Shown here: piece by piece, positions 1-64,000 of the stretch
Layout: each line of letters begins with the position of its first letter
Numbering within the stretch: position 1 is the stretch's first letter
DNA from: Thermococcus siculi
Lineage (GTDB): Archaea; Methanobacteriota_B; Thermococci; Thermococcales; Thermococcaceae
Assembly (NCBI RefSeq): GCF_002214505.1
Contig: NZ_CP015103.1
Location: forward strand, 1,922,001-1,986,000
Direction of reading: 5' to 3'
Length of the DNA: 64,000 nucleotides
Made by a program: the position numbers and the translations under genes
The notes under the pieces: model-generated
What the model was told of the DNA's origin: nothing
The model's input: only the letters and a program-made list of their open reading frames with translations
Database searches by the model: none

Positions 1-66
1 GTATCATCGAACCACCGTCCAGGATTTGCCCTAAAGTTAAAAACGCCTTTCGGCCAATTTAACCCC

Positions 67-783
67 ATGAAGGAAAAATCCGTGTTGATGAAGCTCAACG
101 TCATCCCCTGTACTTTCCTTGAGAGGCTCAACCGATTCGTCGCCCTGGTGGAGGTGAACGGCGAAACCAGAAAAGCCCTCGTCACCAACACCGGCAGATT
201 AGAGGAGTTCATGGTTAAGGGCAGAAGAGCCTTCTGCACGCCGAAGAGCGGGGGGAAGACGGACTTCGTTCTCGTGGCCTTCGAGGACTCGGAAGGAAAG
301 GGGGCGATAATAGACACCAGAACACAGGCCAGGGCCTTTGAGCGGGCCGTTCAACTCGGTCTTGTTCCCTGGCTCAAGGACTGCAGGATAAAGCGGAAAG
401 AGGTAACCGTTGGGAACTCCCGCCTGGATTACCTCTTCGAGTGCCCCGGCGGTGAAATATTCGCCGAGATGAAGAGCGCGGTTTTGAGGGGAGGAGAAAG
501 GGGAGAGTACGCGATGTATCCCGATTGCCCCAGCGTGAGGGGGCAAAAACACATAAGGGAGCTGATAGGACTCTCAAAGGCAGGGAATAGGACCATGATA
601 TTTTTCATCGGGGCGATGCCCGGTGTCGAGAAGTTCAGGCCCTACGAGAGGGGCGACCCCGAGATAGCGAGGCTTCTGAGGGAAGCGAGAAAAGCCGGCG
701 TTGAGATCCACGCCCTGAGCATCTCGCTCCTCCGGGACGGGCGGATTGTTCTCGAGAGGCCGAGTCTGGAGGTGGAGCTTTAG
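67..783 (+). CDS. sfsA: SfsA family protein
   Basis: SfsA family protein of 238 aa, the usual length. The first ~100 residues look like the small beta-rich N-terminal domain; the core then shows SRLD (about 118-121) followed by EMK (about 134-136), the D...ExK arrangement of a PD-(D/E)XK nuclease-like fold. The family is named from an E. coli maltose-metabolism phenotype and its biochemical role is unsettled; binding or cleavage of nucleic acid is inference. The start is uncertain: ATG at 67 has no Shine-Dalgarno, but an A/T-rich element near 33-44 (AAAGTTAAAAAC) lies about 28 bp upstream and suggests a leaderless mRNA; an in-frame ATG at 88 is the alternative. The 3' end overlaps the convergent glycosyltransferase gene by 4 bp. 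Confidence 0.9.
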   Translation: MKEKSVLMKLNVIPCTFLERLNRFVALVEVNGETRKALVTNTGRLEEFMVKGRRAFCTPKSGGKTDFVLVAFEDSEGKGAIIDTRTQARAFERAVQLGLVPWLKDCRIKRKEVTVGNSRLDYLFECPGGEIFAEMKSAVLRGGERGEYAMYPDCPSVRGQKHIRELIGLSKAGNRTMIFFIGAMPGVEKFRPYERGDPEIARLLREARKAGVEIHALSISLLRDGRIVLERPSLEVEL

Positions 784-2027
784 CCCATGGTCCTCGGGGT
801 CTTGTACCACACCTTCTTGGCTTTCCTGCCCTCCCATAGGCCCGCGAGGGATATAAACACCCAAATCTGGGAGTAGGTGTAGTACATGAACGGGGCGAGG
901 AGCCAGCAGCTGAGACTCTTTATCCTGCCGTCGTAGAGACCTGCGAATATCTCAAGGAGGAACGCAAGATAAACGAAGCTGAGAATAAGCCCCGTGAACC
1001 AGGTTATGTTCCCAAAGGTCAAAAAGAGGGCCACAAAGGCCACATCGGCCACTATAACCGCTATGGCGAGGAGGTAGTATATCATCAAAGTCAGAAGGAG
1101 GTCGATTCTTAGTCCCCAACCCGGTATCTCTCCGAGGTGTTTGATGTGCGTGGCAACCGTATAGACGTTTCCAGCCGCCCACCTGACCCTCTGGCGGAAC
1201 CAGACACGCCAGCTCTCGGGTTCTTGTTCCCAAGTCACTGCGAGTGGATTGTAAGCAATTCTCTTGCCCTCGGCGATGACCCTGAAGGAAAGCTCTAGAT
1301 CCTCAGCCATGGCCCTCTCGTCCCAGCCACCCACTACCTCGAGGAAATCCTTTCTAATCACGAAGTTGGTCCCGGGAAGTATGGCCGTCCCATATAACCT
1401 GCTCTTCCCGCTCTGCCCCGCGAGCTGGAAGTAGAGGTACTCCATACAGATGAACCTCGTTAGGATGTTTTTCTTCCAGTTTATCGTCCTGACCTTCCCC
1501 GTAACCGCAGGGGTTTCATCGTCCAGCATCGAGACTAGCCTCTTAAGCGCGTCCGGTTCCGGCCGATTGTCCGCGTCGTAGACCGCTATAACCTCGCCCT
1601 TCGCGAGCTTGAGTCCGTAGTTGAGGACGTAGCTCTTGCCCCTTCCGCCGCCTTCGACGCTGACCACCCTTATGAACGGGTACTCCGAGGCCACTTCCCT
1701 GGCCCGCTCAAGGGTGTCATCCGTTGAACCATCGTCCAGAAGGAGAACCTCGAGCCTGTCCTTGGGGTAGTCGAGGTTTGCCATCGCCAGAAGGGTCTCC
1801 CGTATCACCATCCCCTCGTTTCTGGCGGGTATCATTATCGTGACGAAGGGTAGCTCGTCGTCGGGGGGAATAGGGGGCTGGATGAACCTGGAGTTGTACC
1901 TCAACCCGGTAAAGGTGAGCGTGAGGTAGTACAGGAAAATCGGATATATGACCACTCCCGCAAATATCCAGATGATGTAGAGGATGGAAATTACGATCTC
2001 TGCGGCCGTGTTAAGGGGCACGGCCAT
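780..2027 (-). CDS. Membrane-bound family 2 glycosyltransferase
   Basis: 415-aa processive-type GT2 enzyme of the cellulose/hyaluronan/chitin synthase-like group. One N-terminal membrane helix (about 10-40) precedes the cytoplasmic catalytic domain, which has DDGS (98-101), the metal-binding DAD (151-153), ED (242-243) and QRVRW (279-283, the QxxRW motif of processive enzymes). Three or four hydrophobic helices follow from about 305. It should transfer sugar from a nucleotide-sugar to an extracellular polysaccharide or lipid-linked glycan at the membrane; substrate cannot be read from sequence. A TATA-like CTTATAAG lies at about 2056-2063 and the start is preceded by GGGGGTG. It is divergent from the TOPRIM-xerA pair. 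Confidence 0.9.
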   Translation of the reverse strand: MAVPLNTAAEIVISILYIIWIFAGVVIYPIFLYYLTLTFTGLRYNSRFIQPPIPPDDELPFVTIMIPARNEGMVIRETLLAMANLDYPKDRLEVLLLDDGSTDDTLERAREVASEYPFIRVVSVEGGGRGKSYVLNYGLKLAKGEVIAVYDADNRPEPDALKRLVSMLDDETPAVTGKVRTINWKKNILTRFICMEYLYFQLAGQSGKSRLYGTAILPGTNFVIRKDFLEVVGGWDERAMAEDLELSFRVIAEGKRIAYNPLAVTWEQEPESWRVWFRQRVRWAAGNVYTVATHIKHLGEIPGWGLRIDLLLTLMIYYLLAIAVIVADVAFVALFLTFGNITWFTGLILSFVYLAFLLEIFAGLYDGRIKSLSCWLLAPFMYYTYSQIWVFISLAGLWEGRKAKKVWYKTPRTMG

Positions 2028-2130
2028 ACACCCCCATCACACTACGCGCCTTTTTCTTATAAGGGTACCCCCGACAGACATGCACGGAAGCGTTTTAAAC
2101 CCGGAGTGGAAGAAGTGTTAGGTGGTAGGA
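2028..2130. promoter_or_regulatory. Divergent promoter region, GT2 / TOPRIM-xerA
   Basis: About 100 bp between two divergent genes. On the minus strand CTTATAAG at about 2056-2063 lies some 30 bp before the glycosyltransferase start. On the plus strand CGTTTTAAAC at 2091-2100 is the TATA candidate for the TOPRIM gene, with GGTGG at 2121-2125 as its ribosome binding site. No palindromic operator stands out. Confidence 0.6.
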
Positions 2131-3054
2131 ATGGCGATAGTCGATGTTAGAATCCTCGTAGAGGGAGCGAGCGACGTTGAGGTCGTAAGCAAGGCCCTCC
2201 AGGGGCTGGCACTTGGAAGCGAGTACAACATCACGATTTCCGCGATAATCCCGACGACGAACGTGGAGATAGCGAAGAGCGCGGCCGCTGGGGCGGATTT
2301 GCTAATCATAGCGACCGACGCCGACAGAGTCGGAAGGGACCTCGCAGAGAGGCTCTACAACGAGCTAAACGAGATGGTGGGCCACGTTGAGAGGATGAAG
2401 CTGCCGCTCGGCCACGACTTGGAGCACGTCGACGTTGAACTCGTCAGGAAGGAGCTGAGGAACACACTCGTTAGAGCGGGACTGAAGAGCCTGCAGGTTC
2501 TCCCCGGCTACATGGAGATAAGGAAGGAGCTGCTTGACGTCAAGGGCAAGTACGACCAGCTGGCGAACGATTACGAGGCGCTCTACAGGGAGCACGAGGA
2601 GCTTCAGAAGAAGTACGAGGAGATGAGCGCGGAATGCACCGGACTCAGGAACGAGAACGAGGGACTGAAAGAGCTTCTTGACAAGAAGAGCAGGCCGGTT
2701 AAGATTGATGACGCCTGGAAGAGCCTCTTCCCGGCGGAACCGGTGCCGGAGGAGAGGATCCTCGCCCTGGCCGTTGAGAAGCTCGGTCTGGCTGGGAAGA
2801 TAGTCGTCGGCCAGGGCTACGTCTTCGCGGAGGACGATGCCCTGATAGAAGAACTCCTCAAGACGGTTTACCTCAGCCTCGCCGTCAAGGAGGAGCTTGA
2901 GGGCGAAAAAGAGAAACCGAGACCTCCCCACCCCGAACCGCCGGCAGAGAGGCCTCCCGCACCAGTCGAGAATGAAGCACCCAACATAGTCGAAAACCCA
3001 GAGGTGAAGCCCGACGAGATAGAAAGGCTCCTGAAGGGCATCGACGATGAGTGA
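2131..3054 (+). CDS. TOPRIM-domain protein with coiled coil
   Basis: 307-aa protein. The N-terminal ~95 residues fit a TOPRIM fold: VRILVEG with the conserved Glu (E11) and ATDAD with the DxD pair (D63, D65). A long heptad-rich coiled coil follows (about 130-190), then a compact domain and a Pro/Glu-rich tail. TOPRIM domains bind Mg2+ and catalyse phosphotransfer or cleavage in topoisomerases, primases and OLD nucleases; the substrate here is unknown. The start was placed at ATG 2131 because GGTGG at 2121-2125 is a properly spaced ribosome binding site; an in-frame GTG at 2122 overlaps that site. The stop overlaps the xerA start by 8 bp, so the two are translationally coupled and probably functionally linked. 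Confidence 0.85.
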
Positions 3055-3895
3055 AGTCGATGGAATCATTGAGGAGTTCGAGACATATCTCGACCTGGAG
3101 GGCAAGAGCCAGAACACGATTAGGATGTACTCCTACTACGTGAGGCGCTATCTGGAGTGGGGCGGCAGTTTAAATGCGCGCTCCGCCCTCCGCTTTCTAG
3201 CGCGCCTCAGGAAGGAAGGCTACTCGAACAGGAGCCTGAACCTCGTCGTTCAGGCGCTGAGGGCCTACTTCCGCTTCGAGGGTGCCGACGACGAGGCCGA
3301 GAAGCTGAAACCCCCGAAGGTTCCGAGGAGCCTTCCAAAAGCCCTGACGAGGGAGGAAGTCAAGAGGCTCCTCTCGGTGATCCCACCAACGAGGAAGCGC
3401 GACAGGCTCATCGTTCTCCTTCTCTACGGCGCCGGTCTTCGCGTCAGCGAGCTGTGCAACCTGAAAAAGAGCGACGTTGACCTCGACAGGAACCTCATAG
3501 TGGTCAGGGGCGGAAAAGGCGCGAAGGACAGGGTGGTCCCGATTCCGGCTTTCCTGAGCGGGGTGATAAGGGAGTACCTTGAAAGCCGGGATGACGAGAG
3601 CGAGTACCTCCTCGTGGAGGAGCGCAGGAGGAGCAAGGACAGGCTCTCGACCAAAACCGTTTGGTATCTCCTCAAAAGGTACGGACAGAGGGCGGGCGTC
3701 GAGGTTACACCCCACAAGCTCCGCCACAGTTTCGCGACGCACATGCTGGAAAACGGCGTCGACATAAGGGCCATTCAGGAGCTGCTCGGCCACTCCAACC
3801 TCTCGACGACTCAGATCTACACGAAGGTAACCGTCGAGCACCTCCGCAAGGCCCAGGAGAAGGCGAGGCTTATAGAGGGGCTGATGGAGGAATAA
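3047..3895 (+). CDS. xerA: XerA tyrosine recombinase
   Basis: 282-aa XerC/XerD-type recombinase that resolves chromosome dimers at an archaeal dif site. The N-terminal SAM-like core-binding domain spans about 1-95. The catalytic domain carries every active-site residue: R132 (GLRVSEL), K157 (GGKGAK), H223 and R226 (HKLRH), H249 (LLGH) and nucleophile Y258 (TQIYTKV). The length matches characterised Thermococcales XerA. The ATG overlaps the TOPRIM stop (ATGAGTGA), so no separate promoter is expected. I saw no obvious dif-like site near the gene. It is convergent with an ATPase gene whose stop abuts directly at 3896. Confidence 0.95.
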
Positions 3896-5167
3896 TCAAA
3901 TCCCAAGGAGAAACTTCCACAGGGGAACGACGTTTATGCTGAAGCCCTTAAATTCCAGCGTCTCCTCCTCGTCCAGGGTAACAACGGTGAGGTTCCTGCA
4001 CTTCAACTCCCTCGCAGCTTTCACGAGGGCACCCAGCTCCCTCTCCCAGCTCTCTCCAAGGTTTTTGGTTACCTGAATAAGTTCTTCGACCATCCCAGCC
4101 CTGCTAACGACGAAATCAACCTCCCCCTCACCGGAGCCGCCGTAATAGCTTATCTCAATAAGCGGCTCCCGGTAGTACTTGCGCCTGAGCAGTTCCAGGA
4201 AGACGGCGTTTTCCATATCTCTAGCAATGTCCTTCCTTGTGAACAGCGCAAGCCCAGTGTCCACCAGATAGACCTTCCTTGGTGCCCTCTGGACTTCCTT
4301 CTCGGAGCGCGCGTACTTTGGCAGGAAGCTCACAAAGAACGCATCCTCGAATGCCTTAAGGTACTCTATCGCGGTGCCCTTTGAGGTTCCAAACTCCGAC
4401 TTCAGGAAGCGGTGGATGGAGCTGTAGGAGCTGTATTTTGCGTAGCTTGAGAGGAGTATCTTAACGATGGCTTCCAGAACGGCAACGTTCCGTATCCCGT
4501 GCCTCTCGGCGACATCCTTGGTTATCATTACCGAGAGGTACTCCTCAAGGATTCTGACCTTGTCCTTGAAGAGGACCGCCTCTGGAAATCCCCCGTAGGT
4601 CAGGTATTCCATCAGAAGGTTCTTGATCCTATGGACGCTCCTTCCGTAAAAATCGGCCTTTTCAGGAGACACCCCCTTGAAATTTAGGAACTCCCTGAAC
4701 GAGAGGGGAAGAAGGACGTAAGTGACGGCACGTCCCCGCATCTGGGTGGCTACCTCTCTGGAAAGCAGTTTGGATGAGGATCCCGTTACGAAGGTCGTCA
4801 GCCCCTCGTCGAGTAGATATCTAACGCCCACCTCCCAGTCCGGTACGTTCTGCACCTCATCAAGCAGAAAAATTGGTTTTTGATGAATTCTCTCTGGGTA
4901 CAGATCAAAATACGCATCCAGGATCCCCGGAAAGTCCCGTCCGCTGATGCCGTACAGAAGAGGATTCTCAAAGTTTAGGTAGACATACCTCTCCCGATCT
5001 TCCCCAATCTTGGAATATAAGAGGTATGTTTTTCCAGAACGGCGTGGCCCGATTATTGCAGAGGCTTTCCCTGGTATCGTGGAAACCTCAAGCTCTCTAT
5101 CCTTTACTTTGGGGAGGTCCCTTTCATGGAAGAGTCTGATGTACCTCTTAACGTCCTCCGGATTCAT
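3896..5167 (-). CDS. Archaeal ATPase, AAA_14/DUF4143 type
   Basis: 423-aa member of the archaeal and bacterial ATPases with a DUF4143 C-terminus. Walker A is GPRRSGKT (about 40-47) and Walker B is IFLLDE (about 99-104). A winged-helix-like stretch and the motif EGEVDFVV near the C-terminus resemble the degraded nuclease-like end of DUF4143 proteins. Function is unknown; such genes are often strain-variable and mobile. The start at 5167 was chosen because a TATA-like ATTTAAAA (minus strand, 5191-5198) lies about 28 bp upstream, which fits a leaderless mRNA; an upstream ATG at 5209 would precede the TATA box. The promoter is surrounded by inverted repeats, entered separately. Confidence 0.85.
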   Translation of the reverse strand: MNPEDVKRYIRLFHERDLPKVKDRELEVSTIPGKASAIIGPRRSGKTYLLYSKIGEDRERYVYLNFENPLLYGISGRDFPGILDAYFDLYPERIHQKPIFLLDEVQNVPDWEVGVRYLLDEGLTTFVTGSSSKLLSREVATQMRGRAVTYVLLPLSFREFLNFKGVSPEKADFYGRSVHRIKNLLMEYLTYGGFPEAVLFKDKVRILEEYLSVMITKDVAERHGIRNVAVLEAIVKILLSSYAKYSSYSSIHRFLKSEFGTSKGTAIEYLKAFEDAFFVSFLPKYARSEKEVQRAPRKVYLVDTGLALFTRKDIARDMENAVFLELLRRKYYREPLIEISYYGGSGEGEVDFVVSRAGMVEELIQVTKNLGESWERELGALVKAARELKCRNLTVVTLDEEETLEFKGFSINVVPLWKFLLGI

Positions 5168-5183
5168 GGTACAGTATACAAGA

Positions 5184-5223
5184 CCAAACTTTTTAAATGT
5201 TTGGTACACTTTACAATACCAAA
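5184..5223. promoter_or_regulatory. Promoter with inverted-repeat operator of ATPase gene
   Basis: Two overlapping inverted repeats flank and enclose the TATA element of the ATPase gene. TTTGGTA at 5200-5206 pairs with TACCAAA at 5217-5223 (10-bp spacer). CCAAAC at 5184-5189 pairs with GTTTGG at 5199-5204, enclosing the TATA element (plus-strand TTTTAAAT, 5191-5198). Three half-sites of the same sequence around one promoter look like an operator for a dimeric regulator, perhaps the ATPase itself. Regulation is inference. Confidence 0.5.
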
Positions 5224-5278
5224 ACTTCAGTCACGTTGGGGGATAAAATGGCAAAAGGCTCAACAGGAGACCCCTTCC

Positions 5279-6664
5279 TCAAAGCGCCCCCTTCTTCCTC
5301 AGCATCGCGAGGTAGCTCGTGAACGCTCCCGCCGAAATGGTATCCCCGAGGCCGACGGTTGAAACCGGGTTCTTGACGAGCCTCGTCGGGATTATGACGA
5401 CCTTGTACTCCCTCGTCCTCAGCCTCCTCTTGGCCTCCTCGAAGCGGAGCTTGACGTACTCACCCCTCTCGTTGTAGGGGACATTGAGACCTACCTTGAA
5501 GTCCTCCTGTGAGCTAACTTCTCCGAGCGATGCCCTCGCGGCGGCCAAGGTAGTTGCCAGTTCAAGGCTGCTCCTCAGCTCTTCCTCGTTCAGCGGGTTG
5601 TCGGCGTGGGTGATGTACATGATGTAGTAGATGGTGTGTATCTGGAGGATTTCGAGGTTCATCTCGTCGATGAGTATCTTGCCGCCCAGGACCGTGTCCT
5701 CGATGCGGTTGTAGGTGAATATCCTGTCGGCGAGCTTTGAATAGCCAAGGGCATTGAGAACGTGGGCTATCTCGGCCTCGTCCATGCCGACGCTGTCCAC
5801 GAGCGGGAACAGGTTGTAGATGACCTTCTTCCTCAGCTCGCGGTTCTGGATGGATGCAAACTCCAGGTGGACTTTTACGTCTCTCTCGCGCTTGAGGAGG
5901 AGTATGTCCTTCTTGGCCTCGCGGAGGTAATGGTTGGCGTCCTTGCCGTCGGAATAGCGGAGCTTTATGCCCTGGTAACCCGAAAGGATGGCCCCATCGC
6001 TCATCTGGCCTATCGCCGGCAGGAAAGGCTTGAGCTCCGGCTCGGTGTAGATTCTTATGCTCTCGAAGCGGGCGGAAACTATGAACCTGCCCGAGAAGGG
6101 AACGGTTATCGTCTCGTTTCCGAGTTTAAAGGTCGTTCCCGCGCGGAACTCAAATATTCTGTTGACCTTGATCGGGTCCCCCTCGCGGTAGGCCTCGTGG
6201 GGATGCTTGAGGACGAGCCTTCCGTCTTCGATGACGGGGTAGAAGAGGTTTCTCTTTGGAACGAACATCATGGCCTGCTTCTTGGCCAGATGGGGGGTGT
6301 AAACTGTTACGCGTCTGAAGTCGAGGTTGGCCAGGAGGTTCGCTATTATGCCCGCCTGGCCGCCCATCCTCTCAACGTCGTAGTCGAAGTGAGAATCGAA
6401 CCAGGTGTGAAGCTCCTCGTTGACTAGCGGGACGGCCATGGGTTTTCCCGTTTTGAGGGCGTGAACCAGACGCGCAACGAAGTCGAGGGGCTCGTTTATC
6501 TGCCTCGGGTACTCGTCCATCCTCTTTCTCACAACATCGGCCCCGAACTCGTCTATGAGCCTCTGAACCGTCTCTCCCTTCAGGTAGGTTATAGCGTCGA
6601 CGTTCGTGTTGTAAGCGGTGTAGATCGAAAGCTTCCTCGCCTCGTCCATGAGCCCCGTGACCAT
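5279..6664 (-). CDS. pfkC: ADP-dependent 6-phosphofructokinase
   Basis: 461-aa ribokinase-like enzyme of the archaeal ADP-dependent sugar kinase family. It phosphorylates fructose 6-phosphate with ADP as donor in the modified Embden-Meyerhof pathway, in the cytoplasm. The sequence is close to what I recall of Pyrococcus furiosus ADP-PFK across its length, including the NEPLDFVARLVHALKTGKP and GGQAGIIAN regions and the C-terminal NPVSTVGLGDTISAG (about 432-446) with catalytic Asp about 441. Starts are stacked: ATG 6664 is preceded by GGGTGAT with good spacing, whereas a GTG at 6673 lies inside that site. The ATG for DEAR, six codons downstream, is a further option. A TGM-like palindrome sits in the leader. 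Confidence 0.95.
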   Translation of the reverse strand: MVTGLMDEARKLSIYTAYNTNVDAITYLKGETVQRLIDEFGADVVRKRMDEYPRQINEPLDFVARLVHALKTGKPMAVPLVNEELHTWFDSHFDYDVERMGGQAGIIANLLANLDFRRVTVYTPHLAKKQAMMFVPKRNLFYPVIEDGRLVLKHPHEAYREGDPIKVNRIFEFRAGTTFKLGNETITVPFSGRFIVSARFESIRIYTEPELKPFLPAIGQMSDGAILSGYQGIKLRYSDGKDANHYLREAKKDILLLKRERDVKVHLEFASIQNRELRKKVIYNLFPLVDSVGMDEAEIAHVLNALGYSKLADRIFTYNRIEDTVLGGKILIDEMNLEILQIHTIYYIMYITHADNPLNEEELRSSLELATTLAAARASLGEVSSQEDFKVGLNVPYNERGEYVKLRFEEAKRRLRTREYKVVIIPTRLVKNPVSTVGLGDTISAGAFTSYLAMLRKKGAL

Positions 6665-6667
6665 ATG

Positions 6668-6684
6668 TATCACCCTCAGTGACT
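6668..6684 (-). promoter_or_regulatory. TGM-like operator upstream of ADP-PFK
   Basis: Read on the plus strand the site is TATCAC, 5 bases, GTGACT. The Thermococcales glycolytic motif recognised by TrmBL1/Tgr is TATCAC-N5-GTGATA, so the first half matches fully and the second half at four of six bases. It lies just downstream of the expected transcription start: the TATA candidate is at about 6707-6719 on the minus strand. A TGM downstream of the TATA box is the arrangement known for repressed glycolytic genes, so repression without maltodextrin-type sugars is predicted. Confidence 0.65.
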
Positions 6685-6748
6685 AACAGAGGATAATGAG
6701 AGAGGGAATCTTAAAAGGGTTTCGATGCAGGAGAAGGAGAGGAAAACA

Positions 6749-7462
6749 TCAGAAGTCTACGAAGAGCCTTCCAAGCTCCGGTATCTTCTCCATGACGTCC
6801 ATCTCGCGCAGGGCCAGCCAGAAGGAGGCCTGATTGCTTGTAACGACAGGGACTCCGAGGTCTTCCTCCAGGGCCTCGATTATCTCAAAGGTTCGCAGGT
6901 TGGTGCAGCTTATGAATATAGCGTCTGCTTCCTCCATGAAGCTGGCCTTCGCCAGGCGGTAGGCCTCGTAGGGTTCGAGCCTTCCGATCCGGGTGTTGTC
7001 CTCTATTCCGAGTCCCCTGATGTCGAGAACCTCGAAATCGTTGGCCTCAAGGAACTCCTTTTCCCTGGCGTTTATCTCGTCCGTATAGGGAGTTATAACC
7101 AGTATGGAGTGGGCGTCGAGTATCTTCAGCGCCTCGACGACGGCGGTGCTCGTGCTCACAACCGGCACGTTCACCTCGTCCTCTATCCTCGCCTCAAGTT
7201 CCTTCTCGTAGTCCTTGCCGCCGATAAAGGAGCCGCTCGTGCAGCCGTACAGTATCTGCTCTACGCCCGCATCCCTGAGGAGCTTCGCGGCCTCAACGGC
7301 CAGAGCGTTCATCTTTATCAGTTCATCCTCATTGACGTTCTTCAGCGGCACCCTCGCTGTGTGGAGCGAGACGCCCTCCGGAAGGTAATTGTGAAGCTCC
7401 ATCTCCATCGTGGTGTTCGATGATGGAACGATAAGACCAAGCCTTCCTCTCCAGCCGTACAT
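6749..7462 (-). CDS. Asp/Glu racemase superfamily protein (maleate isomerase-like)
   Basis: 237-aa protein of the aspartate/glutamate racemase superfamily, closest by eye to the maleate cis-trans isomerase and arylmalonate decarboxylase branch. Both catalytic cysteines are present: C74 in YGCTSGS and C186 in SCTNLRT, one per pseudo-symmetric half. The N-terminal LGLIVPSSNTTME is the typical opening strand and substrate-binding loop. The reaction would be cofactor-independent proton transfer at the alpha-carbon of a small dicarboxylic acid; the substrate cannot be assigned. ATG 7462 follows GGTGAAAG. It lies just downstream of nothing obviously related; the next gene on this strand is ADP-PFK, which has its own promoter. 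Confidence 0.85.
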   Translation of the reverse strand: MYGWRGRLGLIVPSSNTTMEMELHNYLPEGVSLHTARVPLKNVNEDELIKMNALAVEAAKLLRDAGVEQILYGCTSGSFIGGKDYEKELEARIEDEVNVPVVSTSTAVVEALKILDAHSILVITPYTDEINAREKEFLEANDFEVLDIRGLGIEDNTRIGRLEPYEAYRLAKASFMEEADAIFISCTNLRTFEIIEALEEDLGVPVVTSNQASFWLALREMDVMEKIPELGRLFVDF

Positions 7463-7557
7463 ACTTTCACCTCCCCACTTTTACTCGCGGTTTCTCTTAA
7501 ACCTTTGGTTCTGGAAAGGTTGATTAAGGACGAGGTGAATAGGGGTTCGGTGGGAGC

Positions 7558-8166
7558 ATGGAGCTGGACGAGGCGATCACCAAAAGGACCTCCGTCAGGT
7601 ACTTCAGGGACGAGCCGATAGGTGAGGAAACAATTAAAACGCTCGTGGAAGCCGCCGTGAGGGCGCCGACTGCCAGCGGTCTGGAAAACTGGCTCTTCGT
7701 CGTCTTTCAGAGTGAAGAAGCCAGAAGGAAGGTCTTCGACCTGATAGCCGAGGGTATGGTGGAGTACTACAGAGCCGTCAACCTGCCGGAGGACAAGATA
7801 GGGAAGCTCAAGCGGAGGCTCTACGAAGAAGGCATGTACAGGGCGCCGGCTTACATCGCGGTCTTCATCGACAGGCGCGTCCGCTTCCTCAAGGGGGAGC
7901 AGTTCGATGAAGTGGAGTTCATCTGGAGCGTGGAGAGCGCCGCGATGGCGATAGAGAACCTCATGCTGAAGGCGGTCGAACTCGGCCTCGGCACGGTTTA
8001 CATTGGGGTTACAAACTTCAAAGGCATAGAGGAGAAGGTTCTCCAGTTGGCGGGTCTCGACGAGAACCACTACCTCGTTGGCCTGATTCCAGTTGGCTAT
8101 CCAAAGGATGAACCGAAGCCGCGGAAGAGGCGGAAGGGCGTTGAGGACGTTGTGGTGTTCCTCTAG
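7558..8166 (+). CDS. Nitroreductase family flavoprotein
   Basis: 202-aa FMN-dependent nitroreductase family protein. The N-terminal KRTSVRYF (about 9-16) is the usual FMN phosphate-binding segment, RAPTASGLENW is the next FMN-contacting loop, and ESAAMAIENLMLKAVELGLGTVYIG is the conserved dimer-interface helix region (seen about 140-163). Members reduce nitroaromatics, quinones or flavins with NAD(P)H; the physiological substrate here is unknown. The start ATG at 7558 is preceded by GGTGGGA. It is divergent from the racemase-family gene, with about 95 bp between them. Confidence 0.88.
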   Translation: MELDEAITKRTSVRYFRDEPIGEETIKTLVEAAVRAPTASGLENWLFVVFQSEEARRKVFDLIAEGMVEYYRAVNLPEDKIGKLKRRLYEEGMYRAPAYIAVFIDRRVRFLKGEQFDEVEFIWSVESAAMAIENLMLKAVELGLGTVYIGVTNFKGIEEKVLQLAGLDENHYLVGLIPVGYPKDEPKPRKRRKGVEDVVVFL

Positions 8167-8220
8167 TGTTCGCAATCTAAACGTTTTTATTCTCCCCGTC
8201 CAACCCCCACCGGTGGGAGA

Positions 8221-8547
8221 ATGATCGAGTTCGTCATACTGCTCGGGGTCATCGGCGGCTGGATAGTTGTGGCCTCGACCCTGTTCCTGATGCTCGCCCT
8301 GGGCCAGATCTGGGGCCTAATTGGAGTCTTCCTGCTCGTCGGATTCATACTTGTGAACCACTCCCTGAAGGCCAAGTACATGAGCACGATAGTTGATACG
8401 ACCCCCAAGGCGAAGGCTATAGCGGCCCACATCTTCGAGATGAACGAGCTAATCCTGCTTTCCTCGTACATAGCTTCCCTGCTGCTTTACGAGGGAATTC
8501 AGAAGTACGTCGAGATAATAATAAAGTTCCCGCACGCGCTGGGGTGA
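8221..8547 (+). CDS. Small membrane protein, unknown
   Basis: 108-aa hypothetical protein. Two hydrophobic helices fill residues about 3-45 (IEFVILLGVIGGWIVVAS, then a Gly/Leu-rich one), followed by a soluble stretch and an amphipathic C-terminal half (about 75-100) that could be a third membrane segment. I recognise no family. ATG 8221 follows GGTGGGAGA. It ends 4 bp before the thiI start and is probably cotranscribed with it; that adjacency alone does not imply a role in thiolation. Confidence 0.65.
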   Translation: MIEFVILLGVIGGWIVVASTLFLMLALGQIWGLIGVFLLVGFILVNHSLKAKYMSTIVDTTPKAKAIAAHIFEMNELILLSSYIASLLLYEGIQKYVEIIIKFPHALG

Positions 8548-8551
8548 TGGT

Positions 8552-9697
8552 ATGTTCAACGTCGTTATCGTGAGGTACGGTGAGATAGGGACCAAATCAA
8601 GGCAGACGAGGAGATGGTTTGAGAACATCCTCATGAACAACATCAGGGAAGCCCTCGTCAGCGAGGGGATAGACTTCAAGAAGATCGAGGCGAAGCACGG
8701 GAGGGTTCTCGTGAAGACGAACAAGGCGAGGGAAGCTGTTGAAGTCCTCACGAGGGTTTTCGGCATAGTCTCGCTTTCACCGGCGATGGAAGTCGATGCC
8801 GACATGGAGAAGATCAACAAGACCGCCTTGAAGCTCTTCCGAAAGAAGAAGCGTGAACTCGGCCTTGAGAGGCCCCGCTTTAGGGTAACCGCAAGGAGGA
8901 TAACCAAGGAGTTCCCGCTCAAAAGTCCGGAGATCCAGGCGAAGGTCGGGGAGTTCATCCTCGAAAACGAGGAGAGCGAGGTTGATCTCCATGATTATGA
9001 TATTGAGGTGGGCGTTGAGCTGATGGAGGGGAGGGCCTACGTCTACGTCGACAAAATCCGCGCCTGGGGTGGCCTTCCGATAGGAACCCAGGGTAAGGTC
9101 GTTGCCCTTCTCAGCGGGGGCATCGATTCCCCGGTAGCAGCGTTCCTCATGATGAAGCGCGGTGTCGAGGTCATCCCGGTTCACATCTACATGGGCGAGA
9201 AAACGCTTGAGAAGGTCAGGAAGATATGGAACCAGCTCAAGAGGTACGGCTACGGCGGGAAGGGCGAGCTGATAGTGATAAAGCCGAAAGAGCGCGAGAG
9301 GATACTGGAAAAGCTTAGGGAGCTGAAGAAGGAGAAGTACACCTGCGTCTTCTGCAAGTACATGATGGTGAGAAACGCGGACAGGATAGCCCGTGAATTC
9401 GGCGCGAAGGGCATAGTCATGGGTGACTCCCTCGGTCAGGTGGCGAGCCAGACGCTGGAGAACATGTACATAGTCAGCCAGGCGACTGATCTTCCAATAT
9501 ACCGCCCGCTCATAGGCATGGACAAGGAGGAGATTGTAAAGATCGCCAAGGAGATAGGCACGTTTGAGCTGTCGACGCTCCCGGAGGACGAGATACCCTT
9601 CATCCCGAAGCACCCCGTCATAAGAGGCTCCTGGGAGGAGTTCAGGAAGCTCTACAAGGCCGTCTTCGGAGAGGAGCCGAAGAAGAGGGAATGCTGA
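8552..9697 (+). CDS. thiI: tRNA sulfurtransferase ThiI
   Basis: 381-aa ThiI, the enzyme that adenylates and thiolates U8 of tRNA to 4-thiouridine. An N-terminal ferredoxin-like and THUMP region (about 1-165) binds tRNA. The PP-loop pyrophosphatase domain begins with LLSGGIDSPVA (about 187-197). A CVFC motif places cysteines at 265 and 268; the corresponding pair is essential in archaeal (Methanococcus) ThiI and was later linked to an Fe-S cluster. There is no C-terminal rhodanese domain, as usual in archaea, so sulfide or another donor is expected. ATG 8552 follows GGTGATGGT. A shorter relative lies two genes downstream (10301). Confidence 0.93.
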   Translation: MFNVVIVRYGEIGTKSRQTRRWFENILMNNIREALVSEGIDFKKIEAKHGRVLVKTNKAREAVEVLTRVFGIVSLSPAMEVDADMEKINKTALKLFRKKKRELGLERPRFRVTARRITKEFPLKSPEIQAKVGEFILENEESEVDLHDYDIEVGVELMEGRAYVYVDKIRAWGGLPIGTQGKVVALLSGGIDSPVAAFLMMKRGVEVIPVHIYMGEKTLEKVRKIWNQLKRYGYGGKGELIVIKPKERERILEKLRELKKEKYTCVFCKYMMVRNADRIAREFGAKGIVMGDSLGQVASQTLENMYIVSQATDLPIYRPLIGMDKEEIVKIAKEIGTFELSTLPEDEIPFIPKHPVIRGSWEEFRKLYKAVFGEEPKKREC

Positions 9698-9706
9698 GGT
9701 GAGAGG

Positions 9707-10258
9707 GTGAACTTCGAGAAGCTCTCTGCTTACGTGAGTCTCTCCCTTCCATTTGTGTTTGTTGTAGGTCTCGCCATTGCCGTCTCCCAGAACCCCTGGT
9801 TCTCATTCACCAACAACGCCCTCAGCGACATGGGGTCGATAAGGAATCCGGTTAATTACTACTTCAACGGCTTTCTGATGGTATTCGCCATCCTCGGCTT
9901 CATAGCTGCTGTGGGGGCGTTTAAAAAGGGGCTAAGCTATCTAATGCCCCTCGCCATGGTTTTCCTCTTCATGGTCGGTGTTTTTCCGGAGGAGTACGCC
10001 CCCCATGTTCCAGCCGCGGTTCTCTTCTACGTTCTCGCATTCGCGGACATGGCGATAGTCGGAATAAAGCTGGGCCGCTCAGGAACCGGATGGGGCTACG
10101 CCTGGTCGTTCCTTGCCGTCTTCACCTTCGCCCTGATGCTGTACCTCGTAAAGGCGGAGGTTTTCGATGGACTGGCCGTTCCGGAGCTCATTGGGGCGGC
10201 GACGATACTGGCATGGTTCGTCTACGTTGGAATTCTCATGCTCCGTTCCAAACCCTAG
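9707..10258 (+). CDS. DUF998-type membrane protein
   Basis: 183-aa integral membrane protein with about six hydrophobic helices. The segment NNALSDMGSIRNP after the first helix and the later FPEE motif (about 94-97) resemble the DUF998 family, whose function is unknown. It begins with GTG at 9707 preceded by GAGGTGAGA, 9 bp after the thiI stop, so it is in the same transcription unit. No catalytic motif was seen. Confidence 0.75.
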   Translation: MNFEKLSAYVSLSLPFVFVVGLAIAVSQNPWFSFTNNALSDMGSIRNPVNYYFNGFLMVFAILGFIAAVGAFKKGLSYLMPLAMVFLFMVGVFPEEYAPHVPAAVLFYVLAFADMAIVGIKLGRSGTGWGYAWSFLAVFTFALMLYLVKAEVFDGLAVPELIGAATILAWFVYVGILMLRSKP

Positions 10259-10300
10259 GTTGAGGAAAGATTCATATAATCCATCGGTTTTCTCCAAACC

Positions 10301-10891
10301 ATGAAGGCTGTCGCGCTGCTCAGCTCTGGCATAGACTCACCGGTCGCGATATACCTCATGCTCAGGAAGGGGCTGGAGATAACACCGGTTCACTTCAGGC
10401 AGAGTTCTCGGAAAGAGGCCAAGGTTATGGAGCTATGGGAAATCCTCAAGCGCCACGGAAAGCTCAACGAGCCGGTTATAGTCGATGCATACGAAGAACA
10501 GGCCCCGGTCTTTTCAAAGCTCGCCGAGATTGAGAAGGGGAAGTGGACGTGCCTCTTCTGCAAATGGACCATGCTCAGGAAGGCCTGCCGGATCGGGCAT
10601 GAAGTCGGGGCGGAGGCCATAGTAACCGGAGACTCCCTCGGGCAGGTCGCTTCCCAGACCCTCGACAACCTCATGATAATAAGCTCCGCCAGTGACCTGC
10701 CCGTTCTGAGGCCGCTCATAGGGATGGACAAGGAGGAGATAGTTGGAATCGCCAGGGAGATAGGGACGTTCGAGGTGAGCATCGAGCCTGAGGAGCCATG
10801 TCCCTTCGTGCCGAGGCATCCCGTGATAAGGGGTTCCCCCGGTGAGTTCATGAGGCTAAAGGAGAGACTGGCCCGGGAAGGAGTTCTCTGA
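10301..10891 (+). CDS. ThiI-like PP-loop protein without THUMP domain
   Basis: 196-aa protein colinear with the C-terminal catalytic half of ThiI. It has LLSSGIDSPVA (about 6-16), a CLFC pair at C84 and C87 in the position of the ThiI catalytic cysteines, GDSLGQVASQTLDN (110-123) and the C-terminal PRHPVIRGSPGEF. The tRNA-binding THUMP half is entirely absent, and the start is clean: ATG 10301 lies about 30 bp after a TATA-like TTCATATAAT (10270-10279), which suggests leaderless transcription. It probably adenylates and thiolates a different substrate, or works with a separate RNA-binding partner. It arose by duplication of, or fission from, a ThiI-like gene. Confidence 0.85.
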   Translation: MKAVALLSSGIDSPVAIYLMLRKGLEITPVHFRQSSRKEAKVMELWEILKRHGKLNEPVIVDAYEEQAPVFSKLAEIEKGKWTCLFCKWTMLRKACRIGHEVGAEAIVTGDSLGQVASQTLDNLMIISSASDLPVLRPLIGMDKEEIVGIAREIGTFEVSIEPEEPCPFVPRHPVIRGSPGEFMRLKERLAREGVL

Positions 10892-10940
10892 GCGGTGGGT
10901 TTAAATACGTGGAGGTCTTTGAGAGCTATCTGGGGATGAC

Positions 10941-11297
10941 ATGAAGAGACTAACCCTCGCCACTCTCCTCCTTTCTATCAACGGTGTACTGCTCCTCTAC
11001 TACGCCTACGCCTGGGGTTCGATGGTGTACCTCGCCTTCGCGCTCCTCAGCCTCATCCTTGCCTACGGAGTCGGCAGGGAGAACAGGACCGCCATCAAGG
11101 TTGCCCTCATCTACGCGGGAATAGAGTTCTTCTTCGCCCTCCTGTTCTTAATAGCGGGGAACGTCTATTCGGCCGTTGACGCCGCGATAACGTTCTTAAT
11201 CCTCCACGACATAATCGGCTACATCCAGGAGGTCTACCGCGAGGAGAAGGAGGCTGAAGGGGGAGAAAAGCCCGGGGACGGCGAAGATGGGGAGTAA
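10941..11297 (+). CDS. Small membrane protein, unknown
   Basis: 118-aa protein with four closely packed hydrophobic helices (about 5-95) and a charged, Glu/Gly-rich tail (EKEAEGGEKPGDGEDGE). It is probably a plasma-membrane protein with a cytoplasmic tail. No family recognised. It overlaps the downstream MFS gene by 11 bp and is presumably coexpressed with it, so a role in that transport function is possible but unproven. Confidence 0.65.
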   Translation: MKRLTLATLLLSINGVLLLYYAYAWGSMVYLAFALLSLILAYGVGRENRTAIKVALIYAGIEFFFALLFLIAGNVYSAVDAAITFLILHDIIGYIQEVYREEKEAEGGEKPGDGEDGE

Positions 11298-12396
11298 AAG
11301 CCTCTACCTCATTCTTCTCGCGGGCTTCTTCGCAATCCTCGGCTCGACGATGAGCAAGTCCCCGACGCTCCCCCTCTACGCCGAGAGCCTCGGGCTGAGC
11401 AGGGGCGATATAGGACTCGTGGCGGCCGCATCCACCGTGACGGGGATAGTGATGAACTTCTCCTCAGGACTTCTCAGCGACCTCTACGGGAGGAGAAAGC
11501 TTCTGATCGCTGGCGGCTTCGTCTTCCTCAGTGCGCCGCTTCTCTACTTCCTCGCGGACGACGCGCTCACCCTCACCCTCGTCAGGGTTTACTACGGCGT
11601 TGCCACCGCGATATTCGTGCCCGTCTCCTTCGCCCTCGTAAGTGACCTGTATCCCGACAGGAGGGGCACTCTCATGGGCTTCCTAAGCACCTCAACGCTG
11701 GTTGGGAGGGCGCTGGCACCGGTCCTGGCCGGAAGCATAATATACTTCCTCGGATTCCCGGTTGTTTTTGTCCTCTGCTCCATCACGGGTATGGTGGTCT
11801 TCCTTCTCTCCTTCAGGTTTCCAGATACTGGGAGGGAGCTGGAGAAGTTCGAGTTCACATTCAGTAGAGAGTTACTCGTCATCGGCCTGCTCGATGCGTC
11901 CGTCTACATGGCCTATCAGGGAATAGAGACGTTCCTGCCACTCTTCTACTACCTCCAGGACAAGGCGTGGCTCTCCGGTTTGATCCTGACCATTGAAATC
12001 TCAATAATGGCCGTAGTGAAGCCCTACGCGGGCTATCTCAGCGACAGAATTGGGAGGAGGAAGCCGATAATAATCGGAATGACCATGGTTGGCCTGGCGA
12101 TGTTCGCTTTCGCATTCTCCAGTTCGCTCTGGGCAGTTATAGCCGGGGCGGTGGTTTTCTCAGTCGGAGCCTCAGTCAGTGAAGCCTCGACCAAACCGCT
12201 CGCTACTGAGGTATCGAGGCTCCGGGGAACCGCCCTCGGCTTTCTGGAGAGCATAAAGGACATCGGGCAGGCGGCGGGGCCGGTTCTTATAGGCTTCCTC
12301 GGGTTCAAACTTGGCTTCCTCTCGGTGGGAATCTTCGGGCTGGTCGCGCTGGGGATCTTTCTTGCAAGAACCGGAGAACATAACGTCCAAACGTAA
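11287..12396 (+). CDS. Major facilitator superfamily transporter
   Basis: 369-aa MFS permease with about eleven or twelve transmembrane helices in two halves. The diagnostic loop-2 motif is visible as GLLSDLYGRRKLL (about 60-72), and its repeat in the C-terminal half as GYLSDRIGRRKPI. The organisation is typical of drug or metabolite efflux antiporters; the substrate is unknown. The protein is slightly shorter than the usual 400 residues, with very short loops. ATG 11287 lies inside the end of the preceding small membrane-protein gene, indicating translational coupling. Confidence 0.85.
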   Translation: MGSKSLYLILLAGFFAILGSTMSKSPTLPLYAESLGLSRGDIGLVAAASTVTGIVMNFSSGLLSDLYGRRKLLIAGGFVFLSAPLLYFLADDALTLTLVRVYYGVATAIFVPVSFALVSDLYPDRRGTLMGFLSTSTLVGRALAPVLAGSIIYFLGFPVVFVLCSITGMVVFLLSFRFPDTGRELEKFEFTFSRELLVIGLLDASVYMAYQGIETFLPLFYYLQDKAWLSGLILTIEISIMAVVKPYAGYLSDRIGRRKPIIIGMTMVGLAMFAFAFSSSLWAVIAGAVVFSVGASVSEASTKPLATEVSRLRGTALGFLESIKDIGQAAGPVLIGFLGFKLGFLSVGIFGLVALGIFLARTGEHNVQT

Positions 12397-12417
12397 ATTG
12401 AATGAAGAAAAAGGAGA

Positions 12418-13179
12418 TCAGGCGCACCTCTCCCTGTACTCGGTAATGACTTCCTCTTTCTCCTCGACCGGCTCCTTGACGATTATCCTCGCGTCGACGA
12501 CCACGGCTCCTTCGCCCTCGTTGTAGACGAAGACCGGGTTGAGGTCCATCTCCTTGATGTAGTCCCTGAGGTCGTCAACCAGCTCGCTGACCTTGAGGAG
12601 GAGCTGAACGATTGCCTCTATGTCTGCCGGCTCCTCGCCGCGCGCTCCGGCAAGGATCGGGTAGCTCTTTATCTCCTGGATCATCTTCCTGGCATCCCTT
12701 TCGGTTATCGGGATTATTCTGAAGGTGACGTCCTTGAGAACCTCGACGAAGATTCCGCCGAGACCGAACATGAGTGCGTGGCCGAACTGCGGGTCTTCAG
12801 TTACACCGATGATTATCTCCCTGCCGACCTTGAGCATCGGAGCTATGAGGACGCCGAGTATCTCAGCGTCGGGGCGGTATTTGCGCGCGTTCTCGTGGAT
12901 GAGTTCCCACTTCTCCTTAAGCTCCTCTGGGGTCTTTATGTTGAGGAGAACGACCTTGGCGTCGCTCTTGTGGAGAATCTGCGGCGACATGAGCTTCATC
13001 GCAACGGGGTAGCCTATCTCCTCGGCGTATTTCAGGGCTTCATCCAGGGTCTTTGCGAGCTTCTCCTCCGGGACGGGGAGACCGTAGGCCTTGAGAACCT
13101 GCTTGGCCTCGTACTCGACGAGGGAGGTTCTTCCAGAGGCCAAAACCTCCTTAATAACTTTGAGAGCTTCCACCTTCAT
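12418..13179 (-). CDS. acdB: Acyl-CoA synthetase (ADP-forming) beta subunit
   Basis: 253-aa beta subunit of the NDP-forming acyl-CoA synthetase family, an ATP-grasp protein that takes phosphate from the phosphohistidine of the alpha subunit and makes ATP from ADP + Pi while acyl-CoA is hydrolysed. Conserved pieces include LLKAYGLPVPEE-like EAKQVLKAYGLPVPEE, IGYPVAMKLMSP, the GVTEDPQFGHALMFGLGG glycine-rich region and the C-terminal MDLNPVFVY. The acidic tail beyond about 230 is longer than usual. It lies 24 bp downstream of the alpha gene. In Thermococcales beta subunits are shared between several alpha isoforms, so this one may also partner the alpha gene at 43.3-44.7 kb. Confidence 0.92.
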   Translation of the reverse strand: MKVEALKVIKEVLASGRTSLVEYEAKQVLKAYGLPVPEEKLAKTLDEALKYAEEIGYPVAMKLMSPQILHKSDAKVVLLNIKTPEELKEKWELIHENARKYRPDAEILGVLIAPMLKVGREIIIGVTEDPQFGHALMFGLGGIFVEVLKDVTFRIIPITERDARKMIQEIKSYPILAGARGEEPADIEAIVQLLLKVSELVDDLRDYIKEMDLNPVFVYNEGEGAVVVDARIIVKEPVEEKEEVITEYRERCA

Positions 13180-13203
13180 GGTACCACCACCAAAAATTGG
13201 GGG

Positions 13204-14622
13204 TCAGGCCCCCCTCCTGAGGTATTCGGCGTACTTAACGAGACCCGCCATGGCGCGGACACCCCTCTCAGGGGTCGGATAAACGGGAACTCCCTTCTCC
13301 TCAAGGATCCTGGCGTAGTGGTCGGTCTTCTTACCGCCCATGGCGACGGCAACTATCGGCTTGTCGCTCTTCTTCTGGTACTCGGCGAGGATGTCGATTA
13401 TCTTCTCCTCCTCGAGGAGCGGAACCTGGAAGAGGACGATGACCACTATCGCGTCGACGTTCGGGTCGTTGACGAAGCCCTCGATGGCTACCCTGTACCT
13501 CTCGGCATCCGTGTCTCCAACCACATCCGTCGGGTTGCCCGGAACGGCGTGCGGCGGGAAGTTCTCCCTGAGGAACTTTATCGTCTCCTCGCTGAGGTCG
13601 GCCATCTTGAGGCCAAACTTGGCAACGGCGTCGCTGGCCATGACTCCGGCTCCACCGCCGTCGGTGATTATGCCTATCCTGTCGCCCTTCGGGAGCTTGT
13701 CCTTGAGTGCCGCGAAGGCCTTGGCAAGGTCGAACATGTGCTCGAAGTCCTCGGCGCGGATGACGCCGGTCTGCTTGAAGACTGCGTCGTATATCGTGTC
13801 GGCACCCGCGAGAGAACCGGTGTGGGAGGATGCCGCCTTGGCGCCGTACTCGGTCCTTCCGCTCTTCAGCGCGATGACCGGCTTGACCCTGGTTATCCTC
13901 TTGGCCGCCTCTATGAACTTCCTGCCTTCCTTGACGCCCTCGATGTAGAAGGTGACGACGTTTATCTCGTCGTCGTGGATGAAGTAGTCCATGAGGTCGG
14001 CGTCGTCGACGTCTATCTTGTTGCCGTAGCTGACCATCTTTCCGATTCCGATGCCGGCCATGGCCGCCCAGTCGAGCATGGCAGCGGCAAAGGCACCGCT
14101 CTGGCTGACGAAGGCTATCGGGCCGCTCTTGGGCCTGTCCATCTTGCTCTCCGGCAGGAAGACCGTGTCAACGCCCGTGTCCGGGACGTAAACGCCGACA
14201 CAGTTGGGGCCTATGACCCTTATACCGTTCTCCCTGGCTATCTCGAGTATCTCGCGCTCGAGCTTCTTACCTTCCTCACCGAGTTCACCGAAGCCACCGG
14301 TGATGATGATGACGGACTTTATCCCCTTCTCCGCGATGTCCCTCATCGTGGCGGGCACGAAGGGAGCGGGTATCGATATGACCGCCAGATCGGTGTCGTC
14401 CGGAAGCTCCGCAACGCTCTTGTAGACCTTGTAACCCTCTATCTCATCGAGCTTGGGGTTCACTGGGTAGATGTTGCCCTTGAAGATTCCGCGCTCCTTG
14501 TTCATTTTGAAGTTCTCAAAAATGACGTTTCCTACCTTACCCTTCTTGTTGGTTGCACCGATGATAGCGACCGCCTTTGGGTCGAAGAAGGGCCTCATTT
14601 CCTCCACTATCTTTTCCACCAT
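13204..14622 (-). CDS. acdA: Acyl-CoA synthetase (ADP-forming) alpha subunit
   Basis: 472-aa alpha subunit. A CoA-binding Rossmann domain comes first (AVAIIGATNKKGKVG, about 18-31), then succinyl-CoA-ligase-like flavodoxin domains. The phosphorylated His is H267 in SSHTGSLAG. With the beta subunit it converts acyl-CoA + ADP + Pi to acid + ATP + CoA, a main substrate-level phosphorylation step in peptide and sugar fermentation; which acid is preferred is not readable. ATG 14622 was chosen because GGAGGGAT lies immediately upstream; the open frame extends 29 codons further without a site. A TATA-like TTTTATAC occurs at about 14672-14679. This isoform differs clearly from the frameshifted alpha gene at 43258-44651. 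Confidence 0.93.
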   Translation of the reverse strand: MVEKIVEEMRPFFDPKAVAIIGATNKKGKVGNVIFENFKMNKERGIFKGNIYPVNPKLDEIEGYKVYKSVAELPDDTDLAVISIPAPFVPATMRDIAEKGIKSVIIITGGFGELGEEGKKLEREILEIARENGIRVIGPNCVGVYVPDTGVDTVFLPESKMDRPKSGPIAFVSQSGAFAAAMLDWAAMAGIGIGKMVSYGNKIDVDDADLMDYFIHDDEINVVTFYIEGVKEGRKFIEAAKRITRVKPVIALKSGRTEYGAKAASSHTGSLAGADTIYDAVFKQTGVIRAEDFEHMFDLAKAFAALKDKLPKGDRIGIITDGGGAGVMASDAVAKFGLKMADLSEETIKFLRENFPPHAVPGNPTDVVGDTDAERYRVAIEGFVNDPNVDAIVVIVLFQVPLLEEEKIIDILAEYQKKSDKPIVAVAMGGKKTDHYARILEEKGVPVYPTPERGVRAMAGLVKYAEYLRRGA

Positions 14623-14725
14623 TGGTATCCCTCCGTCAGAAACTGCTTCTCGCGGAAAATTCACTTCCGATGTATAAAAGAGTTGCGTTTTGTAAAAACT
14701 GCACTCCAATGAACTGAAACGTCCA

Positions 14726-15493
14726 TTAATGCAGGTTTTTCAAAAATTCGAGGCTTTTCCGGGCGGATTTTAGGCTATCCACTTCGAGGGTCCATGTCAC
14801 GTCGGGCAGTTTTGGAATGACCCTCTCCCAGGGGACCGTCCCCTCACCGAGGGGAAGGTGCTCGTCCCTTTCGCCCGAGTTGTCGTGGAGATGGACGTGG
14901 ACGATCCTGTCGCCGAAGAGCCTCATGAAGCGGTCGAAGTTCCCGGTGGTCGTGTTGAGGTGCCCGACGTCGAAGGTGACGCCGATCTCCACCTCCCCAA
15001 CTACCTCCATCAGCCTGTCGCAGGTCTGGGCGTCCAGAATCGGGAAGCGGGGCATGTTTTCGACGCCGATTTTAACGCCGTACTCCTCGCCCCAGCGGGC
15101 AATCTTCCTGAGGGAGTCGTGGTGGATTTCAAGGTACTTGTCCCTGTTCTTCACGCTGATTGGGGAACAGTGGCCAGGATGCATCGTAACGACGAGCGCC
15201 TCAAGCTCCGCGGCCACTTCTATCGTTTCGTGGATTATCTCCAGCGAGGCATCTCTTATGCGGGTATTGAAGGAAGCGATGTTCAAATCGCTGAACGGGG
15301 CGTGAACGGTGGCTTTCAGATCGTAGGAGTTCAGGACTTCTCTGAAGAAGGCAGCGTTCTCCCGCGTTAGGTAGTGGGGCCACTCACTCAGGATTTCGAT
15401 GAAGTCAAAGCCAAGCCCTTTAGCCGAGCTAACCCAGTCCTCGAAGGCTTCAAGGCTTTTTCCGCCGTAGGCGGTCATTGAGAGGCCAATCAT
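14726..15493 (-). CDS. Xylose isomerase-like TIM-barrel protein
   Basis: 255-aa sugar phosphate isomerase/epimerase (AP endonuclease family 2) TIM barrel. Metal-ligand candidates lie at strand ends: the Glu of FIEILSEWP, H of TMHPGH, E of GVENMPRFP, D and H of FDVGHLN, the H of HVHLHDN, and E of LEVDS. Family members are isomerases, epimerases or AP endonucleases; the substrate cannot be assigned. The start codon directly follows the stop of the MgtE-type transporter gene with no intervening base, so the two are tightly coupled translationally. That coupling has no obvious biochemical reason and is noted as odd. Confidence 0.85.
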   Translation of the reverse strand: MIGLSMTAYGGKSLEAFEDWVSSAKGLGFDFIEILSEWPHYLTRENAAFFREVLNSYDLKATVHAPFSDLNIASFNTRIRDASLEIIHETIEVAAELEALVVTMHPGHCSPISVKNRDKYLEIHHDSLRKIARWGEEYGVKIGVENMPRFPILDAQTCDRLMEVVGEVEIGVTFDVGHLNTTTGNFDRFMRLFGDRIVHVHLHDNSGERDEHLPLGEGTVPWERVIPKLPDVTWTLEVDSLKSARKSLEFLKNLH

Positions 15494-16687
15494 TCAACCA
15501 CCCACCATCAGCTTGGCCATCAGGACGACGTAGAGGGTTCCAAATATGTCGCTGTTGTTCGAGATGAGCGGAATCGCCACGTGGTCAGGGTCGATGTTGT
15601 GCTTGAACATGAAGTAGGAGAGCGCGTAGGCGTAGAGCATTATGAAGAGGGTCATGAAGGGATATGTGAGGACCACGATGTAGGAGGAACGCGGGATCGG
15701 GTTTCCTGTGATGAGGGCCATCAAGGCACCGCCGATGAGCACCTTGGTCAGCCCTATGACGGGCGTCGTCGTGAAGAGGGCTATTATGTCGGTGAAGGCC
15801 TTCGGGCAGAGGAAGCTCTCGATCTCACCGAGGTGGAGCTTGGTCGAGGTCTTAGCGGCTATTATCGAGCCATAGTTCCCGAAGGAGCTGAGGAGTGCAG
15901 GGTAGATGAAGCTGAGTATCAGTGAGGCCTGGATAATCCCGCTGAATCTCGCGAGCAGCGAGCCGGATATCGTCGAGAGGAGCGCGAGGCCAGTTATCGT
16001 TATGAAGACCTGTCTCAGCTCAAGGAACTCGGCCTTCCTGACCCTGCTTATCGCGGCAACAATTAGGAAAAGGGCTATCATGGCGTAGTTGAAGAGCCTA
16101 AAACCCCCGGGGGACTTCTCTATCAAGAGGATGAAGAGAACCAGCGACGGGACAGTGAGGAAGTCGCCCATCGAAGCGACGAGCGGCGCCGCTACGCTGT
16201 CCGGGTCGGTGCCCCTCCTGAAGGCGAATATTGTCACGAAGGAAGTGAAGTAACCGAGGATGAAGGAGACCAGTATCGTCGAGGTGACGACTATAAGCAG
16301 AACGTCAAAGGCATTCTTCTTTATTCCCGTCGCGACACCGATGGCCCAGAGCAGGAATATCGGGATGAGAGAGATGAGCATCCTCAAAACTATCTCCTTG
16401 AGAACCTTCTTGTCGCGCAGGGAAGGCTCAAGGTCACCAAGGTAGAGCATCGTGGAGAAGCGCGAGGCCATCGAACCGAAGACGTTGCCGCGGAGGCCCA
16501 TTATGCCGGGGAGAACCACGAGCAGACCGGGGAACTGCTTCATTATCACATCGAAGTACTTACCCAGGAACGTGCCACCGAATAGCCCGAATATCTGGGA
16601 CGTGAACAGGGATGGCAGCGTAACCCTGTAGGCTTCCCTGACCTTCTCCCCCAGTTCCGCCCTGATTTCTGCGCCGATCACTGCCAT
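15494..16687 (-). CDS. MgtE/SLC41-type divalent cation transporter
   Basis: 397-aa membrane protein containing two MgtE integral-membrane domains in tandem (about 20-200 and 210-397), each with roughly five helices. The repeated signatures are GLRGNVFGSMASRFS...LGDL in the first and SSFGNYGSIIAAKTST..LHLGEI in the second (about 62-83 and 265-290), and DPDSVAAPL / DPDHVAIPL carry the conserved Asp. It should transport Mg2+ or a similar cation. The cytoplasmic N and CBS domains that gate bacterial MgtE are absent. ATG 16687 was preferred to GTG 16690 because GGAG is then properly spaced. It is divergent from two PhoU/TrkA-C proteins that may replace the missing sensor. Confidence 0.87.
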   Translation of the reverse strand: MAVIGAEIRAELGEKVREAYRVTLPSLFTSQIFGLFGGTFLGKYFDVIMKQFPGLLVVLPGIMGLRGNVFGSMASRFSTMLYLGDLEPSLRDKKVLKEIVLRMLISLIPIFLLWAIGVATGIKKNAFDVLLIVVTSTILVSFILGYFTSFVTIFAFRRGTDPDSVAAPLVASMGDFLTVPSLVLFILLIEKSPGGFRLFNYAMIALFLIVAAISRVRKAEFLELRQVFITITGLALLSTISGSLLARFSGIIQASLILSFIYPALLSSFGNYGSIIAAKTSTKLHLGEIESFLCPKAFTDIIALFTTTPVIGLTKVLIGGALMALITGNPIPRSSYIVVLTYPFMTLFIMLYAYALSYFMFKHNIDPDHVAIPLISNNSDIFGTLYVVLMAKLMVGG

Positions 16688-16796
16688 CACTCTCCATTCC
16701 CCTCACCCCCGAAACCTTACCCCTCAGGGGTATTAAACTTTTCGCGGGCGAAAACTAAATAAGATTTGCCGCTTCTCAAAAATCGGTGAGAGCCGG

Positions 16797-17405
16797 GTGG
16801 AAGAGTGGGACGAAATCGAGGTTCCAAAGAACGTCAAGGACATATTCGTTGAAATGAAGAACACCGCGGAACTGATGGTCGACCTCGCCTACTCCTCGAT
16901 TCTGTTCAACGAGGAGGAGATGGCAGAGGAGGTCCTCGAACTCGAGGAGTACCTCGACCTGCTGAACTACCACCTGATGGTTCACGCGGTTCTCGCGGCC
17001 AGAAACCCCAGGGAGGCGGAGCAGATAACGTCGATACTCCACATGGCGCACGCGATAGACGACATGTCAAACGCTGCTGCTGATCTTGCGAAGATGGTGA
17101 TAGAGGGTGTAGAACTCCACCCAGTAATAACTGAGGCCATCCTGAGGAGCGAAGAGATAATAGGGAAAATCTACGTCTCCCCCGAGTCTCTGCTCGTTGG
17201 AAAGACCCTCGAGGAGCTTGACCTCGCAACCAACACCGGCGTGTGGATACTCGCGGTCAGGCGCGGAAAGCGCTGGATCTTCGACCCAGATGGGGACTTC
17301 AAGATATTCCCCGGGGACATACTCATCGGAAGGGGTACCGAGACCTCGATGAACTACCTCAAGGAGATAGCGAGGGGCAACATCAAGGTGATCGGCAATG
17401 AGTGA
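16797..17405 (+). CDS. PhoU/TrkA-C domain protein (1 of 2)
   Basis: 202-aa soluble protein. Residues about 10-110 are helical and PhoU-like (ELMVDLAYSSILFNEEEMAEEV). Residues about 120-195 form an RCK_C/TrkA-C domain (LLVGKTLEELDLATNTGVW, RRGKRWIFDPDGDFKIFPGDILIGRG), which in K+ channels and transporters senses ions or small ligands. No membrane segment, so it should act in the cytoplasm as a regulator. GTG 16797 follows GGTGAG. It overlaps the next, homologous gene by 8 bp and lies divergent to the MgtE-type gene, so gating of that transporter as a heteromer is a reasonable hypothesis. Confidence 0.85.
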   Translation: MEEWDEIEVPKNVKDIFVEMKNTAELMVDLAYSSILFNEEEMAEEVLELEEYLDLLNYHLMVHAVLAARNPREAEQITSILHMAHAIDDMSNAAADLAKMVIEGVELHPVITEAILRSEEIIGKIYVSPESLLVGKTLEELDLATNTGVWILAVRRGKRWIFDPDGDFKIFPGDILIGRGTETSMNYLKEIARGNIKVIGNE

Positions 17406-17976
17406 GCTGGAGGAGATTCGAAACTGCCTCATAGAGATGAAGGACCTCTCCTCCCTAATGGTCGACCTCGCCTTCTCCTCCGTCATGTACAACAGCGAGG
17501 ACATAGCGGAGGAGGTCTACATCCTCGAGGAGAGGATGGACGAGCTGACGCTCAAGGTCAAGAAGCTCGCCCTTCTGCTCGCCAAGAAGGAAGAAGACCC
17601 CCTGAGGCTCCTCAGCGTCATCGACATGGCGGAGATAAACGAGCAGATAAGCGACGCCGCCTACAAGATTTCCGACCTCGTGCTGAGGGACGTCGAGCCG
17701 CACCCGATAATCAGGAGGATCATGGAGGACACCGAGGAAGAGCTGGGAAGGGTGACCGTTCACCCGGGTTCGATCCTAATAGGGAAGACCCTCGCCCAGC
17801 TCAAGCTCCCGAGCAAGATAGGAACGAGGATTCTGGCCATAAAGCGCGGAACCCGGTACATCTACGACCCCGGAAGGGACGACACCATAGAGGAGGGCGA
17901 CGTGCTCATAGCCGTTGGTTCGGACCTGGACAAGCTGAGGAAGCTGGCCGGTGAGGAGGTCGAAGAGGAGGAGTGA
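17398..17976 (+). CDS. PhoU/TrkA-C domain protein (2 of 2)
   Basis: 192-aa paralogue of the preceding protein with the same two-domain order: a PhoU-like helical half (SSLMVDLAFSSVMYNSEDIAEEV, about 20-42) and a C-terminal RCK_C domain (LIGKTLAQLKLPSKIGTR, RGTRYIYDPGRDDTIEEGDVLIAVGS). The ATG overlaps the upstream stop (ATGAGTGA), so stoichiometric synthesis is likely. The two copies are diverged enough to be distinct subunits rather than a recent duplication. A short Glu-rich tail ends the protein. Together with the divergent MgtE-type gene they form a candidate cation-transport module. Confidence 0.85.
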   Translation: MSELEEIRNCLIEMKDLSSLMVDLAFSSVMYNSEDIAEEVYILEERMDELTLKVKKLALLLAKKEEDPLRLLSVIDMAEINEQISDAAYKISDLVLRDVEPHPIIRRIMEDTEEELGRVTVHPGSILIGKTLAQLKLPSKIGTRILAIKRGTRYIYDPGRDDTIEEGDVLIAVGSDLDKLRKLAGEEVEEEE

Positions 17977-18024
17977 CGATTCTCCACCCGAAATCTTTTT
18001 ATCCCGTGAAGTTGTTCATCCTTC

Positions 18025-18750
18025 ATGCCCGGACAAAAGGAAAAGATTGCGCTGATGCTCATCGCGCTTTTCGTGCTCTCGGGATACACCCTTTCATGGC
18101 TCCACGAGAGGACGCTTCCTTCCCCGGGACCCTACAACGGCATCGGGCTTGAGCCGGAGGTATTCAAAATCAGCGCCCACAACCTCTCCTCCGTCGCTGG
18201 AAACTACAAACCGCTGGCTTACTATCGGAAAAGGGTCGGATCCGAGGTATCCGTTGGAATCGAATACCACGCGGGGGCGCTCAGAAACGTTGGCTGCAAC
18301 CAGTTCCAAATCCGGGGAAGGCTCCACCTCGTTATCATTCCCGCAGATGGCTCCATAGCGATAAGAAGGGTCCTTGTAATTCTGGAGAACGAGACAAACG
18401 TTACCGTGGACAATCTCTTCCCAGTGGAGTCCGGGGTGCTCTACCTCAAGACCCTCGACGGTGTTTTTGAGATGCTGCCCGGTTACCTTCCCAACCACAC
18501 AAAGAGGCAGGTCATGGTGATAAGGGCCGTCAGGCCGAGCTGGGGCGTTTCTCTCGAGGCTGATCCGTACGTTGACCTGGGGCTGGAGAAGCACCGGACG
18601 GAAAAGGAGATCGAAGGGAGAACGAGACTCGTAATTAGGGTGGACTATCTGAGGAGGACCGGCTTCTTCACCTCCGAGAGGGGGACGTTCAAGGTCGAGA
18701 TCCCGATGAACTATCTCATCACCGACCTTGACTCCTGTCCCTACCGCTGA
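18025..18750 (+). CDS. N-terminally anchored extracytoplasmic protein, unknown
   Basis: 241-aa protein. Residues about 5-27 are a hydrophobic signal anchor (KIALMLIALFVLSGYTLSW), and the rest is predicted to be outside the cell, with beta-rich character and several N-x-S/T sequons (for example NLSSV, NETNVTV, NHTK). I recognise no domain. A TATA-like CTTTTTATC at about 17994-18002 lies about 27 bp before ATG 18025, which fits a leaderless transcript. The 3' end overlaps the convergent endonuclease III gene by 10 bp. Confidence 0.65.
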   Translation: MPGQKEKIALMLIALFVLSGYTLSWLHERTLPSPGPYNGIGLEPEVFKISAHNLSSVAGNYKPLAYYRKRVGSEVSVGIEYHAGALRNVGCNQFQIRGRLHLVIIPADGSIAIRRVLVILENETNVTVDNLFPVESGVLYLKTLDGVFEMLPGYLPNHTKRQVMVIRAVRPSWGVSLEADPYVDLGLEKHRTEKEIEGRTRLVIRVDYLRRTGFFTSERGTFKVEIPMNYLITDLDSCPYR

Positions 18751-19472
18751 GCCTTCTTCCCCTTTATGTCTTCATCGGTAACCAGCCCCTTCGCGTAGGG
18801 GCACAGCTCCCTGAGCGGGCACTGATCGCATTTCGGCCTTATAGGGTTGCATATCTTCCTCCCGTGGTCGACCATCGCGTGGTTGACGTATATCCACTTC
18901 TCGTAGGGGATGAGCTGGCTCAGGTACTCCTCGACTTTCTCAGGGGCAACCCTCGGAGGGGCCAGACCGAGGCGCTTGCTTATCCTGTTCACGTGCGTAT
19001 CGACGGGTATCGCCTGCCTGCCAAAACCGTAGGCCAGAACTATGTTGGCACACTTCCTCCCGATGCCGGGGAGCTTCATCAGCTCGTGAATGTCGTCGGG
19101 AACCTTTCCGCCGTACTTTTCGAGGATTATCCGAGAAGCTTTAACTATCCACTCGCCCTTGGTCTTCCAGAGGCCGACGCCGCTTTTCCTCAGAAACTCC
19201 CGCATCTCCTCGACTGGAGTGTTCGCTATCGTTTCGATGTCCTTATATCGCTTGAAAAGCTCCTCCCACACCTTGTATGTGACCTCGTCGCGCATCCTCT
19301 GGGAGATTATGCAGTGGATCAGGGTCCTGTAGGGATCGCCGATCAGGAGCTTCTCCCTCGGATGGGTCTCCATGAGGATTTCAACGATTTTTTCGGCCCT
19401 CTTCCTCTTCTCCTCCCAGCTCTCGTCAAAGGTGAAGCCCTCAAGGCTCAATGAGCGTGATTTTGTCTCCAT
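18741..19472 (-). CDS. nth: Endonuclease III
   Basis: 243-aa HhH-GPD DNA glycosylase/AP lyase of base excision repair, acting on oxidised pyrimidines. The helix-hairpin-helix with the catalytic Lys is LPGIGRKCANIVLA, the catalytic Asp is in PVDTHVNRISKRLG, and the [4Fe-4S] ligands are in CNPIRPKCDQCPLRELC (C-x7-C-x2-C-x5-C as written). The start is uncertain: ATG 19472 lies inside the 3' end of the upstream gene (32-bp overlap), giving an N-terminus about 15 residues longer than the conserved core needs. Coupled translation from the upstream gene is likely. Confidence 0.92.
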   Translation of the reverse strand: METKSRSLSLEGFTFDESWEEKRKRAEKIVEILMETHPREKLLIGDPYRTLIHCIISQRMRDEVTYKVWEELFKRYKDIETIANTPVEEMREFLRKSGVGLWKTKGEWIVKASRIILEKYGGKVPDDIHELMKLPGIGRKCANIVLAYGFGRQAIPVDTHVNRISKRLGLAPPRVAPEKVEEYLSQLIPYEKWIYVNHAMVDHGRKICNPIRPKCDQCPLRELCPYAKGLVTDEDIKGKKAQR

Positions 19473-19869
19473 GCACTACCACCACCTTGTTTTCGACAAC
19501 CTTAACTTCTTTCAGCTTCTCGAACCTTCTGCTATAAACCTTTTGCCCCATGTGGTTCAGTATCAGAACCTCATCCTCGAGAACCACGACGATACTCTTT
19601 CCAAAGGGAAGCACTCGGTCAACCTCACGCTCGAACTCGATGGTTACCTCACTCACCTCGCCGGCTGAGAACTCAACCCTGACGCCCTTTCCAACCTTCA
19701 GAGGCGATGGCTCGGCCAGTAGAACCTTAAACTTCAGGGGTTTCTCAAGGAGGTCTATTTCCACCGTATCTCCGGTCGTCACCTCCCGCCCGGAAAGCTT
19801 CGAAAGCACTATCTCCTCAAAACCCGCCGGAAGCTCGGCATCGAACAGGGGCTTGAGAACCAGCCTCAT
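19441..19869 (-). CDS. Conserved archaeal protein, beta-rich, unknown
   Basis: 142-aa soluble protein. The first ~70 residues (LSGREVTTGDTVEIDL, KFKVLLAEPSPLKVGKGVRVEF) resemble a small beta-barrel such as the N-terminal domains of Cdc48-like proteins; the C-terminal part reads as repeated short strands (VVLEDEVLILNHMGQKVYSRR). No catalytic motif is visible. I cannot give a function. It precedes and overlaps nth by 32 bp, and starts about 58 bp after the Maf gene stop, so the three may be one operon. Confidence 0.7.
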   Translation of the reverse strand: MRLVLKPLFDAELPAGFEEIVLSKLSGREVTTGDTVEIDLLEKPLKFKVLLAEPSPLKVGKGVRVEFSAGEVSEVTIEFEREVDRVLPFGKSIVVVLEDEVLILNHMGQKVYSRRFEKLKEVKVVENKVVVVHGDKITLIEP

Positions 19870-19927
19870 TTTATCACCACAAAGGAAAAACGCGCCCCTC
19901 CTTAAAATGTTTAGCGGCGAATTGGAC

Positions 19928-20482
19928 TCAAATGACCTTGAAACCCAGCTCCCTAAGCTTCCACACTATCTCCAGCGGGAAGCCGACAACGTTGTAGTAG
20001 TCCCCTTTAATCCACTCCACGAAGAGTCCGGCCTTCCCCTGTATGCCATAGGCACCGGCCTTGTCCATGGGTTCCCCCGTTCTGATGTAGGCCCTTATCA
20101 GTCCATCGTCCAGCTCGCGGAACTTCACTTCCGTAACCACCGAACCACAGTGTTCTTCTCCACTGTGGATGATGCAGTAGCCGGTCGTGACCTGATGAAC
20201 CCTGCCACTGAGCATCTTGAGCATCCTGAAGGCGTGCTCCTCGTCCTTTGGCTTGCCGAGAATGTGGCCGTTTATGCTGACCACCGTGTCGGCTCCAATG
20301 ACCGTTCCGCCGAAGCGGCCGTGAGCGTCCTTAGCCTTTCTCCTCGCCAGCTCCACCGCGTACTGGACGGGGTCGCTCAGGGAGCAGCGCTCCTCGGCCT
20401 CGCTGGGCACAACCTCAAAGTCTTCAATGAACTTCGAAAGTATCTCCCTCCTCCTGGGCGAAGATGAGGCCAGTATCAGCAT
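19928..20482 (-). CDS. maf: Maf family nucleotide pyrophosphatase
   Basis: 184-aa Maf/Ham1-like NTP pyrophosphatase that hydrolyses non-canonical or surplus NTPs (dTTP, UTP or modified forms in known members) to NMP + PPi. The signature LASSSPRRREIL opens the protein (about 3-14); the conserved GADTVVSINGHILGKPKD (about 63-80) and AGAYGIQGKAGLFVEWIKGDYYNVVGFP complete the active site. A TATA-like CGTTTTTAACC (minus strand, about 20504-20514) lies about 27 bp before ATG 20482, predicting a leaderless mRNA. Confidence 0.92.
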   Translation of the reverse strand: MLILASSSPRRREILSKFIEDFEVVPSEAEERCSLSDPVQYAVELARRKAKDAHGRFGGTVIGADTVVSINGHILGKPKDEEHAFRMLKMLSGRVHQVTTGYCIIHSGEEHCGSVVTEVKFRELDDGLIRAYIRTGEPMDKAGAYGIQGKAGLFVEWIKGDYYNVVGFPLEIVWKLRELGFKVI

Positions 20483-20670
20483 GTGCCTTGCTTGGCCGGG
20501 TGGGTTAAAAACGTTCTCCCTTCTTCAGGTGCGTCTCCATGCTACCGATGAAGGGATAAGAGGAAACCGACTCCAGAGGGCGGATCCGATAGCGAATGAG
20601 AAGGTACCGGGGAAGGCGGGGGGCAGGCAACCTGCCCGCCAACGGCTGGACACCTTCACCTGCGACCCCA
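20483..20670. other. Intergenic region with GC-rich hairpin, possible ncRNA
   Basis: 188 bp with no credible gene. GGGCAGG (20621-20627) and CCTGCCC (20631-20637) make a 7-bp stem with a CAA loop, extended by GGC/GCC (20615-20617 and 20638-20640) across a GGG bulge. The sequence GGTTAAAAACG at about 20503-20513 could serve as a plus-strand TATA box and the reverse complement is the maf TATA candidate. An ACA trinucleotide follows the structure near 20651. A small RNA is possible but not shown. Confidence 0.3.
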
Positions 20671-20946
20671 TCAATCCTTCACACGGGATTCCAGCTCCTC
20701 CATCCTCTCACGGAGGAGTTCGATCTCCCGGAGCTTTTTCTTCAGCCCTTGAACCTCATCGGAGAGATCATCCAGCTCGCCGCGGATGGCCTCGATTTCG
20801 CCTCCGATGATAATCAGGGCGATTCCCACAACAATCGTAACCAAAACGAGCCACAGGTAGAGAACTGCCCCAGATGGATGGAAAATGGGAACCAGAGATG
20901 CAACAATCACCAAGAGACCGAGGGTGCTGAGTCTAACCACTTTCAT
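20671..20946 (-). CDS. Mini membrane/coiled-coil protein (third of three)
   Basis: 91-aa protein: two hydrophobic helices near the N-terminus (about 8-55, GLLVIVASLVPIF and LYLWLVLVTIVVGIALIIIGG) followed by a heptad-rich charged coil (about 57-91, EIEAIRGELDDLSDEVQGL). It is the most downstream of three overlapping genes with the same architecture. ATG 20946 follows GGTG; a GTG at 20949 is in frame. It overlaps the preceding gene by 14 bp. Function unknown; the design suggests a membrane-tethered coiled-coil that oligomerises with its two relatives. Confidence 0.65.
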   Translation of the reverse strand: MKVVRLSTLGLLVIVASLVPIFHPSGAVLYLWLVLVTIVVGIALIIIGGEIEAIRGELDDLSDEVQGLKKKLREIELLRERMEELESRVKD

Positions 20947-21163
20947 CACCTGTACTGCTTTTCAGGGCCTTCACATCTCCCCGGAGTTCCCTCAGCTCGC
21001 TCTCAAGACTCCCTAGCTTCCACGTGATCAAGCCGAGGGCCAAGATCAGCGTTCCTGCCCAGAATGACCCGGTCATGGCAATGAGTGCTATTCCAGCGGC
21101 CCCTACCACGGCACCGGCTATCTCCAATGGCTCATACTCAGGGTTCCGGGCCGCCACTTTCAT
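20933..21163 (-). CDS. Mini membrane/coiled-coil protein (second of three)
   Basis: 76-aa protein with one or two hydrophobic helices (about 13-50, AGAVVGAAGIALIAM and WAGTLILALGLITW) and a C-terminal coil (KLGSLESELRELRGDVKALK). The architecture matches its neighbours although sequence identity looks low outside the coil. ATG 21163 follows GGGTG; an in-frame GTG lies at 21166. It overlaps the upstream relative by 26 bp and the downstream one by 14 bp. All three end with a short hydrophilic tail containing DES or similar (TGDESG here, KGDESGGPEP in the first). Confidence 0.65.
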   Translation of the reverse strand: MKVAARNPEYEPLEIAGAVVGAAGIALIAMTGSFWAGTLILALGLITWKLGSLESELRELRGDVKALKSSTGDESG

Positions 21164-21371
21164 CACCCTTAACCTTTTCCAGCTCCTCCCGGAGAACCCT
21201 GAGCTGGTCGTTCAGCTCCGAAATCTGGGCGAGGGCGTAGATCGAGAGGCCGAGCGCGAGGACCAGGAGAAACGCCGTCCCCGGGACGTTTGACCGTGGA
21301 AGGAAGGGCAGCAGTATGATACCTATCACTGCTATTCCCGCTATGGTTGCGAGAACGTCCAATGCCCCCAC
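21138..21371 (-). CDS. Mini membrane/coiled-coil protein (first of three)
   Basis: 77-aa protein with two hydrophobic helices (about 3-46, VLATIAGIAVIGIILLPFL and GTAFLLVLALGLSIYAL) and a heptad coil (ISELNDQLRVLREELEKVK). It is the promoter-proximal member of the trio: GTG 21371 follows GGTGGT, and a TATA-like TTTTTATAGT (minus strand, about 21402-21411) lies about 35 bp upstream. The coil resembles those of the two downstream genes, which supports descent from one ancestor. Function unknown. Confidence 0.65.
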   Translation of the reverse strand: MGALDVLATIAGIAVIGIILLPFLPRSNVPGTAFLLVLALGLSIYALAQISELNDQLRVLREELEKVKGDESGGPEP

Positions 21372-21423
21372 TCTTTACCACCGAGAAAAAGAAGAAAGCA
21401 AACTATAAAAAGTTTTCGAGGGG

Positions 21424-23232
21424 TCAGGTGGTGGCCCACACGGGTATTCCGGCATCGAGGAGCCTCTTGAGTTCTTTCCCTATGGGTGTGCTCTTGCTGA
21501 CCTTGACGAGGCCCTTCTTGCTCGGCGTTGCGGTGAAGACGTACTGTTCTCCCCCATAGAACTTGAGCGGCTTCTTGGCGTAGTCGGGCGAAACCCTGAG
21601 GACTATCGTTTTCTTCTTCTCCTCGACCTCGACGGGTATCCTCTCCTTCGGTTTCTTCTCCTCGCGCTCGGCGAAGCTCTTGACGTCGATGCTTATGCCG
21701 ACCCTCTTCTCCAGGTCGGTTATCCTCTTCCCCTTCTTGCCGATTATCGCTGGAATGTCAAACTCGTCGGCGTAGATTACGGCCTTGTGGGGGCTGACTA
21801 TCTCGACCTCGGTGTAGACATCCGGAAGGAACTTCTTTATCTCCTGCTTGAGCCTCTTTTCGGCGAGCTTAAGTGCCGGGGCCTTCTCCTCCTTCTTTAC
21901 TGGAACGACGCTTATCTCCTCGCCATAGGTGTATATCTCGTACTCAAGCTCGCCGGTCTCGAAGTCGCGAACCTCTATAACCGGCCTCGCCAGGTCCTCC
22001 TCCTTCATTCCGCTCGGAACCTTGACGAGGTACTCGAGCGTTAGGACCTTCGCAACCCTACCGGCCTTGATGAAGATGACGGTATCGACTATCTGGGGTA
22101 TCATTCCCAGCTCGACCCTGCCGATGAACCTCTGCACCGCGTCTATCGGCTTGGTCGCGTGGACGACTCCGACCATTCCAACTCCAGCGAGCCTCAGATC
22201 GGCGTATATCTTGAAATCGCTCGTCTTCCTCATCTCGTCGAATATTGTGTAGTCCGGCCTGACGAGGAGGAGTATGTCGCCCGTAAGCTCCATCCTGCCG
22301 TTCAAAGCGGTGTACTGCGTTATCTCCTCACCAACCTGAAGGTCGCGCGGCTTCTCCATGGTCTTGACGACCTTACCCATCGAGGCGTACCACTCGGCTA
22401 GTGCCTGAGCGAAGGTGGTCTTTCCTTCACCGGGTGCTCCGGCGATGAGGATTCCCTCGGCCTTGTCGGCGAGGCGTGCCATTAGCTCCTCGCTCAGCTC
22501 GTAGTCATCTATGCTCAGCTTCTTGACGGGCCTGACCGCGGTTATCTCTATCCTATCCGCGAAGGGCGGCTTGGCGATGACTATGCGGTAGTTCCTGAGC
22601 TGGACCACGGTAGCTCCAGGCTCGTCCATCTCGATGAAGCTCTCCGGGTCGCGCCTGGCCCTCTCGACGATGTCGTCCGCTATCTCCTCCAGCTCCTTGT
22701 CAGTGAGAACCTCGTCCCTCACCGGAACGAACTTCCAGTCGCCGGGGCGGCCCTTCTTGGCGAAGGGTCTGAGGCCGCCCTTGAGGTGGACGCTCATCGT
22801 CGTTTCATCGAAGAAGTCCTCCAGGCGGTGCCTCAGCTCCTTCTTGGCAGTGAGATAGACCACGTCTATGCCCTTTGCAATGGCCACATCGCGCTGAACC
22901 TGGTCGCCCGTAACGAGGGTCGCACCCAGCTCCCTCGCTATCTCGCGGACCATGTGGTCTATCTCGCCGGCCTTGGCGCGCCTTATCTGCCAGAGTTCCG
23001 GTCTGTCACCGTGGAACTCGAGGAGGATCCTCTCCTCTTCCGCCATTCTCCTGAGCTTCTTAAGCTCCTCAAGACCGACGTGTCCAATCGCCTTTCCCTC
23101 GTTCGCCTGGTGCTCTATCTCCGCCACAACCGCCTCTGGAATCACGACCTTGACCTTCTCGCTGAGCGTTGAGAGGAACTGCGTTAAGCGTCCATCCACA
23201 ATCACGCTCGTATCGGCCACAAACACCTTCAT
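21424..23232 (-). CDS. PIN-ATPase-KH domain protein
   Basis: 602-aa cytoplasmic protein with three domains. A PIN nuclease domain is N-terminal (VFVADTSVIVDG with D7 and D13; TLVTGD near 106-110). A VirB11/PilT-like ATPase follows, with Walker A GAPGEGKT (265-272) and Walker B YTIFDEM (about 328-334). A KH RNA-binding domain with GKKG (498-501) is near the C-terminus. The combination suggests an ATP-driven ribonuclease or RNA-remodelling enzyme; this architecture is widespread in archaea but its task is not firmly known. ATG 23232 was chosen for GAGGTGAGAG just upstream; the frame is open for eight more codons. It is divergent from minD. Confidence 0.88.
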   Translation of the reverse strand: MKVFVADTSVIVDGRLTQFLSTLSEKVKVVIPEAVVAEIEHQANEGKAIGHVGLEELKKLRRMAEEERILLEFHGDRPELWQIRRAKAGEIDHMVREIARELGATLVTGDQVQRDVAIAKGIDVVYLTAKKELRHRLEDFFDETTMSVHLKGGLRPFAKKGRPGDWKFVPVRDEVLTDKELEEIADDIVERARRDPESFIEMDEPGATVVQLRNYRIVIAKPPFADRIEITAVRPVKKLSIDDYELSEELMARLADKAEGILIAGAPGEGKTTFAQALAEWYASMGKVVKTMEKPRDLQVGEEITQYTALNGRMELTGDILLLVRPDYTIFDEMRKTSDFKIYADLRLAGVGMVGVVHATKPIDAVQRFIGRVELGMIPQIVDTVIFIKAGRVAKVLTLEYLVKVPSGMKEEDLARPVIEVRDFETGELEYEIYTYGEEISVVPVKKEEKAPALKLAEKRLKQEIKKFLPDVYTEVEIVSPHKAVIYADEFDIPAIIGKKGKRITDLEKRVGISIDVKSFAEREEKKPKERIPVEVEEKKKTIVLRVSPDYAKKPLKFYGGEQYVFTATPSKKGLVKVSKSTPIGKELKRLLDAGIPVWATT

Positions 23233-23313
23233 ATCTCTCACCTCTTTTTCTCCCAACGGCTCCTCCGGCTAAAGGTTCATAAAGGTTTAGCCGAAAATAG
23301 AATAGGTGAGACA

Positions 23314-24051
23314 ATGGGAAGGCTCATCTCAATAGCCAGTGGCAAAGGGGGCACCGGGAAGACCACAACCGCCGCCAACCTCTCCATCGCACTGGGAAAG
23401 ATGGGCTACAAGGTCTGCGCGGTTGACGCCGACATCACGATGGCCAACCTGAGCCTCGTCATGGGCATAGACGACGCCTACACCACCATCCACGACGTCC
23501 TAGCAGGTAGGGCCGACATAACCGATGCGATATACGCCACGACCTACGAGAACGTCCACGTCATTCCTGCGGCGATAGACTGGGAGCACGTCATAAGGGC
23601 CGACCCCAGGAAGCTCCCGGAGACGATAAAGCCCCTGAAAAGGAAGTTCGACTTCGTGATAATAGACTCGCCCGCCGGCCTGCAGATGGACGCCATGAAC
23701 GCCATGATGAGCGGTGAGGAGGTTCTTCTCGTCACGAACCCCGAGATATCCTGCCTGACCGACACGATGAAGGTCGGAATGGTCCTGAGAAAGGCGGGTC
23801 TTGCGGTTCTCGGCTTCGTCCTGAACCGCTATGGGAGGAGCGAGAACGACATACCTCCGGATGTCGCCGAGGAGGTCATGGAGATACCCCTGCTGGCGGT
23901 TATCCCCGAGGATCCCCCCGTCAGGGAGGCCACCCTTGAAGGTGTCCCCGTGGTCGAGTACAGGCCCAACTCCCCGGGTGCGAAGGCCTTCATGGAGCTT
24001 GCAGAGAGGATAACCAGGATAGCCGGCCTCAAGGCAAGGGTGATGGGATGA
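23314..24051 (+). CDS. minD: MinD/ParA-family ATPase
   Basis: 245-aa deviant-Walker ATPase of the MinD branch. The N-terminal IASGKGGTGKTTTAANL carries the two signature lysines (about K11 and K16), DADITMANLSLVMG follows, and IIDSPAGLQMDAM (about 110-122) is the switch II region. Archaeal genomes carry several MinD-like proteins; without MinC/MinE the role is more likely in positioning or polarity than in a canonical Min system. I see no clear C-terminal membrane-targeting amphipathic helix, though ELAERITRIAGLKARVMG could be weakly amphipathic. It shares ATGA with the following GPN GTPase gene. Confidence 0.85.
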   Translation: MGRLISIASGKGGTGKTTTAANLSIALGKMGYKVCAVDADITMANLSLVMGIDDAYTTIHDVLAGRADITDAIYATTYENVHVIPAAIDWEHVIRADPRKLPETIKPLKRKFDFVIIDSPAGLQMDAMNAMMSGEEVLLVTNPEISCLTDTMKVGMVLRKAGLAVLGFVLNRYGRSENDIPPDVAEEVMEIPLLAVIPEDPPVREATLEGVPVVEYRPNSPGAKAFMELAERITRIAGLKARVMG

Positions 24052-24791
24052 TACTGGCCTTCGTGGGCACCGCGGGAAGCGGAAAGACCACGCTGACCGG
24101 GGCCTTTGGAAAGTACCTCGAGGGGAACGGCTACTCCGTTGCCTACGTCAACCTCGACACAGGGGTAAAGAACCTCCCCTACTCCCCGGACGTCGACGTC
24201 AGGGAAAGCGTTACAGCCTGGGAGCTGATGGAGGAAGGCTACGGACCCAACGGGGCGATAGTTGAGAGCTACGACAGACTTCTGCCCGCGATCGGTGAGT
24301 ACGTTTCAAAAATTCTGAAACTCGACGGGGAGAGGGACTACGTCCTGATAGACACGCCGGGACAGATGGAGACCTTCCTCTTCCACGAGTTTGGAATAAG
24401 GCTCATGGAGAACCTCCCGGAGCCGCTGACTGTCTATCTATTCAGCCCGGATATACTCAGAAAACCCTCCGATTTTTGCTTCGCACGCTTTTTTGCCCTG
24501 ATGATAGACCTCCGCCTCGGGACGACCACCGTTCCAGCTTTGAGCAAGGTGGACACCGTTGAAAGAATCGACGATTACCGGAAGTTCCTGGACGACATCG
24601 AATACCTGACGGCGAGGCTCAAGCTCGATCCTTCGACCCAGGGATTGCTCGCCTACAAGATGTGCTCCACGCTACCGGAGCTGGCTCCGCCGACGAGGGT
24701 GGTATACCTCTCGGCAAAAACCGGGGAGGGCTTCGACGAGCTGGAGACGCTGGCCTACGAGCACTACTGCACCTGCGGCGACTTAACGTAG
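24048..24791 (+). CDS. GPN-loop GTPase (XAB1/GPN1-like)
   Basis: 247-aa GTPase of the GPN family, dimeric GTPases whose eukaryotic relatives assist RNA polymerase II assembly. The P-loop is GTAGSGKT (about 7-14), the GPN insertion is at 66-68 in YGPNGAIVESYD, and the switch II motif is DTPGQMETF (about 102-110). A PAB0955-type archaeal GPN protein from Pyrococcus is structurally characterised, and this looks like its orthologue. The ATG overlaps the minD stop by 4 bp, so the two are cotranslated; no functional tie is known to me. Confidence 0.92.
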   Translation: MILAFVGTAGSGKTTLTGAFGKYLEGNGYSVAYVNLDTGVKNLPYSPDVDVRESVTAWELMEEGYGPNGAIVESYDRLLPAIGEYVSKILKLDGERDYVLIDTPGQMETFLFHEFGIRLMENLPEPLTVYLFSPDILRKPSDFCFARFFALMIDLRLGTTTVPALSKVDTVERIDDYRKFLDDIEYLTARLKLDPSTQGLLAYKMCSTLPELAPPTRVVYLSAKTGEGFDELETLAYEHYCTCGDLT

Positions 24792-24911
24792 TTCAGTTTT
24801 TCAGCCATTAGATGGACGAATGTTCAGCGGAAGGGCGAATCCCTCATCACTATCCCACCTAGAAAGCGGGAAGCCTTTTCTTAACGACAGCGAATTTCAA
24901 GCGGTGGGACC

Positions 24912-26354
24912 ATGTGCCTCATAGCGGGTGGAATAGGCTCGAATCTGAGGGAGAAGTTCACCGTCATGATAAACGCCGGGAAGCACAGGGGGAGCGACAG
25001 CTTCGGCGTGTGGACCGATGAAGGAGTTCTCAAATCGGACGACTTTTCGAAGGTTTCGGAGATTCCAGATGGCAGGATAGGAGTTCTCCAGTGCAGGCTG
25101 GCAATGACGGGTTCCAAGACCTTTACCCAGCCCTTCGTCAACGAGTTCGCGCTGGTACACAACGGTGAGATATACAACCACCGCGAGCTGAGGGCATGGC
25201 TCGAGGGAAGGGGGGTTTCCTTCGAGAGCGACGTCGACAGCGAGGTAATCCTTAGGTTAATTGAACACCTGCTCGAAGGGGGAGCGTCCATAGAGGAGGC
25301 CGTAAGAAAAGCCATGACGATGCTTGAGGGCGACTACGCGGTGGCAATCTCGGATGGAGAGGTTATCCACCTCTTCCGCGACCCCGTTGGGGTTAGGCCC
25401 CTCTACTACTCACCCGATGGCTTCTTCGCGAGCGAGAGAAAGGTTCTCTGGGCGGCCGGGGAGGAGGCCATCCCGGTGAACCCCGGGGAGCTGGTGACGA
25501 TATCCGCAGGAGGAATCGAAAGGAGGAGGGTCTTCTCGCTGGAAGAGCTTAGAAGAAAGCCCCTTACAGGAGAGAGGGCCGTCGAGGCACTCCTCAGAAC
25601 CCTCAACTGCACGGTCAAACACCGCGTCGGGAAGAGAACCGGGGTGCTCTTCTCCGGGGGGTTAGATAGCTCCCTGATAGCCCTGCTGGCGTCGAGGTAC
25701 TCCGATGTCGTCCTCTACACCGCCGGAGCCGAGGGAAGCCCCGACCTCGAATGGGCGAGGAAGGCCTCCGAGACCCTCGGACTTCCCCTCAGGGAGTACG
25801 TCTTTGACATAGACGACGTGAGAGAGGTCGTTCCGAGGGTCGTCTTCGCCATAGAGGAGCCGAATCCGATGAACCTCGCGATTGGGATTCCCCTCTACTT
25901 CGCAACCAGGAAAGCGAGGGACGATGGAGTTAAGGTCCTCCTGAGCGGACAGGGCGCGGACGAGCTTTTCGGCGGCTACGCGAAGTACCTGGAAAAGCCG
26001 GAGCTAATGGAGAGTGACCTTCTCGAGCTTGGCGAGAGGAACCTCGCGAGGGACGATAAGATAGCGATGCTCAACTCCGTTGAGGGCCGCTTCCCGTTTC
26101 TCGGCCTTCCCGTGGTCTCGGTCGGCATAAACACTCCCATTGAGGCTAAAATCTCCGGGAGTGTTAGAAAGCTCGTCCTCAGAAAGGCGGCACTGAAGGC
26201 GGGACTCCCTGAGGAAGTCGCAATGAGGGAGAAGAAGGCGGCACAGTACGGCAGCTTCGCCCAGAAGTTCCTCGAAAAGCTCGCCAGGAGAGAGGGACTG
26301 AGCCTGCGGGAATACGCTGAGAAAGCATTCAAAGAGGCTTTTAAACGGGATTAA
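24912..26354 (+). CDS. asnB: Asparagine synthetase (glutamine-hydrolysing), AsnB-like
   Basis: 480-aa two-domain amidotransferase. The Ntn glutaminase domain begins with the nucleophile Cys2 (MCLIAGG) and has HRG (25-27), the oxyanion-loop region LVHNGEIYNH (81-90) and the conserved DSEV (109-112). The synthetase domain begins near 225 with the PP-loop SGGLDS (248-253) and includes LSGQGADELFGGY. It should make asparagine, or amidate a related carboxylate, from glutamine and ATP. ATG 24912 follows GGTGGGA. It is shorter than bacterial AsnB (about 550) as usual in Thermococcales. The 120-bp upstream gap holds nothing recognisable beyond a promoter. Confidence 0.88.
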   Translation: MCLIAGGIGSNLREKFTVMINAGKHRGSDSFGVWTDEGVLKSDDFSKVSEIPDGRIGVLQCRLAMTGSKTFTQPFVNEFALVHNGEIYNHRELRAWLEGRGVSFESDVDSEVILRLIEHLLEGGASIEEAVRKAMTMLEGDYAVAISDGEVIHLFRDPVGVRPLYYSPDGFFASERKVLWAAGEEAIPVNPGELVTISAGGIERRRVFSLEELRRKPLTGERAVEALLRTLNCTVKHRVGKRTGVLFSGGLDSSLIALLASRYSDVVLYTAGAEGSPDLEWARKASETLGLPLREYVFDIDDVREVVPRVVFAIEEPNPMNLAIGIPLYFATRKARDDGVKVLLSGQGADELFGGYAKYLEKPELMESDLLELGERNLARDDKIAMLNSVEGRFPFLGLPVVSVGINTPIEAKISGSVRKLVLRKAALKAGLPEEVAMREKKAAQYGSFAQKFLEKLARREGLSLREYAEKAFKEAFKRD

Positions 26355-26496
26355 ACACTCATGAACGTTCTTTAATGTTCCGGCTTTGAAAGGAGCGCCA
26401 TTATCTTTTTTCTACCCGGAGGGGCTAACGAAACAGAACGGTTTCCTGAAAAAGGCTTAAATAGGCCCTTTTCCAACACCAAACCGGTGGGAGAAC

Positions 26497-27732
26497 GTGG
26501 AGTGGAAAAAGTTGGGCATTATTTTCATCGGGTTCATGTTCATACTGGGGACGGTGCCCCAGGATCATGGCTACGTCTCCGCCTCAGACCAGGATATCGT
26601 TATCCTCGTGACGGATAACGAGGCCGATCTGGCTATGGCGTACAGCGTAGCCGGAATCCTGGATGCAGACGTCGTGGTAAGCCCCTGGGGAACCTACGAC
26701 CCGGCGGTTAGCGCGGAGATACTCAGCAGGGGGGCAGAAATGGTGATCATAATCGGAGGACCCGTTGCCGTCCCCGACGACTACACCAGCGACTTCAGCG
26801 ACTTTGGAATCCCCTACGAGCGCTGGTACGGTGAGACGAGGTACGAGACCAACCTGGCGGTCATAGAGGGTCTCAAAACGGAGTTTCCGGAGGCCTTTGC
26901 CAGAATCGAGGTCGTGATGGTGGCCAACGGGAGGGACGGACTCGCGCTGAGGGAGTACATTGAGGCCGTGAAAATAGGGCCGCTGGGTGCTTACGGAACG
27001 CCAATGATACTCCTTACGGATTCCGGACGGGCTGACGAGACTCTGGAGGCGCTGGGACAGTTTACCATTCTGAAGGGCCTGGTCTATATGGGCACCTTTG
27101 AGGGAGACGAGCCGATGTTTCCCCTCAACAGGGATTGGATGAGCGACTTCGCCAGGGGGCGCTTTGGCGAGGGGGTCACCATAGAGGAGAAGGCCACGTC
27201 ACCCGGTCTTAGGGACACGAGGGAGGTTCTCCTGGCGGTTCAGAACAAGACGGAGAGGGCAGAGGAGCTTCTCGACGGCCTCCAGATACCCGCGGCGAGG
27301 ATGAAGCTGGAGAGCGCGAAGGGTCTGATAGAGCAGGCGTGGAGCGAATACCGCGCCGGAAACTACGGGAAGGCCTACAGGCTGGCCATGGTGGCCAGTG
27401 GGGATGCCGATTTCGTGATAGCCAGGGCCTACAGGGAGATAATGACGATATACCAGGGATCGGCAAAGATGAGACTCGAGAGGCGGCTGTTCCAGTTCGG
27501 GGTCATGCTGAAGGTTCTCGAAAGCAACGGCTACGACGTGAGCGACATCGAGGCCCTCCTCCAGCAGGCGAGGGAGGCCCTCAACCGGGGCGACTATTCC
27601 AGGGTGCTGAATGACCTCATACCCCAGATAAAGATGAAGCTGGCGGAGAAGACGATCCGGAGGCACGGGATGCCGTCGATTCCTCAACCAAACCCGCCCT
27701 CAAGGGGTAGGGGCAGAGGAAGCAGACCATAA
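26497..27732 (+). CDS. Secreted CWB2-like (cell wall-binding repeat) protein
   Basis: 411-aa extracytoplasmic protein. The N-terminus is a signal peptide (KKLGIIFIGFMFILGT, about 4-19). Residues about 35-225 carry features of cell wall-binding repeat 2 domains: LVTDNEADLAMAYSVAGILDADVVVSP-like segments, EMVIIIGGPVAVP and the RWYGETRYETNLAV box (written here in parts). The rest (about 245-395) is a helical, heptad-containing domain. The tail is Pro/Arg/Gly-rich and has no membrane helix or CGP-CTERM. It is probably a surface-layer associated protein. GTG 26497 follows GGTGGGAG. A TATA-like CTTAAATA lies at about 26456-26463. Confidence 0.72.
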   Translation: MEWKKLGIIFIGFMFILGTVPQDHGYVSASDQDIVILVTDNEADLAMAYSVAGILDADVVVSPWGTYDPAVSAEILSRGAEMVIIIGGPVAVPDDYTSDFSDFGIPYERWYGETRYETNLAVIEGLKTEFPEAFARIEVVMVANGRDGLALREYIEAVKIGPLGAYGTPMILLTDSGRADETLEALGQFTILKGLVYMGTFEGDEPMFPLNRDWMSDFARGRFGEGVTIEEKATSPGLRDTREVLLAVQNKTERAEELLDGLQIPAARMKLESAKGLIEQAWSEYRAGNYGKAYRLAMVASGDADFVIARAYREIMTIYQGSAKMRLERRLFQFGVMLKVLESNGYDVSDIEALLQQAREALNRGDYSRVLNDLIPQIKMKLAEKTIRRHGMPSIPQPNPPSRGRGRGSRP

Positions 27733-27770
27733 CCCTTTTTAGTGCCCTTCCCCATTTTTCTCCGGTTAAG

Positions 27771-28799
27771 ATGAGGATTCTGATGGTCGGACACTACCCC
27801 CCGCACGGTGGAGGCGTTGCGAATCACCTGGACAGCCTCGTGAGGGAGCTGAGAAAACGCCACGAGGTTCACGTCCTGACCTACGGCCCCATCGAACCCC
27901 GGGACTTTGAGAGGGATTTCGTCCACCAGGTTCGCGTTCCGCCGGTTTACGGATTCAGGGGGACGAGCTTCGCTTTTCTTGGTTCAAAGAAGATAGTCCA
28001 GCTCCACAGGGAGTTTGATTTCGACTTAGTCCACGCCCACTTCGTTGGAACAACGAGCTTTGCGGGGGTTCTCGCGAAGGGAAAAACGGGCCTGCCCCTG
28101 GTCGTAACCGCCCATGGGAGTGACCTGGAGCACACCGCAAAGCTGACCCTGGGGAAGTTCTACGTGAAGAAAACTCTGATCGGGGCCGACGCCGTAATAG
28201 CTGTCAGCCACTGGCTGGCCAAGAAGGCCCTCTCCCTCGGGGCACCATCGGTCAGGGTGATACCGAACGGTGTGAGAACCCTGAGGGGAGTAAAATCGAG
28301 AAGGGAGTACATGGTGTTCATCGGGGCGCTGAGGAACTACAAGAGTCCCGAGACGTTCATAGAGCTGGCCAGGCACTTCCCGGAGAGGGAGTTCCTGGTT
28401 GTGGGCGACGGCCCGCTGAGGAAAAAGCTCGAGAGGAATGCCCCAGAAAACGTCCGCTTCCTCGGCTACCGCTCCGACATCGGGGAGATACTCTCCAGAA
28501 GCCTCCTCCTGGTTCTCCCGTCGAGGAGGGAAGGCTTCGGCCTGGTGGTGCTCGAGGCGAATTCCACGGGCATACCCGTTGTGGCCAGGCGCGTAAGCGC
28601 GATCCCCGAGCTGGTGAGGGAGGGGAAGAACGGCCTGACCTTTGAAAGCTTTGACGGGCTTTTAGAGGCAGTGGAGGAACTCCTCGAGCCGAAGAGGAAC
28701 AGGAAAGCCGGCGGGATGGGACGGAGAATAGCGGCGCTCTACTCGTGGGAATCGGTAGCCAAAGAAGTCGAGTCGGTTTACCTCTCGGTGCTGGGATAG
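27771..28799 (+). CDS. Family 4 glycosyltransferase
   Basis: 342-aa GT-B fold glycosyltransferase of family GT4 (glycogen synthase/mannosyltransferase-like, retaining). The N-terminal GHYPPHGGGVANHLDSL is the acceptor-side glycine loop, HAHFVGTTSFAG and VTAHGSDLE follow, and the C-terminal REGFGLVVLEANSTGIPVV contains the E-x7-E motif that binds the nucleotide-sugar. It should act on the cytoplasmic face of the membrane in glycolipid or surface-glycan synthesis; donor and acceptor unknown. The start ATG 27771 follows GGTTAAG with a TATA-like CTTTTTAGT (about 27734-27742). Confidence 0.9.
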   Translation: MRILMVGHYPPHGGGVANHLDSLVRELRKRHEVHVLTYGPIEPRDFERDFVHQVRVPPVYGFRGTSFAFLGSKKIVQLHREFDFDLVHAHFVGTTSFAGVLAKGKTGLPLVVTAHGSDLEHTAKLTLGKFYVKKTLIGADAVIAVSHWLAKKALSLGAPSVRVIPNGVRTLRGVKSRREYMVFIGALRNYKSPETFIELARHFPEREFLVVGDGPLRKKLERNAPENVRFLGYRSDIGEILSRSLLLVLPSRREGFGLVVLEANSTGIPVVARRVSAIPELVREGKNGLTFESFDGLLEAVEELLEPKRNRKAGGMGRRIAALYSWESVAKEVESVYLSVLG

Positions 28800-28839
28800 C
28801 TTTTTAACCGCTTTTTAGCCCCCCGTTTCGGGTGAGAGC

Positions 28840-29859
28840 ATGACGATAGTAATCAACATGCGAGACGGAGTCGATGAGAGGGGCATAAGGATAGCGGCCA
28901 GACTCATACTCGATGGAAAGCTCGTCGCGTTTCCAACGGAGACTGTATACGGCCTCGGGGCGGACGCACTCAATGCCAGAGCCGTTAAAAGGATATTCGA
29001 GGCGAAAGGAAGGCCCGCTGACAACCCGCTCATAATCCACATAGCGGATTTCGACGACCTTGGCAAACTCGCCAGGGAGATTCCTGAGGAGGCAAAACTC
29101 CTGGCGGAGAAATTCTGGCCGGGGCCGCTGACGATGGTTCTGCCAAAGGAGGAGGGGGTTCCGGACGTCACGACTGGCGGACTAGATACGGTAGCGGTCA
29201 GAATGCCGGCTCACCCGATAGCGCTCGCGCTGATAAGGGCCAGCACGCCGATAGCGGCCCCCTCGGCCAACATAAGCGGGAAGCCCAGTCCCACACTGGC
29301 GGAGCACGTCATCGACGACTTCTACGGGAGGATAGAGGCGATAATAGACGGCGGCGAGACCAGGGTCGGAGTGGAATCCACCGTGATAGACCTCACCTCG
29401 GAAAGGCCAACCCTCCTCAGGCCCGGCGGCCTTCCACTGGAGGAAATCGAGAAGGTCATCGGGGAGGTTGAAATACACCCCGCCGTAAAGGGCAAGCTCG
29501 TCGACGTGGCCAAAGCGCCGGGCATGAAGTACAGGCACTACTCACCGAACGCCCAGGTCATAGTGGTCGAGGGGAAGCGGGAGAACGTCAGGAGAAAGAT
29601 AGCCGAACTCGTCAGGGAATACCGCTCCAGGGGACTGCGCGTCGGAGTCATGGCCACGGAGAGGCACGAGGCCGACGAGTTCTTCCACCTCGGCGGAACC
29701 GAGGAGGAGGTGGCCAGAAACCTCTTCAAGGCACTCAGAGAGCTGGACAGGAGGGGAGTGGACGTTATAATAGCCGAGGGGATTGAAGAGAAGGGCCTGG
29801 GCTTTGCAGTGATGAACAGACTGAGAAAGGCAGCAGGGTACAGAATAGTCTGGGCATAG
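28840..29859 (+). CDS. sua5: L-threonylcarbamoyladenylate synthase (Sua5)
   Basis: 339-aa Sua5 protein, which makes threonylcarbamoyl-AMP from threonine, bicarbonate and ATP for the universal tRNA t6A37 modification. The YrdC domain fills about 10-210, with AFPTETVYGLGADA (about 30-43), KGRPADNPLIIHI (about 56-68) and the SxN motif in APSANISGKPSPT. The second Sua5 domain (about 230-339), linked by PGMKYRHYSPNA, distinguishes it from single-domain YrdC/TsaC. ATG 28840 follows GGTGAGAG. The partner KEOPS genes are not in this window. Confidence 0.94.
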   Translation: MTIVINMRDGVDERGIRIAARLILDGKLVAFPTETVYGLGADALNARAVKRIFEAKGRPADNPLIIHIADFDDLGKLAREIPEEAKLLAEKFWPGPLTMVLPKEEGVPDVTTGGLDTVAVRMPAHPIALALIRASTPIAAPSANISGKPSPTLAEHVIDDFYGRIEAIIDGGETRVGVESTVIDLTSERPTLLRPGGLPLEEIEKVIGEVEIHPAVKGKLVDVAKAPGMKYRHYSPNAQVIVVEGKRENVRRKIAELVREYRSRGLRVGVMATERHEADEFFHLGGTEEEVARNLFKALRELDRRGVDVIIAEGIEEKGLGFAVMNRLRKAAGYRIVWA

Positions 29860-29921
29860 ACAACGCTTAAATATGTGTAACTCAAGAATTTAGCCAGTGT
29901 GACCGGAGTAAAATCATTGGG

Positions 29922-31106
29922 GTGAGTGGTTTGGTAGCCAAAGTGGGGCCAGAAGGGCCGGAGGACTTCGAACAGCTCGCGATAAAAAGGCTCAACGAAG
30001 GCAGGGTGAAAGAGGGACTCAAGCTGATGCTTAGGGCCGCGAAGGGCTACGAGGATGAGGGAAAGACTTCCGACGCGGCCCGCCTCTATAAATACCTCGG
30101 CTATGTACTTCTAAAGAACACCGGGGCCATCGGAAAGGCCAGGCCATCCCTTCTGAAGAGTGCGTACCTCTACCTCGACCTCATAGACGAAGAGATATCC
30201 CGCCCGGAAGTCGATATCGATGCCCTTGACGAGTACTGTTTCAACGTTCTCGAAATATTCGCCACGTTGGAGGAGAGGGAAACCCTGGTGAAATACGCGG
30301 AGGAGTTCGCGGCGATATACGAGGACCTCGGGAACTCGTATCAGGAGAACGCAGACATAGAGATGGCCATCAGGGCGTATGAGTCGGCCTACAGGTACTA
30401 CCTGCTGGTTGAGAACATAGAGGGATACAGGAGGATCGCCGAGATTCTGATAACGCTCTACGGCCAGATCGCGGAGGCCAGACTCGAAAAGAACGACCCG
30501 AGGGGCGCCGCGGAGGCATTTTACCGCCTCGCATACTTCATACTGGCGATATTCGGCTATGACCTCCACTTCATGGAGATGATGGACACCGCGGCCAAAA
30601 ACTTTGAGAAGGCCAGCAAGGTAGCCTATTCCAACGGCGACCTGGACGGCACCACGAGCTGCCTCGTCAAGGCCCAGTACGCGTACCTTCTGGCGAAGAA
30701 CTTCAACAGGGCCAAGCTCATAGGCCTCAACACGGCGAGAATGCTCTACCAGGTTGTAACATCCTACCGCTCCAGGGGGGAGGAGGAGAAGGCCGCGTTG
30801 AAGCTAGTGGAACTCACGGAGACGCTCATGGGGATTGGAAAGATCAACGAGGCCATGGAGACCTACAGGAGCGCCCTCGAGTCCCGGAGTGACTTGATGT
30901 TCAGAGTCCGCGTGAGGCTCGCGGCCCTCAAACGGCATGCCGCGCTGAAAGGCTCCAAGGAAGTGATGGACAGGATCGAGGCCATAGAGTACTACCTGAA
31001 CAGGAGAAACTACACGAAGGCACTTGAACTGGCGGAGAATGCCATGGCGTCCGATGAACTCATAGAGATACTCGAGAAAATCCACGAGACGGAAGGGGTC
31101 TACTGA
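29922..31106 (+). CDS. TPR-like alpha-helical repeat protein, unknown
   Basis: 394-aa (or 391-aa) all-helical protein with TPR-like repeats, recognisable as AIKRLNEGRVKEGLKLMLRA, DAARLYKYLGYVLL, AIRAYESAYRYYLLVENIEG and AAEAFYRLAYF. The arrangement resembles alpha-SNAP-type or PCI-like scaffolds, which bind other proteins. No signal peptide or catalytic motif. The start is ambiguous: GTG 29922 is possible, but TTG 29931 is the better spaced from GGGGTGA (29919-29925). No operon partner; a TATA-like CTTAAATATG lies at about 29866-29875. Confidence 0.7.
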   Translation: MSGLVAKVGPEGPEDFEQLAIKRLNEGRVKEGLKLMLRAAKGYEDEGKTSDAARLYKYLGYVLLKNTGAIGKARPSLLKSAYLYLDLIDEEISRPEVDIDALDEYCFNVLEIFATLEERETLVKYAEEFAAIYEDLGNSYQENADIEMAIRAYESAYRYYLLVENIEGYRRIAEILITLYGQIAEARLEKNDPRGAAEAFYRLAYFILAIFGYDLHFMEMMDTAAKNFEKASKVAYSNGDLDGTTSCLVKAQYAYLLAKNFNRAKLIGLNTARMLYQVVTSYRSRGEEEKAALKLVELTETLMGIGKINEAMETYRSALESRSDLMFRVRVRLAALKRHAALKGSKEVMDRIEAIEYYLNRRNYTKALELAENAMASDELIEILEKIHETEGVY

Positions 31107-31122
31107 CGAAGGGAATAAAAGG

Positions 31123-31545
31123 TCAGGAGGACTTGACCTCCACCCTCGGGATAGGTATGTGGTAGGGCAGGCGCATCTCCTTCGAGAGCATCATCAGGAT
31201 CGGAGAGACCTCCTTGGTTATGAAGTTAACGACCTCGGCGAAGGTAACGGGATCCATCTTCTTTTCATCTTCCCAGAGGTTGAGTATCTCGTCGATCTTC
31301 TCCTTCTGCGGCGGGAGGGAGAGAACGGCGCCCCCTATGGCCCCATGGGCGATCTTGGGGTTGTACTCGATCTCGTACCTGAAGAGTATCTCGATGCCGT
31401 TTATCTTCCCGGTAGGGGCCCTCATCTCCCCGAGACGCATCTCCTTGACCTTCGGAGAGAGCCTAACCTCTATCTGCCCCCCTGAAACGGCCAGAGCGAC
31501 CTTTTCCATTTCAATCTTGGTTATGTTGAACCCAAGTACCGGCAT
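31123..31545 (-). CDS. Conserved archaeal protein, unknown
   Basis: 140-aa soluble protein with an N-terminal beta-rich half (MPVLGFNITKIEMEK, GGQIEVRLSPKVKEM) and a helical C-terminal half (DPVTFAEVVNFITKEVSPILMMLSKEMRLPYHIPIPRVEV). The layout of beta sheet followed by a long helix and a Pro-rich end recalls SecB-like chaperones, but the resemblance is weak and I would not name it on that. ATG 31545 is preceded by GGTGAAAG. It stands alone, convergent with the TPR-like gene and divergent from the nucleotidyltransferase gene. Confidence 0.65.
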   Translation of the reverse strand: MPVLGFNITKIEMEKVALAVSGGQIEVRLSPKVKEMRLGEMRAPTGKINGIEILFRYEIEYNPKIAHGAIGGAVLSLPPQKEKIDEILNLWEDEKKMDPVTFAEVVNFITKEVSPILMMLSKEMRLPYHIPIPRVEVKSS

Positions 31546-31627
31546 TTTCTTTCACCACCCCAACTAATCAGGGCAATGTATAAAACGCTATCGGTAGGGC
31601 TTTAAGCTTTCCCCCCAACTCCCCCCG

Positions 31628-32332
31628 ATGGCGAGGGAAAAGGTGGTCAGGTTCTGGGATGAGAGGGAAGTGATTTATTCCCCCAAAAGGTGGCGCTATC
31701 TCCGGGAGAAGAGGGAGAAGGCGTTGGGTATAATGGAGAGACTTTCCCAGTACGACCCCCAGCTCTACGGGAGCGTCGCAAGGGGAGACGTTAGGAGAGA
31801 CAGCGACATAGACATCTTCATCCCGTACCGGGTCCCCAGCTACCTCATCGAGCTGGCCCTAGAGGGCCTCGTGAGGAGAAGGAAGATAGTCATGGCCACC
31901 CCCTGGCACCTCATCAAAGGCGTGATAGAGATAGACGAAGAGACCACCGTGACTTTCCCCCTGATAGAGCCAACGGACAGGGAACTGGAATTCTACCGCT
32001 GGGGTGGCACGATAGACATCTGGGGCGTGAAGACGAAGCAGCGCGTCCCGGGAGTGAATAAGAAGCTGATTCTGATAGTCCCAACCGAGAGGGGACACAT
32101 AGAGAGGGAAGTTGTTGGAAGAGAGCCTGAGGTGGCGAAAACGCTTGGAGTGAGCGTCGACATAGTAACCGAGAGGGTCCACGTGCTAACGAGGCGGGAC
32201 GCTATAGGGAGGACCGGCATCTACATCGACGAGGAAGTCCCCGACTGGATGACCTTCGAGGAGGCTCTGAAGATAATAGCGGACAGAGACCCCAACGTGA
32301 GGAGAAAAGTGAGGGAGAGGGGAGGGGTTTAG
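31628..32332 (+). CDS. Pol beta-type nucleotidyltransferase domain protein
   Basis: 234-aa protein with an N-terminal minimal nucleotidyltransferase domain: YGSVARGDVRRDSDIDIFI (about 47-65) holds the G-S-x8-10-D-x-D signature. A longer C-terminal region of unknown fold follows (VPTERGHIEREVVGREPEV). It is larger than the MNT antitoxin-type proteins and has no HEPN partner next to it, so a toxin-antitoxin reading is not favoured. It could transfer a nucleotide to an RNA or protein. The start ATG 31628 has a TATA-like CTTTAAGC (about 31600-31607) and no clear ribosome binding site. Confidence 0.75.
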   Translation: MAREKVVRFWDEREVIYSPKRWRYLREKREKALGIMERLSQYDPQLYGSVARGDVRRDSDIDIFIPYRVPSYLIELALEGLVRRRKIVMATPWHLIKGVIEIDEETTVTFPLIEPTDRELEFYRWGGTIDIWGVKTKQRVPGVNKKLILIVPTERGHIEREVVGREPEVAKTLGVSVDIVTERVHVLTRRDAIGRTGIYIDEEVPDWMTFEEALKIIADRDPNVRRKVRERGGV

Positions 32333-32376
32333 AAAGGGTTAAATCTTCAAGCGCTAAATTCCCTCAGGTGAGAGAA

Positions 32377-32547
32377 GTGGAGACTGTGAAAATTGAAGTT
32401 CCCCTTGAACTCGCAGATGATGTCAGAAGATACGTTGAAAGGCTGAAGAGAAGGAAGAAGCTCATAAAGGAGACTTTTGGAATACTCAAGACCGAGAAGA
32501 GCGCCACCGAGCTCAAGGTGGAGATATATGAGGAGCTTTATGGTTGA
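32377..32547 (+). CDS. vapB: VapB-like antitoxin
   Basis: 56-aa protein starting at GTG 32377 after GGTGA (32367-32371). It begins with a short beta strand followed by a helix (ETVKIEVPLELADDVRRYVE), the pattern of small archaeal VapB or ribbon-helix-helix antitoxins, and has a basic middle (RLKRRKK) and an acidic end. The stop overlaps the start of the PIN-domain gene by 8 bp, the usual antitoxin-first, overlapping layout. The family call rests mostly on the partner and position, since such short proteins carry little sequence signal. Confidence 0.75.
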   Translation: METVKIEVPLELADDVRRYVERLKRRKKLIKETFGILKTEKSATELKVEIYEELYG

Positions 32548-32998
32548 TTCGAGTGTCATCATCGAGCACTTAAAGGGAAACCCAAGTGCGAAGGCTATTC
32601 TGGAACTCCTAGCAGAATACGATGAGACTGCCTGCATAAACGACGTCGTCGCCTCTGAGATCATTTTCATATACCTAAAACGCGCCACCGGGAAGAGCTA
32701 CCTGACACTTAAAAAGGAGAAGGAATTCGTGAGAAATGTCGAGAAAAGCCCGGTTTACAGCCTTCTCGAGGAGTTTAAGTTTCTAGACGTGAATGAGTTT
32801 GTTTTCAGAGAGGCTAGAAGGATTATCGACGAGCACGGTCTCCTCCCAAACGATGCATTCATCCTTGCCACTGCAAAGTTCTACCGCTGCCGGGCACTTG
32901 TAACGCTCGACAGCGACTTCCAAGAAGTCTGTGAGAATGAGGGTATAAGGGTAATATCATCTCCAGAAGAACTGGAGGAAGAATTGAAAAAGCTCTAA
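32540..32998 (+). CDS. vapC: VapC-type PIN ribonuclease toxin
   Basis: 152-aa PIN-domain protein. The acidic active-site residues are D3 (VDSSVIIEHL), E40 (VVASEI), D105 (LPNDAFILATA) and D124/D126 (TLDSDF), as in VapC endoribonucleases that cleave tRNA or rRNA. ATG 32540 is preferred because GAGGAG at 32530-32535 is properly spaced and the protein then starts with the usual MVDSS; ATG 32528 would add four residues. It is coupled to the antitoxin by overlap and ends 1 bp before the convergent serS stop. Confidence 0.9.
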   Translation: MVDSSVIIEHLKGNPSAKAILELLAEYDETACINDVVASEIIFIYLKRATGKSYLTLKKEKEFVRNVEKSPVYSLLEEFKFLDVNEFVFREARRIIDEHGLLPNDAFILATAKFYRCRALVTLDSDFQEVCENEGIRVISSPEELEEELKKL

Positions 32999-32999
32999 A

Positions 33000-34367
33000 T
33001 CACTCCCCACAGCACCTCTCCTTCATGTGGGCCGGAAGGATCTCCTTGAAGCCAGTGTACTTCCAGAGGGCCTTCGGGAGCTTCACGACGCCTTCCTCGG
33101 TCTGGAAGTTCTCGAGGATGGCAACGATTGCCCTCGAGGTCGCTATCGCGGTGGAGTTGAGCGTGTGGACGAACTTGGGCTTCTCGTGGGTCTTGTCGCG
33201 GAAGCGGATGTTCAGCCTTCTCGCCTGCCACTCGGTACAGTTGCTCGCGGAAACGACCTCCCTAAACTTACCCTGGCCGGCCATCCAGGCCTCTATGTCG
33301 TACTTCTTCGCCGCAACATATCCCAAATCGCCCGTGCAGATGTTGACGACGCGGTAGGGTATCTCAAGGGTCTGGAATATCTCCTCGGCGTTGGCTATTA
33401 TCTTCTCGTGCCACTCCCAGCTCTCCTCCGGTCTCGCGTACACGAACTGCTCGACCTTGTGGAACTGGTGGACACGGAAGATTCCCTTGGTGTCCTTTCC
33501 GGCGGTTCCGGCCTCCTTCCTGAAGCACGGGGAGACGCCGACGTAGAGGAGCGGTAGATCCTTGCCATCGATTATCTCGTTGGCGTGCATTCCGGCAAGC
33601 GGGTGCTCAGCAGTTGGGATGAGGTAGAGGTCCTCACCCTCGACCTTGTAGATGACGTCCTCGAAGTCGCCGAAGCTGGTGACGCCCTCCTCAACGAAGC
33701 GGCGCACCATGTAGGGCGGAATCACAGGAACGAAGCCCTTCTCAATTAGCTTATCGAGGGCGAAGCGGATAAGGGCGAGATCAAGTATGACCAGCTCGTT
33801 CATGAGGTAGTAGAACCTCGCTCCGCTCACCTTGGCGGCCCTTTCGAGGTCTGCTCCCCTCAAAAGCTCGAGCATGTCCACGTGGAGCCTGGGCCTCCAG
33901 TCAAGAACCTCGTACTCCATCTTCCCGAGGCTCTGCTCCTTGAAGCTCTCGAGGAAGCCCTCCCAGACTCTCGCCCTGCCCCAGAACCTTATCGGGACGT
34001 TTTCGGTATCGTCTTTACCGATCGGAACGCTCTCGTGGGTTATGTTTGGCAGGCGCCAGAGGTAGTAGTCTATCTTCTTCCTAAGCTCCTCGTTGACGGC
34101 CTCCAGCTCCTCGATCTGCTTCACTATCTCGTTGCTCCTCTGGAGGAGGTCGTCTACCGGCTCTCCGGCCTTCTTCCTCTTGCCTATCTGGACTGCCAGC
34201 TGGTTGCGCTCCTTCCTCAGGGCGTTTATCTTCCTGAGGTTCTCGCGCCACTTCCTGTCGAGTTCGAGTATCTCGTCGATCCAGTTGAGCTTCTCAAGCT
34301 CGCCACGCTTGATGAGGTCACCCTTGACGAGGTCCGGGTTTTCACGGATGAGCTTTATGTCCAGCAT
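33000..34367 (-). CDS. serS: Seryl-tRNA synthetase
   Basis: 455-aa bacterial/eukaryotic-type class II SerRS, which charges tRNA-Ser. The N-terminal coiled-coil arm that holds the long variable arm of tRNA-Ser spans about 30-105 (LRKINALRKERNQLAVQIGKR region). The catalytic domain has class II motif 2 (CFRKEAGTAGKDTKGIFRVHQF) and motif 3 near the C-terminus (NSTAIATSRAIVAILENFQ), both complete. The length is normal. ATG 34367 is preceded by GGTGGAGGA. It is monocistronic, with about 75 bp to the next gene upstream (moeA). Confidence 0.96.
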   Translation of the reverse strand: MLDIKLIRENPDLVKGDLIKRGELEKLNWIDEILELDRKWRENLRKINALRKERNQLAVQIGKRKKAGEPVDDLLQRSNEIVKQIEELEAVNEELRKKIDYYLWRLPNITHESVPIGKDDTENVPIRFWGRARVWEGFLESFKEQSLGKMEYEVLDWRPRLHVDMLELLRGADLERAAKVSGARFYYLMNELVILDLALIRFALDKLIEKGFVPVIPPYMVRRFVEEGVTSFGDFEDVIYKVEGEDLYLIPTAEHPLAGMHANEIIDGKDLPLLYVGVSPCFRKEAGTAGKDTKGIFRVHQFHKVEQFVYARPEESWEWHEKIIANAEEIFQTLEIPYRVVNICTGDLGYVAAKKYDIEAWMAGQGKFREVVSASNCTEWQARRLNIRFRDKTHEKPKFVHTLNSTAIATSRAIVAILENFQTEEGVVKLPKALWKYTGFKEILPAHMKERCCGE

Positions 34368-34441
34368 AGTCCTCCACCCGGGGAGGGAACGGCGGGGAGT
34401 TTAAAAAAGGTTTTGATGGGGAAATTGGAGGGACGACGAAG

Positions 34442-35644
34442 TCAGCCGAAGAAGGTGACCTCCACTTCCTCACCTGCATCAAGTATCTCGACATTCTCCG
34501 GCACCTCTATGAAGCCGTCGGCGTCGACGAAGCTCGTAACCGCGCCGCTGCCCTTCAGTATCGGAACTGCTTTCTCACCCTCTATCTTCACGGGCAGGAA
34601 CTGCCTCCTGCCCTTGACAGAGAAGACCTTGTGGGCGAGCCTCTTCCTGACCTTCCTGACCTCACCCTCCCTGCCGATGAGCTTCCTGAGGAGCGGCGCA
34701 ACGAGGAGGGTGAAGTTGGTAAGGCAGCTCGTTGGATAACCAGGAAGTCCGAAGACCGGCTTTCCATCGATGAGTCCTATGACGGTCGGCTTGCCCGGCT
34801 GTATGGCTATGCCGTGTATCTTCACCTCGCCCAGCTCCTCGATGATCGAGTTAGTCAGGTCCCTTATGCCGCCGCTTGCACCCCCGCTGAGGAGGACGAT
34901 ATCGCAGCACTCGACGCCTTTTTCGACAAGCGCTTTGAGGCTCTCACGGTCGTCCCTCGCTATTCCGAGGAAGAATGCCTCGCCTCCAAGTTCCCTAACC
35001 GCATCCGCTATGGCGCGGCCGTTGATGTCGTAAATCTGCCCCTGCTCCAGCTCGTCCCCGGGGAGGACGACCTCGTTGCCCGTGCTTATGACCGCCACCC
35101 TTGGCTTCCTGAAAACGGGAACCTCCGAGAGGCCGACAGCGGAAAGCAACGCAGTCTCCTTGAAGGTCAGCCTTGTCCCCTTTCTCAGGAGAAGCTTGCC
35201 CTTCGGTATGTCAGCCCCAGCCTTCATGACGCCCAGGGAGGGATAGGCGGGCTTGTAGATGACGACCTCATCATCCTCCCTTTCCACGTCCTCGAACTGT
35301 ATTACCGCATCGGCGCCCTTTGGAAGGGGTGCACCGGTGGATATGTAGACCGACTCGCCGGGCTTAAGCTCAATCTCGGGGGTATCCCCCGCGTTTATCT
35401 CGCCGACGACCCTCAACCGAACCGGCTCGCTCTCACTGGCCATGAAGGTGTCCTCGGCCCTAACAGCGTAGCCGTCAACGGTGGCCCTGTCGAAGGGCGG
35501 CACGTCGATGGGGGAGGCGATGTCTTCCGCGAGGACCCTGCCGAGGGCCTCCCCGAGCGGAACCTTCTCGACCTTTGGCTCCAGCGGGAATGAGTTGATA
35601 ACCTCAAGTGCCTTCTCAAGGGGAACGACCTTCAGGAACGCCAT
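34442..35644 (-). CDS. moeA: MoeA molybdopterin molybdenumtransferase
   Basis: 400-aa MoeA that inserts molybdate or tungstate into adenylated molybdopterin; in Thermococcales tungsten is the expected metal, serving aldehyde oxidoreductases. Recognisable parts are PPFDRATVDGYAVRAED (about 49-65), INAGDTPEIELKPGESVYISTGAPLPKGADAV in domain III, VAVISTGNEVV, and the MPT-binding LLSGGASGGIRD and GLPGYPTSCL. Full length. ATG 35644 follows GGTGATAG. The neighbouring Moa/Mob genes are not in this window. Confidence 0.94.
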   Translation of the reverse strand: MAFLKVVPLEKALEVINSFPLEPKVEKVPLGEALGRVLAEDIASPIDVPPFDRATVDGYAVRAEDTFMASESEPVRLRVVGEINAGDTPEIELKPGESVYISTGAPLPKGADAVIQFEDVEREDDEVVIYKPAYPSLGVMKAGADIPKGKLLLRKGTRLTFKETALLSAVGLSEVPVFRKPRVAVISTGNEVVLPGDELEQGQIYDINGRAIADAVRELGGEAFFLGIARDDRESLKALVEKGVECCDIVLLSGGASGGIRDLTNSIIEELGEVKIHGIAIQPGKPTVIGLIDGKPVFGLPGYPTSCLTNFTLLVAPLLRKLIGREGEVRKVRKRLAHKVFSVKGRRQFLPVKIEGEKAVPILKGSGAVTSFVDADGFIEVPENVEILDAGEEVEVTFFG

Positions 35645-35771
35645 TCTATCACCCGGAGAAAAGAGGAGAGCTAGCTATAAATGGATTGCGTAAGTTGGAG
35701 TGTTTACTTCCCTTGCCACCTGCGAAACCCCTTAACTCATTATCCCGACAAAGATTATCCTGGTGAAGGTA

Positions 35772-35933
35772 ATGTTTGTGAACCGAAAGGATGAGCTGGC
35801 ACTGCTTGAGAGATTATACCGATCCGGAAAGAAGGAAGTCTTAGTTCTCTATGGACTCGGGAGAGTGGGAAGACGGAACCCGTCGGGCTGGACGGTTGGG
35901 AGGAAGCACGGGAGGGAGCTTATCCGGAAGTAG
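35772..35933 (+). pseudogene. Fossil 5' end of an archaeal ATPase gene
   Basis: A 53-codon open frame whose first ~34 residues match the N-terminus of archaeal AAA ATPases: MFVNRKDELALLERLYRSG, then VLVLYGLGRVGR where intact relatives read [12 protein letters not shown]. The sequence departs from the family exactly at the P-loop lysine and ends soon after (NPSGWTVGRKHGRELIRK). It lies head-to-tail with the end of an intact relative on the opposite strand (35941-37269), only 7 bp from its stop. I read it as a deletion-truncated remnant rather than a functional peptide. Confidence 0.7.
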
Positions 35934-35940
35934 AAAAAGC

Positions 35941-37269
35941 TTAGGAGGTCCTTATTTTCCTCTCCAAATCCTCCAGATCGAGCATCCCATCACCCTTGTC
36001 CTCAATTTTCCGGGCTATTAGCAGGAACTTCTTCTCCCCCTCAAAGCGCTTCGCCTTTCTTTCAAGATCTCTGAGGATTTTCTCGGCCTCTTTCCTGCTA
36101 AGATCCCTCCACTTCACCTCAACGAAGAGCAGTCCATCTTTGAGTTCCGCTATGGCATCTATCTCCTCCCCCTTGTGCCACCACCTCGAGACGCTTTTCT
36201 GTCCGAAATCGAGGATTCTGAGCTTAAGCATCTCCCTCACGAGCCTCTCGAACATCTTCCCATAGTAGGCGTTTAGCTCCACCCTAATCTTTCCCCATAC
36301 TTCATCGGCGAGGCCCAGCTCGAGGTCGGCCAGGTTTGGGTAAACGAAGCGGAACCAGAAGTTGAAGAAGTTGTCCCTGATGTAGTACCTCCCCCGCTTC
36401 CTCTTCCCGTAGGGCAGTTCGTAACCCACAAGCCCCAGCCTTTCGAGAGTGTCCAAATATCTTGACAGGTTGCCGCGCTCAAGCCCCGTGAAGTTGACCA
36501 GTTCTCCGAGGCTCTCGTAGCCGAGTGCAAGCCCCTTTAGGATCAGCTTGTAAACTCTAGGCTCCCTCAGCTCCTCCCTGAGGAGGAACTCCGGCTCCTC
36601 GTAGAGAACCTCGCCCTTCCTCAACACCTTCTCCCTTATTGCATCTTCAACGCTGAGGTTTCGGATGAGGTCGAGGTAGAAGGGGACGCCGCCAAAGACT
36701 GCGTAAACCTTCACTAGCTCCTCCATGCTCCTCTCCGGGAACATCTCCGCTATACCCCGGATGTCGAAGGGTTCAACCTTCCAGGCCCCGGTTCTTCTCC
36801 CGTAGAGAGGGCTTTTGTACTCGAGGGTTCTCTCCATCATCCCGATCGAGGAGCCGCAGAGGACGAGGAAGACGCCTGCCCCCTTCAGGTGCTCATCCCA
36901 GGCCTTCTGAAGAACGCTGAGTATTCCAGGTTCGAGGGAAATCAAATACTGAAACTCGTCGAGAACAACGGCAACCCTCTCGTCTTTGATCTCCTCTGCG
37001 AGATAGCGGAAGAGCCTCCCAAAGTCGTGGACTTCCCTGAAGTACTCTCTTCCCGTCAGTTCGGCAAACTTTTCACCTAACTCCCTGGTGTTTTCTCCTA
37101 TTGAATCGGCCGTGGCGAGGAAATAAACCCCTTTCTTTCCCTTCAGGAACTCCTTTAGAAGCATGGTTTTGCCGACCCTTCTACGGCCATAGATGACTAT
37201 GAGCTGTGCACCCCTCTCATTCCACTTCCTCTCAAGGAACTCCAGCTCCTTCTTCCTGTCCACGAACAC
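35941..37269 (-). CDS. Archaeal ATPase with DUF234-type C-terminus
   Basis: 442-aa STAND-like archaeal ATPase (PF01637 type). It starts [16 protein letters not shown], has Walker A GRRRVGKT (28-35) and Walker [10 protein letters not shown], then a winged-helix region ([25 protein letters not shown]) and a C-terminal DUF234 nuclease-like domain with GEEID...FVEVKW, a D...ExK pattern. The biological role of these ATPases is unknown. GTG 37269 is preferred because GGTGA (37275-37279) is a spaced ribosome binding site and a TATA-like ATTATACTTT lies at about 37300-37310; the frame extends 39 codons upstream without support. A paralogue is at 59270-60631. Confidence 0.85.
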
Positions 37270-37404
37270 CGCTTTCACCAAACAAAAATGGTGTTGGCAA
37301 AGTATAATAATCTTTCTACAGCATTTGTGAGAAAATGAATGCACCAGAACAAGGCCTTCGAAACCCTTATTTCTCCTGAAGTCCAAGTTTAAGGGGTGAA
37401 AGGG

Positions 37405-38501
37405 ATGCTACTCGCACACCGTAAAAGAAAGGGATACATCATCGAAAAGGGGCTTTTTGGTAGAGAAAAAAAGATCGAGCAGGAATACTTGTACGAGAAA
37501 CATCTTGGGCTGACACCACTCGCTGACAACGTCCTGGGAAAGGCATTAGGAGTAGGCACCACACACACTTTGTCGGAAAGATTCGTTACGCAAACGTTGT
37601 AGAAGGGCACCACGACGCAGCGGGGTACGATGCGTTGGTTGCAATTGGCAAAGAGATTATAAAGAGAGTGACCGGAACACATGCTCCCGTCGAAACGACA
37701 CTACACATACTACAGAGTTTCGGAAAGGAAAACGACAGAGAATTCGTAAAAGCATTTGATCCAGACGACCCAAAGCTGGAAAATCACCACCAGCACATTC
37801 TAGTCTACTACCCAAAATACGAGGACTTTTATAGGAACCACAAAGAAGAGTTTGCAAACAGAGCCACGGAAAGTATAGAGAGGATCCTAGGTAGGAAGCT
37901 AACATCTGAGGAGCGCCAAAAGCTGAGAAGAGCTTTCGAACTCGCAGTGGAATATGGCAAAAGATTCCATGATATATTCAGAGGCATAGATGAGAACAGG
38001 TACCACATGGTAGCGGAATCTGCAAAAGTGCACCGAACGGAGGGTTTTAAAGCAATAGAATACGCTGAAAAAACTCTTGGGGTGGATCTTCTCGAAAAAG
38101 TGGGGGACATCATACTCGAACTAAACAAATTGTTCCCAGAGTTCTCAAAGCCAGAGGAAGTTTACGGTGACCGCTGGTACGAATTCCTCAAGAAGAGGGG
38201 GGTGAAACCCGAGGAACTGAAGCCCCAAAAGGAAAAGCATCCCACCACACTAAAGGTCGTCTCCTCAAGTTTGACCGCCGAGAAAGTTGAAGTCCTCTCC
38301 ATCCTCCAGGCTCTGGAGTTTGCGGACTACTCCGAGAAGGCCAGGGAGAAAGCCCTCCAAAAGCTCTCCGATAGGATTGCCGAGCTCTCGGAGGAAGACC
38401 CGACGCCAGAAAACCTCCAAAAACTCGGTCTCTATTCGTATGCGCTTGAAATCATAAAGGCCAAGCGATGGGAGAAGATAGAGAAACTCAGGGAACTCTG
38501 A
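37405..38501 (+). pseudogene. Frameshifted gene of unknown function (HHD-containing protein)
   Basis: Two adjacent open frames belong to one gene. The first starts at ATG 37405 after GGGGTGA (37393-37399) and runs to about 37602; the second runs from within the region 37560-37570 to 38501. Removing one CA unit from the ACCACACACAC run at 37558-37568 joins them in one frame, reading GVGTTHFVGKIRYANVVEG then HHDAAGYDALVAIG. The joined product would be about 364 aa. It has a His-rich segment (EGHHDAAGYDA, about 67-77), a second NHHQHIL, and long C-terminal helices. No family recognised. Codon use in the first two-thirds is A-richer (AAA, ATA) than in neighbours. Phase-variable control or a sequencing error are alternatives. 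Confidence 0.7.
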
Positions 38502-38504
38502 GGC

Positions 38505-38657
38505 TCACCAGTCCTCATCCTCTTCCCAGTCTTCCTCCTCCCACTCTTCCTCCCAGTCCTCGTCGAACTCGTCCTCCTCAAGTTCCCACTCCTCCTCTTC
38601 CTCGAAGAGATCCTCCTCAAACTCCTCAACTTTCTTCTTTTTCTTAGGAGGCTGCAT
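38505..38657 (-). CDS. Highly acidic 50-residue protein, Glu/Asp/Trp-rich
   Basis: 50-aa protein: a basic patch at the N-terminus (PPKKKKK) followed by about 40 residues that are almost entirely Glu, Asp and Trp with a few Phe/Leu (for example EEWELEEDEFDEDW, EDWEEDEDW). A TATA-like TTTATAAG (minus strand, about 38691-38698) lies about 35 bp before ATG 38657, with GGGGATCGGG between, so the gene looks expressed. Trp at nearly regular spacing in an acidic, otherwise disordered chain is unusual. A DNA-mimic, histone- or basic-protein chaperone role is speculation. It is convergent with the frameshifted gene, 3 bp apart. Confidence 0.7.
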   Translation of the reverse strand: MQPPKKKKKVEEFEEDLFEEEEEWELEEDEFDEDWEEEWEEEDWEEDEDW

Positions 38658-38787
38658 CCCGATCCCCGTTTCTACTTCCCGACAATGGCTTATAAACTTT
38701 TTTCCGCCAATTTAAGGCCCTTAAAAGCCAGATCTCGTGATTCTGGCGGTTAGAAAGGTTTTTAATTGATTGGGCAGAGTGATAACC

Positions 38788-39555
38788 ATGAGAGTGGCGA
38801 TTGTAACGAGCGACTCCCGGGTTTACTACCTCGCGACAAAGGTGCTGAAGGAGTACGGGATACCCTTCCACAGCCTCCGCGTTGGGGATAAAATCCCCTT
38901 CGACGTCGAGGTCGTGCTCACCTCTGAGTCCGACTACGAGAGAATAAACTTCCCTGTCAAGGTGGTCGTCAGGGACGAAGGGTTTATAGACGAGCTGCTC
39001 GCGAAGCTCGAGGGAAGGGAGAGGTTCAGGAGGGTATACATCGCGATAGACCCCGGTGAGAGGCCCGGCCTGAGCGTCGTCGCCGACAACCGCGTGATAG
39101 AGGTTCACCACCTCAAGAGTCCAAGGGACGTGGATGTTATAATCGAACTGCTGGAGAAGTACCCGGGAGCCAGAATCAAGATGGGACACGGGGCCAAGAG
39201 GCAGAGGGTGCTGATGCTGAAGGCCCTCGCTGATCTGCTCGGCTACGATTACCCCATAATCGTCGTGAACGAGTCAAGGACGACCCCAAAGGTCGGTGGG
39301 ATGGAGGTCTCCCAGGTTCAGGACATCGTGGCGGCGATAAACATCGGGCTCCGCGAGGGGAGGGATGTGCCGATCGGAGAAATGCTCGATGTCAAGGAGC
39401 CTACAAAGCGCGAGATAGATGATATAAAGAGGCGGAGCCGCGAGCTGAGCGGCAACATCACGATATCCTCCAAGCTGGCCCGTGAGGTGGCCGTCGGCAA
39501 CATGACCCTGGAGGAGGCAATCGAGAGGCAGAAGAGAAGGAGGAGGTCAAAATGA
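38788..39555 (+). CDS. RuvX/RNase H-like putative nuclease coupled to Cdc48
   Basis: 255-aa protein. Residues about 83-190 show an RNase H-fold signature of the RuvC/YqgF (RuvX) type: [14 protein letters not shown] with D88, VVNESRTTP with E162 (compare the DERLTT box of YqgF) and [17 protein letters not shown] with D179. D88-E162-D179 would be a metal-binding triad for Holliday-junction or RNA cleavage. The N-terminal ~80 residues form a separate alpha/beta domain ([18 protein letters not shown]), and the C-terminal 50 residues are basic and helical. ATG 38788 follows GAGTGAT. The stop overlaps the cdc48 start (ATGA), so the two proteins are made together. Confidence 0.72.
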
Positions 39556-42062
39556 TATTCGGTAAAGATGATGAGAGGTATGAGAAGATCAAGCTCCGCG
39601 TTGCGGAGGCCCTTAAGAGGGACGTCGGAAGGGGAATAGTCCGCTTCGACAGGAAGTACCAGAAGCAGCTTGGCGTCGAGCCAGGTGACATAGTTGAGCT
39701 TATCGGGGAGCGCTCCACCGCCGCCATAGTGGCAAACCCCCACCCCGACGACAGGGGGCTGGATATCATCAGAATGGACGGTTACATCAGGAGGAACGCA
39801 GGGGTCAGCATAGGGGACTACATAACGGTGGCGAAGGCGGAGGTTCAGGAGGCGAAGAAGGTAACCCTTGCACCGGCCCAGAAGGGGGTATTCATCCAGA
39901 TACCCGGCGACATGGTGAAGGGAAACCTCCTCGGGAGGCCCGTCGTCAAGGGAGACCTCATCGTTGCCAGCAGTAGAGGAGAGACCTACTACGGCGGTTC
40001 CCCCTTCGATGAGCTTCTGAGGGGACTCTTCGAGACGATGCCCCTCGGCTTCGGAGAGCTGAAGTTCGTCGTAGTCAACACAAACCCCAAGGGGATAGTC
40101 CAGATAACCTACAACACCGAGGTCGAGGTCCTCCCGCAGGCCGTCGAGGTGCGAGAGGAGGCGATTCCCGAGGTGACCTACGAGGACATAGGCGGCCTGA
40201 GCGACGCTATTCAGAAAATCAGGGAGATGGTCGAGCTTCCGCTCAAGCACCCCGAGCTTTTCGAGAGACTTGGAATCGAGCCGCCTAAGGGTGTGCTCCT
40301 CTACGGCCCGCCGGGAACCGGCAAGACTCTCCTCGCTAAAGCCGTTGCAAACGAGGCCAACGCCCACTTCATAGCTATAAACGGCCCCGAGATAATGAGC
40401 AAGTTCTACGGCGAGAGTGAGGAGCGCCTGAGGGAGATATTCAAGGAGGCTGAGGAGAACGCGCCGGCGATAATCTTCATCGACGAGATCGATGCAATAG
40501 CCCCGAAGAGGGAGGAGGTAGTTGGAGAGGTTGAGAAGCGTGTCGTCAGCCAGCTGCTCACCCTAATGGACGGCCTCAAGGGACGCGGTAAGGTCATAGT
40601 CATAGCGGCAACGAACCGGCCAGATGCGCTTGACCCGGCGCTCAGAAGGCCGGGGCGCTTTGACAGGGAGATAGAGGTCGGCGTTCCGGACAAGCAGGGC
40701 AGGAAGGAGATACTCCAGATACACACCAGGGGAATGCCGCTCGAGCCAGACTACGACAAGGAGACCGTTCTCAGGATTCTCAGAGAGCTTATGAAGAGAA
40801 AGGCCTTCGACGAGAAGGCGCTCAAGAAGCTCTTCGAGCTTGTTGAACGGGCCAGGAACGAGGAAGAGGTCAAGGAGGCCCTCAAGAAGGAGAGCGAGGT
40901 ATACGCCGAGGTGAGGACGAGGCTCATCGACAGAATGCTCGAGGAAATCGCCGAGAAGACCCACGGCTTCGTTGGCGCCGATCTGGCCGCCCTCGCCAGG
41001 GAAGCCGCGATGGTCGTCCTCAGAAGGCTCATCAACGAGGGCAAGGTCAGCCCTGAGCAGGAGAGGATTCCGCCGGAGGTTCTCCAGGAGCTGAGGGTCA
41101 GGAAGAGCGACTTCTATGAGGCCCTCAAAATGGTGGAACCCTCGGCCCTTAGGGAAGTCCTGATAGAGATGCCCAACGTCCGGTGGGAGGACGTCGGTGG
41201 CCTCGAGGAGGTCAAGCAGGAGCTTCGCGAGGCCGTCGAGTGGCCACTCAAGTATCCGAGGTCGTTCCAGAGGCTTGGAATAGACCCGCCAAGGGGAATC
41301 CTCCTCTACGGTCCGCCGGGAACCGGTAAGACATTGCTGGCAAAGGCTGTCGCGACCGAGAGCGAGGCGAACTTCATAGGCATCCGCGGGCCGGAGGTGC
41401 TCAGTAAGTGGGTCGGTGAGAGCGAGAAGCGCGTGAGGGAGATCTTCAGGAAGGCCCGTCAGGCGGCTCCCACGGTGATATTCATTGACGAGATAGACGC
41501 AATAGCCCCCGCCAGAGGGAGCGACATGAACCGCGTCACCGACAGGCTCATCAACCAGCTCCTCACCGAGATGGATGGCATAGAGAGGAACAGCGGAGTG
41601 GTGGTCATAGCAGCCACCAACAGGCCGGACATCCTAGACCCGGCACTGCTCAGACCCGGAAGATTCGACAGGCTCATACTCGTGCCTGCCCCGGATGAGA
41701 AAGCCCGCTTTGAAATACTCAAAGTCCACACGAGGCGCGTCCCCCTGGCGGACGACGTGAACCTGAGGGAGCTGGCGAAGAGGACCGAGGGCTATTCCGG
41801 AGCCGACATCGAGGCCCTCGTCAGGGAGGCGGCGCTGATAGCGATGCGCAGGATAATGGGCGAAGTGCCCGCGGAGTTGGTGGAGGAGGAGAGCGAGGAG
41901 TTCCTGGAAAAGCTCAGGGTGTCGAAGAGGGACTTTGAAGCCGCGCTCAAGAAGGTCCGCCCGAGCATAACGCCCTACATGCTCGACTACTACAAGAGTT
42001 TCGAGGAGAACAGGAAGCGCGGCAAGGAGGGCGCCAAGACCCCCGACTACTACACCTTCTGA
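39552..42062 (+). CDS. cdc48: Cdc48/VCP-type AAA+ ATPase (copy 1)
   Basis: 836-aa archaeal p97/VAT homologue, a hexameric unfoldase feeding the proteasome. The N domain (about 1-195) has the double-psi barrel. D1 has Walker A GPPGTGKT at 252-259 and Walker B IIFIDE at 307-312; D2 has Walker A GPPGTGKT at 587-594 and VIFIDE. Arginine fingers are in the RPGRFDR boxes of both rings. An extra charged helical insertion in D1 (about 403-458) makes it longer than typical VAT proteins (about 745-810). The last residues are YYTF, so the penultimate Tyr of an HbYX proteasome-docking tail is missing. It overlaps the RuvX-like gene by 4 bp. A second copy begins at 62376. Confidence 0.95.
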
Positions 42063-42135
42063 TTCTTTCTTTTCGGAAAAAGTTTTATACGTTGGTGCCC
42101 AATTGCTTACACGATTAAACCGAGGGGTGGCGAAA

Positions 42136-42468
42136 ATGGTCAAGATAATGGCTTCCAAGCTTAGGGACGTTGAGCTTATTACCGACACCGGCGTCAGGCT
42201 CGGCTGGGTCTACGACCTCAGCTTCGATGAGGAAACGGGTGACATTCTCGTCATCGTCGCCGAGCCGGATGAGGATCTCGATACCAGCGAATTCGTAACC
42301 GACCATGAGGGCCTCCTCCTGGTCCCGGTCAGCGCGGTAAAGAGCATCGGAGAGGTCATAATCATCGACTCGAACAAGCTCGCGGTCAAGTCGAAGCTCA
42401 GGCGGCCGGTCGCGATTAAGGAGAAGGTGACCGGAACCGAAGAGCAGTCCACGGGCGGCGGGCTTTAA
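42136..42468 (+). CDS. PRC-barrel domain protein
   Basis: 110-aa single-domain PRC-barrel protein, with the small beta-barrel visible as MASKLRDVELITDTGVRLG, WVYDLSFDEETGDIL and VPVSAVKSIGEVIIID (about 2-85). PRC barrels occur in RimM and photosynthetic reaction centre H subunits, and stand-alone archaeal ones are uncharacterised; CdpB-type archaeal cell-division proteins also have this fold, so a division role is possible. ATG 42136 was chosen over a longer frame because GAGGGGTGG precedes it; a TATA-like GTTTTATACG is at about 42081-42090. Confidence 0.85.
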   Translation: MVKIMASKLRDVELITDTGVRLGWVYDLSFDEETGDILVIVAEPDEDLDTSEFVTDHEGLLLVPVSAVKSIGEVIIIDSNKLAVKSKLRRPVAIKEKVTGTEEQSTGGGL

Positions 42469-43172
42469 AGACCCTCGTAGAGCCTCTCGGCCAGAAACCT
42501 CGGGAGGCCGGCTTCAACTATCTTTCTCGCGGCCTCTTCCACATCATATTCCACCCTGTGGAACTCAACGTTGTTGGGAGGCTGCTCTTTCGTGTCGATG
42601 ATCGCGTATGCCGCCCTCCAGTCCCCGTCGCGGGGCTGACCTACCCCACCGGGGTTGATGATTCTCCTCGTCCCAATAACCTTCAGCATGGGGACGTGGG
42701 TGTGGCCAACGAGAAGGTCGTCCTGCTTGATATAGCTCAGAACGGCTTCGAACTCACTATCGGGGAGCCAGGGGAAGAGGTATTCGTCCAGGGGTGCTCT
42801 GGGTGAGCCATGAATCAGGAGGTAGCTTCTCCCGGTGTCATCAGTAAACAGTTGCCTCACCGGTAGCCTCCGAAGGAACTCGAGGTTCTCGATGCTCATG
42901 GCCCTCTGGTGCCACCTCACAGCTTGCCTCGCGTAGGGGTTAAAGCCCCAGTCGGCACCGAAGGCTATCGCGTTGTCGTGGTTGCCACGTACGCAGAGGA
43001 ATTCTCTTTTCTCCATTTGCTCTCTGACGAACTCGACGACCTCGTTTGGAGAAGCACCGTAGCCGACAAGATCGCCCATGCAGAGTATTACGTCCGCTTT
43101 TCTAATCTCTCTCCACACCGCCTGGAGGGCTTCCCGGTTGGAGTGGATGTCACTTATTAGGGCGATGAGCAT
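42465..43172 (-). CDS. Calcineurin-like metallophosphoesterase
   Basis: 235-aa metallophosphoesterase of the YfcE/MJ0936-like class with the five metal-binding motifs in order: SDIHSN (about 7-12), MGDLVGYG, RGNHD, HGSPRAP and GHTHVP. It should hydrolyse phosphodiesters or phosphomonoesters with two Mn2+/Ni2+/Fe ions; substrate unknown. ATG 43172 follows GGGGTCAA and is preferred to a GTG/ATG six codons upstream. The 3' end overlaps the end of the PRC-barrel gene by 4 bp (convergent). Confidence 0.9.
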   Translation of the reverse strand: MLIALISDIHSNREALQAVWREIRKADVILCMGDLVGYGASPNEVVEFVREQMEKREFLCVRGNHDNAIAFGADWGFNPYARQAVRWHQRAMSIENLEFLRRLPVRQLFTDDTGRSYLLIHGSPRAPLDEYLFPWLPDSEFEAVLSYIKQDDLLVGHTHVPMLKVIGTRRIINPGGVGQPRDGDWRAAYAIIDTKEQPPNNVEFHRVEYDVEEAARKIVEAGLPRFLAERLYEGL

Positions 43173-43257
43173 TTTGACCCCTAAACACATTGAGAACCGG
43201 GCGTTAAAACACTTGCGCGGGAAAAGTGATGGAGAACGGGATAGAAAAGAAGAGGGT

Positions 43258-44651
43258 TCACTCCCTCTTCTGCCTCTTCTTCCAGTTGCTCCACTTGTAG
43301 AGCGCAGCGAGGGACTTGATGGCCCTCTCCGGCTCGGGGTAGGCCGGAATGCCCTCCTCGTTGAGCATGTCGATGGCTTCCTTGGCCTCTATGCCGCCGA
43401 CGATGGCAACCACGAGCGGCTTCTTCCTTCCGCTCTCGTTGTACTCGCGGATGACTATCTTAGCGAGGTCTCTCGGGTCGAGGACGGCGGTCTGGCAGTA
43501 GAGCACCGCTATGGCGTGCATGTTCGGGTTGGCGAGGGCATCGCGAACGGCTCCCTCGTAGCTCTCGGCACCGGCCATACCGGTGAGGTCGACCGGGTTC
43601 TTGTAGCTTCCGAAGGGCGGCATGTGGTTGGCGAAGACCTTGAGGTCCTCGAGGTTGTCGTAGAGGTGGAGGCCCTCCTCCTCGGCGGCGTCGGTGGCCA
43701 TAACGCCGATTCCACCGCCGTTGGTGAGGATGACGACGTTCTCTCCCTCCGGCTCCGGAAGGTTGCTGAGGGTCCTGGCCCAGTCGAAGGCCTCTCCGAT
43801 GGTTAAAGCACGGAGAACGCCGCTCTGCTTGAAGGCGGCGGTGTAGATGCTGTCGGCACCGGCGAGTGAACCGGTGTGGCTTGCGGCGGCCTTGGCACCG
43901 CGCTCGCTCCTTCCGGCCTTGATGACTATAATCGGCTTCTCCATGCTGACGTCCCTGGCGACCTCCATGAACTTCCTTCCGTCCTTCACACCCTCCATGT
44001 AGATGAGGATGGCCTTGGTGTTCTCATCGGTCTTGAGGTACTCGAGCAGGTCGGCGTCGTCTATGTCGCTCTTGTTTCCGATGCTGACAACCGCCGAGAG
44101 GCCGACCTTCTCAACGATGGTCCAGCCCATGAGGGCTATTCCAAGGGCACCGCTCTGGCTGATGAGGGCGAGTTGCCCGGCATGACGTCGGTGGGGCCGA
44201 AGGTGGCGTTGAGCTTCTCAGGGGTGTAAACGACGCCGAAGATGTTCGGGCCGAGTATCCTCATCCCGTACTTGTGGGCGGTCTCGACGAGCTGCTGCTC
44301 GACCTTCTTGCCCTCTTCACCCAGCTCGCCGAAGCCGGAGCTTATGATCGGGAGAACCTTAACTCCCTTCTTTCCGCACTCCTCGACGACCCCCGGAACG
44401 AACTTGGCCGGGACGACTATAACGGCCATATCAACCTCGTCCGGAACGTCGAGGATGCTCTTGTAGGACTTGAACTTCTTTCCGTTTATCTCAATCTCGA
44501 CCCCTTTGATGTTGATGGGGTATATCTTGCCCTCGTAGCCGTACTCCACGAGGTTTTTCATGACGGCGTAGCCTATCTTGCCCGGTTTCTCCGAAGCGCC
44601 GATGACGGCGATGCTCTTCGGCCTGAAAAGCGCCTCAAGGTTCCTGTCCAT
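43258..44651 (-). pseudogene. acdA: Acyl-CoA synthetase (ADP-forming) alpha subunit, one frameshift
   Basis: A full-length ACD alpha gene (about 464 aa when joined) split by a single missing base. From ATG 44651 (after GAGGTGAT) the frame is correct to GPTDVMPGN at 44174-44172; there a base is missing and the rest, LALISQSGALGIALMGW onward, is read from 44172 to the stop at 43258. Both halves match Pyrococcus-type acetyl-CoA synthetase I alpha, including CoA-binding AVIGASEKPGKIG and phospho-His ASHTGSLAG. No matching beta gene is adjacent; the beta at 12418-13179 may serve. No other lesion is seen, so the change is very recent or a sequencing error. Divergent from the PsiE-like gene. Confidence 0.85.
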
Positions 44652-44849
44652 TTCGATCACCTCACTTCGATGAGAGTTACATTTTCACGTCCATAAAATA
44701 GGTTATAACTTTTCCCTTCTCGTTTTGACGATGGGAGGCTCGACGGACGTTAAAAGAACCAATGGTTGGACACCCAATATTAACGATCCCTCTAAACCCT
44801 CAAAAGCCTTATTAACATCAAAAGCGAGAGTGTATGCAGGTGCCCGCAA
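44652..44849. promoter_or_regulatory. Divergent intergenic region, acdA / psiE-like
   Basis: About 200 bp between divergent genes. A minus-strand TATA-like GTTATAACC lies at about 44701-44709 for the acyl-CoA synthetase gene. A plus-strand TATA candidate CCTTATTAAC is at about 44808-44817, about 33 bp before the PsiE-like GTG start. The middle (44720-44800) contains no recognisable gene or strong repeat. Confidence 0.5.
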
Positions 44850-45320
44850 GTGAGAGAGAACCCCACCAAAATCGAGATGAAGATTCTGAGGGCACTCAGC
44901 GCCACCTTCGACCTCGTTGTCATAATCCTCGGGGCACTGACCATGCTCTACGTTATGAGGATGCTCTGGGACTTCGCCGTTGAGGCAATCGGAAAACGCA
45001 CCACCCCCGAGGAGGCCCTGCACGCCATAGTACTCGTTCTCATCTTCCTGGAGATATTCGAGATAATCTCGATGTACGTCCGATACCACCACGTTCCGAT
45101 GAAGAACGTCGTCGAGATAGGTGTCCTGGCGCTCGTTAAGGAACTCCTGGTGACACTGGACCTCAAAGACCTCGGCTGGCAGATGCTGGTGGCGATAGCG
45201 ATTCTGATAGCTGCTATGGGCTGGGTGTACACGAGGGAGCGGCAGAGGGAGGATGCCCGCCAGAGGTTTATGATAGAACACAACATCAAAGAGACCGACC
45301 AGCAGGCCGAGGCAGACTGA
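44850..45320 (+). CDS. PsiE-like membrane protein
   Basis: 156-aa membrane protein resembling the phosphate-starvation-inducible PsiE family. Four hydrophobic helices are visible (about 18-38, 55-75, 85-105 partly, 115-135), with the charged motif [20 protein letters not shown] (about 70-89) conserved in that family. The C-terminal 30 residues are charged and cytoplasmic ([12 protein letters not shown]). Function in phosphate physiology is not established. GTG 44850 follows GGTG at a distance of about 8 bp. It precedes fen1 by about 60 bp and may be independent of it. Confidence 0.75.
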
Positions 45321-45382
45321 CCGCCCGAAGGGAGGCAAACCCTAAATACTCCCTCTTCCAATCTCTTCTTCAGGTGGTGACC

Positions 45383-46408
45383 ATGGGCGTACAGATTGGA
45401 GAGCTGGTTCCAAGGAGGGAGATAGAGATACAGAACCTCTACGGGAGAAAGGTTGCCATAGACGCCTTCAATGCAATGTACCAGTTTCTCTCAACCATAA
45501 GGCAGCGCGATGGAACCCCCCTGATGGACTCACGGGGAAGGATAACCTCCCACCTAAGCGGCTTCTTCTACAGGACGATAAACCTGATGGAGGCCGGGAT
45601 AAAGCCCGCCTACGTCTTCGACGGCAAACCTCCCGAGTTCAAGAGGAAGGAGATAGAAAAGCGCCGCGAGGCCAGGGAAGAGGCCGAGGAGAAGTGGCAC
45701 GAGGCCCTTGAAAGGGGTGACCTGGAGGAGGCAAAGAAGTACGCCATGAGGGCGACGCGCGTCAATGAGCAGCTCATAAACGACGCCAAAAGACTCCTTG
45801 AGCTGATGGGCATTCCCGTCGTGCAGGCCCCGAGCGAGGGAGAGGCCCAGGCAGCCCATATGGCCGCCAGAAAGAGGGCCTATGCCTCGGCGAGCCAGGA
45901 TTACGATTCTCTGCTCTTTGGAGCACCAAAGCTCGTGAGGAACCTGACCATAACGGGGAGGAGGAAGCTCCCCGGGAAGAACGTCTACGTCGAGGTGAGG
46001 CCCGAACTCGTAGTCCTGGAGGAGGTTTTAAAGGAACTCGGCATAGACAGGGAGAAGCTCATCGAGATGGCCATTCTGGTTGGAACAGACTACAACCCGG
46101 GTGGGGTAAAGGGAATCGGACCGAAGAAGGCCCTAACGATAGTCAAGCGCTCCAAGGATCCGCTCAAGAAGTACAACAAGGACAGCGAGGTAGACCTCTA
46201 CGCGATAAAGGAGTTCTTCCTCAACCCACCAGTCACCGACGACTACGAGCTGAAGTGGCGCGAGCCGGACGAGGAGGGCATCTTAAAGTTCCTCTGCGAC
46301 GAGCACGACTTCAGCGAAGAACGCGTTAAGAACGGACTTGAGAGGCTGAAGAAGGCGGTGAAGAGCGGAAAGCAGAAAACACTCGAGAGTTGGTTTGGAA
46401 GGGGGTGA
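45383..46408 (+). CDS. fen1: Flap endonuclease FEN1
   Basis: 341-aa structure-specific nuclease that removes 5' flaps during Okazaki-fragment maturation and long-patch repair. It begins [10 protein letters not shown], where Gly2 must be free at the N-terminus, so ATG 45383 (after GGTGGTG) is chosen over a GTG three codons upstream. Active-site carboxylates are seen in [37 protein letters not shown] and [10 protein letters not shown], the last with the helix-2-turn-helix GIGPKKAL. The C-terminal QKTLESWF is a PCNA-interacting (PIP) box. Convergent with tfb. Confidence 0.97.
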
Positions 46409-46429
46409 ACCCCCGATTTTCAGACTTTA

Positions 46430-47329
46430 TCAGACGGGTATCTTGAGGTTGAGCTTGTCGACAAGCTCCTTGTAGCGGTTCCTGACGGTGACCTCCGTAA
46501 CGCGCGCGACCTCGGCCACTTCCCTCTGGGTTCTCTTCTCGTCCTCCAGGAGGCCCGCTATGTAGAGTGCGGCGGCAACCAAACCGGCCGGACTCTTTCC
46601 GCTCGTGAGGCCCTTGTCGTAGGCCTCGTCGAGTATGGCTATGGCCCTCCTCCGGACCCTCTCGCTCAGACCCAGCTCGTCCGCGAACTTGTTGACGTAG
46701 TCAGTCGGCTTGACGAAGAGCTTCTTTGGAGTGAGGTTAAGGTTCCTTGCTATGAAGCGGAAGCTCCGCCCTATCTCCTTCTTGTCGACGCGCGATATGT
46801 CGGCTATCTCGTCCAGCGTCCTCGGAACCTTGAGGAGCCTGCAGGCGGCGTAGACGCAGGCCGCTATGACGCTCTCTATGGAGCGGCCCCTTATGAGACC
46901 CTTTCTAACGGCCTCGCGGTAGAGCCTTGCTGCCTCCTCCTCAACGTGCCTGGGGAGGCTGAGCTGGGAGGCGATCCTGTCCAGCTCGCTGAGGGCGAAG
47001 GCGAGGTTTCTTTCAGCGGCATCGCTGACCCTCAAACGGGACTGCCACTTCCTCAGGCGGTACATCTTCTCACGCATTAGACCAGAAAGATTCCTGTCGA
47101 TTCCGATATCGGTTGAGAGACCCTTATCGTGAAGGAGAATGCTCTCCGGGGCGCCAACGCGCGCCCTCTTCTCCCTCTGGCTCGCGTCGAAGGCCCTCCA
47201 CTCCGGACCCATATCGATGACGTTCTCCTCGATGACGTAACCGCAAACCTTACAGATAACCTCTCCCCTACCCGGATCGTAGATGAACTCGGTCGAGCCA
47301 CACACCGGGCAAACCCTACGATTGCTCAC
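46430..47329 (-). CDS. tfb: Transcription initiation factor B
   Basis: 299-aa TFB, the archaeal TFIIB that bridges TBP-TATA-BRE and RNA polymerase. The Zn ribbon has C7, C10, C26 and C29 (CPVCGS...CKVCG); B-reader and linker follow (VIDMGPEWRAFD, SQREKRARVGAPES); two cyclin folds occupy about 105-195 and 200-295. The C-terminal helix-turn-helix that reads BRE is intact. GTG 47329 is the apparent start. Its promoter is a perfect inverted repeat around the TATA box, entered separately, located between the upstream gene stop and the start, so tfb has its own promoter in addition to any readthrough. Confidence 0.96.
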   Translation of the reverse strand: MSNRRVCPVCGSTEFIYDPGRGEVICKVCGYVIEENVIDMGPEWRAFDASQREKRARVGAPESILLHDKGLSTDIGIDRNLSGLMREKMYRLRKWQSRLRVSDAAERNLAFALSELDRIASQLSLPRHVEEEAARLYREAVRKGLIRGRSIESVIAACVYAACRLLKVPRTLDEIADISRVDKKEIGRSFRFIARNLNLTPKKLFVKPTDYVNKFADELGLSERVRRRAIAILDEAYDKGLTSGKSPAGLVAAALYIAGLLEDEKRTQREVAEVARVTEVTVRNRYKELVDKLNLKIPV

Positions 47330-47349
47330 TCCAACACCCCCAACCGGCC

Positions 47350-47366
47350 GGCTATTTTATATAGCC
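47350..47366 (-). promoter_or_regulatory. Palindromic TATA region of tfb
   Basis: GGCTAT (47350-47355), spacer TTTAT, ATAGCC (47361-47366) is a perfect 6-bp inverted repeat that contains the TATA box of tfb. The centre is about 29 bp before the GTG start, which predicts a very short or absent leader. A palindrome on a core promoter would let a dimeric factor block TBP, and TFB is a likely subject of tight control. A further TATA-like CTTATAAACC on the plus strand adjoins it. Confidence 0.5.
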
Positions 47367-47367
47367 C

Positions 47368-47646
47368 TTATAAACCTTCGCCTTTTTTAACCACGTAGCG
47401 GAGTAACCACGCGATGTCCTCACGCTTGAAGGTTATCTTCTCCAGAACCCGAACGTCCCAGTCGTCCTCAACCACGTTGGCGTATATCCAGAGGAAGACC
47501 GGGTCATCGTCGGTACCGACATGGAGGTTGCGGTAGAGTATGTCCGCGGTTCCGTCCTTGTTCTTTTTCACGGAGATTGCCTTCCAGGTGTCGAGACTGA
47601 CCTCTCCCTTTTCGTTGAGGATCTCCACTATCTCCCTGGCGTCCAT
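47368..47646 (-). CDS. Small conserved archaeal protein, unknown
   Basis: 92-aa acidic soluble protein without recognised motifs. It opens with a helix (DAREIVEILNEKGEVSLDTW), followed by short strands (AISVKKNKDGTADILYRNLHV) and a C-terminal helix with a Lys-rich end. ATG 47646 lies 15 bp downstream of the pdcd5 stop with GGTGAATCC before it, and the gene is followed closely by tfb. It therefore seems to be the last gene of the YhbY-S19e-PDCD5 unit on this strand. Confidence 0.75.
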   Translation of the reverse strand: MDAREIVEILNEKGEVSLDTWKAISVKKNKDGTADILYRNLHVGTDDDPVFLWIYANVVEDDWDVRVLEKITFKREDIAWLLRYVVKKGEGL

Positions 47647-47661
47647 GGATTCACCTTCTCG

Positions 47662-48000
47662 CTACCACTTGATGTTGAAGTCGCGCCGGGTTCTCTCGTC
47701 TATCTGTGCCAGAATCCTCTTCAGCTTGGCGTCGTCTATTGGCTCGCGTATCTGGCCCGCCTGGTAGAGCTGAACCAGAACGAGCTGAACCTGCCTCGCG
47801 AGCTCGGGCCTGACGAGCTTAACCCTTCCGAGCCTCTCCCTGGCCTCTGGAGTGAGAATCCTCCTCATTATAGCGTCGAGCTGGGCCTCAAGCTCCATTT
47901 CCTGCCTCATAGCCTCCTCCTGGGCCTTCTGCTGCTCGAGGTACTTCTTCTGAAGCTCCATGAGCTTCCTCTTCCTGATCTCCTCAATGTCCTCGGCCAT
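47662..48000 (-). CDS. PDCD5-family DNA-binding protein
   Basis: 112-aa archaeal PDCD5/TFAR19 homologue. The N-terminal helix with EIRKRKLMELQKKYLEQQ (about 6-23), the charged helix EEAMRQEMELEAQLDAIMRRIL and the C-terminal triple-helix bundle (PELARQVQLVLVQLYQAGQI) match the family, which binds nucleic acid in archaea. ATG 48000 is preceded by GGAGGTGAG; the frame upstream stays open for 28 codons without a site and overlaps the next gene. In related archaea this gene usually sits directly beside S19e; here two other genes intervene (48060-50008). Confidence 0.92.
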   Translation of the reverse strand: MAEDIEEIRKRKLMELQKKYLEQQKAQEEAMRQEMELEAQLDAIMRRILTPEARERLGRVKLVRPELARQVQLVLVQLYQAGQIREPIDDAKLKRILAQIDERTRRDFNIKW

Positions 48001-48059
48001 GGCCCTCACCTCCGGGTTAAGATTGGGACTGGGGTTAAAAGGCTTTGCGTTCCAAGGGT

Positions 48060-49052
48060 TTACCTTTTCTTCACTGCCCACCATACGAGAATTCCCGCCC
48101 CGAGGAATGCCACGGTAAACCCCACAAGTCCTATGACGTTTTTAGACGGTTCAGAAACGTTGGAACATTGGGGATAGACGAAACTGACCTGCTCAGTCCA
48201 AGAAACCGACGGCCACGTATAGGCGGGCTCTATGAAAGTATACATCGTAAGATTCCCGCGACGATAGAAGAGCAGTGGGACCTCGGAGGGGTTCTCAATC
48301 GGGGTCAAGTTGCTGTTTAAGTGATGATCGGAAACGTAGTAGATGAGCACTCCACCGGCGACCGGAACTGCGGCGAGATTCTCAACGCCTTGCAGGGGGT
48401 AGTATTCCTCCAGCTCCGTGAGGGGTATCTCATACCGCTCCCCATTACCCTCAACCACAAGGTTCTGAGAGGAGATACTGACATTGAACCTGGGCGGAAC
48501 GTAAGAGACGTGCTCCTCTGCAGGTTCTTTTACCCTAAAGAAAGAAGATTTGGTAACGCGGTAAACTTCGAACGTCCCGTTGCGGTAAATGACGTAAACG
48601 TCCGGCGGGTTAAGTCTCACGCTTCCGAAACCCTGGTGGAGTTCACCCAGCGTGCGAACGCATTTCTCTCCAGGCAGGAACCAGAACAGATGGGTGCCGT
48701 TGAAGACGAGCCAGGCGTTGGGGGGCAGATCGGAGAAAGTCGAAGGTACAAAGGCAACGGGTATATCATCAGCGCTTTCCGACCTTCCAACGTAGCTCAG
48801 GGAGGTGCCGTTGAAGTGGTAGATGTCAATCCACGCCGAGATTGGTGAGGGAAAACAGCACGGCTCGGCTCCCGGGCACTGGCATTGGTAGTCGTAGAGC
48901 CACCAAGTAACCAGCAGGAAGGCATCTTTACCGTTAGAAACGGCCTTTATAGAGTCCAGACGGAACTGCTGTGCACTAGCAAAAACATTAACAAAAAAGA
49001 GAATTGAAATTACAAGAGAGATCACAAAAAGCTTCTTTCTTTTCTTTTTCAT
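48060..49052 (-). CDS. Secreted, C-terminally anchored protein, unknown
   Basis: 330-aa surface protein. A signal peptide is clear (KKLFVISLVISILFFVNVFASA, in parts), several Cys lie near 55-68 (CQCPGAEPCCF), there are many N-x-S/T sequons, and the C-terminus is a single membrane helix with a basic end (VGFTVAFLGAGILVWWAVKKR, in parts). The central portion (GERYEIPLTELEEYY, VPVAGGVLIYYVSD, PLLFYRRGNLTMY) aligns by eye with the CGP-CTERM protein at 53631-55541. It starts 2 bp after the stop of the DUF4855-like gene, so they are coexpressed. Base composition is lower in G+C than the flanking ribosomal genes. Confidence 0.72.
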   Translation of the reverse strand: MKKKRKKLFVISLVISILFFVNVFASAQQFRLDSIKAVSNGKDAFLLVTWWLYDYQCQCPGAEPCCFPSPISAWIDIYHFNGTSLSYVGRSESADDIPVAFVPSTFSDLPPNAWLVFNGTHLFWFLPGEKCVRTLGELHQGFGSVRLNPPDVYVIYRNGTFEVYRVTKSSFFRVKEPAEEHVSYVPPRFNVSISSQNLVVEGNGERYEIPLTELEEYYPLQGVENLAAVPVAGGVLIYYVSDHHLNSNLTPIENPSEVPLLFYRRGNLTMYTFIEPAYTWPSVSWTEQVSFVYPQCSNVSEPSKNVIGLVGFTVAFLGAGILVWWAVKKR

Positions 49053-49054
49053 TG

Positions 49055-50008
49055 TTACCACTTGGGACATCTATTTCTAACAGTGTCAATAGCCTTTAAA
49101 TTGGTACTAAAATAATACGCCCTGTTTGTCCATAATTTTCCTAGTGTATCGTACTGAGCATTAACGTAGTCACAGGCGTAATCAATACATGAGACCGAGT
49201 TTAGTGCTCTACAATTTTCATGACAGTAACTTCCATCACAGGAAGTTCCTGTAGGACAGTCCCTATTATCTAAACATCGAATCCCCAAAACACCCCGATC
49301 AGCTTCGAGTTCAATTGAGACCGTTGGATAGTCAATGCTTTGTATCCACTGAAAAACATCTAGTAAGTTGGAATACTGGTAGGGGGCCCCATCACTCATG
49401 AATTGTTTCTGGTAATAATTAGGCTGACAGAAAACATAGTCAAAGTACCCATGATAGTGCTTAATGTCGGTATACTTTTCCAAATCACTAATAGTTCTCC
49501 CACCCAAGGATGGTATCCAGATGAGATCTAGTCCATAATCTCTACGAACATAATATGAGATACCTTCGATTAGATACCTACTAACTATCCCATCACCATA
49601 TCCATATGTAAATTGTCCCGGCGCTTCCAAGCTCCAATAGAATCCTTTTAAGTTATTTCCCGCAGAATCAACTACACCATCAATCCACCTCTGCCAGTAA
49701 GACCCATCAAAATTTCCGCTGACACTATCGCGAGGAATCTTCTTTCCAAATTGATAGAAATAGAATGGTATCGTTACATAGTATTCCATGTCAGCTATCG
49801 TGTCTTCAAGGAATCTTGCGAGCTGTTTTCCATCACTGTACCCATCTCCGGTATAATGCGATCTTTCTCCCTCACCGTCAAGTGCTACTAAATAGTCAAA
49901 CCCTCTGATCTTGAAATCAAGTGCAGTGGCTTCTGAGGTTCCAACTTTCATTCTTGAAATATATTTATTAGATTCCCACTCAAACCAAAACAAAGCGAAA
50001 GTTGACAT
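49055..50008 (-). CDS. DUF4855-like protein with Cys-rich tail
   Basis: 317-aa protein whose motifs match DUF4855, a glycosidase-like TIM-barrel family of unknown activity: FDYLVALDGEGE, YYVTIPFYFYQFG, GFYWSLEAPGQ, DLIWIPSLGG, FDYVFCQPNYYQ and VSIELEADRG in order. After about 245 comes a Cys-rich segment (CLDNRDCPTGTSCDGSYCHENC, in parts) like small extracellular modules. Yet no signal peptide is visible: ATG 50008 follows a perfect GGAGGTGA. DNA here is clearly A+T-richer than the neighbourhood and uses different codons (AAA, ATA, TTA-type), suggesting horizontal transfer into the S19e-PDCD5 interval. Confidence 0.7.
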   Translation of the reverse strand: MSTFALFWFEWESNKYISRMKVGTSEATALDFKIRGFDYLVALDGEGERSHYTGDGYSDGKQLARFLEDTIADMEYYVTIPFYFYQFGKKIPRDSVSGNFDGSYWQRWIDGVVDSAGNNLKGFYWSLEAPGQFTYGYGDGIVSRYLIEGISYYVRRDYGLDLIWIPSLGGRTISDLEKYTDIKHYHGYFDYVFCQPNYYQKQFMSDGAPYQYSNLLDVFQWIQSIDYPTVSIELEADRGVLGIRCLDNRDCPTGTSCDGSYCHENCRALNSVSCIDYACDYVNAQYDTLGKLWTNRAYYFSTNLKAIDTVRNRCPKW

Positions 50009-50167
50009 ATTTTCACCTCCGATCGTAGTTCTAAAATACATAGTGGCATTATCTCTTAAAAATCTTTTGATTGTCAATGTAAACAGATTACACCAAAAAT
50101 CTCAAATAAAGACCCAACAATATTTATAGCGAGTTGACTAACAAGAGTTGAAAAATGGCCGAAGCCC
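50009..50167. other. A+T-rich intergenic segment
   Basis: About 160 bp of A+T-rich DNA between the rps19e stop and the DUF4855-like gene. It holds the presumed promoter of the DUF4855-like gene (minus-strand ATTTTTAAGAG at about 50053-50063, with GGAGGTGA at 50013-50020). The TATTTATAGC at about 50119-50128 could be a plus-strand TATA element but no gene follows it. No direct repeats marking an insertion boundary were found by eye. Confidence 0.4.
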
Positions 50168-50620
50168 TCAGTACTTCTTGAGCTCCGGAATCTGCTCCTC
50201 AAGCTCCTTCTTGAGCTCCGTTGCAATCTTGTCGAGGAAGCTCTGGCCCTGCGGGGTAACGATCCTTCCCTCGCCCGGAACCTTCTGGACGAAGCCAGCG
50301 GCCTCGAGCTGCTGGAGGGCCTTCCTTATGATGCTTCCTCCGGCCTTGTAGAAGTGCTCCGGGGCGTGACCGCGGTTCTTCCTGCCACCGTACCAGGTCC
50401 TGAGCCTCTCGATGCCGACCGGCCCGTCGACGTAGACCTTCCTGAAGACGCTGGCAACACGGTAGTACCACCAGTCGTCCTGCTCCGGAATTCTCTCCTT
50501 GTGCCTTCCGGTCTTGACGAACGGGGCCCACTCGGGCGGCTTTATGGCCTCTATCTCCTTGAGCTTCTGGGCAACCCTCTCAACGAGCAAATCACCGGGA
50601 ACGTCGTAAACAGTCGCCAT
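50168..50620 (-). CDS. rps19e: Ribosomal protein S19e
   Basis: 150-aa small-subunit protein shared by archaea and eukaryotes. Characteristic parts are [19 protein letters not shown] at the N-terminus, [19 protein letters not shown] (about 33-51), [20 protein letters not shown] and [21 protein letters not shown]. Full length. The start follows GGAGGGATTG and is 3 bp after the YhbY stop, so the two are cotranscribed. Confidence 0.97.
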
Positions 50621-50623
50621 CTT

Positions 50624-51040
50624 TCAATCCCTCCCCTTCTTGAATTTCCTCCTGAATTGAGCGATGTCGAGCTTGACTTTCTTAACGGGCCTCTCCTCCC
50701 GCTTTTCCTTCGAAAGCTCCTTTCTCTGGAGCTTCCTTAAATACTTTTCCCAACCTTCCCTCGGTCTGAACAATATAAACCTTTTGCCGCGCACGTCTAT
50801 GAGTTCGCTGTCGGTCATCTCCGCGACCTTCTCGGCCAGGTCTCTCCTGTCGAGGCCGGTTGAGATGAGAGCACCCTTCCTTATCTCGACCTTCAGGATG
50901 CCGTCCTTCTCCAGCTGGGTGTTTATCTCCTCTATCACGCCCTCGTCAAGTCCCCTCTTACCTATCCAGGCTCGCGGGGGAATGTCGTAGTATCTCGCGC
51001 GTATGGCCCTTCTCACCTTTCCGGATAAGCGTTTCTCCAT
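50624..51040 (-). CDS. YhbY/CRM-domain RNA-binding protein
   Basis: 138-aa protein with a CRM (YhbY) domain in about 1-95: IPPRAWIGKRGLDEGVIEEIN contains the GxxG-like IGKRGL loop, and LISTGLDRRDLAEKVAEMT and VRGKRFILFRP complete the fold. The basic C-terminal tail (KLQRKELSKEKREERPVKKVK, in parts) adds nucleic-acid binding. CRM proteins associate with pre-ribosomes. ATG 51040 follows GGGGTGAG. Upstream member of the yhbY-rps19e unit. Confidence 0.88.
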   Translation of the reverse strand: MEKRLSGKVRRAIRARYYDIPPRAWIGKRGLDEGVIEEINTQLEKDGILKVEIRKGALISTGLDRRDLAEKVAEMTDSELIDVRGKRFILFRPREGWEKYLRKLQRKELSKEKREERPVKKVKLDIAQFRRKFKKGRD

Positions 51041-51166
51041 GCCTCTCACCCCTAAGCTTCTCGCGGTTTGCTGAAGGCCTTATAAAGGTTGGCCTTTTAA
51101 AGGTGTTGGCATCCTAAACTAGAAGAGCTGTGACATTAAGGAAATTCGAAAGGAAGAACCGGAGCC

Positions 51167-51355
51167 TCACTCCTCTTTCTCTTCCTCTTTCTTCTCTTCA
51201 GGCTTTTCCTCAGGCTTCTCCTCAACCTTTTCTTGAGTTTCCTGGGCCTCGGCCGCTTCCGCCTGGGCCTCCATCATCTCAGCGCGGCGTGCCTTCTTCC
51301 TTCCGCGCCTACCCTTAATCGCCTTGGCGGCGACAACCTTTCTTCCAATTCCCAT
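51167..51355 (-). CDS. Small bipartite basic/acidic protein, unknown
   Basis: 62-aa protein. The N-terminal 25 residues are strongly basic (GRKVVAAKAIKGRRGRKKARR) and the remainder is Glu/Lys/Ala low-complexity (EKVEEKPEEKPEEKKEEEK), likely a disordered or single-helix tail. ATG 51355 has GGTGAAAGG just before it and a TATA-like CCTTTAAGTAG at about 51386-51396 on the minus strand, so it seems expressed. Location beside translation genes and the basic head suggest RNA or ribosome association, which is inference. Confidence 0.6.
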   Translation of the reverse strand: MGIGRKVVAAKAIKGRRGRKKARRAEMMEAQAEAAEAQETQEKVEEKPEEKPEEKKEEEKEE

Positions 51356-51507
51356 ATCCTTTCACCCAGATTCTAATAGTGACCATACTACTTAAAGGTT
51401 TGCATTCAAAATTTTTCGTGCACATTTTGAACCAATCAGGATGGGATTTCGGCTGCAAAATGGATAGGTTTTTATTGAAGGAAGCTGCACTGAGGGCGGG
51501 ATGAAAG
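51356..51507. promoter_or_regulatory. Divergent promoter region, small basic protein / PP-loop gene
   Basis: About 150 bp. The minus-strand TATA is CCTTTAAGTAG at about 51386-51396. On the plus strand GGTTTTTATTG at about 51467-51477 precedes the PP-loop ATP-binding gene by about 36 bp. Nothing else recognisable. Confidence 0.5.
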
Positions 51508-52110
51508 ATGCTGGTTCATCACCTCTACTCCGGTGGCAAAGACTCCAGCTTAGCCGCGTGGATTTTAACCAGACTCGGCTACGAGGTCAGGCTTGTGACG
51601 GTGAGCTTTGGAACCCTCGATAACTGGCGCTTCGCGAGGGAGACAGCCGAGAGGCTCGGCTTCGAGCACCGGGTCGTCTATCTACCGAGAGATATCCTTG
51701 AGAGGGCCGCCGATATGGCCATCAAAGACGGCCATCCCAACAACGCGATACAGTTCATCCACGAGAGGGCGCTGGAAGCCATAGCCTCACTGCCGGAAGT
51801 CGAGAGGGTCAGCGACGGAACCAGGAGGGACGACAGGGTTCCCTTCCTCGACCTACCGAGGGCCCGCTCCCTTGAGGATCGCTTTAAAGTCGCGTACATA
51901 AGGCCGCTTCTCGGCCTCGGCTACAAGACCATCAGAGAGCTTGTGGAAAAGCTCTTCGTCGTTGAAATCAGGGAGAGCGAGGAGCTTGAGAAGAGCGATT
52001 ACGAGGTCGAGCTGAGGCATCTGCTCAGGGAGAGGGGCATCGACCCGCTGGAGATATTCCCGAAGAGCCACCGCCAGTCCAGGGTTCTCGGCTGGAAGGA
52101 AGGACAGTAG
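51508..52110 (+). CDS. PP-loop ATP pyrophosphatase, AsnB/ThiI superfamily
   Basis: 200-aa protein with an N-terminal PP-loop SGGKDSSLAAW (about 8-18) and the adenine-nucleotide alpha hydrolase fold through about 150 (RRDDRVPFLDLPRARSLEDRF). The KDS variant of the loop and the C-terminal LEIFPKSHRQS are like archaeal proteins annotated as alpha hydrolases. It should adenylate a substrate, perhaps an RNA base or small carboxylate; no catalytic Cys pair like ThiI is seen. ATG 51508 has GGGCGGGATGA before it. It stands between two minus-strand translation clusters. Confidence 0.8.
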   Translation: MLVHHLYSGGKDSSLAAWILTRLGYEVRLVTVSFGTLDNWRFARETAERLGFEHRVVYLPRDILERAADMAIKDGHPNNAIQFIHERALEAIASLPEVERVSDGTRRDDRVPFLDLPRARSLEDRFKVAYIRPLLGLGYKTIRELVEKLFVVEIRESEELEKSDYEVELRHLLRERGIDPLEIFPKSHRQSRVLGWKEGQ

Positions 52111-52138
52111 AAGACTCGTGGAGAAATAGAATAAGGGA

Positions 52139-52369
52139 TCAGAGGCCGCTGAGCTTTCTAACTATTGGGTTCTCGGCCTCTTCGGGCTTTATCTCCTCAA
52201 CACTCTCGATCCATATCTTGTTCCTCGGAACGCGGTGCTTGCTGCCGACCTCGGAGTAGAGTATCTCAACGACGTCCTCGGCCTTGAGACCGCGGTACTC
52301 CCTGGTGAACCTCTCCCTCTTTCCGTTCCTCTCAAAGACGCCCTTAATGCGGAAGACCTTAACCTCCAT
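52139..52369 (-). CDS. rpl18a: Ribosomal protein L18Ae (LX)
   Basis: 76-aa archaeal LX protein, homologue of half of eukaryotic L18a/L20e. It begins [20 protein letters not shown] and contains [31 protein letters not shown] (in parts). It is the last gene of the L39e-L31e-aIF6-LX unit, 17 bp after the aIF6 stop, with GGAGGTGTGA as ribosome binding site. Confidence 0.94.
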
Positions 52370-52386
52370 TTCTCACACCTCCGTCA

Positions 52387-53073
52387 TCAGTCAAGGAAAC
52401 CCAACGCTTCTTCAATCTTCACAATCTCGGGTCCGGTGGTGAGGTGCCCAACGACGACACCGTGAGAGTTCGCCAGCAGGCATGAGCCGACGAAGGGAAC
52501 GCCCATGTTGGCGGTTCCGACGTAGATGTCCACCTTGAACAGGTCGCGGAGCCACTCAAGCTCCTCGTCGGTCGCCTCCGGGTGGACGAGACCACCCCTG
52601 TTGGTGACCACTCCAACGCTGCCAACCGCATGATAGTCGCCTATCATTCCCCTCTCGACCTCGACGCCGAGGATGTCCTCGAGCTTCTTTGCCTCCTCCC
52701 TGCTGAACTTGGCGCTCACCAGAGCGGCCCTGTCGTTGGCGAGGATCAGGTTTCCGAAAGCCGTGAGGGTGCTCTGGAACGGGACGACCTCGAGGTCAAC
52801 CCCGTGCTCCTTCAGCTGGGAGTTTATATTCTCAAGCTCGGCGTCCCAGGCGTACCAGGGGACGACTATGGCGTTGGAGTTGCCGGCCGAGAATATGCCG
52901 ACTATCCTGGACTTCATTATGCTCGTCTCGATGAGGGGGACCTTGAGAACCTCCCTGAGAACCTCGAGCTTCTTCTCCCCGAGGCCCTCCCTGATGAGGA
53001 CTACCTTATCCGTCGCGGTACCGTAAACACCAAGGTACGGGGAGTTCTCAAAATCGAGCCTTTCTATGTGCAT
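52387..53073 (-). CDS. tif6: Translation initiation factor 6 (aIF6)
   Basis: 228-aa aIF6, the anti-association factor that binds the large ribosomal subunit and blocks 30S joining. The five-fold pseudo-repeat is visible, with segments such as NSPYLGVYGTATDKVVLI, NSNAIVVPWYAWDAEL, GNLILANDRAALVS, MIGDYHAVGSVGVVTNRG and MGVPFVGSCLLANSHGVVVG. Length is normal. GAGGTGA lies before ATG 53073. Third gene of the L39e-L31e-aIF6-LX operon. Confidence 0.97.
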   Translation of the reverse strand: MHIERLDFENSPYLGVYGTATDKVVLIREGLGEKKLEVLREVLKVPLIETSIMKSRIVGIFSAGNSNAIVVPWYAWDAELENINSQLKEHGVDLEVVPFQSTLTAFGNLILANDRAALVSAKFSREEAKKLEDILGVEVERGMIGDYHAVGSVGVVTNRGGLVHPEATDEELEWLRDLFKVDIYVGTANMGVPFVGSCLLANSHGVVVGHLTTGPEIVKIEEALGFLD

Positions 53074-53096
53074 CTCGTCACCTCTAAAAAGTGGAA

Positions 53097-53369
53097 TCAG
53101 GCGAGGGAGACCTTGGCGATCCTCTTGCCCTCGCTCTCCTCCACGATGACCTTAACGCGGAGCTTGTTGGGCGGCTTCTCAGCGCCCCTCTCCCAGAGCT
53201 TCTCGTTAACGTCGGTACCGATGACAACCTCATCGGCCTTGGCGTGTCTGGCTATCCACTCGCGGACGAACTTAGCGGCCCTGGGTGCCCTCTTCCAGCG
53301 CGGAACGCGCTTCTTTATCTTCTTGATGGGGACAACGAATATGACTTCCTCACCGGGCTTGATCGGCAT
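53097..53369 (-). CDS. rpl31e: Ribosomal protein L31e
   Basis: 90-aa large-subunit protein located at the tunnel exit. [20 protein letters not shown] at the N-terminus and [21 protein letters not shown] are typical, and the C-terminal [20 protein letters not shown] completes it. ATG 53369 follows GAGGTGAT and is 10 bp after the L39e stop. Second gene of the operon. Confidence 0.97.
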
Positions 53370-53379
53370 CTACATCACC

Positions 53380-53535
53380 TCACTCCTTAAGCTTGGTCCT
53401 TCTCCACATCCTTCTCTTCGGGTGGGTCATGACCTCCCTGTTGGTCTTGACGATGACCCAGACCGGAATGCGCCTGTTCTGCTTCGCGGCCTTGGCAAGT
53501 CTGAGCTTCTTCGCAAGCGGCTTGTTTCTCGCCAT
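53380..53535 (-). CDS. rpl39e: Ribosomal protein L39e
   Basis: 51-aa very basic large-subunit protein at the peptide exit tunnel. The translation begins [20 protein letters not shown] and continues through [19 protein letters not shown] to the basic C-terminus [11 protein letters not shown], matching L39e. ATG 53535 follows GGAGGTG. It is the first gene of the L39e-L31e-aIF6-LX operon; a TATA-like GCTTAAAAAAGG is at about 53586-53597 on the minus strand. Confidence 0.96.
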
Positions 53536-53630
53536 AACTACACCTCCCGGGATTATCATGAATGCCTGTTGTTGCTTTGGCTATCCTTTTTTAAGCTTTT
53601 TTGTGGGGGTTTGGGGTTTTCCATCCGGAG

Positions 53631-55541
53631 CTACCCCCGGCGTTTTCTCCTCATGAGGAGGGGGATTAGCGAGAGCCCGATTATCGCGGCAGGACCGCAA
53701 ACGCTCGAACCCCCTTCCCCTGGCAGAGTCCGAGTGGGCGTGCTTTCCTCAGGAAGCTCCAGGGAGACGTTGAGAACATTACTCGTGTTAATGTAGGGAA
53801 TGCCGAGTTTAACGTTCCAGTTTCCGACTGGCCCCGTTACAGCGGCGGTCTTGGCCTTCAGAGCGGAGGTTATTCTACCGTCTGAGTAGTAGAATGCAAG
53901 GCAGGTACCGTCGAGAGTTGTATGGACGTTTGAAGAGTAGTCGCCCCAGACGGTTGCCCAGCCGCGTCCCTCGAGCACGATTCCCGTAACATAGAACGGG
54001 TAGTAAAAGAGCATCCCCTCGCCCACCTTGACCCCATGGAGCATTGATATGGCTTTGTGATTTGGAACGCACTCCGAGAGGTTATCCAGAGGCACATCCA
54101 AGGCAGTAACACCCCCACCGGCGGCCCACGGGCGGGGTTCATCCGCTCCCCCCAGTACCCTTGGTGGAACTGGACTAAGGACTCTCCTCACGGGGTCGTA
54201 GGCGAAGGTTTCGTTGAAAGCCGGTCCTCGGTCATAGATGCAGAAGTTTTTGAATCCCCCACTGCTCAGCCTCCCGTATACCCACGAGCCATTGACGTTG
54301 AGGAAAAGCCCTAAAAAAGGCATCTGAAGGAAGGACACCGATGACTCATCAACCATGGCATGGAGGAGTTCCCTTCTGTTAACGCAGAGATCCACGAAAG
54401 TGAAGTTTTCGGGGGAGTAATGTGGTACGGTGCGGACGATGGAGATATAAGCCCTGCCTTCATAGGGAGGAAGCTCCAGCTCTGGAACGGAAGAGTTTCT
54501 CTCAACCCGAGCGAGGGTTCCGTTTGGAAGCTTCAGAACCGGTTGAGCACAGGTAAAAGTCTCACCGGAACCCTCAGAGTCCCGGACACGGGGTTCAACC
54601 GAGAGGTTCAGAAGGGGAGTGAGCTTCCCGTTGTGGTAGTACAGCAGAGGCGGGAAGAGCCGTTCCGTTAAAGGCGTCGCGCTGGCGTTATTCGGAAAGC
54701 AGACGAAACCTGAATGTCCAACCCACATGTAGGGGGAATAAACGCTGGACCCATTCCCAAGGAGGAGGTATTCCCTGAGGAAGTAAGGCTCTGAAGTATA
54801 GGCCTCAAGTCCGTAGCTCGGAAGGTAAAGGAGGATTCCCCCGCGGAAGGGTACCGCCCGTAAGAGCTTCAGCAGGCCCTCCTCATTCAGGCCGCTGGAG
54901 TCGCTGAAGTTCAGAAGACGGAGGTACTTCTCAAAGGCTCCAACCGGAACGGAATATGTCTCGTTGGCATAGGGGAAGGAAAAGACCAGCGAGCCGTTGG
55001 AGAGTGCTCCGCTCACAGCCATGGCATCGGGCAGGTTGAAGAGAACTTCCGAGTCAAGTTGAGAGAGGCGAACGGGCCTTCCAATCCGTCCCTCCTCCGG
55101 GAGGTACTCCATAACGGTGTAGCTTACGTTGGTGCAGGCGTCGAACTCGCAGGGGGAGAGGTGGCGGACACCGGTGAGGAACCACTTCCTCTCGAGGGGA
55201 GCAACCGAAAGGACGGTGAAGTTGAACCTCGTCAACGGGTTCGTGACATTAACGTATTTCACGCCGTCACCGACTTCAAAGAGGATGTATTCCCTTCTGG
55301 AGAGCTGACGGCAGCCGATGTAGGAATCGGGTGAGTCTATCGGGCACATATAATCGGGCAGTTTTCCATATTCGGACACAGTAATCCCAATGAGAGCGAA
55401 GCTTCCGTTGCTGGCGACGCTGAGGCGCATCATAACTGGATGATCTGGAAACCGATACTCTGGCGCAGGTCCGGCAATAACCTGCTGGGGGAGAACGGCA
55501 CCGATGATGAAGAGGAGGACAAGGAAACGGGAGGTTCTCAC
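53631..55541 (-). CDS. Surface protein with CGP-CTERM anchor
   Basis: 636-aa secreted protein. It has a signal peptide (RFLVLLFIIGAVLPQQVIAG), a beta-rich glycosylated body with many N-x-S/T sequons, and a C-terminal CGP-CTERM signal (SSVCGPAAIIGLSLIPLLMRR): Cys-Gly-Pro, a hydrophobic helix and a basic end, the putative lipid-anchoring signal known in Thermococcales surface proteins. The segment AVPFRGGILLYLPSYGLEA and PLLYYHNGKLTPL align with the protein at 48060-49052. No catalytic motif. Function unknown. Confidence 0.82.
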   Translation of the reverse strand: MRTSRFLVLLFIIGAVLPQQVIAGPAPEYRFPDHPVMMRLSVASNGSFALIGITVSEYGKLPDYMCPIDSPDSYIGCRQLSRREYILFEVGDGVKYVNVTNPLTRFNFTVLSVAPLERKWFLTGVRHLSPCEFDACTNVSYTVMEYLPEEGRIGRPVRLSQLDSEVLFNLPDAMAVSGALSNGSLVFSFPYANETYSVPVGAFEKYLRLLNFSDSSGLNEEGLLKLLRAVPFRGGILLYLPSYGLEAYTSEPYFLREYLLLGNGSSVYSPYMWVGHSGFVCFPNNASATPLTERLFPPLLYYHNGKLTPLLNLSVEPRVRDSEGSGETFTCAQPVLKLPNGTLARVERNSSVPELELPPYEGRAYISIVRTVPHYSPENFTFVDLCVNRRELLHAMVDESSVSFLQMPFLGLFLNVNGSWVYGRLSSGGFKNFCIYDRGPAFNETFAYDPVRRVLSPVPPRVLGGADEPRPWAAGGGVTALDVPLDNLSECVPNHKAISMLHGVKVGEGMLFYYPFYVTGIVLEGRGWATVWGDYSSNVHTTLDGTCLAFYYSDGRITSALKAKTAAVTGPVGNWNVKLGIPYINTSNVLNVSLELPEESTPTRTLPGEGGSSVCGPAAIIGLSLIPLLMRRKRRG

Positions 55542-55610
55542 ACTACCACCGATTTGACTACGATGTTGAGTTAAAAATGTTTTGGAAAATAAAGATAATG
55601 AAACGATGCG

Positions 55611-57299
55611 TCAGAATATCAGCGGCGCCCTGTACTCGCCCCAGACCTCCCTCAGGACATCGGTGACCTCGCCGAGGGTAGCGAGGTGCCTGTGGGCCTC
55701 GATGATGTAGGGCATGAGGTTCTCGTCTTCCGTCTCGGCGGCCTTCCTGAGCCTGTCGAGGGCCTCCTCGACTTTCTTGTTATCCCTCTCGCTCCTGAGC
55801 TTCTTAAGGCGTTCAATCTGCTTCTCCCTGATGCTCGGGTCCACCTTGAGTATCTCCACATCCAGAGGCTCGTCAACTACGAACTCGTTGACGCCAACGA
55901 CGATGCGCTTCTTCTCCTCGACCTCCCTCTGGTACTTGTAGGCGCTCTCGGCGATCTCCTTCTGGATATAACCCCTCTCAATGGCCCTCATCATGCCGCC
56001 CATCTTCTCTATCTTCTCGATGTACTTGAGGGCCTCCTCATAGATGTGATCGGTGAGCCACTCGATGTAGTATGAGCCTCCGAGCGGGTCTATGGTGTCA
56101 ACGACGCCGCTCTCGTAGGCTATAATCTGCTGAGTTCTCAGAGCAATTCTCACGCTCTTCTCGGTCGGGAGTGAAAGGGCCTCGTCGTAGCTGTTGGTGT
56201 GTAGGGACTGCGTTCCACCGAGGACAGCCGCTAAAGCCTGAATGGCAACCCTAACTATGTTGTTCTCGGGCTGCTGGGCGGTGAGGGTCGAGCCGGCCGT
56301 CTGGGTGTGGAAGCGCAGGAGCATTGAGCGCGGGTTCTTGGCGTTGAACTTCTCCTTCATGATGTACGCCCAGAGCCTTCTGGCAGCCCTGAACTTTGCG
56401 ATCTCCTCGAGGAAGTTGTTGTGGGCGTTGAAGAAGAAGCTGAGCCTTCCTGCGAACTTGTCCACGTCCATGCCCCTGTCGATGACGGCCTTGACGTACT
56501 CCATGCCATCGGCGAGGGTGAAGGCAACCTCCTGGACGGCATTTGCTCCGGCCTCGCGGATGTGGTATCCGCTTATCGAAATCGGGTTCCACTTGGGGAC
56601 GTTCTCGGCGCAGTACATGATGATGTCGGTCGTGAGCCTCATGCTCGGCTGGGGCGGGAAGATGTAGGTACCGCGGGCTATGTACTCCTTGAGGATGTCG
56701 TTCTGAACCGTTCCGCGGAGCTGGTTCGGCTGAACCCCCTGCTCCTCGGCAACGAGGATGTACATGGCGAGGAGGTTGGCGGCCGTTGAGTTGATGGTCA
56801 TGCTAGTTGAGACCTTGTCGAGCGGGATTCCGTCGAAGAGTATCCTCATGTCCCAGAGGGAGTCGATGGCAACGCCGACCTTACCGACCTCGCCCTCACT
56901 CATGGGGTGATCGCTGTCGTAGCCTATCTGGGTCGGCAGGTCGAAGGCAACGCTCAGACCGGTCTGCCCCTGTTCGAGGAGGTACTTGTAGCGCCTGTTG
57001 CTCTCCTCGGCGGTTCCGAAGCCGGCGTACTGCCTCATAGTCCAGAACCTTCCGCGGTACATGGTGGCGTAAACGCCCCTCGTGAAGGGATACTCACCGG
57101 GGAAGCCGAGCTTTTCCATATAGTCCCATTCTTCGCCGAGGTCAGCGGGAGTGTAAACGCGCTTTATCTCAAAACCGTCGTCTGTCATGAACTTCTCCTT
57201 TCTCTCGGGCCTCTTCTCGATGAACTTTTTGACGGTCGTTTCCTCCCAGCGCTTCTCCTCCTCCCTAATCTTCGCGAGCTTCTCCTTATCGAAGGTCAT
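55611..57299 (-). CDS. mutA: Methylmalonyl-CoA mutase, large (catalytic) subunit
   Basis: 562-aa catalytic TIM-barrel subunit of B12-dependent methylmalonyl-CoA mutase, which interconverts succinyl-CoA and methylmalonyl-CoA. Typical pieces are [20 protein letters not shown] (about 73-92), [21 protein letters not shown] and the C-terminal [12 protein letters not shown]. The B12-binding domain is absent, as in archaea where it is a separate small subunit; neither that gene nor the epimerase or MeaB-type chaperone is nearby in this window. ATG 57299 follows GGTGG; the frame is open three codons further. A TATA-like CTTTTTATAG lies at about 57333-57343 (minus strand). Confidence 0.94.
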
Positions 57300-57386
57300 G
57301 CCTACCACCTGCCCCTATTTGGGCGCCGGCCTATAAAAAGCTTTTACATAGCGAAAGGCCGGCCTTGATGTTGGATAAATTGTCCA

Positions 57387-58193
57387 TCAGGGAAAGTCCC
57401 TGCGGAGGAGGATCCACCAGGCAGATACCAGGAGAAGAAGCGCCAAAGCGGCAAAGACCAGGGCTGTATGGGCGGGATTCCCCACGAAGGCGCTCAGGTC
57501 GATCTTATCGAAGCCCGACTTGAGGAGCACCATCGTCTGGTACCCGAGGGTATAGCGCTCGGGGTTCTCTATGTAGGGTATCTGGGGAACGATGAACTGA
57601 AGGAGGAATATAAGCCCGAATGTGGCGAGGGAAGCGTAGAGTGGCCGGGTTATCAGGACGGATATGGCCATCGATAAAGCACCCAGGAACGCCAGCACGA
57701 GCAACGTTGCCCCGAGGGCCAGGGCCATGTCGGGAAAGCCCTTCGAGAGTCCTTCCATTCCGGTATCGTAAACCACGGGGTTGTAGAGCCATACAACGAC
57801 GTAGGGGATCCCAAAGAGAACCGCGAGGGCTGAGAGACCAGCTAGAAACTTTCCGGCAACGAGTTCGCTCAGACGGAGGGGCCTCGCGAGCAGGAGCCTT
57901 ATAGTGCCCCTGTCGACCTCGCTCGCGAGCAGGTCGCTCATGAGGATTATCGCTATCAGCTGGCCGATTATGCCGAGCCAGTAGTTGGGAATCAGGTCGA
58001 GCATCAGGGCCTCAAAGGATCTGAGCATCGACTCGATCCCCTTTCCGGAGGCGTTGGGGCTGAAGAGGTATATCAGCGCCGGGAAGAAGGTTATCAGGAA
58101 GAGAATCTTGAGCTTCCTTGAGCGGATCAGCCGTTTAAACTCGCCTTCGAGGATAACGGAAAACGCTCCTCCCCACGATAGTTCCCCTTTCAT
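57387..58193 (-). CDS. ABC-2 type transporter permease
   Basis: 268-aa integral membrane protein with about six helices of the ABC-2 family (LIAIILMSDLLASEVDRGTIRLLLARPL is the conserved amphipathic region after helix 2, in parts). Together with the ATPase encoded just upstream it should export a drug, lipid or other substrate, or act on membrane proteins; substrate unknown. ATG 58193 follows GGTGGGAGGA and overlaps the ATPase stop by 4 bp. Confidence 0.88.
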   Translation of the reverse strand: MKGELSWGGAFSVILEGEFKRLIRSRKLKILFLITFFPALIYLFSPNASGKGIESMLRSFEALMLDLIPNYWLGIIGQLIAIILMSDLLASEVDRGTIRLLLARPLRLSELVAGKFLAGLSALAVLFGIPYVVVWLYNPVVYDTGMEGLSKGFPDMALALGATLLVLAFLGALSMAISVLITRPLYASLATFGLIFLLQFIVPQIPYIENPERYTLGYQTMVLLKSGFDKIDLSAFVGNPAHTALVFAALALLLLVSAWWILLRRDFP

Positions 58194-59128
58194 TCCTCCC
58201 ACCTCACGTTGAAGCGCTCCGTTAGAATCCTCTCCAGCGGACTGGTGTGGGGCTTGAAGAGCTTCAGGGCGAGCTTCTCGGAGGCGATGAATGCCGGAAG
58301 TTCCAGGAAGAAGTCATCGAGGAAGCGCTCGTCGAGCTTCACCCTCACGAGACCTTCCTCCTCCCAGGCCTCGCGGACGTACACCTTCTCCCGAAGGAAG
58401 GCGAGGAGCTTTGAAGCATCCGAGACGACCACATCGTAGTCGGTGCTCTCGATGTTTATCAGGTCCCTAACGCGCCCCTGCTCTATCAGCTGGCCGTCCT
58501 TTATCAGGCCGACGTGGTTGCAGGTTCTCTCTATCTCGCTGACTATGTGGGAGCTTACGAATATCGTCTTTCCGGCCCTGGCCAGTTCAAGGACCTTCCC
58601 GGTGAACTCCATCCTTCCCAGGGGATCGAGGTTGCTCGTGGGTTCATCGAGGATTAGAAGCTCCGGATCGCCCATCAGTGCCATCGCGAAGATCACGCGC
58701 TGCCTCTGGCCGCTGGAGAGCTCCTTGATCCTGTTGAAGGCGAGCCTTCCAACTCCAGTGTAGGCCATCAGCTCCCTGGCTTGCCTTATGGCCTCTTCCC
58801 TCGACAGTCCCTTCAGGCGGCCCATGTATGTGAGAAACTCGAAGATCGTCATGTCATCGTAGGCGAGGGGCTTCTCGGGCATGTAGCCGACCTTCCCTAT
58901 GATCTCGACCCTCTCGCGCGGCATCTCCATACCGAAAATCTTTATCTCGCCGTAGGTCGGCTTCAGAGCCCCGGTGAGCATCTTTATGGTCGTCGTCTTT
59001 CCGGCCCCGTTCGGGCCTAGAAAGCCATAGACCGCCCCCCTCGGCACCTTCAGGTTGAGGTGATAAACCACGTTCCTCTTCCCGAAGAACTTGGTGAGAT
59101 TCCTCGTCTCGATGACATAGTCGGACAT
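58190..59128 (-). CDS. ABC transporter ATP-binding protein
   Basis: 312-aa ABC-type ATPase of the ABC-2 exporter class. Walker A is GPNGAGKTT (about 36-44), the signature is LSSGQRQR, Walker B is LLILDEPTSNLDP and the H-loop is FVSSHIVSEIE. The C-terminal ~90 residues are the variable accessory domain of this group. ATG 59128 follows GGGTGTTGAG. It is the upstream member of a two-gene operon with the permease (4-bp overlap). Confidence 0.93.
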   Translation of the reverse strand: MSDYVIETRNLTKFFGKRNVVYHLNLKVPRGAVYGFLGPNGAGKTTTIKMLTGALKPTYGEIKIFGMEMPRERVEIIGKVGYMPEKPLAYDDMTIFEFLTYMGRLKGLSREEAIRQARELMAYTGVGRLAFNRIKELSSGQRQRVIFAMALMGDPELLILDEPTSNLDPLGRMEFTGKVLELARAGKTIFVSSHIVSEIERTCNHVGLIKDGQLIEQGRVRDLINIESTDYDVVVSDASKLLAFLREKVYVREAWEEEGLVRVKLDERFLDDFFLELPAFIASEKLALKLFKPHTSPLERILTERFNVRWEE

Positions 59129-59269
59129 CTCAACACCCAAAGAGCCATCGAAACGAAATTAGTTAAAGGTTTCGGAAGCCGGACAGGGCTTTTGGACCAC
59201 CAAGGAACGCCGGGATGCTTTCCAGAGGTGCCCAGGAGTTCTTCCACGGGCGGTGAGTTTCCCCCGTTT

Positions 59270-60631
59270 TCAGGGAGCTTCAAAATCTCTCAGATCCCAC
59301 GCCAGAAAGCCCTCTTCCCTGAGGTTTTCTTTCCCTTCAACGCCTTTGGCTACGATGCCGTAGTGGGCCTCCCAATCGTCAAGTCCGACTAATTCAGCCT
59401 TTCCCTCCAGATCCTCCATAATCCCCCTCGCCTCCCTCTCGCTTAGCTCCTTCCACTTAACCTCGACTAAGAGGGACTTCTTTTCACGCTCATTGAGAGC
59501 AACGAGGTCAATCTCCTCCCCCCTATGCCACCATCTTCCGATTTTAGTGAAGCGGAACGGGAGCTTTCCACGTTTGTTCAGCCCGACCAAAAACTCCCTT
59601 GCAACGCCTTCAAAGACCCACCCAAGGTAGTGATTGTAGTCCTCCAGGAACTCCTCCCAGAAGTCGAGGCTCTCGAGTTCGATCTGACCTCTATACCTCT
59701 CAACGAAGCGGAAGTAGAAGGCGATGTAGTTATCCGCTATGGTGTAGCGGGTGTTCTTGGTCTTAGGCTGAGCAGTAACTGGAACATCCCTTCTGAGGAA
59801 GCCGAGCCTCTCAAGGACTTCGACGTACTTGAACAGGTTCGAGCGCGGGATTCCTGTGAAGGTGCTTATCTCGTTGAAGCGCCTCTTCCCTTCAGCTACG
59901 GCCTTCAGAATCAGCTTGTAAACCCTTGGCTCCCTCAGCTCGCTTGAGAGGAGAAAATCGCCCTCCGCGTAGAGGAAGCCCCTCTTGCTGAAGGCCACAT
60001 CCTTAACGTCCTCAAACTTCCTGAAGAGTATGAGATATGCCGGAACACCACCCGTTACCCCGTATATCCTCACGGCCTCCCCGGCATCAACGCGAAGAAG
60101 CCTCCAGGAGTTGAAGAAGTCGAGAGGCTGGAGCCTTATCTGGCCGTCCCTCCTGCCGTAGAGCGGGCTCTTCTGGCTCAAGACGTGCTCCTCCATCATG
60201 CCGACGCTCGAACCGACGAGAATTAGGTGAATCCGTGAGCTTCTTACGATTTCGTCCACTATGTACTGGAACTCGCTCAAGACCCTTTTGTCAGACTGGA
60301 TGAGGTAGGGGAACTCGTCGATGATAACGACGACTTTTCCCCTCTCGCCAATGTATTTGAAGACGTCGGCGAAGCTTGAGAAGGAGGAGGGGCTTAGATA
60401 GGGACTCGGGTATGAGTTTAGAACCGTCCCAGAAAATCCAAGGAGGTTGTCGCGGTAGCTGCTGTTCCTGGCGAGGTAGTAAACGGCGGGCTTTCCCCGT
60501 ATGAACTCCTTAACCAGTCGGGTCTTCCCTACCCTCCTCCTGCCGTAGATCGGCAGAAAGGAGTTCTCCTTCCCCCAGAGTGACTCCATGAACTCCAGCT
60601 CTTTCTCCCTGTCAATGAAAGTTATCTCCAT
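59270..60631 (-). CDS. Archaeal ATPase with DUF234-type C-terminus (copy 2)
   Basis: 453-aa paralogue of the ATPase at 35941-37269. It has FIDREKELEFMESLWGK at the start, Walker A GRRRVGKT (30-37), Walker B VVIIDEFPYL, the [24 protein letters not shown] sensor block (in parts), a winged helix (EISTFTGIPRSNLFKYVEVLERLG) and the nuclease-like GEEIDLVAL...LLVEVKW near the end. The role is unknown. A TATA-like CCTTAAATAG (minus strand, about 60653-60662) is about 26 bp upstream of ATG 60631, predicting a leaderless mRNA. Confidence 0.87.
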   Translation of the reverse strand: MEITFIDREKELEFMESLWGKENSFLPIYGRRRVGKTRLVKEFIRGKPAVYYLARNSSYRDNLLGFSGTVLNSYPSPYLSPSSFSSFADVFKYIGERGKVVVIIDEFPYLIQSDKRVLSEFQYIVDEIVRSSRIHLILVGSSVGMMEEHVLSQKSPLYGRRDGQIRLQPLDFFNSWRLLRVDAGEAVRIYGVTGGVPAYLILFRKFEDVKDVAFSKRGFLYAEGDFLLSSELREPRVYKLILKAVAEGKRRFNEISTFTGIPRSNLFKYVEVLERLGFLRRDVPVTAQPKTKNTRYTIADNYIAFYFRFVERYRGQIELESLDFWEEFLEDYNHYLGWVFEGVAREFLVGLNKRGKLPFRFTKIGRWWHRGEEIDLVALNEREKKSLLVEVKWKELSEREARGIMEDLEGKAELVGLDDWEAHYGIVAKGVEGKENLREEGFLAWDLRDFEAP

Positions 60632-60706
60632 GGTATTATACTCAGTCCATAACTATTTAAGGCTTTCGGGGAAAGGCTATTATTTCGCCGGACCTATCTC
60701 ATAATA

Positions 60707-61564
60707 ATGATAATACGAAACGTGGGCCTCGACAGTTCAGCCAAGCTTGCCTTCCAGAGCCACGCCCACACGGATCACTTCGTCAGCGGTGAGGTCATCT
60801 TCGCCACGAAAGCCACCAAATACCTCAGCCACCTGCGGAAGGGCGGCTTTTACAGGGAAATCCCTTTTGGGAAGACCTTCTACATCGGCGATTTTAAGGC
60901 AAAGCTCTACCCCGCCGGCCACATGCTCGGCTCCGCCGGAATAAAGCTCTGGCTCCAAAACGGAACGCTCTTTTACACCGGCGATACAAAGTGGTACAAG
61001 CTGAGAACCGCGGAAAAGAGCCGCTTCCCGAGGGCGGATGTCCTCATAATTGAAGCCACCTTTGGAGTTCCGAGCTTCACCTTTCCCTCTCCGAGGGAGG
61101 CCGAGAAGAAGCTGGTCTCCTTTGTCGAGGAGGCTTTAGACCGGGGGAAGAGGCCGACCCTCTACGTCAATCAGATGGGGAAGGCCCAGGAGGTCATGAA
61201 GATACTCGACGTCCACGGGATAACAGTTAGGCCGAGCGGGGAGATGCTAAAGGTGGCGAGGGTGTATTCCAAGTTCGGGGTCGAGTTCGGAAACATAGAG
61301 AAAGATGGGGAAGTCGTTCTCCGCTCCTACCGCTCGCCGAGGGTTGAGAACTCCCTGTCGCCGTGGGAGCTAACGGTTTCCGGCTTCGGAAGGCTCAAGC
61401 TCAGCAACCACGCGGACTTCTGGGAGCTGATGAGGATAGTAGAGAGAGTAACGCCGGAAAAGATTTTCACGGTTTATGGTTTCTCGGAGGAATTCGCACG
61501 GATTCTCCGCGGGCTTGACTATAACGCCACGGCCATTAAGCAGGGGGCCCAGTTGGAACTCTAG
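60707..61564 (+). CDS. MBL-fold hydrolase, beta-CASP/SNM1-like
   Basis: 285-aa metallo-beta-lactamase fold protein. The metal-binding SHAHTDH gives H19, H21, D23 and H24; GHMLGSAG and YTGDTKW supply the next ligands. The C-terminal half has the strand-helix pattern and SNHADF with the terminal His seen in RNA- and DNA-processing MBL enzymes, so a nuclease activity is likelier than lactamase. It is shorter than archaeal CPSF-type beta-CASP ribonucleases. ATG 60707 lacks a ribosome binding site; an A/T-rich GGCTATTATTT at about 60675 suggests leaderless transcription. Confidence 0.8.
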   Translation: MIIRNVGLDSSAKLAFQSHAHTDHFVSGEVIFATKATKYLSHLRKGGFYREIPFGKTFYIGDFKAKLYPAGHMLGSAGIKLWLQNGTLFYTGDTKWYKLRTAEKSRFPRADVLIIEATFGVPSFTFPSPREAEKKLVSFVEEALDRGKRPTLYVNQMGKAQEVMKILDVHGITVRPSGEMLKVARVYSKFGVEFGNIEKDGEVVLRSYRSPRVENSLSPWELTVSGFGRLKLSNHADFWELMRIVERVTPEKIFTVYGFSEEFARILRGLDYNATAIKQGAQLEL

Positions 61565-61637
61565 CGAATATGGGGAACTCACCATTTTAGTCACCAATGC
61601 ACATTAAAAGACGCAAAACTTTTTAAACCCTTTTTCT

Positions 61638-61660
61638 TTTAGTTACTACTGGTAACCAAA
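61638..61660 (+). promoter_or_regulatory. Phr-type heat-shock operator at hsp20
   Basis: The site TTTAGTTAC, 5 bases, GTAACCAAA is a palindrome with inner arms GTTAC/GTAAC and outer TTT/AAA. It matches the layout of Phr (the Pyrococcus heat-shock repressor) binding sites as I remember them. A TATA-like CTTTTTAAA lies just upstream at about 61619-61627, so the palindrome overlaps the predicted transcription start, where Phr is known to block polymerase recruitment. Confidence 0.7.
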
Positions 61661-61679
61661 AGGGTCGGGGGGTGAGAGC

Positions 61680-62171
61680 ATGGTCTGGAGGAGGGACCGC
61701 TACTGGGATCCCTTCGACCTGATGAGGGAGATACAGGAGGAGATCGACGCCATCTTCAGGGACGTCATGCGCGGCCCGAGGCTCTGGAGCACCCGCGAGC
61801 CTGGAGAGGGCTACGAGTTCAGCGTCGCCGAGACCTGGCGCGAACCCTTCGTGGACATCTTCGACAGAGGCGACAGGTTCGTTATCACCGCGGAGCTTCC
61901 GGGAGTCCGCAAGGAGGACATCAAGCTCCGCGTTACCGAGGACACCGTCTACCTGGAGGCCCAGGTGAGGCGCGAGAAGGAGCTTGAGCAGGAGGGAGCC
62001 ATAAGGATCGAGCGCTACTACAGCGGCTACAGGAGGGTCATCAGGCTTCCGGAGGAGGTCATCCCGGAGAAGGCCAAGGCCCGCTACAACAACGGCGTCC
62101 TTGAGATCGAGATTCCGAAGAAGAAGCCCACCAAGACCGAGAAGGAGGGCTTCGAGGTCAAGATCGAGTGA
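61680..62171 (+). CDS. hsp20: Small heat shock protein, Hsp20/alpha-crystallin
   Basis: 163-aa small heat shock protein that holds unfolding proteins in oligomers. The alpha-crystallin domain spans about 55-150 (FVDIFDRGDRFVITAELPGV, VYLEAQVRREKELEQEG, GVLEIEIPK), and the C-terminal LEIEIPKK includes an IxI-type motif. ATG 61680 follows GGGGGGTGAGAG. Its promoter carries a Phr-type palindrome. The next gene is a Cdc48-type ATPase, the same order as the hsp20/aaa+ heat-shock pair in Pyrococcus. Confidence 0.95.
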   Translation: MVWRRDRYWDPFDLMREIQEEIDAIFRDVMRGPRLWSTREPGEGYEFSVAETWREPFVDIFDRGDRFVITAELPGVRKEDIKLRVTEDTVYLEAQVRREKELEQEGAIRIERYYSGYRRVIRLPEEVIPEKAKARYNNGVLEIEIPKKKPTKTEKEGFEVKIE

Positions 62172-62220
62172 AGAGGGAAGACAAGGGGGACACTCCCTTA
62201 TCTTCCTCTACCATCAAACC

Positions 62221-62317
62221 CCCGATGTGGGGCTTCGCCCCACAACCCCACTTTAATTTAAACTCCGAGGGGGCTTTGCCCCCTACAACCCCCAAGTCTT
62301 TGGCTTCCATTGGGGGC
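62221..62317. repeat. Cluster of three palindromic hairpins (REP-like)
   Basis: Three stem-loops lie in the gap between hsp20 and the second cdc48. First, GTGGGGC (62227-62233), loop TTC, GCCCCAC (62237-62243). Second, AGGGGGC (62268-62274), loop TTT, GCCCCCT (62278-62284). Third, CCCCCAA (62289-62295) pairs with TTGGGGG (62310-62316) over a 14-base loop. The first two and their ACAACCCC flanks look like copies of one element. They resemble dispersed palindromic units and could also attenuate or process the transcript. No U-run follows. Confidence 0.6.
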
Positions 62318-62375
62318 TGAAATCAGAACGGATGAACCAACGATCATCGGTCATAAAAAGTGGAGGTGATGTAAG

Positions 62376-64000
62376 ATGACCGAAAAGAGAGAGGTTAAGT
62401 TGAAGGTGGCATCCGCTTACCAGCGCGACGTTGGTAGGGGAATCGTCAGGATTGATAGGAAGGCGATGCGCGATATTGGAGTTCAGTCAGGTGACATAAT
62501 CGAGATCATCGGAACCAAGAACACGGCCGCCGTCGTCTGGCCGGCCTATCCAGAGGACGAGGGGCTGGGAATTATAAGAATGGACGGTACCATCAGGAAG
62601 AACGCCGGCGTCGGCCTCGGAGACGAGGTCACCGTCAGGAGGGCCGAGGTCAAGGAGGCCAGGAAGGTCATAGTCGCGCCGACCGAACCGATAAGGTTTG
62701 GCCACGACTTCGTCGAGTGGTTCCACAGCAGGCTCGTCGGAAGGCCCGTTGTGAGGGGAGACTACATAAAGGTCGGAATCCTTGGCCAGGAGCTGACCTT
62801 TGTCGTTACTGCAACAACCCCAGCTGGAATCGTCCAGATCACCGAGTTCACCGAGTTCCAGGTCAGTGAGAAGCCCGTTAAGGAGGTCAGCAAGACGGCA
62901 GCCCTCGGCGTCACCTACGAGGACATAGGCGGCCTCAAGGACGTCATCCAGAAGGTCAGGGAGATGATAGAACTCCCGCTCAAACACCCGGAGATATTCG
63001 AGAAGCTCGGCATCGAGCCGCCGAAGGGCGTCCTCCTCTACGGTCCGCCTGGAACCGGTAAGACCCTGCTCGCGAAGGCAGTAGCCAACGAGGCAAACGC
63101 TCACTTCATAGCCATCAACGGTCCGGAGATAATGAGCAAGTACTACGGCGAGAGCGAGGAGCGCCTGAGGGAGGTCTTCAAGGAGGCAGAAGAGAACGCC
63201 CCGAGCATAATCTTCATCGACGAGATAGACGCGATAGCTCCGAAGAGAGAGGAGACCCACGGCGAGGTCGAGAAGAGGGTCGTCAGCCAGCTGCTAACGC
63301 TAATGGACGGTCTGAAGAGCCGCGGAAAGGTCATTGTAATCGGTGCCACCAACAGGCCCGACGCCATTGACCCGGCTCTGAGGAGACCAGGAAGGTTCGA
63401 CCGCGAGCTTGAGGTCGGCGTCCCCGACAAGCAGGGCAGAAAGGAGATACTCCAGATACACACCAGGGGCATGCCGATTGAGCCGGAGTTCAGAAAGAGC
63501 AGGGTCATTGAGATACTCGAGGAGCTTGAGAAGAACGACGCCTACCGCGAGGCGGCCGAGCGGGCCGTTATGAAGGTCAAGAACGCCAAGGACGAAGAGG
63601 AGATCAAGGAAATCCTCAGGGATGTCGACGAGAGGCTCTACGACGAGGTCAAGGCCAAGCTCATCGACGGCCTGCTTGAGGAGCTGGCGGAGGTTACTCA
63701 CGGATTCGTCGGTGCCGACTTAGCAGCGCTCGCCAGGGAGGCAGCCATGGCCGCTCTGAGAAGGCTCATCCAGGATGGCAAGATAGACTTCGAGGCCGAG
63801 CACATACCCAAGGAAGTCCTCGAGGATCTCAAGGTCACCAGGAAGGACTTCTACGAGGCGCTGAAGATGATCGAACCGAGCGCGCTCAGGGAAGTCCTCC
63901 TGGAGGTTCCAAACGTCCACTGGGAGGACGTCGGTGGCCTCGAGGACGTTAAGGAAGAGCTTAGAGAGGCCGTTGAGTGGCCGCTCAGGTACCCGGAGGC
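62376..64000 (+). CDS. cdc48: Cdc48/VCP-type AAA+ ATPase (copy 2), partial
   Basis: The first 541 codons of a second Cdc48 gene, open to the window end and not stopped. It starts at ATG 62376 after GGAGGTGAT with [20 protein letters not shown]; the N domain, the D1 Walker A GPPGTGKT (codons about 231-238) and Walker B IIFIDE are complete, and the same charged D1 insertion as in copy 1 is present (about 380-437). The visible part ends as the D2 ring begins (WPLRYPEA). It differs from copy 1 throughout, with a notably different N domain, so it is an old paralogue. Downstream of hsp20, it probably belongs to the heat-shock regulon. Confidence 0.93.

Follow-up and report, generated by a model that had tools for sequence, protein, structure and literature searches.

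The window, that is, the whole stretch of 64,000 nucleotides from Thermococcus siculi that was analysed, harbors a transporter gene flanked on its own strand by a TIM-barrel enzyme gene and on the opposite strand by two overlapping genes, R1 and R2, which encode proteins with PhoU and RCK_C domains (R denotes this protein family as a whole):

14726-15493, minus strand: TIM-barrel enzyme gene (PF01261), with 0-nt spacing after the transporter gene; a conserved neighbour
15494-16690, minus strand: transporter P0001 (398 aa), predicted SLC41/MgtE-type divalent-cation transporter with two PF01769 halves in one chain
Within P0001: motif residues P61..G68N, P163D..P169..D176, P264..GN and P368D..P374..D381
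16731-16763, no strand assigned: promoter-like elements TATTAAACTTTTCG / CGAAAACTAAATAAG, compact and back-to-back, common to transporter and regulators
16797-17405, plus strand: R1, PhoU half plus RCK_C (TrkA_C); PH0236 ortholog, on the R1 side of the tree
17398-17976, plus strand: R2, PhoU half plus RCK_C; an apparently ancient paralog of R1, with an 8-nt overlap with it

Inspection of the ORF placed the start codon of P0001 at a GTG at 16690, with an ATG one codon further on. The Pfam scan revealed PF01769 in two stretches (120 bits) and no match to MgtE_N or CBS, confirming the two-half MgtE-type transporter without sensor domains given in the preliminary description. Both halves carry PX6GN and P(D/A)X4PX6D (sequence and alignment of 17 proteins), which passages of PMC9276622 give as MgtE/SLC41 motifs. 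With two PF01769 domains in its chain, P0001 belongs to the double-domain SLC41-type (CBS-less) MgtE proteins and falls outside canonical bacterial MgtE, which carries MgtE_N and CBS in the chain; the NCBIfam model TIGR00400 scored 20.7 bits, below its cut-off of 232.75. VIA-align ranked MgtE first for the AF2 model of P0001 (pLDDT 85, pTM 0.84; 2zy9, Z 17.7, rmsd 3.6, 173 residues), with the next unrelated fold at Z 10.6, and Foldseek returned no transporter match for the model at E <= 0.001, its MgtE match having an E of 0.02. Mg2+ is the putative ion of P0001. The lack of sensor domains, treated as an anomaly at first, is normal for archaea and animals according to passages of PMC9276622, in which CBS-less, double-motif MgtE/SLC41 proteins occur in both, might be regulated differently, and are said to need comparative genomics.

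R1 and R2 scored above the Pfam cut-offs for both PhoU (37.7 and 39.0 bits, respectively) and TrkA_C (48.0 and 57.2 bits), share 37% identity, and overlap by 8 nt (17398-17405), so that their earlier description as overlapping paralogs combining PhoU and RCK_C, transcribed divergently from the transporter, holds. Two of the three TrkA_C matches in the 2.03-Mb, one-contig genome are R1 and R2. R1 matched the structures of Pyrococcus PH0236 (1vct, 2bkn, 2bko, 2bkp) with an E of 7e-90, and one PhoU plus one TrkA_C per chain, together with similarity to 1vct, places R1 and R2 in a PH0236-like PhoU-TrkA_C family. Neither has the Rossmann TrkA_N domain that precedes RCK_C in KtrA/TrkA regulators, PhoU standing there instead. 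In addition, TIGR02135, the equivalog of full-length PhoU of the Pst system, scored 22.3 and 19.3 bits on them against a cut-off of 130.25, and no phosphate-transport gene adjoining R1 or R2 was recognised by eye in the ORF list of the window.

The elements at 16731-16763 were nearly invariant in 12 aligned divergent intergenic regions, and we take TATTAAACTTTTCG / CGAAAACTAAATAAG, by eye and against the usual consensus, to be BRE/TATA. The window's phylum provided 102 stretches surrounding R; R1 and R2 stood side by side wherever a stretch covered both genes, and 53 pairs overlapped by exactly 8 nt. MgtE was present in 64 of these stretches (47 divergent within 1 kb, 16 codirectional, and one divergent with an insertion) and absent from 28, while a further 10 end too near R to tell. 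The insertion (L150, 7029-8920, genome G092) comprises two genes between R1 and MgtE and looks IS607-type-like, as named by eye. Three stretches (L101, L103, L113) carry a second MgtE-type transporter in tandem, between R1 and the usual one, and five (L104, L109, L130, L133, L144) have no MgtE between the TIM-barrel gene and R1; at least two of the genomes concerned (G043 and G048, from L104 and L109) have an MgtE-type gene elsewhere. Downstream of R2, a 241-aa ORF (18025-18750) without Pfam or NCBIfam match follows R2 in only some Thermococcus relatives.

On the other side of the locus, the TIM-barrel ATG (15493) directly follows the MgtE stop. The zero spacing noted in the preliminary description is thus correct, but the two are adjacent genes rather than a fusion. 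Among 44 MgtE-TIM junctions counted, the gap was 0 nt in 18 and a 4-nt overlap was found in another 18. The nearest model for the TIM-barrel protein was CbiR (NF041277), with 81.2 bits against a cut-off of 105. In Thermococcaceae, this gene adjoins MgtE even where MgtE lies away from R (L201, L202, L212), and it also adjoins the cluster in Methanocellales and Methanomicrobiales. In Halobacteriota, at least 32 of the 245 genomes have it no more than 4 kb from R, a lower bound and not a rate, taken from 64 genomes typed and picked by eye among the matches listed.

A scan of GTDB genomes for R yielded 526 confirmed candidate loci, the best 80 of which were taken; they span Thermococci, Theionarchaea, Methanofastidiosa, Thermoplasmatota, Methanobrevibacter, Methanomicrobiales, Methanocellales, Methanosarcinaceae, Bathyarchaeota, Altiarchaeales, and Borrarchaeum. 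Plasmid searches added the one relevant record, a Halobaculum plasmid, giving 81 loci. In this set, MgtE lay within 1 kb of R in 55 loci from ten groups (e.g., 21/21 in Methanobrevibacter, 15/18 in Thermoplasmatota, 5/11 in Thermococcaceae, and 0/6 in Bathyarchaeota), so that no other neighbour of R came near it in breadth, the next being the TIM barrel, in three groups. Most linked loci outside Thermococcaceae were codirectional. Whole-genome searches detected MgtE domains in 27 of 27 genomes with R, including all 12 in which R was unlinked.

R also co-occurred with the CBS-less transporter. Across 655 genomes from three phyla, 390 had both R and the transporter, 13 had R only, 7 the transporter only, and 245 neither, as raw counts made by comparing the match lists of paired searches by eye, uncorrected for kinship, for which Fisher p-values are descriptive only. 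The corresponding numbers (both, R only, transporter only, neither) were 99, 4, 4, and 8 in the window's phylum (n = 115, phi 0.63), 86, 5, 1, and 203 in Thermoplasmatota (n = 295, phi 0.95), and 205, 4, 2, and 34 in Halobacteriota (n = 245, phi 0.91), the latter two sets being drawn from larger groups and three weak Thermoplasmatota R matches (G146, G155, G230) being entered as R only. In these counts the SLC41-type, scored as two weaker matches or split halves, was kept apart from CBS-type MgtE; the type was called by match number, score, and frame length, with a domain scan of two CBS-type proteins, both of which had MgtE_N and CBS. R thus occurred with a CBS-less transporter in 390 of the 403 genomes that carry it, the opposite of the regulators occurring mainly without MgtE, which the preliminary description had named as the outcome that would speak against it. 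Both were absent from all five genomes of family f4. R without the transporter was seen in G247, G282, G506, G607, G619, and others, and the transporter without R in G220, G575, G583, and others. CBS-type MgtE was the sole MgtE in 13 genomes, and R was found in two of them (G013, G592). The genome G013 (68% complete) contains a canonical CBS-type MgtE (L213, 5509-6870) as well as an R1-R2 pair. Also, one Altiarchaeales genome with a CBS-type MgtE carries, in addition, a minimal version of the locus (L288, 2800-4016), with a single transporter half beside a single PhoU-TrkA_C gene.

The fusion state of the two partners differed among lineages. Most Thermoplasmatota loci comprise four genes (half, half, R1, R2); in Methanosarcinaceae, Methanocellales, and Halobaculum, the transporter halves are two separate genes whereas R1-R2 is fused; Thermococcaceae show the reverse, with the transporter in one gene and R1 and R2 apart; and in Methanomicrobiales both transporter and R1-R2 are fused, leaving two genes. 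No transporter-regulator fusion was noticed among the loci examined. That one partner is fused while the other is split would be compatible with a fixed assembly of two halves and two regulators. Four Methanobrevibacter genomes, searched whole, pair a single R with a two-half fused transporter, indicating that the strict R1-R2 heterodimer does not hold for every lineage. A tree built from 62 R units contains a branch (SH-aLRT 90) that separates the R2 units of all groups from R1 and the single R genes, and the R1/R2 labels required 3 changes compared with a shuffled mean of 24.9. Transporter-half labels required 4 changes compared with 20.0 when shuffled, the gene order being swapped in Halobaculum. 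Judging from these quick trees, in which the deep branches are short, both duplications look older than the split of the sampled archaeal groups.

The structure of L246 (406 aa), in which R1 and R2 are naturally fused, was predicted from 9 sequences (pLDDT 81, pTM 0.77). Residues 13-308 of this predicted fold, which cover the PhoU half of both units, superposed on PhoU 4q25 with Z 24.7 and rmsd 2.0 over 193 of 209 residues, and a single unit matched 1vct with Z 15.5. The two three-helix bundles of the PhoU fold are present in the predicted L246 model by itself; the window would need both chains to form them. Based on this model, R1 and R2 of the window may be two halves of one PhoU-like core with an RCK_C domain on each. 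Structure comparison matched the RCK_C domains of L246 to MthK, KhtT, BusR, and KtrA, and the closest RCK_C structures to R were those of KhtT, MthK, KtrA, and KtrC. The KtrA residues R169 and N175, which we take to be c-di-AMP ligand residues, do not appear to be kept in the alignments of R1 or R2, and c-di-AMP was not adopted as the ligand although the RCK_C fold matches c-di-AMP binders, the likeness to KhtT and BusR with c-di-AMP being one of shared fold only. In BusR, the ligand sits between two RCK_C domains, as described in passages of PMC8517857.

Taken together, there is good support for CBS-less MgtE-type transporters being functionally tied to PhoU-RCK_C proteins in archaea, and such a tie is very probable. 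It is somewhat less certain, but still probable, that R1-R2 are a dedicated trans-acting allosteric regulator in place of MgtE's own sensor, with direct gating as the likeliest mechanism. Sensing would then no longer reside in the transporter itself, which, as a CBS-less SLC41/MgtE-type protein, would provide the membrane path. R1 and R2 would form a heterodimer in which the two PhoU halves combine to make a single PhoU-like helical core, each chain bearing an RCK_C, and this unit would dock to the transporter from the cytoplasmic side. A ligand at the RCK_C domains might shift the PhoU core and so open or close the path, R1-R2 thereby doing in trans the job of the N and CBS domains inside bacterial MgtE. 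We infer the R1-R2 pairing in the window, the transporter binding and gating, what the ligand is, and Mg2+ as the ion; binding and gating are proposed by analogy with KtrA/KtrB. The trans-acting cation gate of the preliminary description is therefore retained in part, in that R tracks the CBS-less transporter, the gate itself being an analogy. Counting against a direct gate, the R pair lies away from MgtE in the 28 of 102 stretches of the window's phylum and in all 6 Bathyarchaeota loci.

This separation of the pair from MgtE in many lineages would suit an indirect coupling, in which a PhoU-like signalling unit affects transporter expression or turnover, or works via a further partner, with no gating. 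PhoU proteins also work through signalling partners, and the compact divergent promoter common to transporter and regulators in Thermococcus is a frequent layout of a regulator and its target. However, no DNA-binding domain was found on R1 or R2 in the Pfam scan, divergence is one layout of several, and the mirrored fusion and fission of the halves suggests a matched protein stoichiometry; indirect coupling is hence considered unlikely.

That the linkage and co-occurrence are simply inherited from an ancestral gene cluster with no functional tie draws on the lack of kinship correction in the counts, but it appears highly improbable, since the genes stay in one genome despite many changes of order, strand, and fusion state, and are jointly absent from f4 and from the 203 Thermoplasmatota genomes. 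Regulation of a K+ channel or transporter by R1/R2 has slightly more in its favor: RCK_C domains serve mainly K+ systems, the closest RCK_C structures are from KhtT, MthK, KtrA, and KtrC, and the PDB title of 1vct reads 'putative potassium channel related protein'. Yet no K+ gene was recognised by eye among the 30 broadest neighbour families listed (present in at least 3 of the 81 loci) or among those listed for another 12 stretches, and R tracks the CBS-less MgtE-type transporter instead. As K+ genes were not seen to recur in these neighbourhoods, a K+-channel regulator was rejected as quite improbable. Two other candidates were set aside: an MFS-like gene (L155, L158), which is two genes off, on the opposite strand, and confined to that genus as far as seen, and free-standing CBS proteins in Thermoplasmatota, encoded 0.4-3.7 kb from R in mixed layouts.

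Direct gating by R1-R2 could be extended to an ancient, archaea-wide cation-transport complex, in which SLC41-type halves are matched to R1-R2 (PhoU with an RCK_C sensor on each bundle), both duplications predate the split of the sampled groups, and the TIM-barrel neighbour makes or breaks the ligand read by the RCK_C pair, as an alternative to CBS-gated MgtE. This extended version is tentative and, as a whole, rather doubtful. CBS-less double-domain transporters in archaea were already known; what is new is the regulator pair following them across archaea, and no description of PhoU-TrkA_C proteins with MgtE/SLC41 was found in the searched open-licence PMC literature. The analysis thus offers a candidate regulator for archaeal CBS-less SLC41-type transporters and makes the question of their control directly testable, with a solved structure already in the PDB for one half of the R pair (PH0236, the R1 ortholog). 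Moreover, Thermococcus, Haloferax, and Methanosarcina are growable hosts, partly open to genetic manipulation. The findings also suggest that PhoU and RCK_C domains are used together, of which no account was found in the same literature, and the sensor and switch of an archaeal magnesium-type transporter seem to have shifted into detachable parts.

Compared with known systems, P0001 shares the transmembrane fold and motifs of bacterial MgtE (Thermus thermophilus, 2zy9), in which sensing is likewise done by a cytoplasmic module; there, however, the N + CBS sensor is built into the chain, which forms a homodimer, whereas P0001 joins two halves in a single chain that lacks N and CBS domains. P0001 fits the description of the archaeal/animal SLC41-type with two motif-bearing halves and no CBS in PMC9276622; no regulator is named in the passages concerned, whereas a partner pair is proposed here. 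The deposits of PH0236 are labelled 'unknown function' or 'putative potassium channel related', and their titles name neither an R2 partner nor a transporter. The full two-bundle fold of PhoU (4q25, 1t72, 1sum) is also predicted for fused R1-R2, but in the window it would be split across two chains, with RCK_C on each. Finally, the KtrAB and TrkAH K+ systems combine a membrane protein with a separate cytoplasmic RCK_C-bearing regulator, as in the set proposed for R1/R2, which differs from them in having a PhoU half instead of the Rossmann RCK_N/TrkA_N domain and a transporter of a different family.
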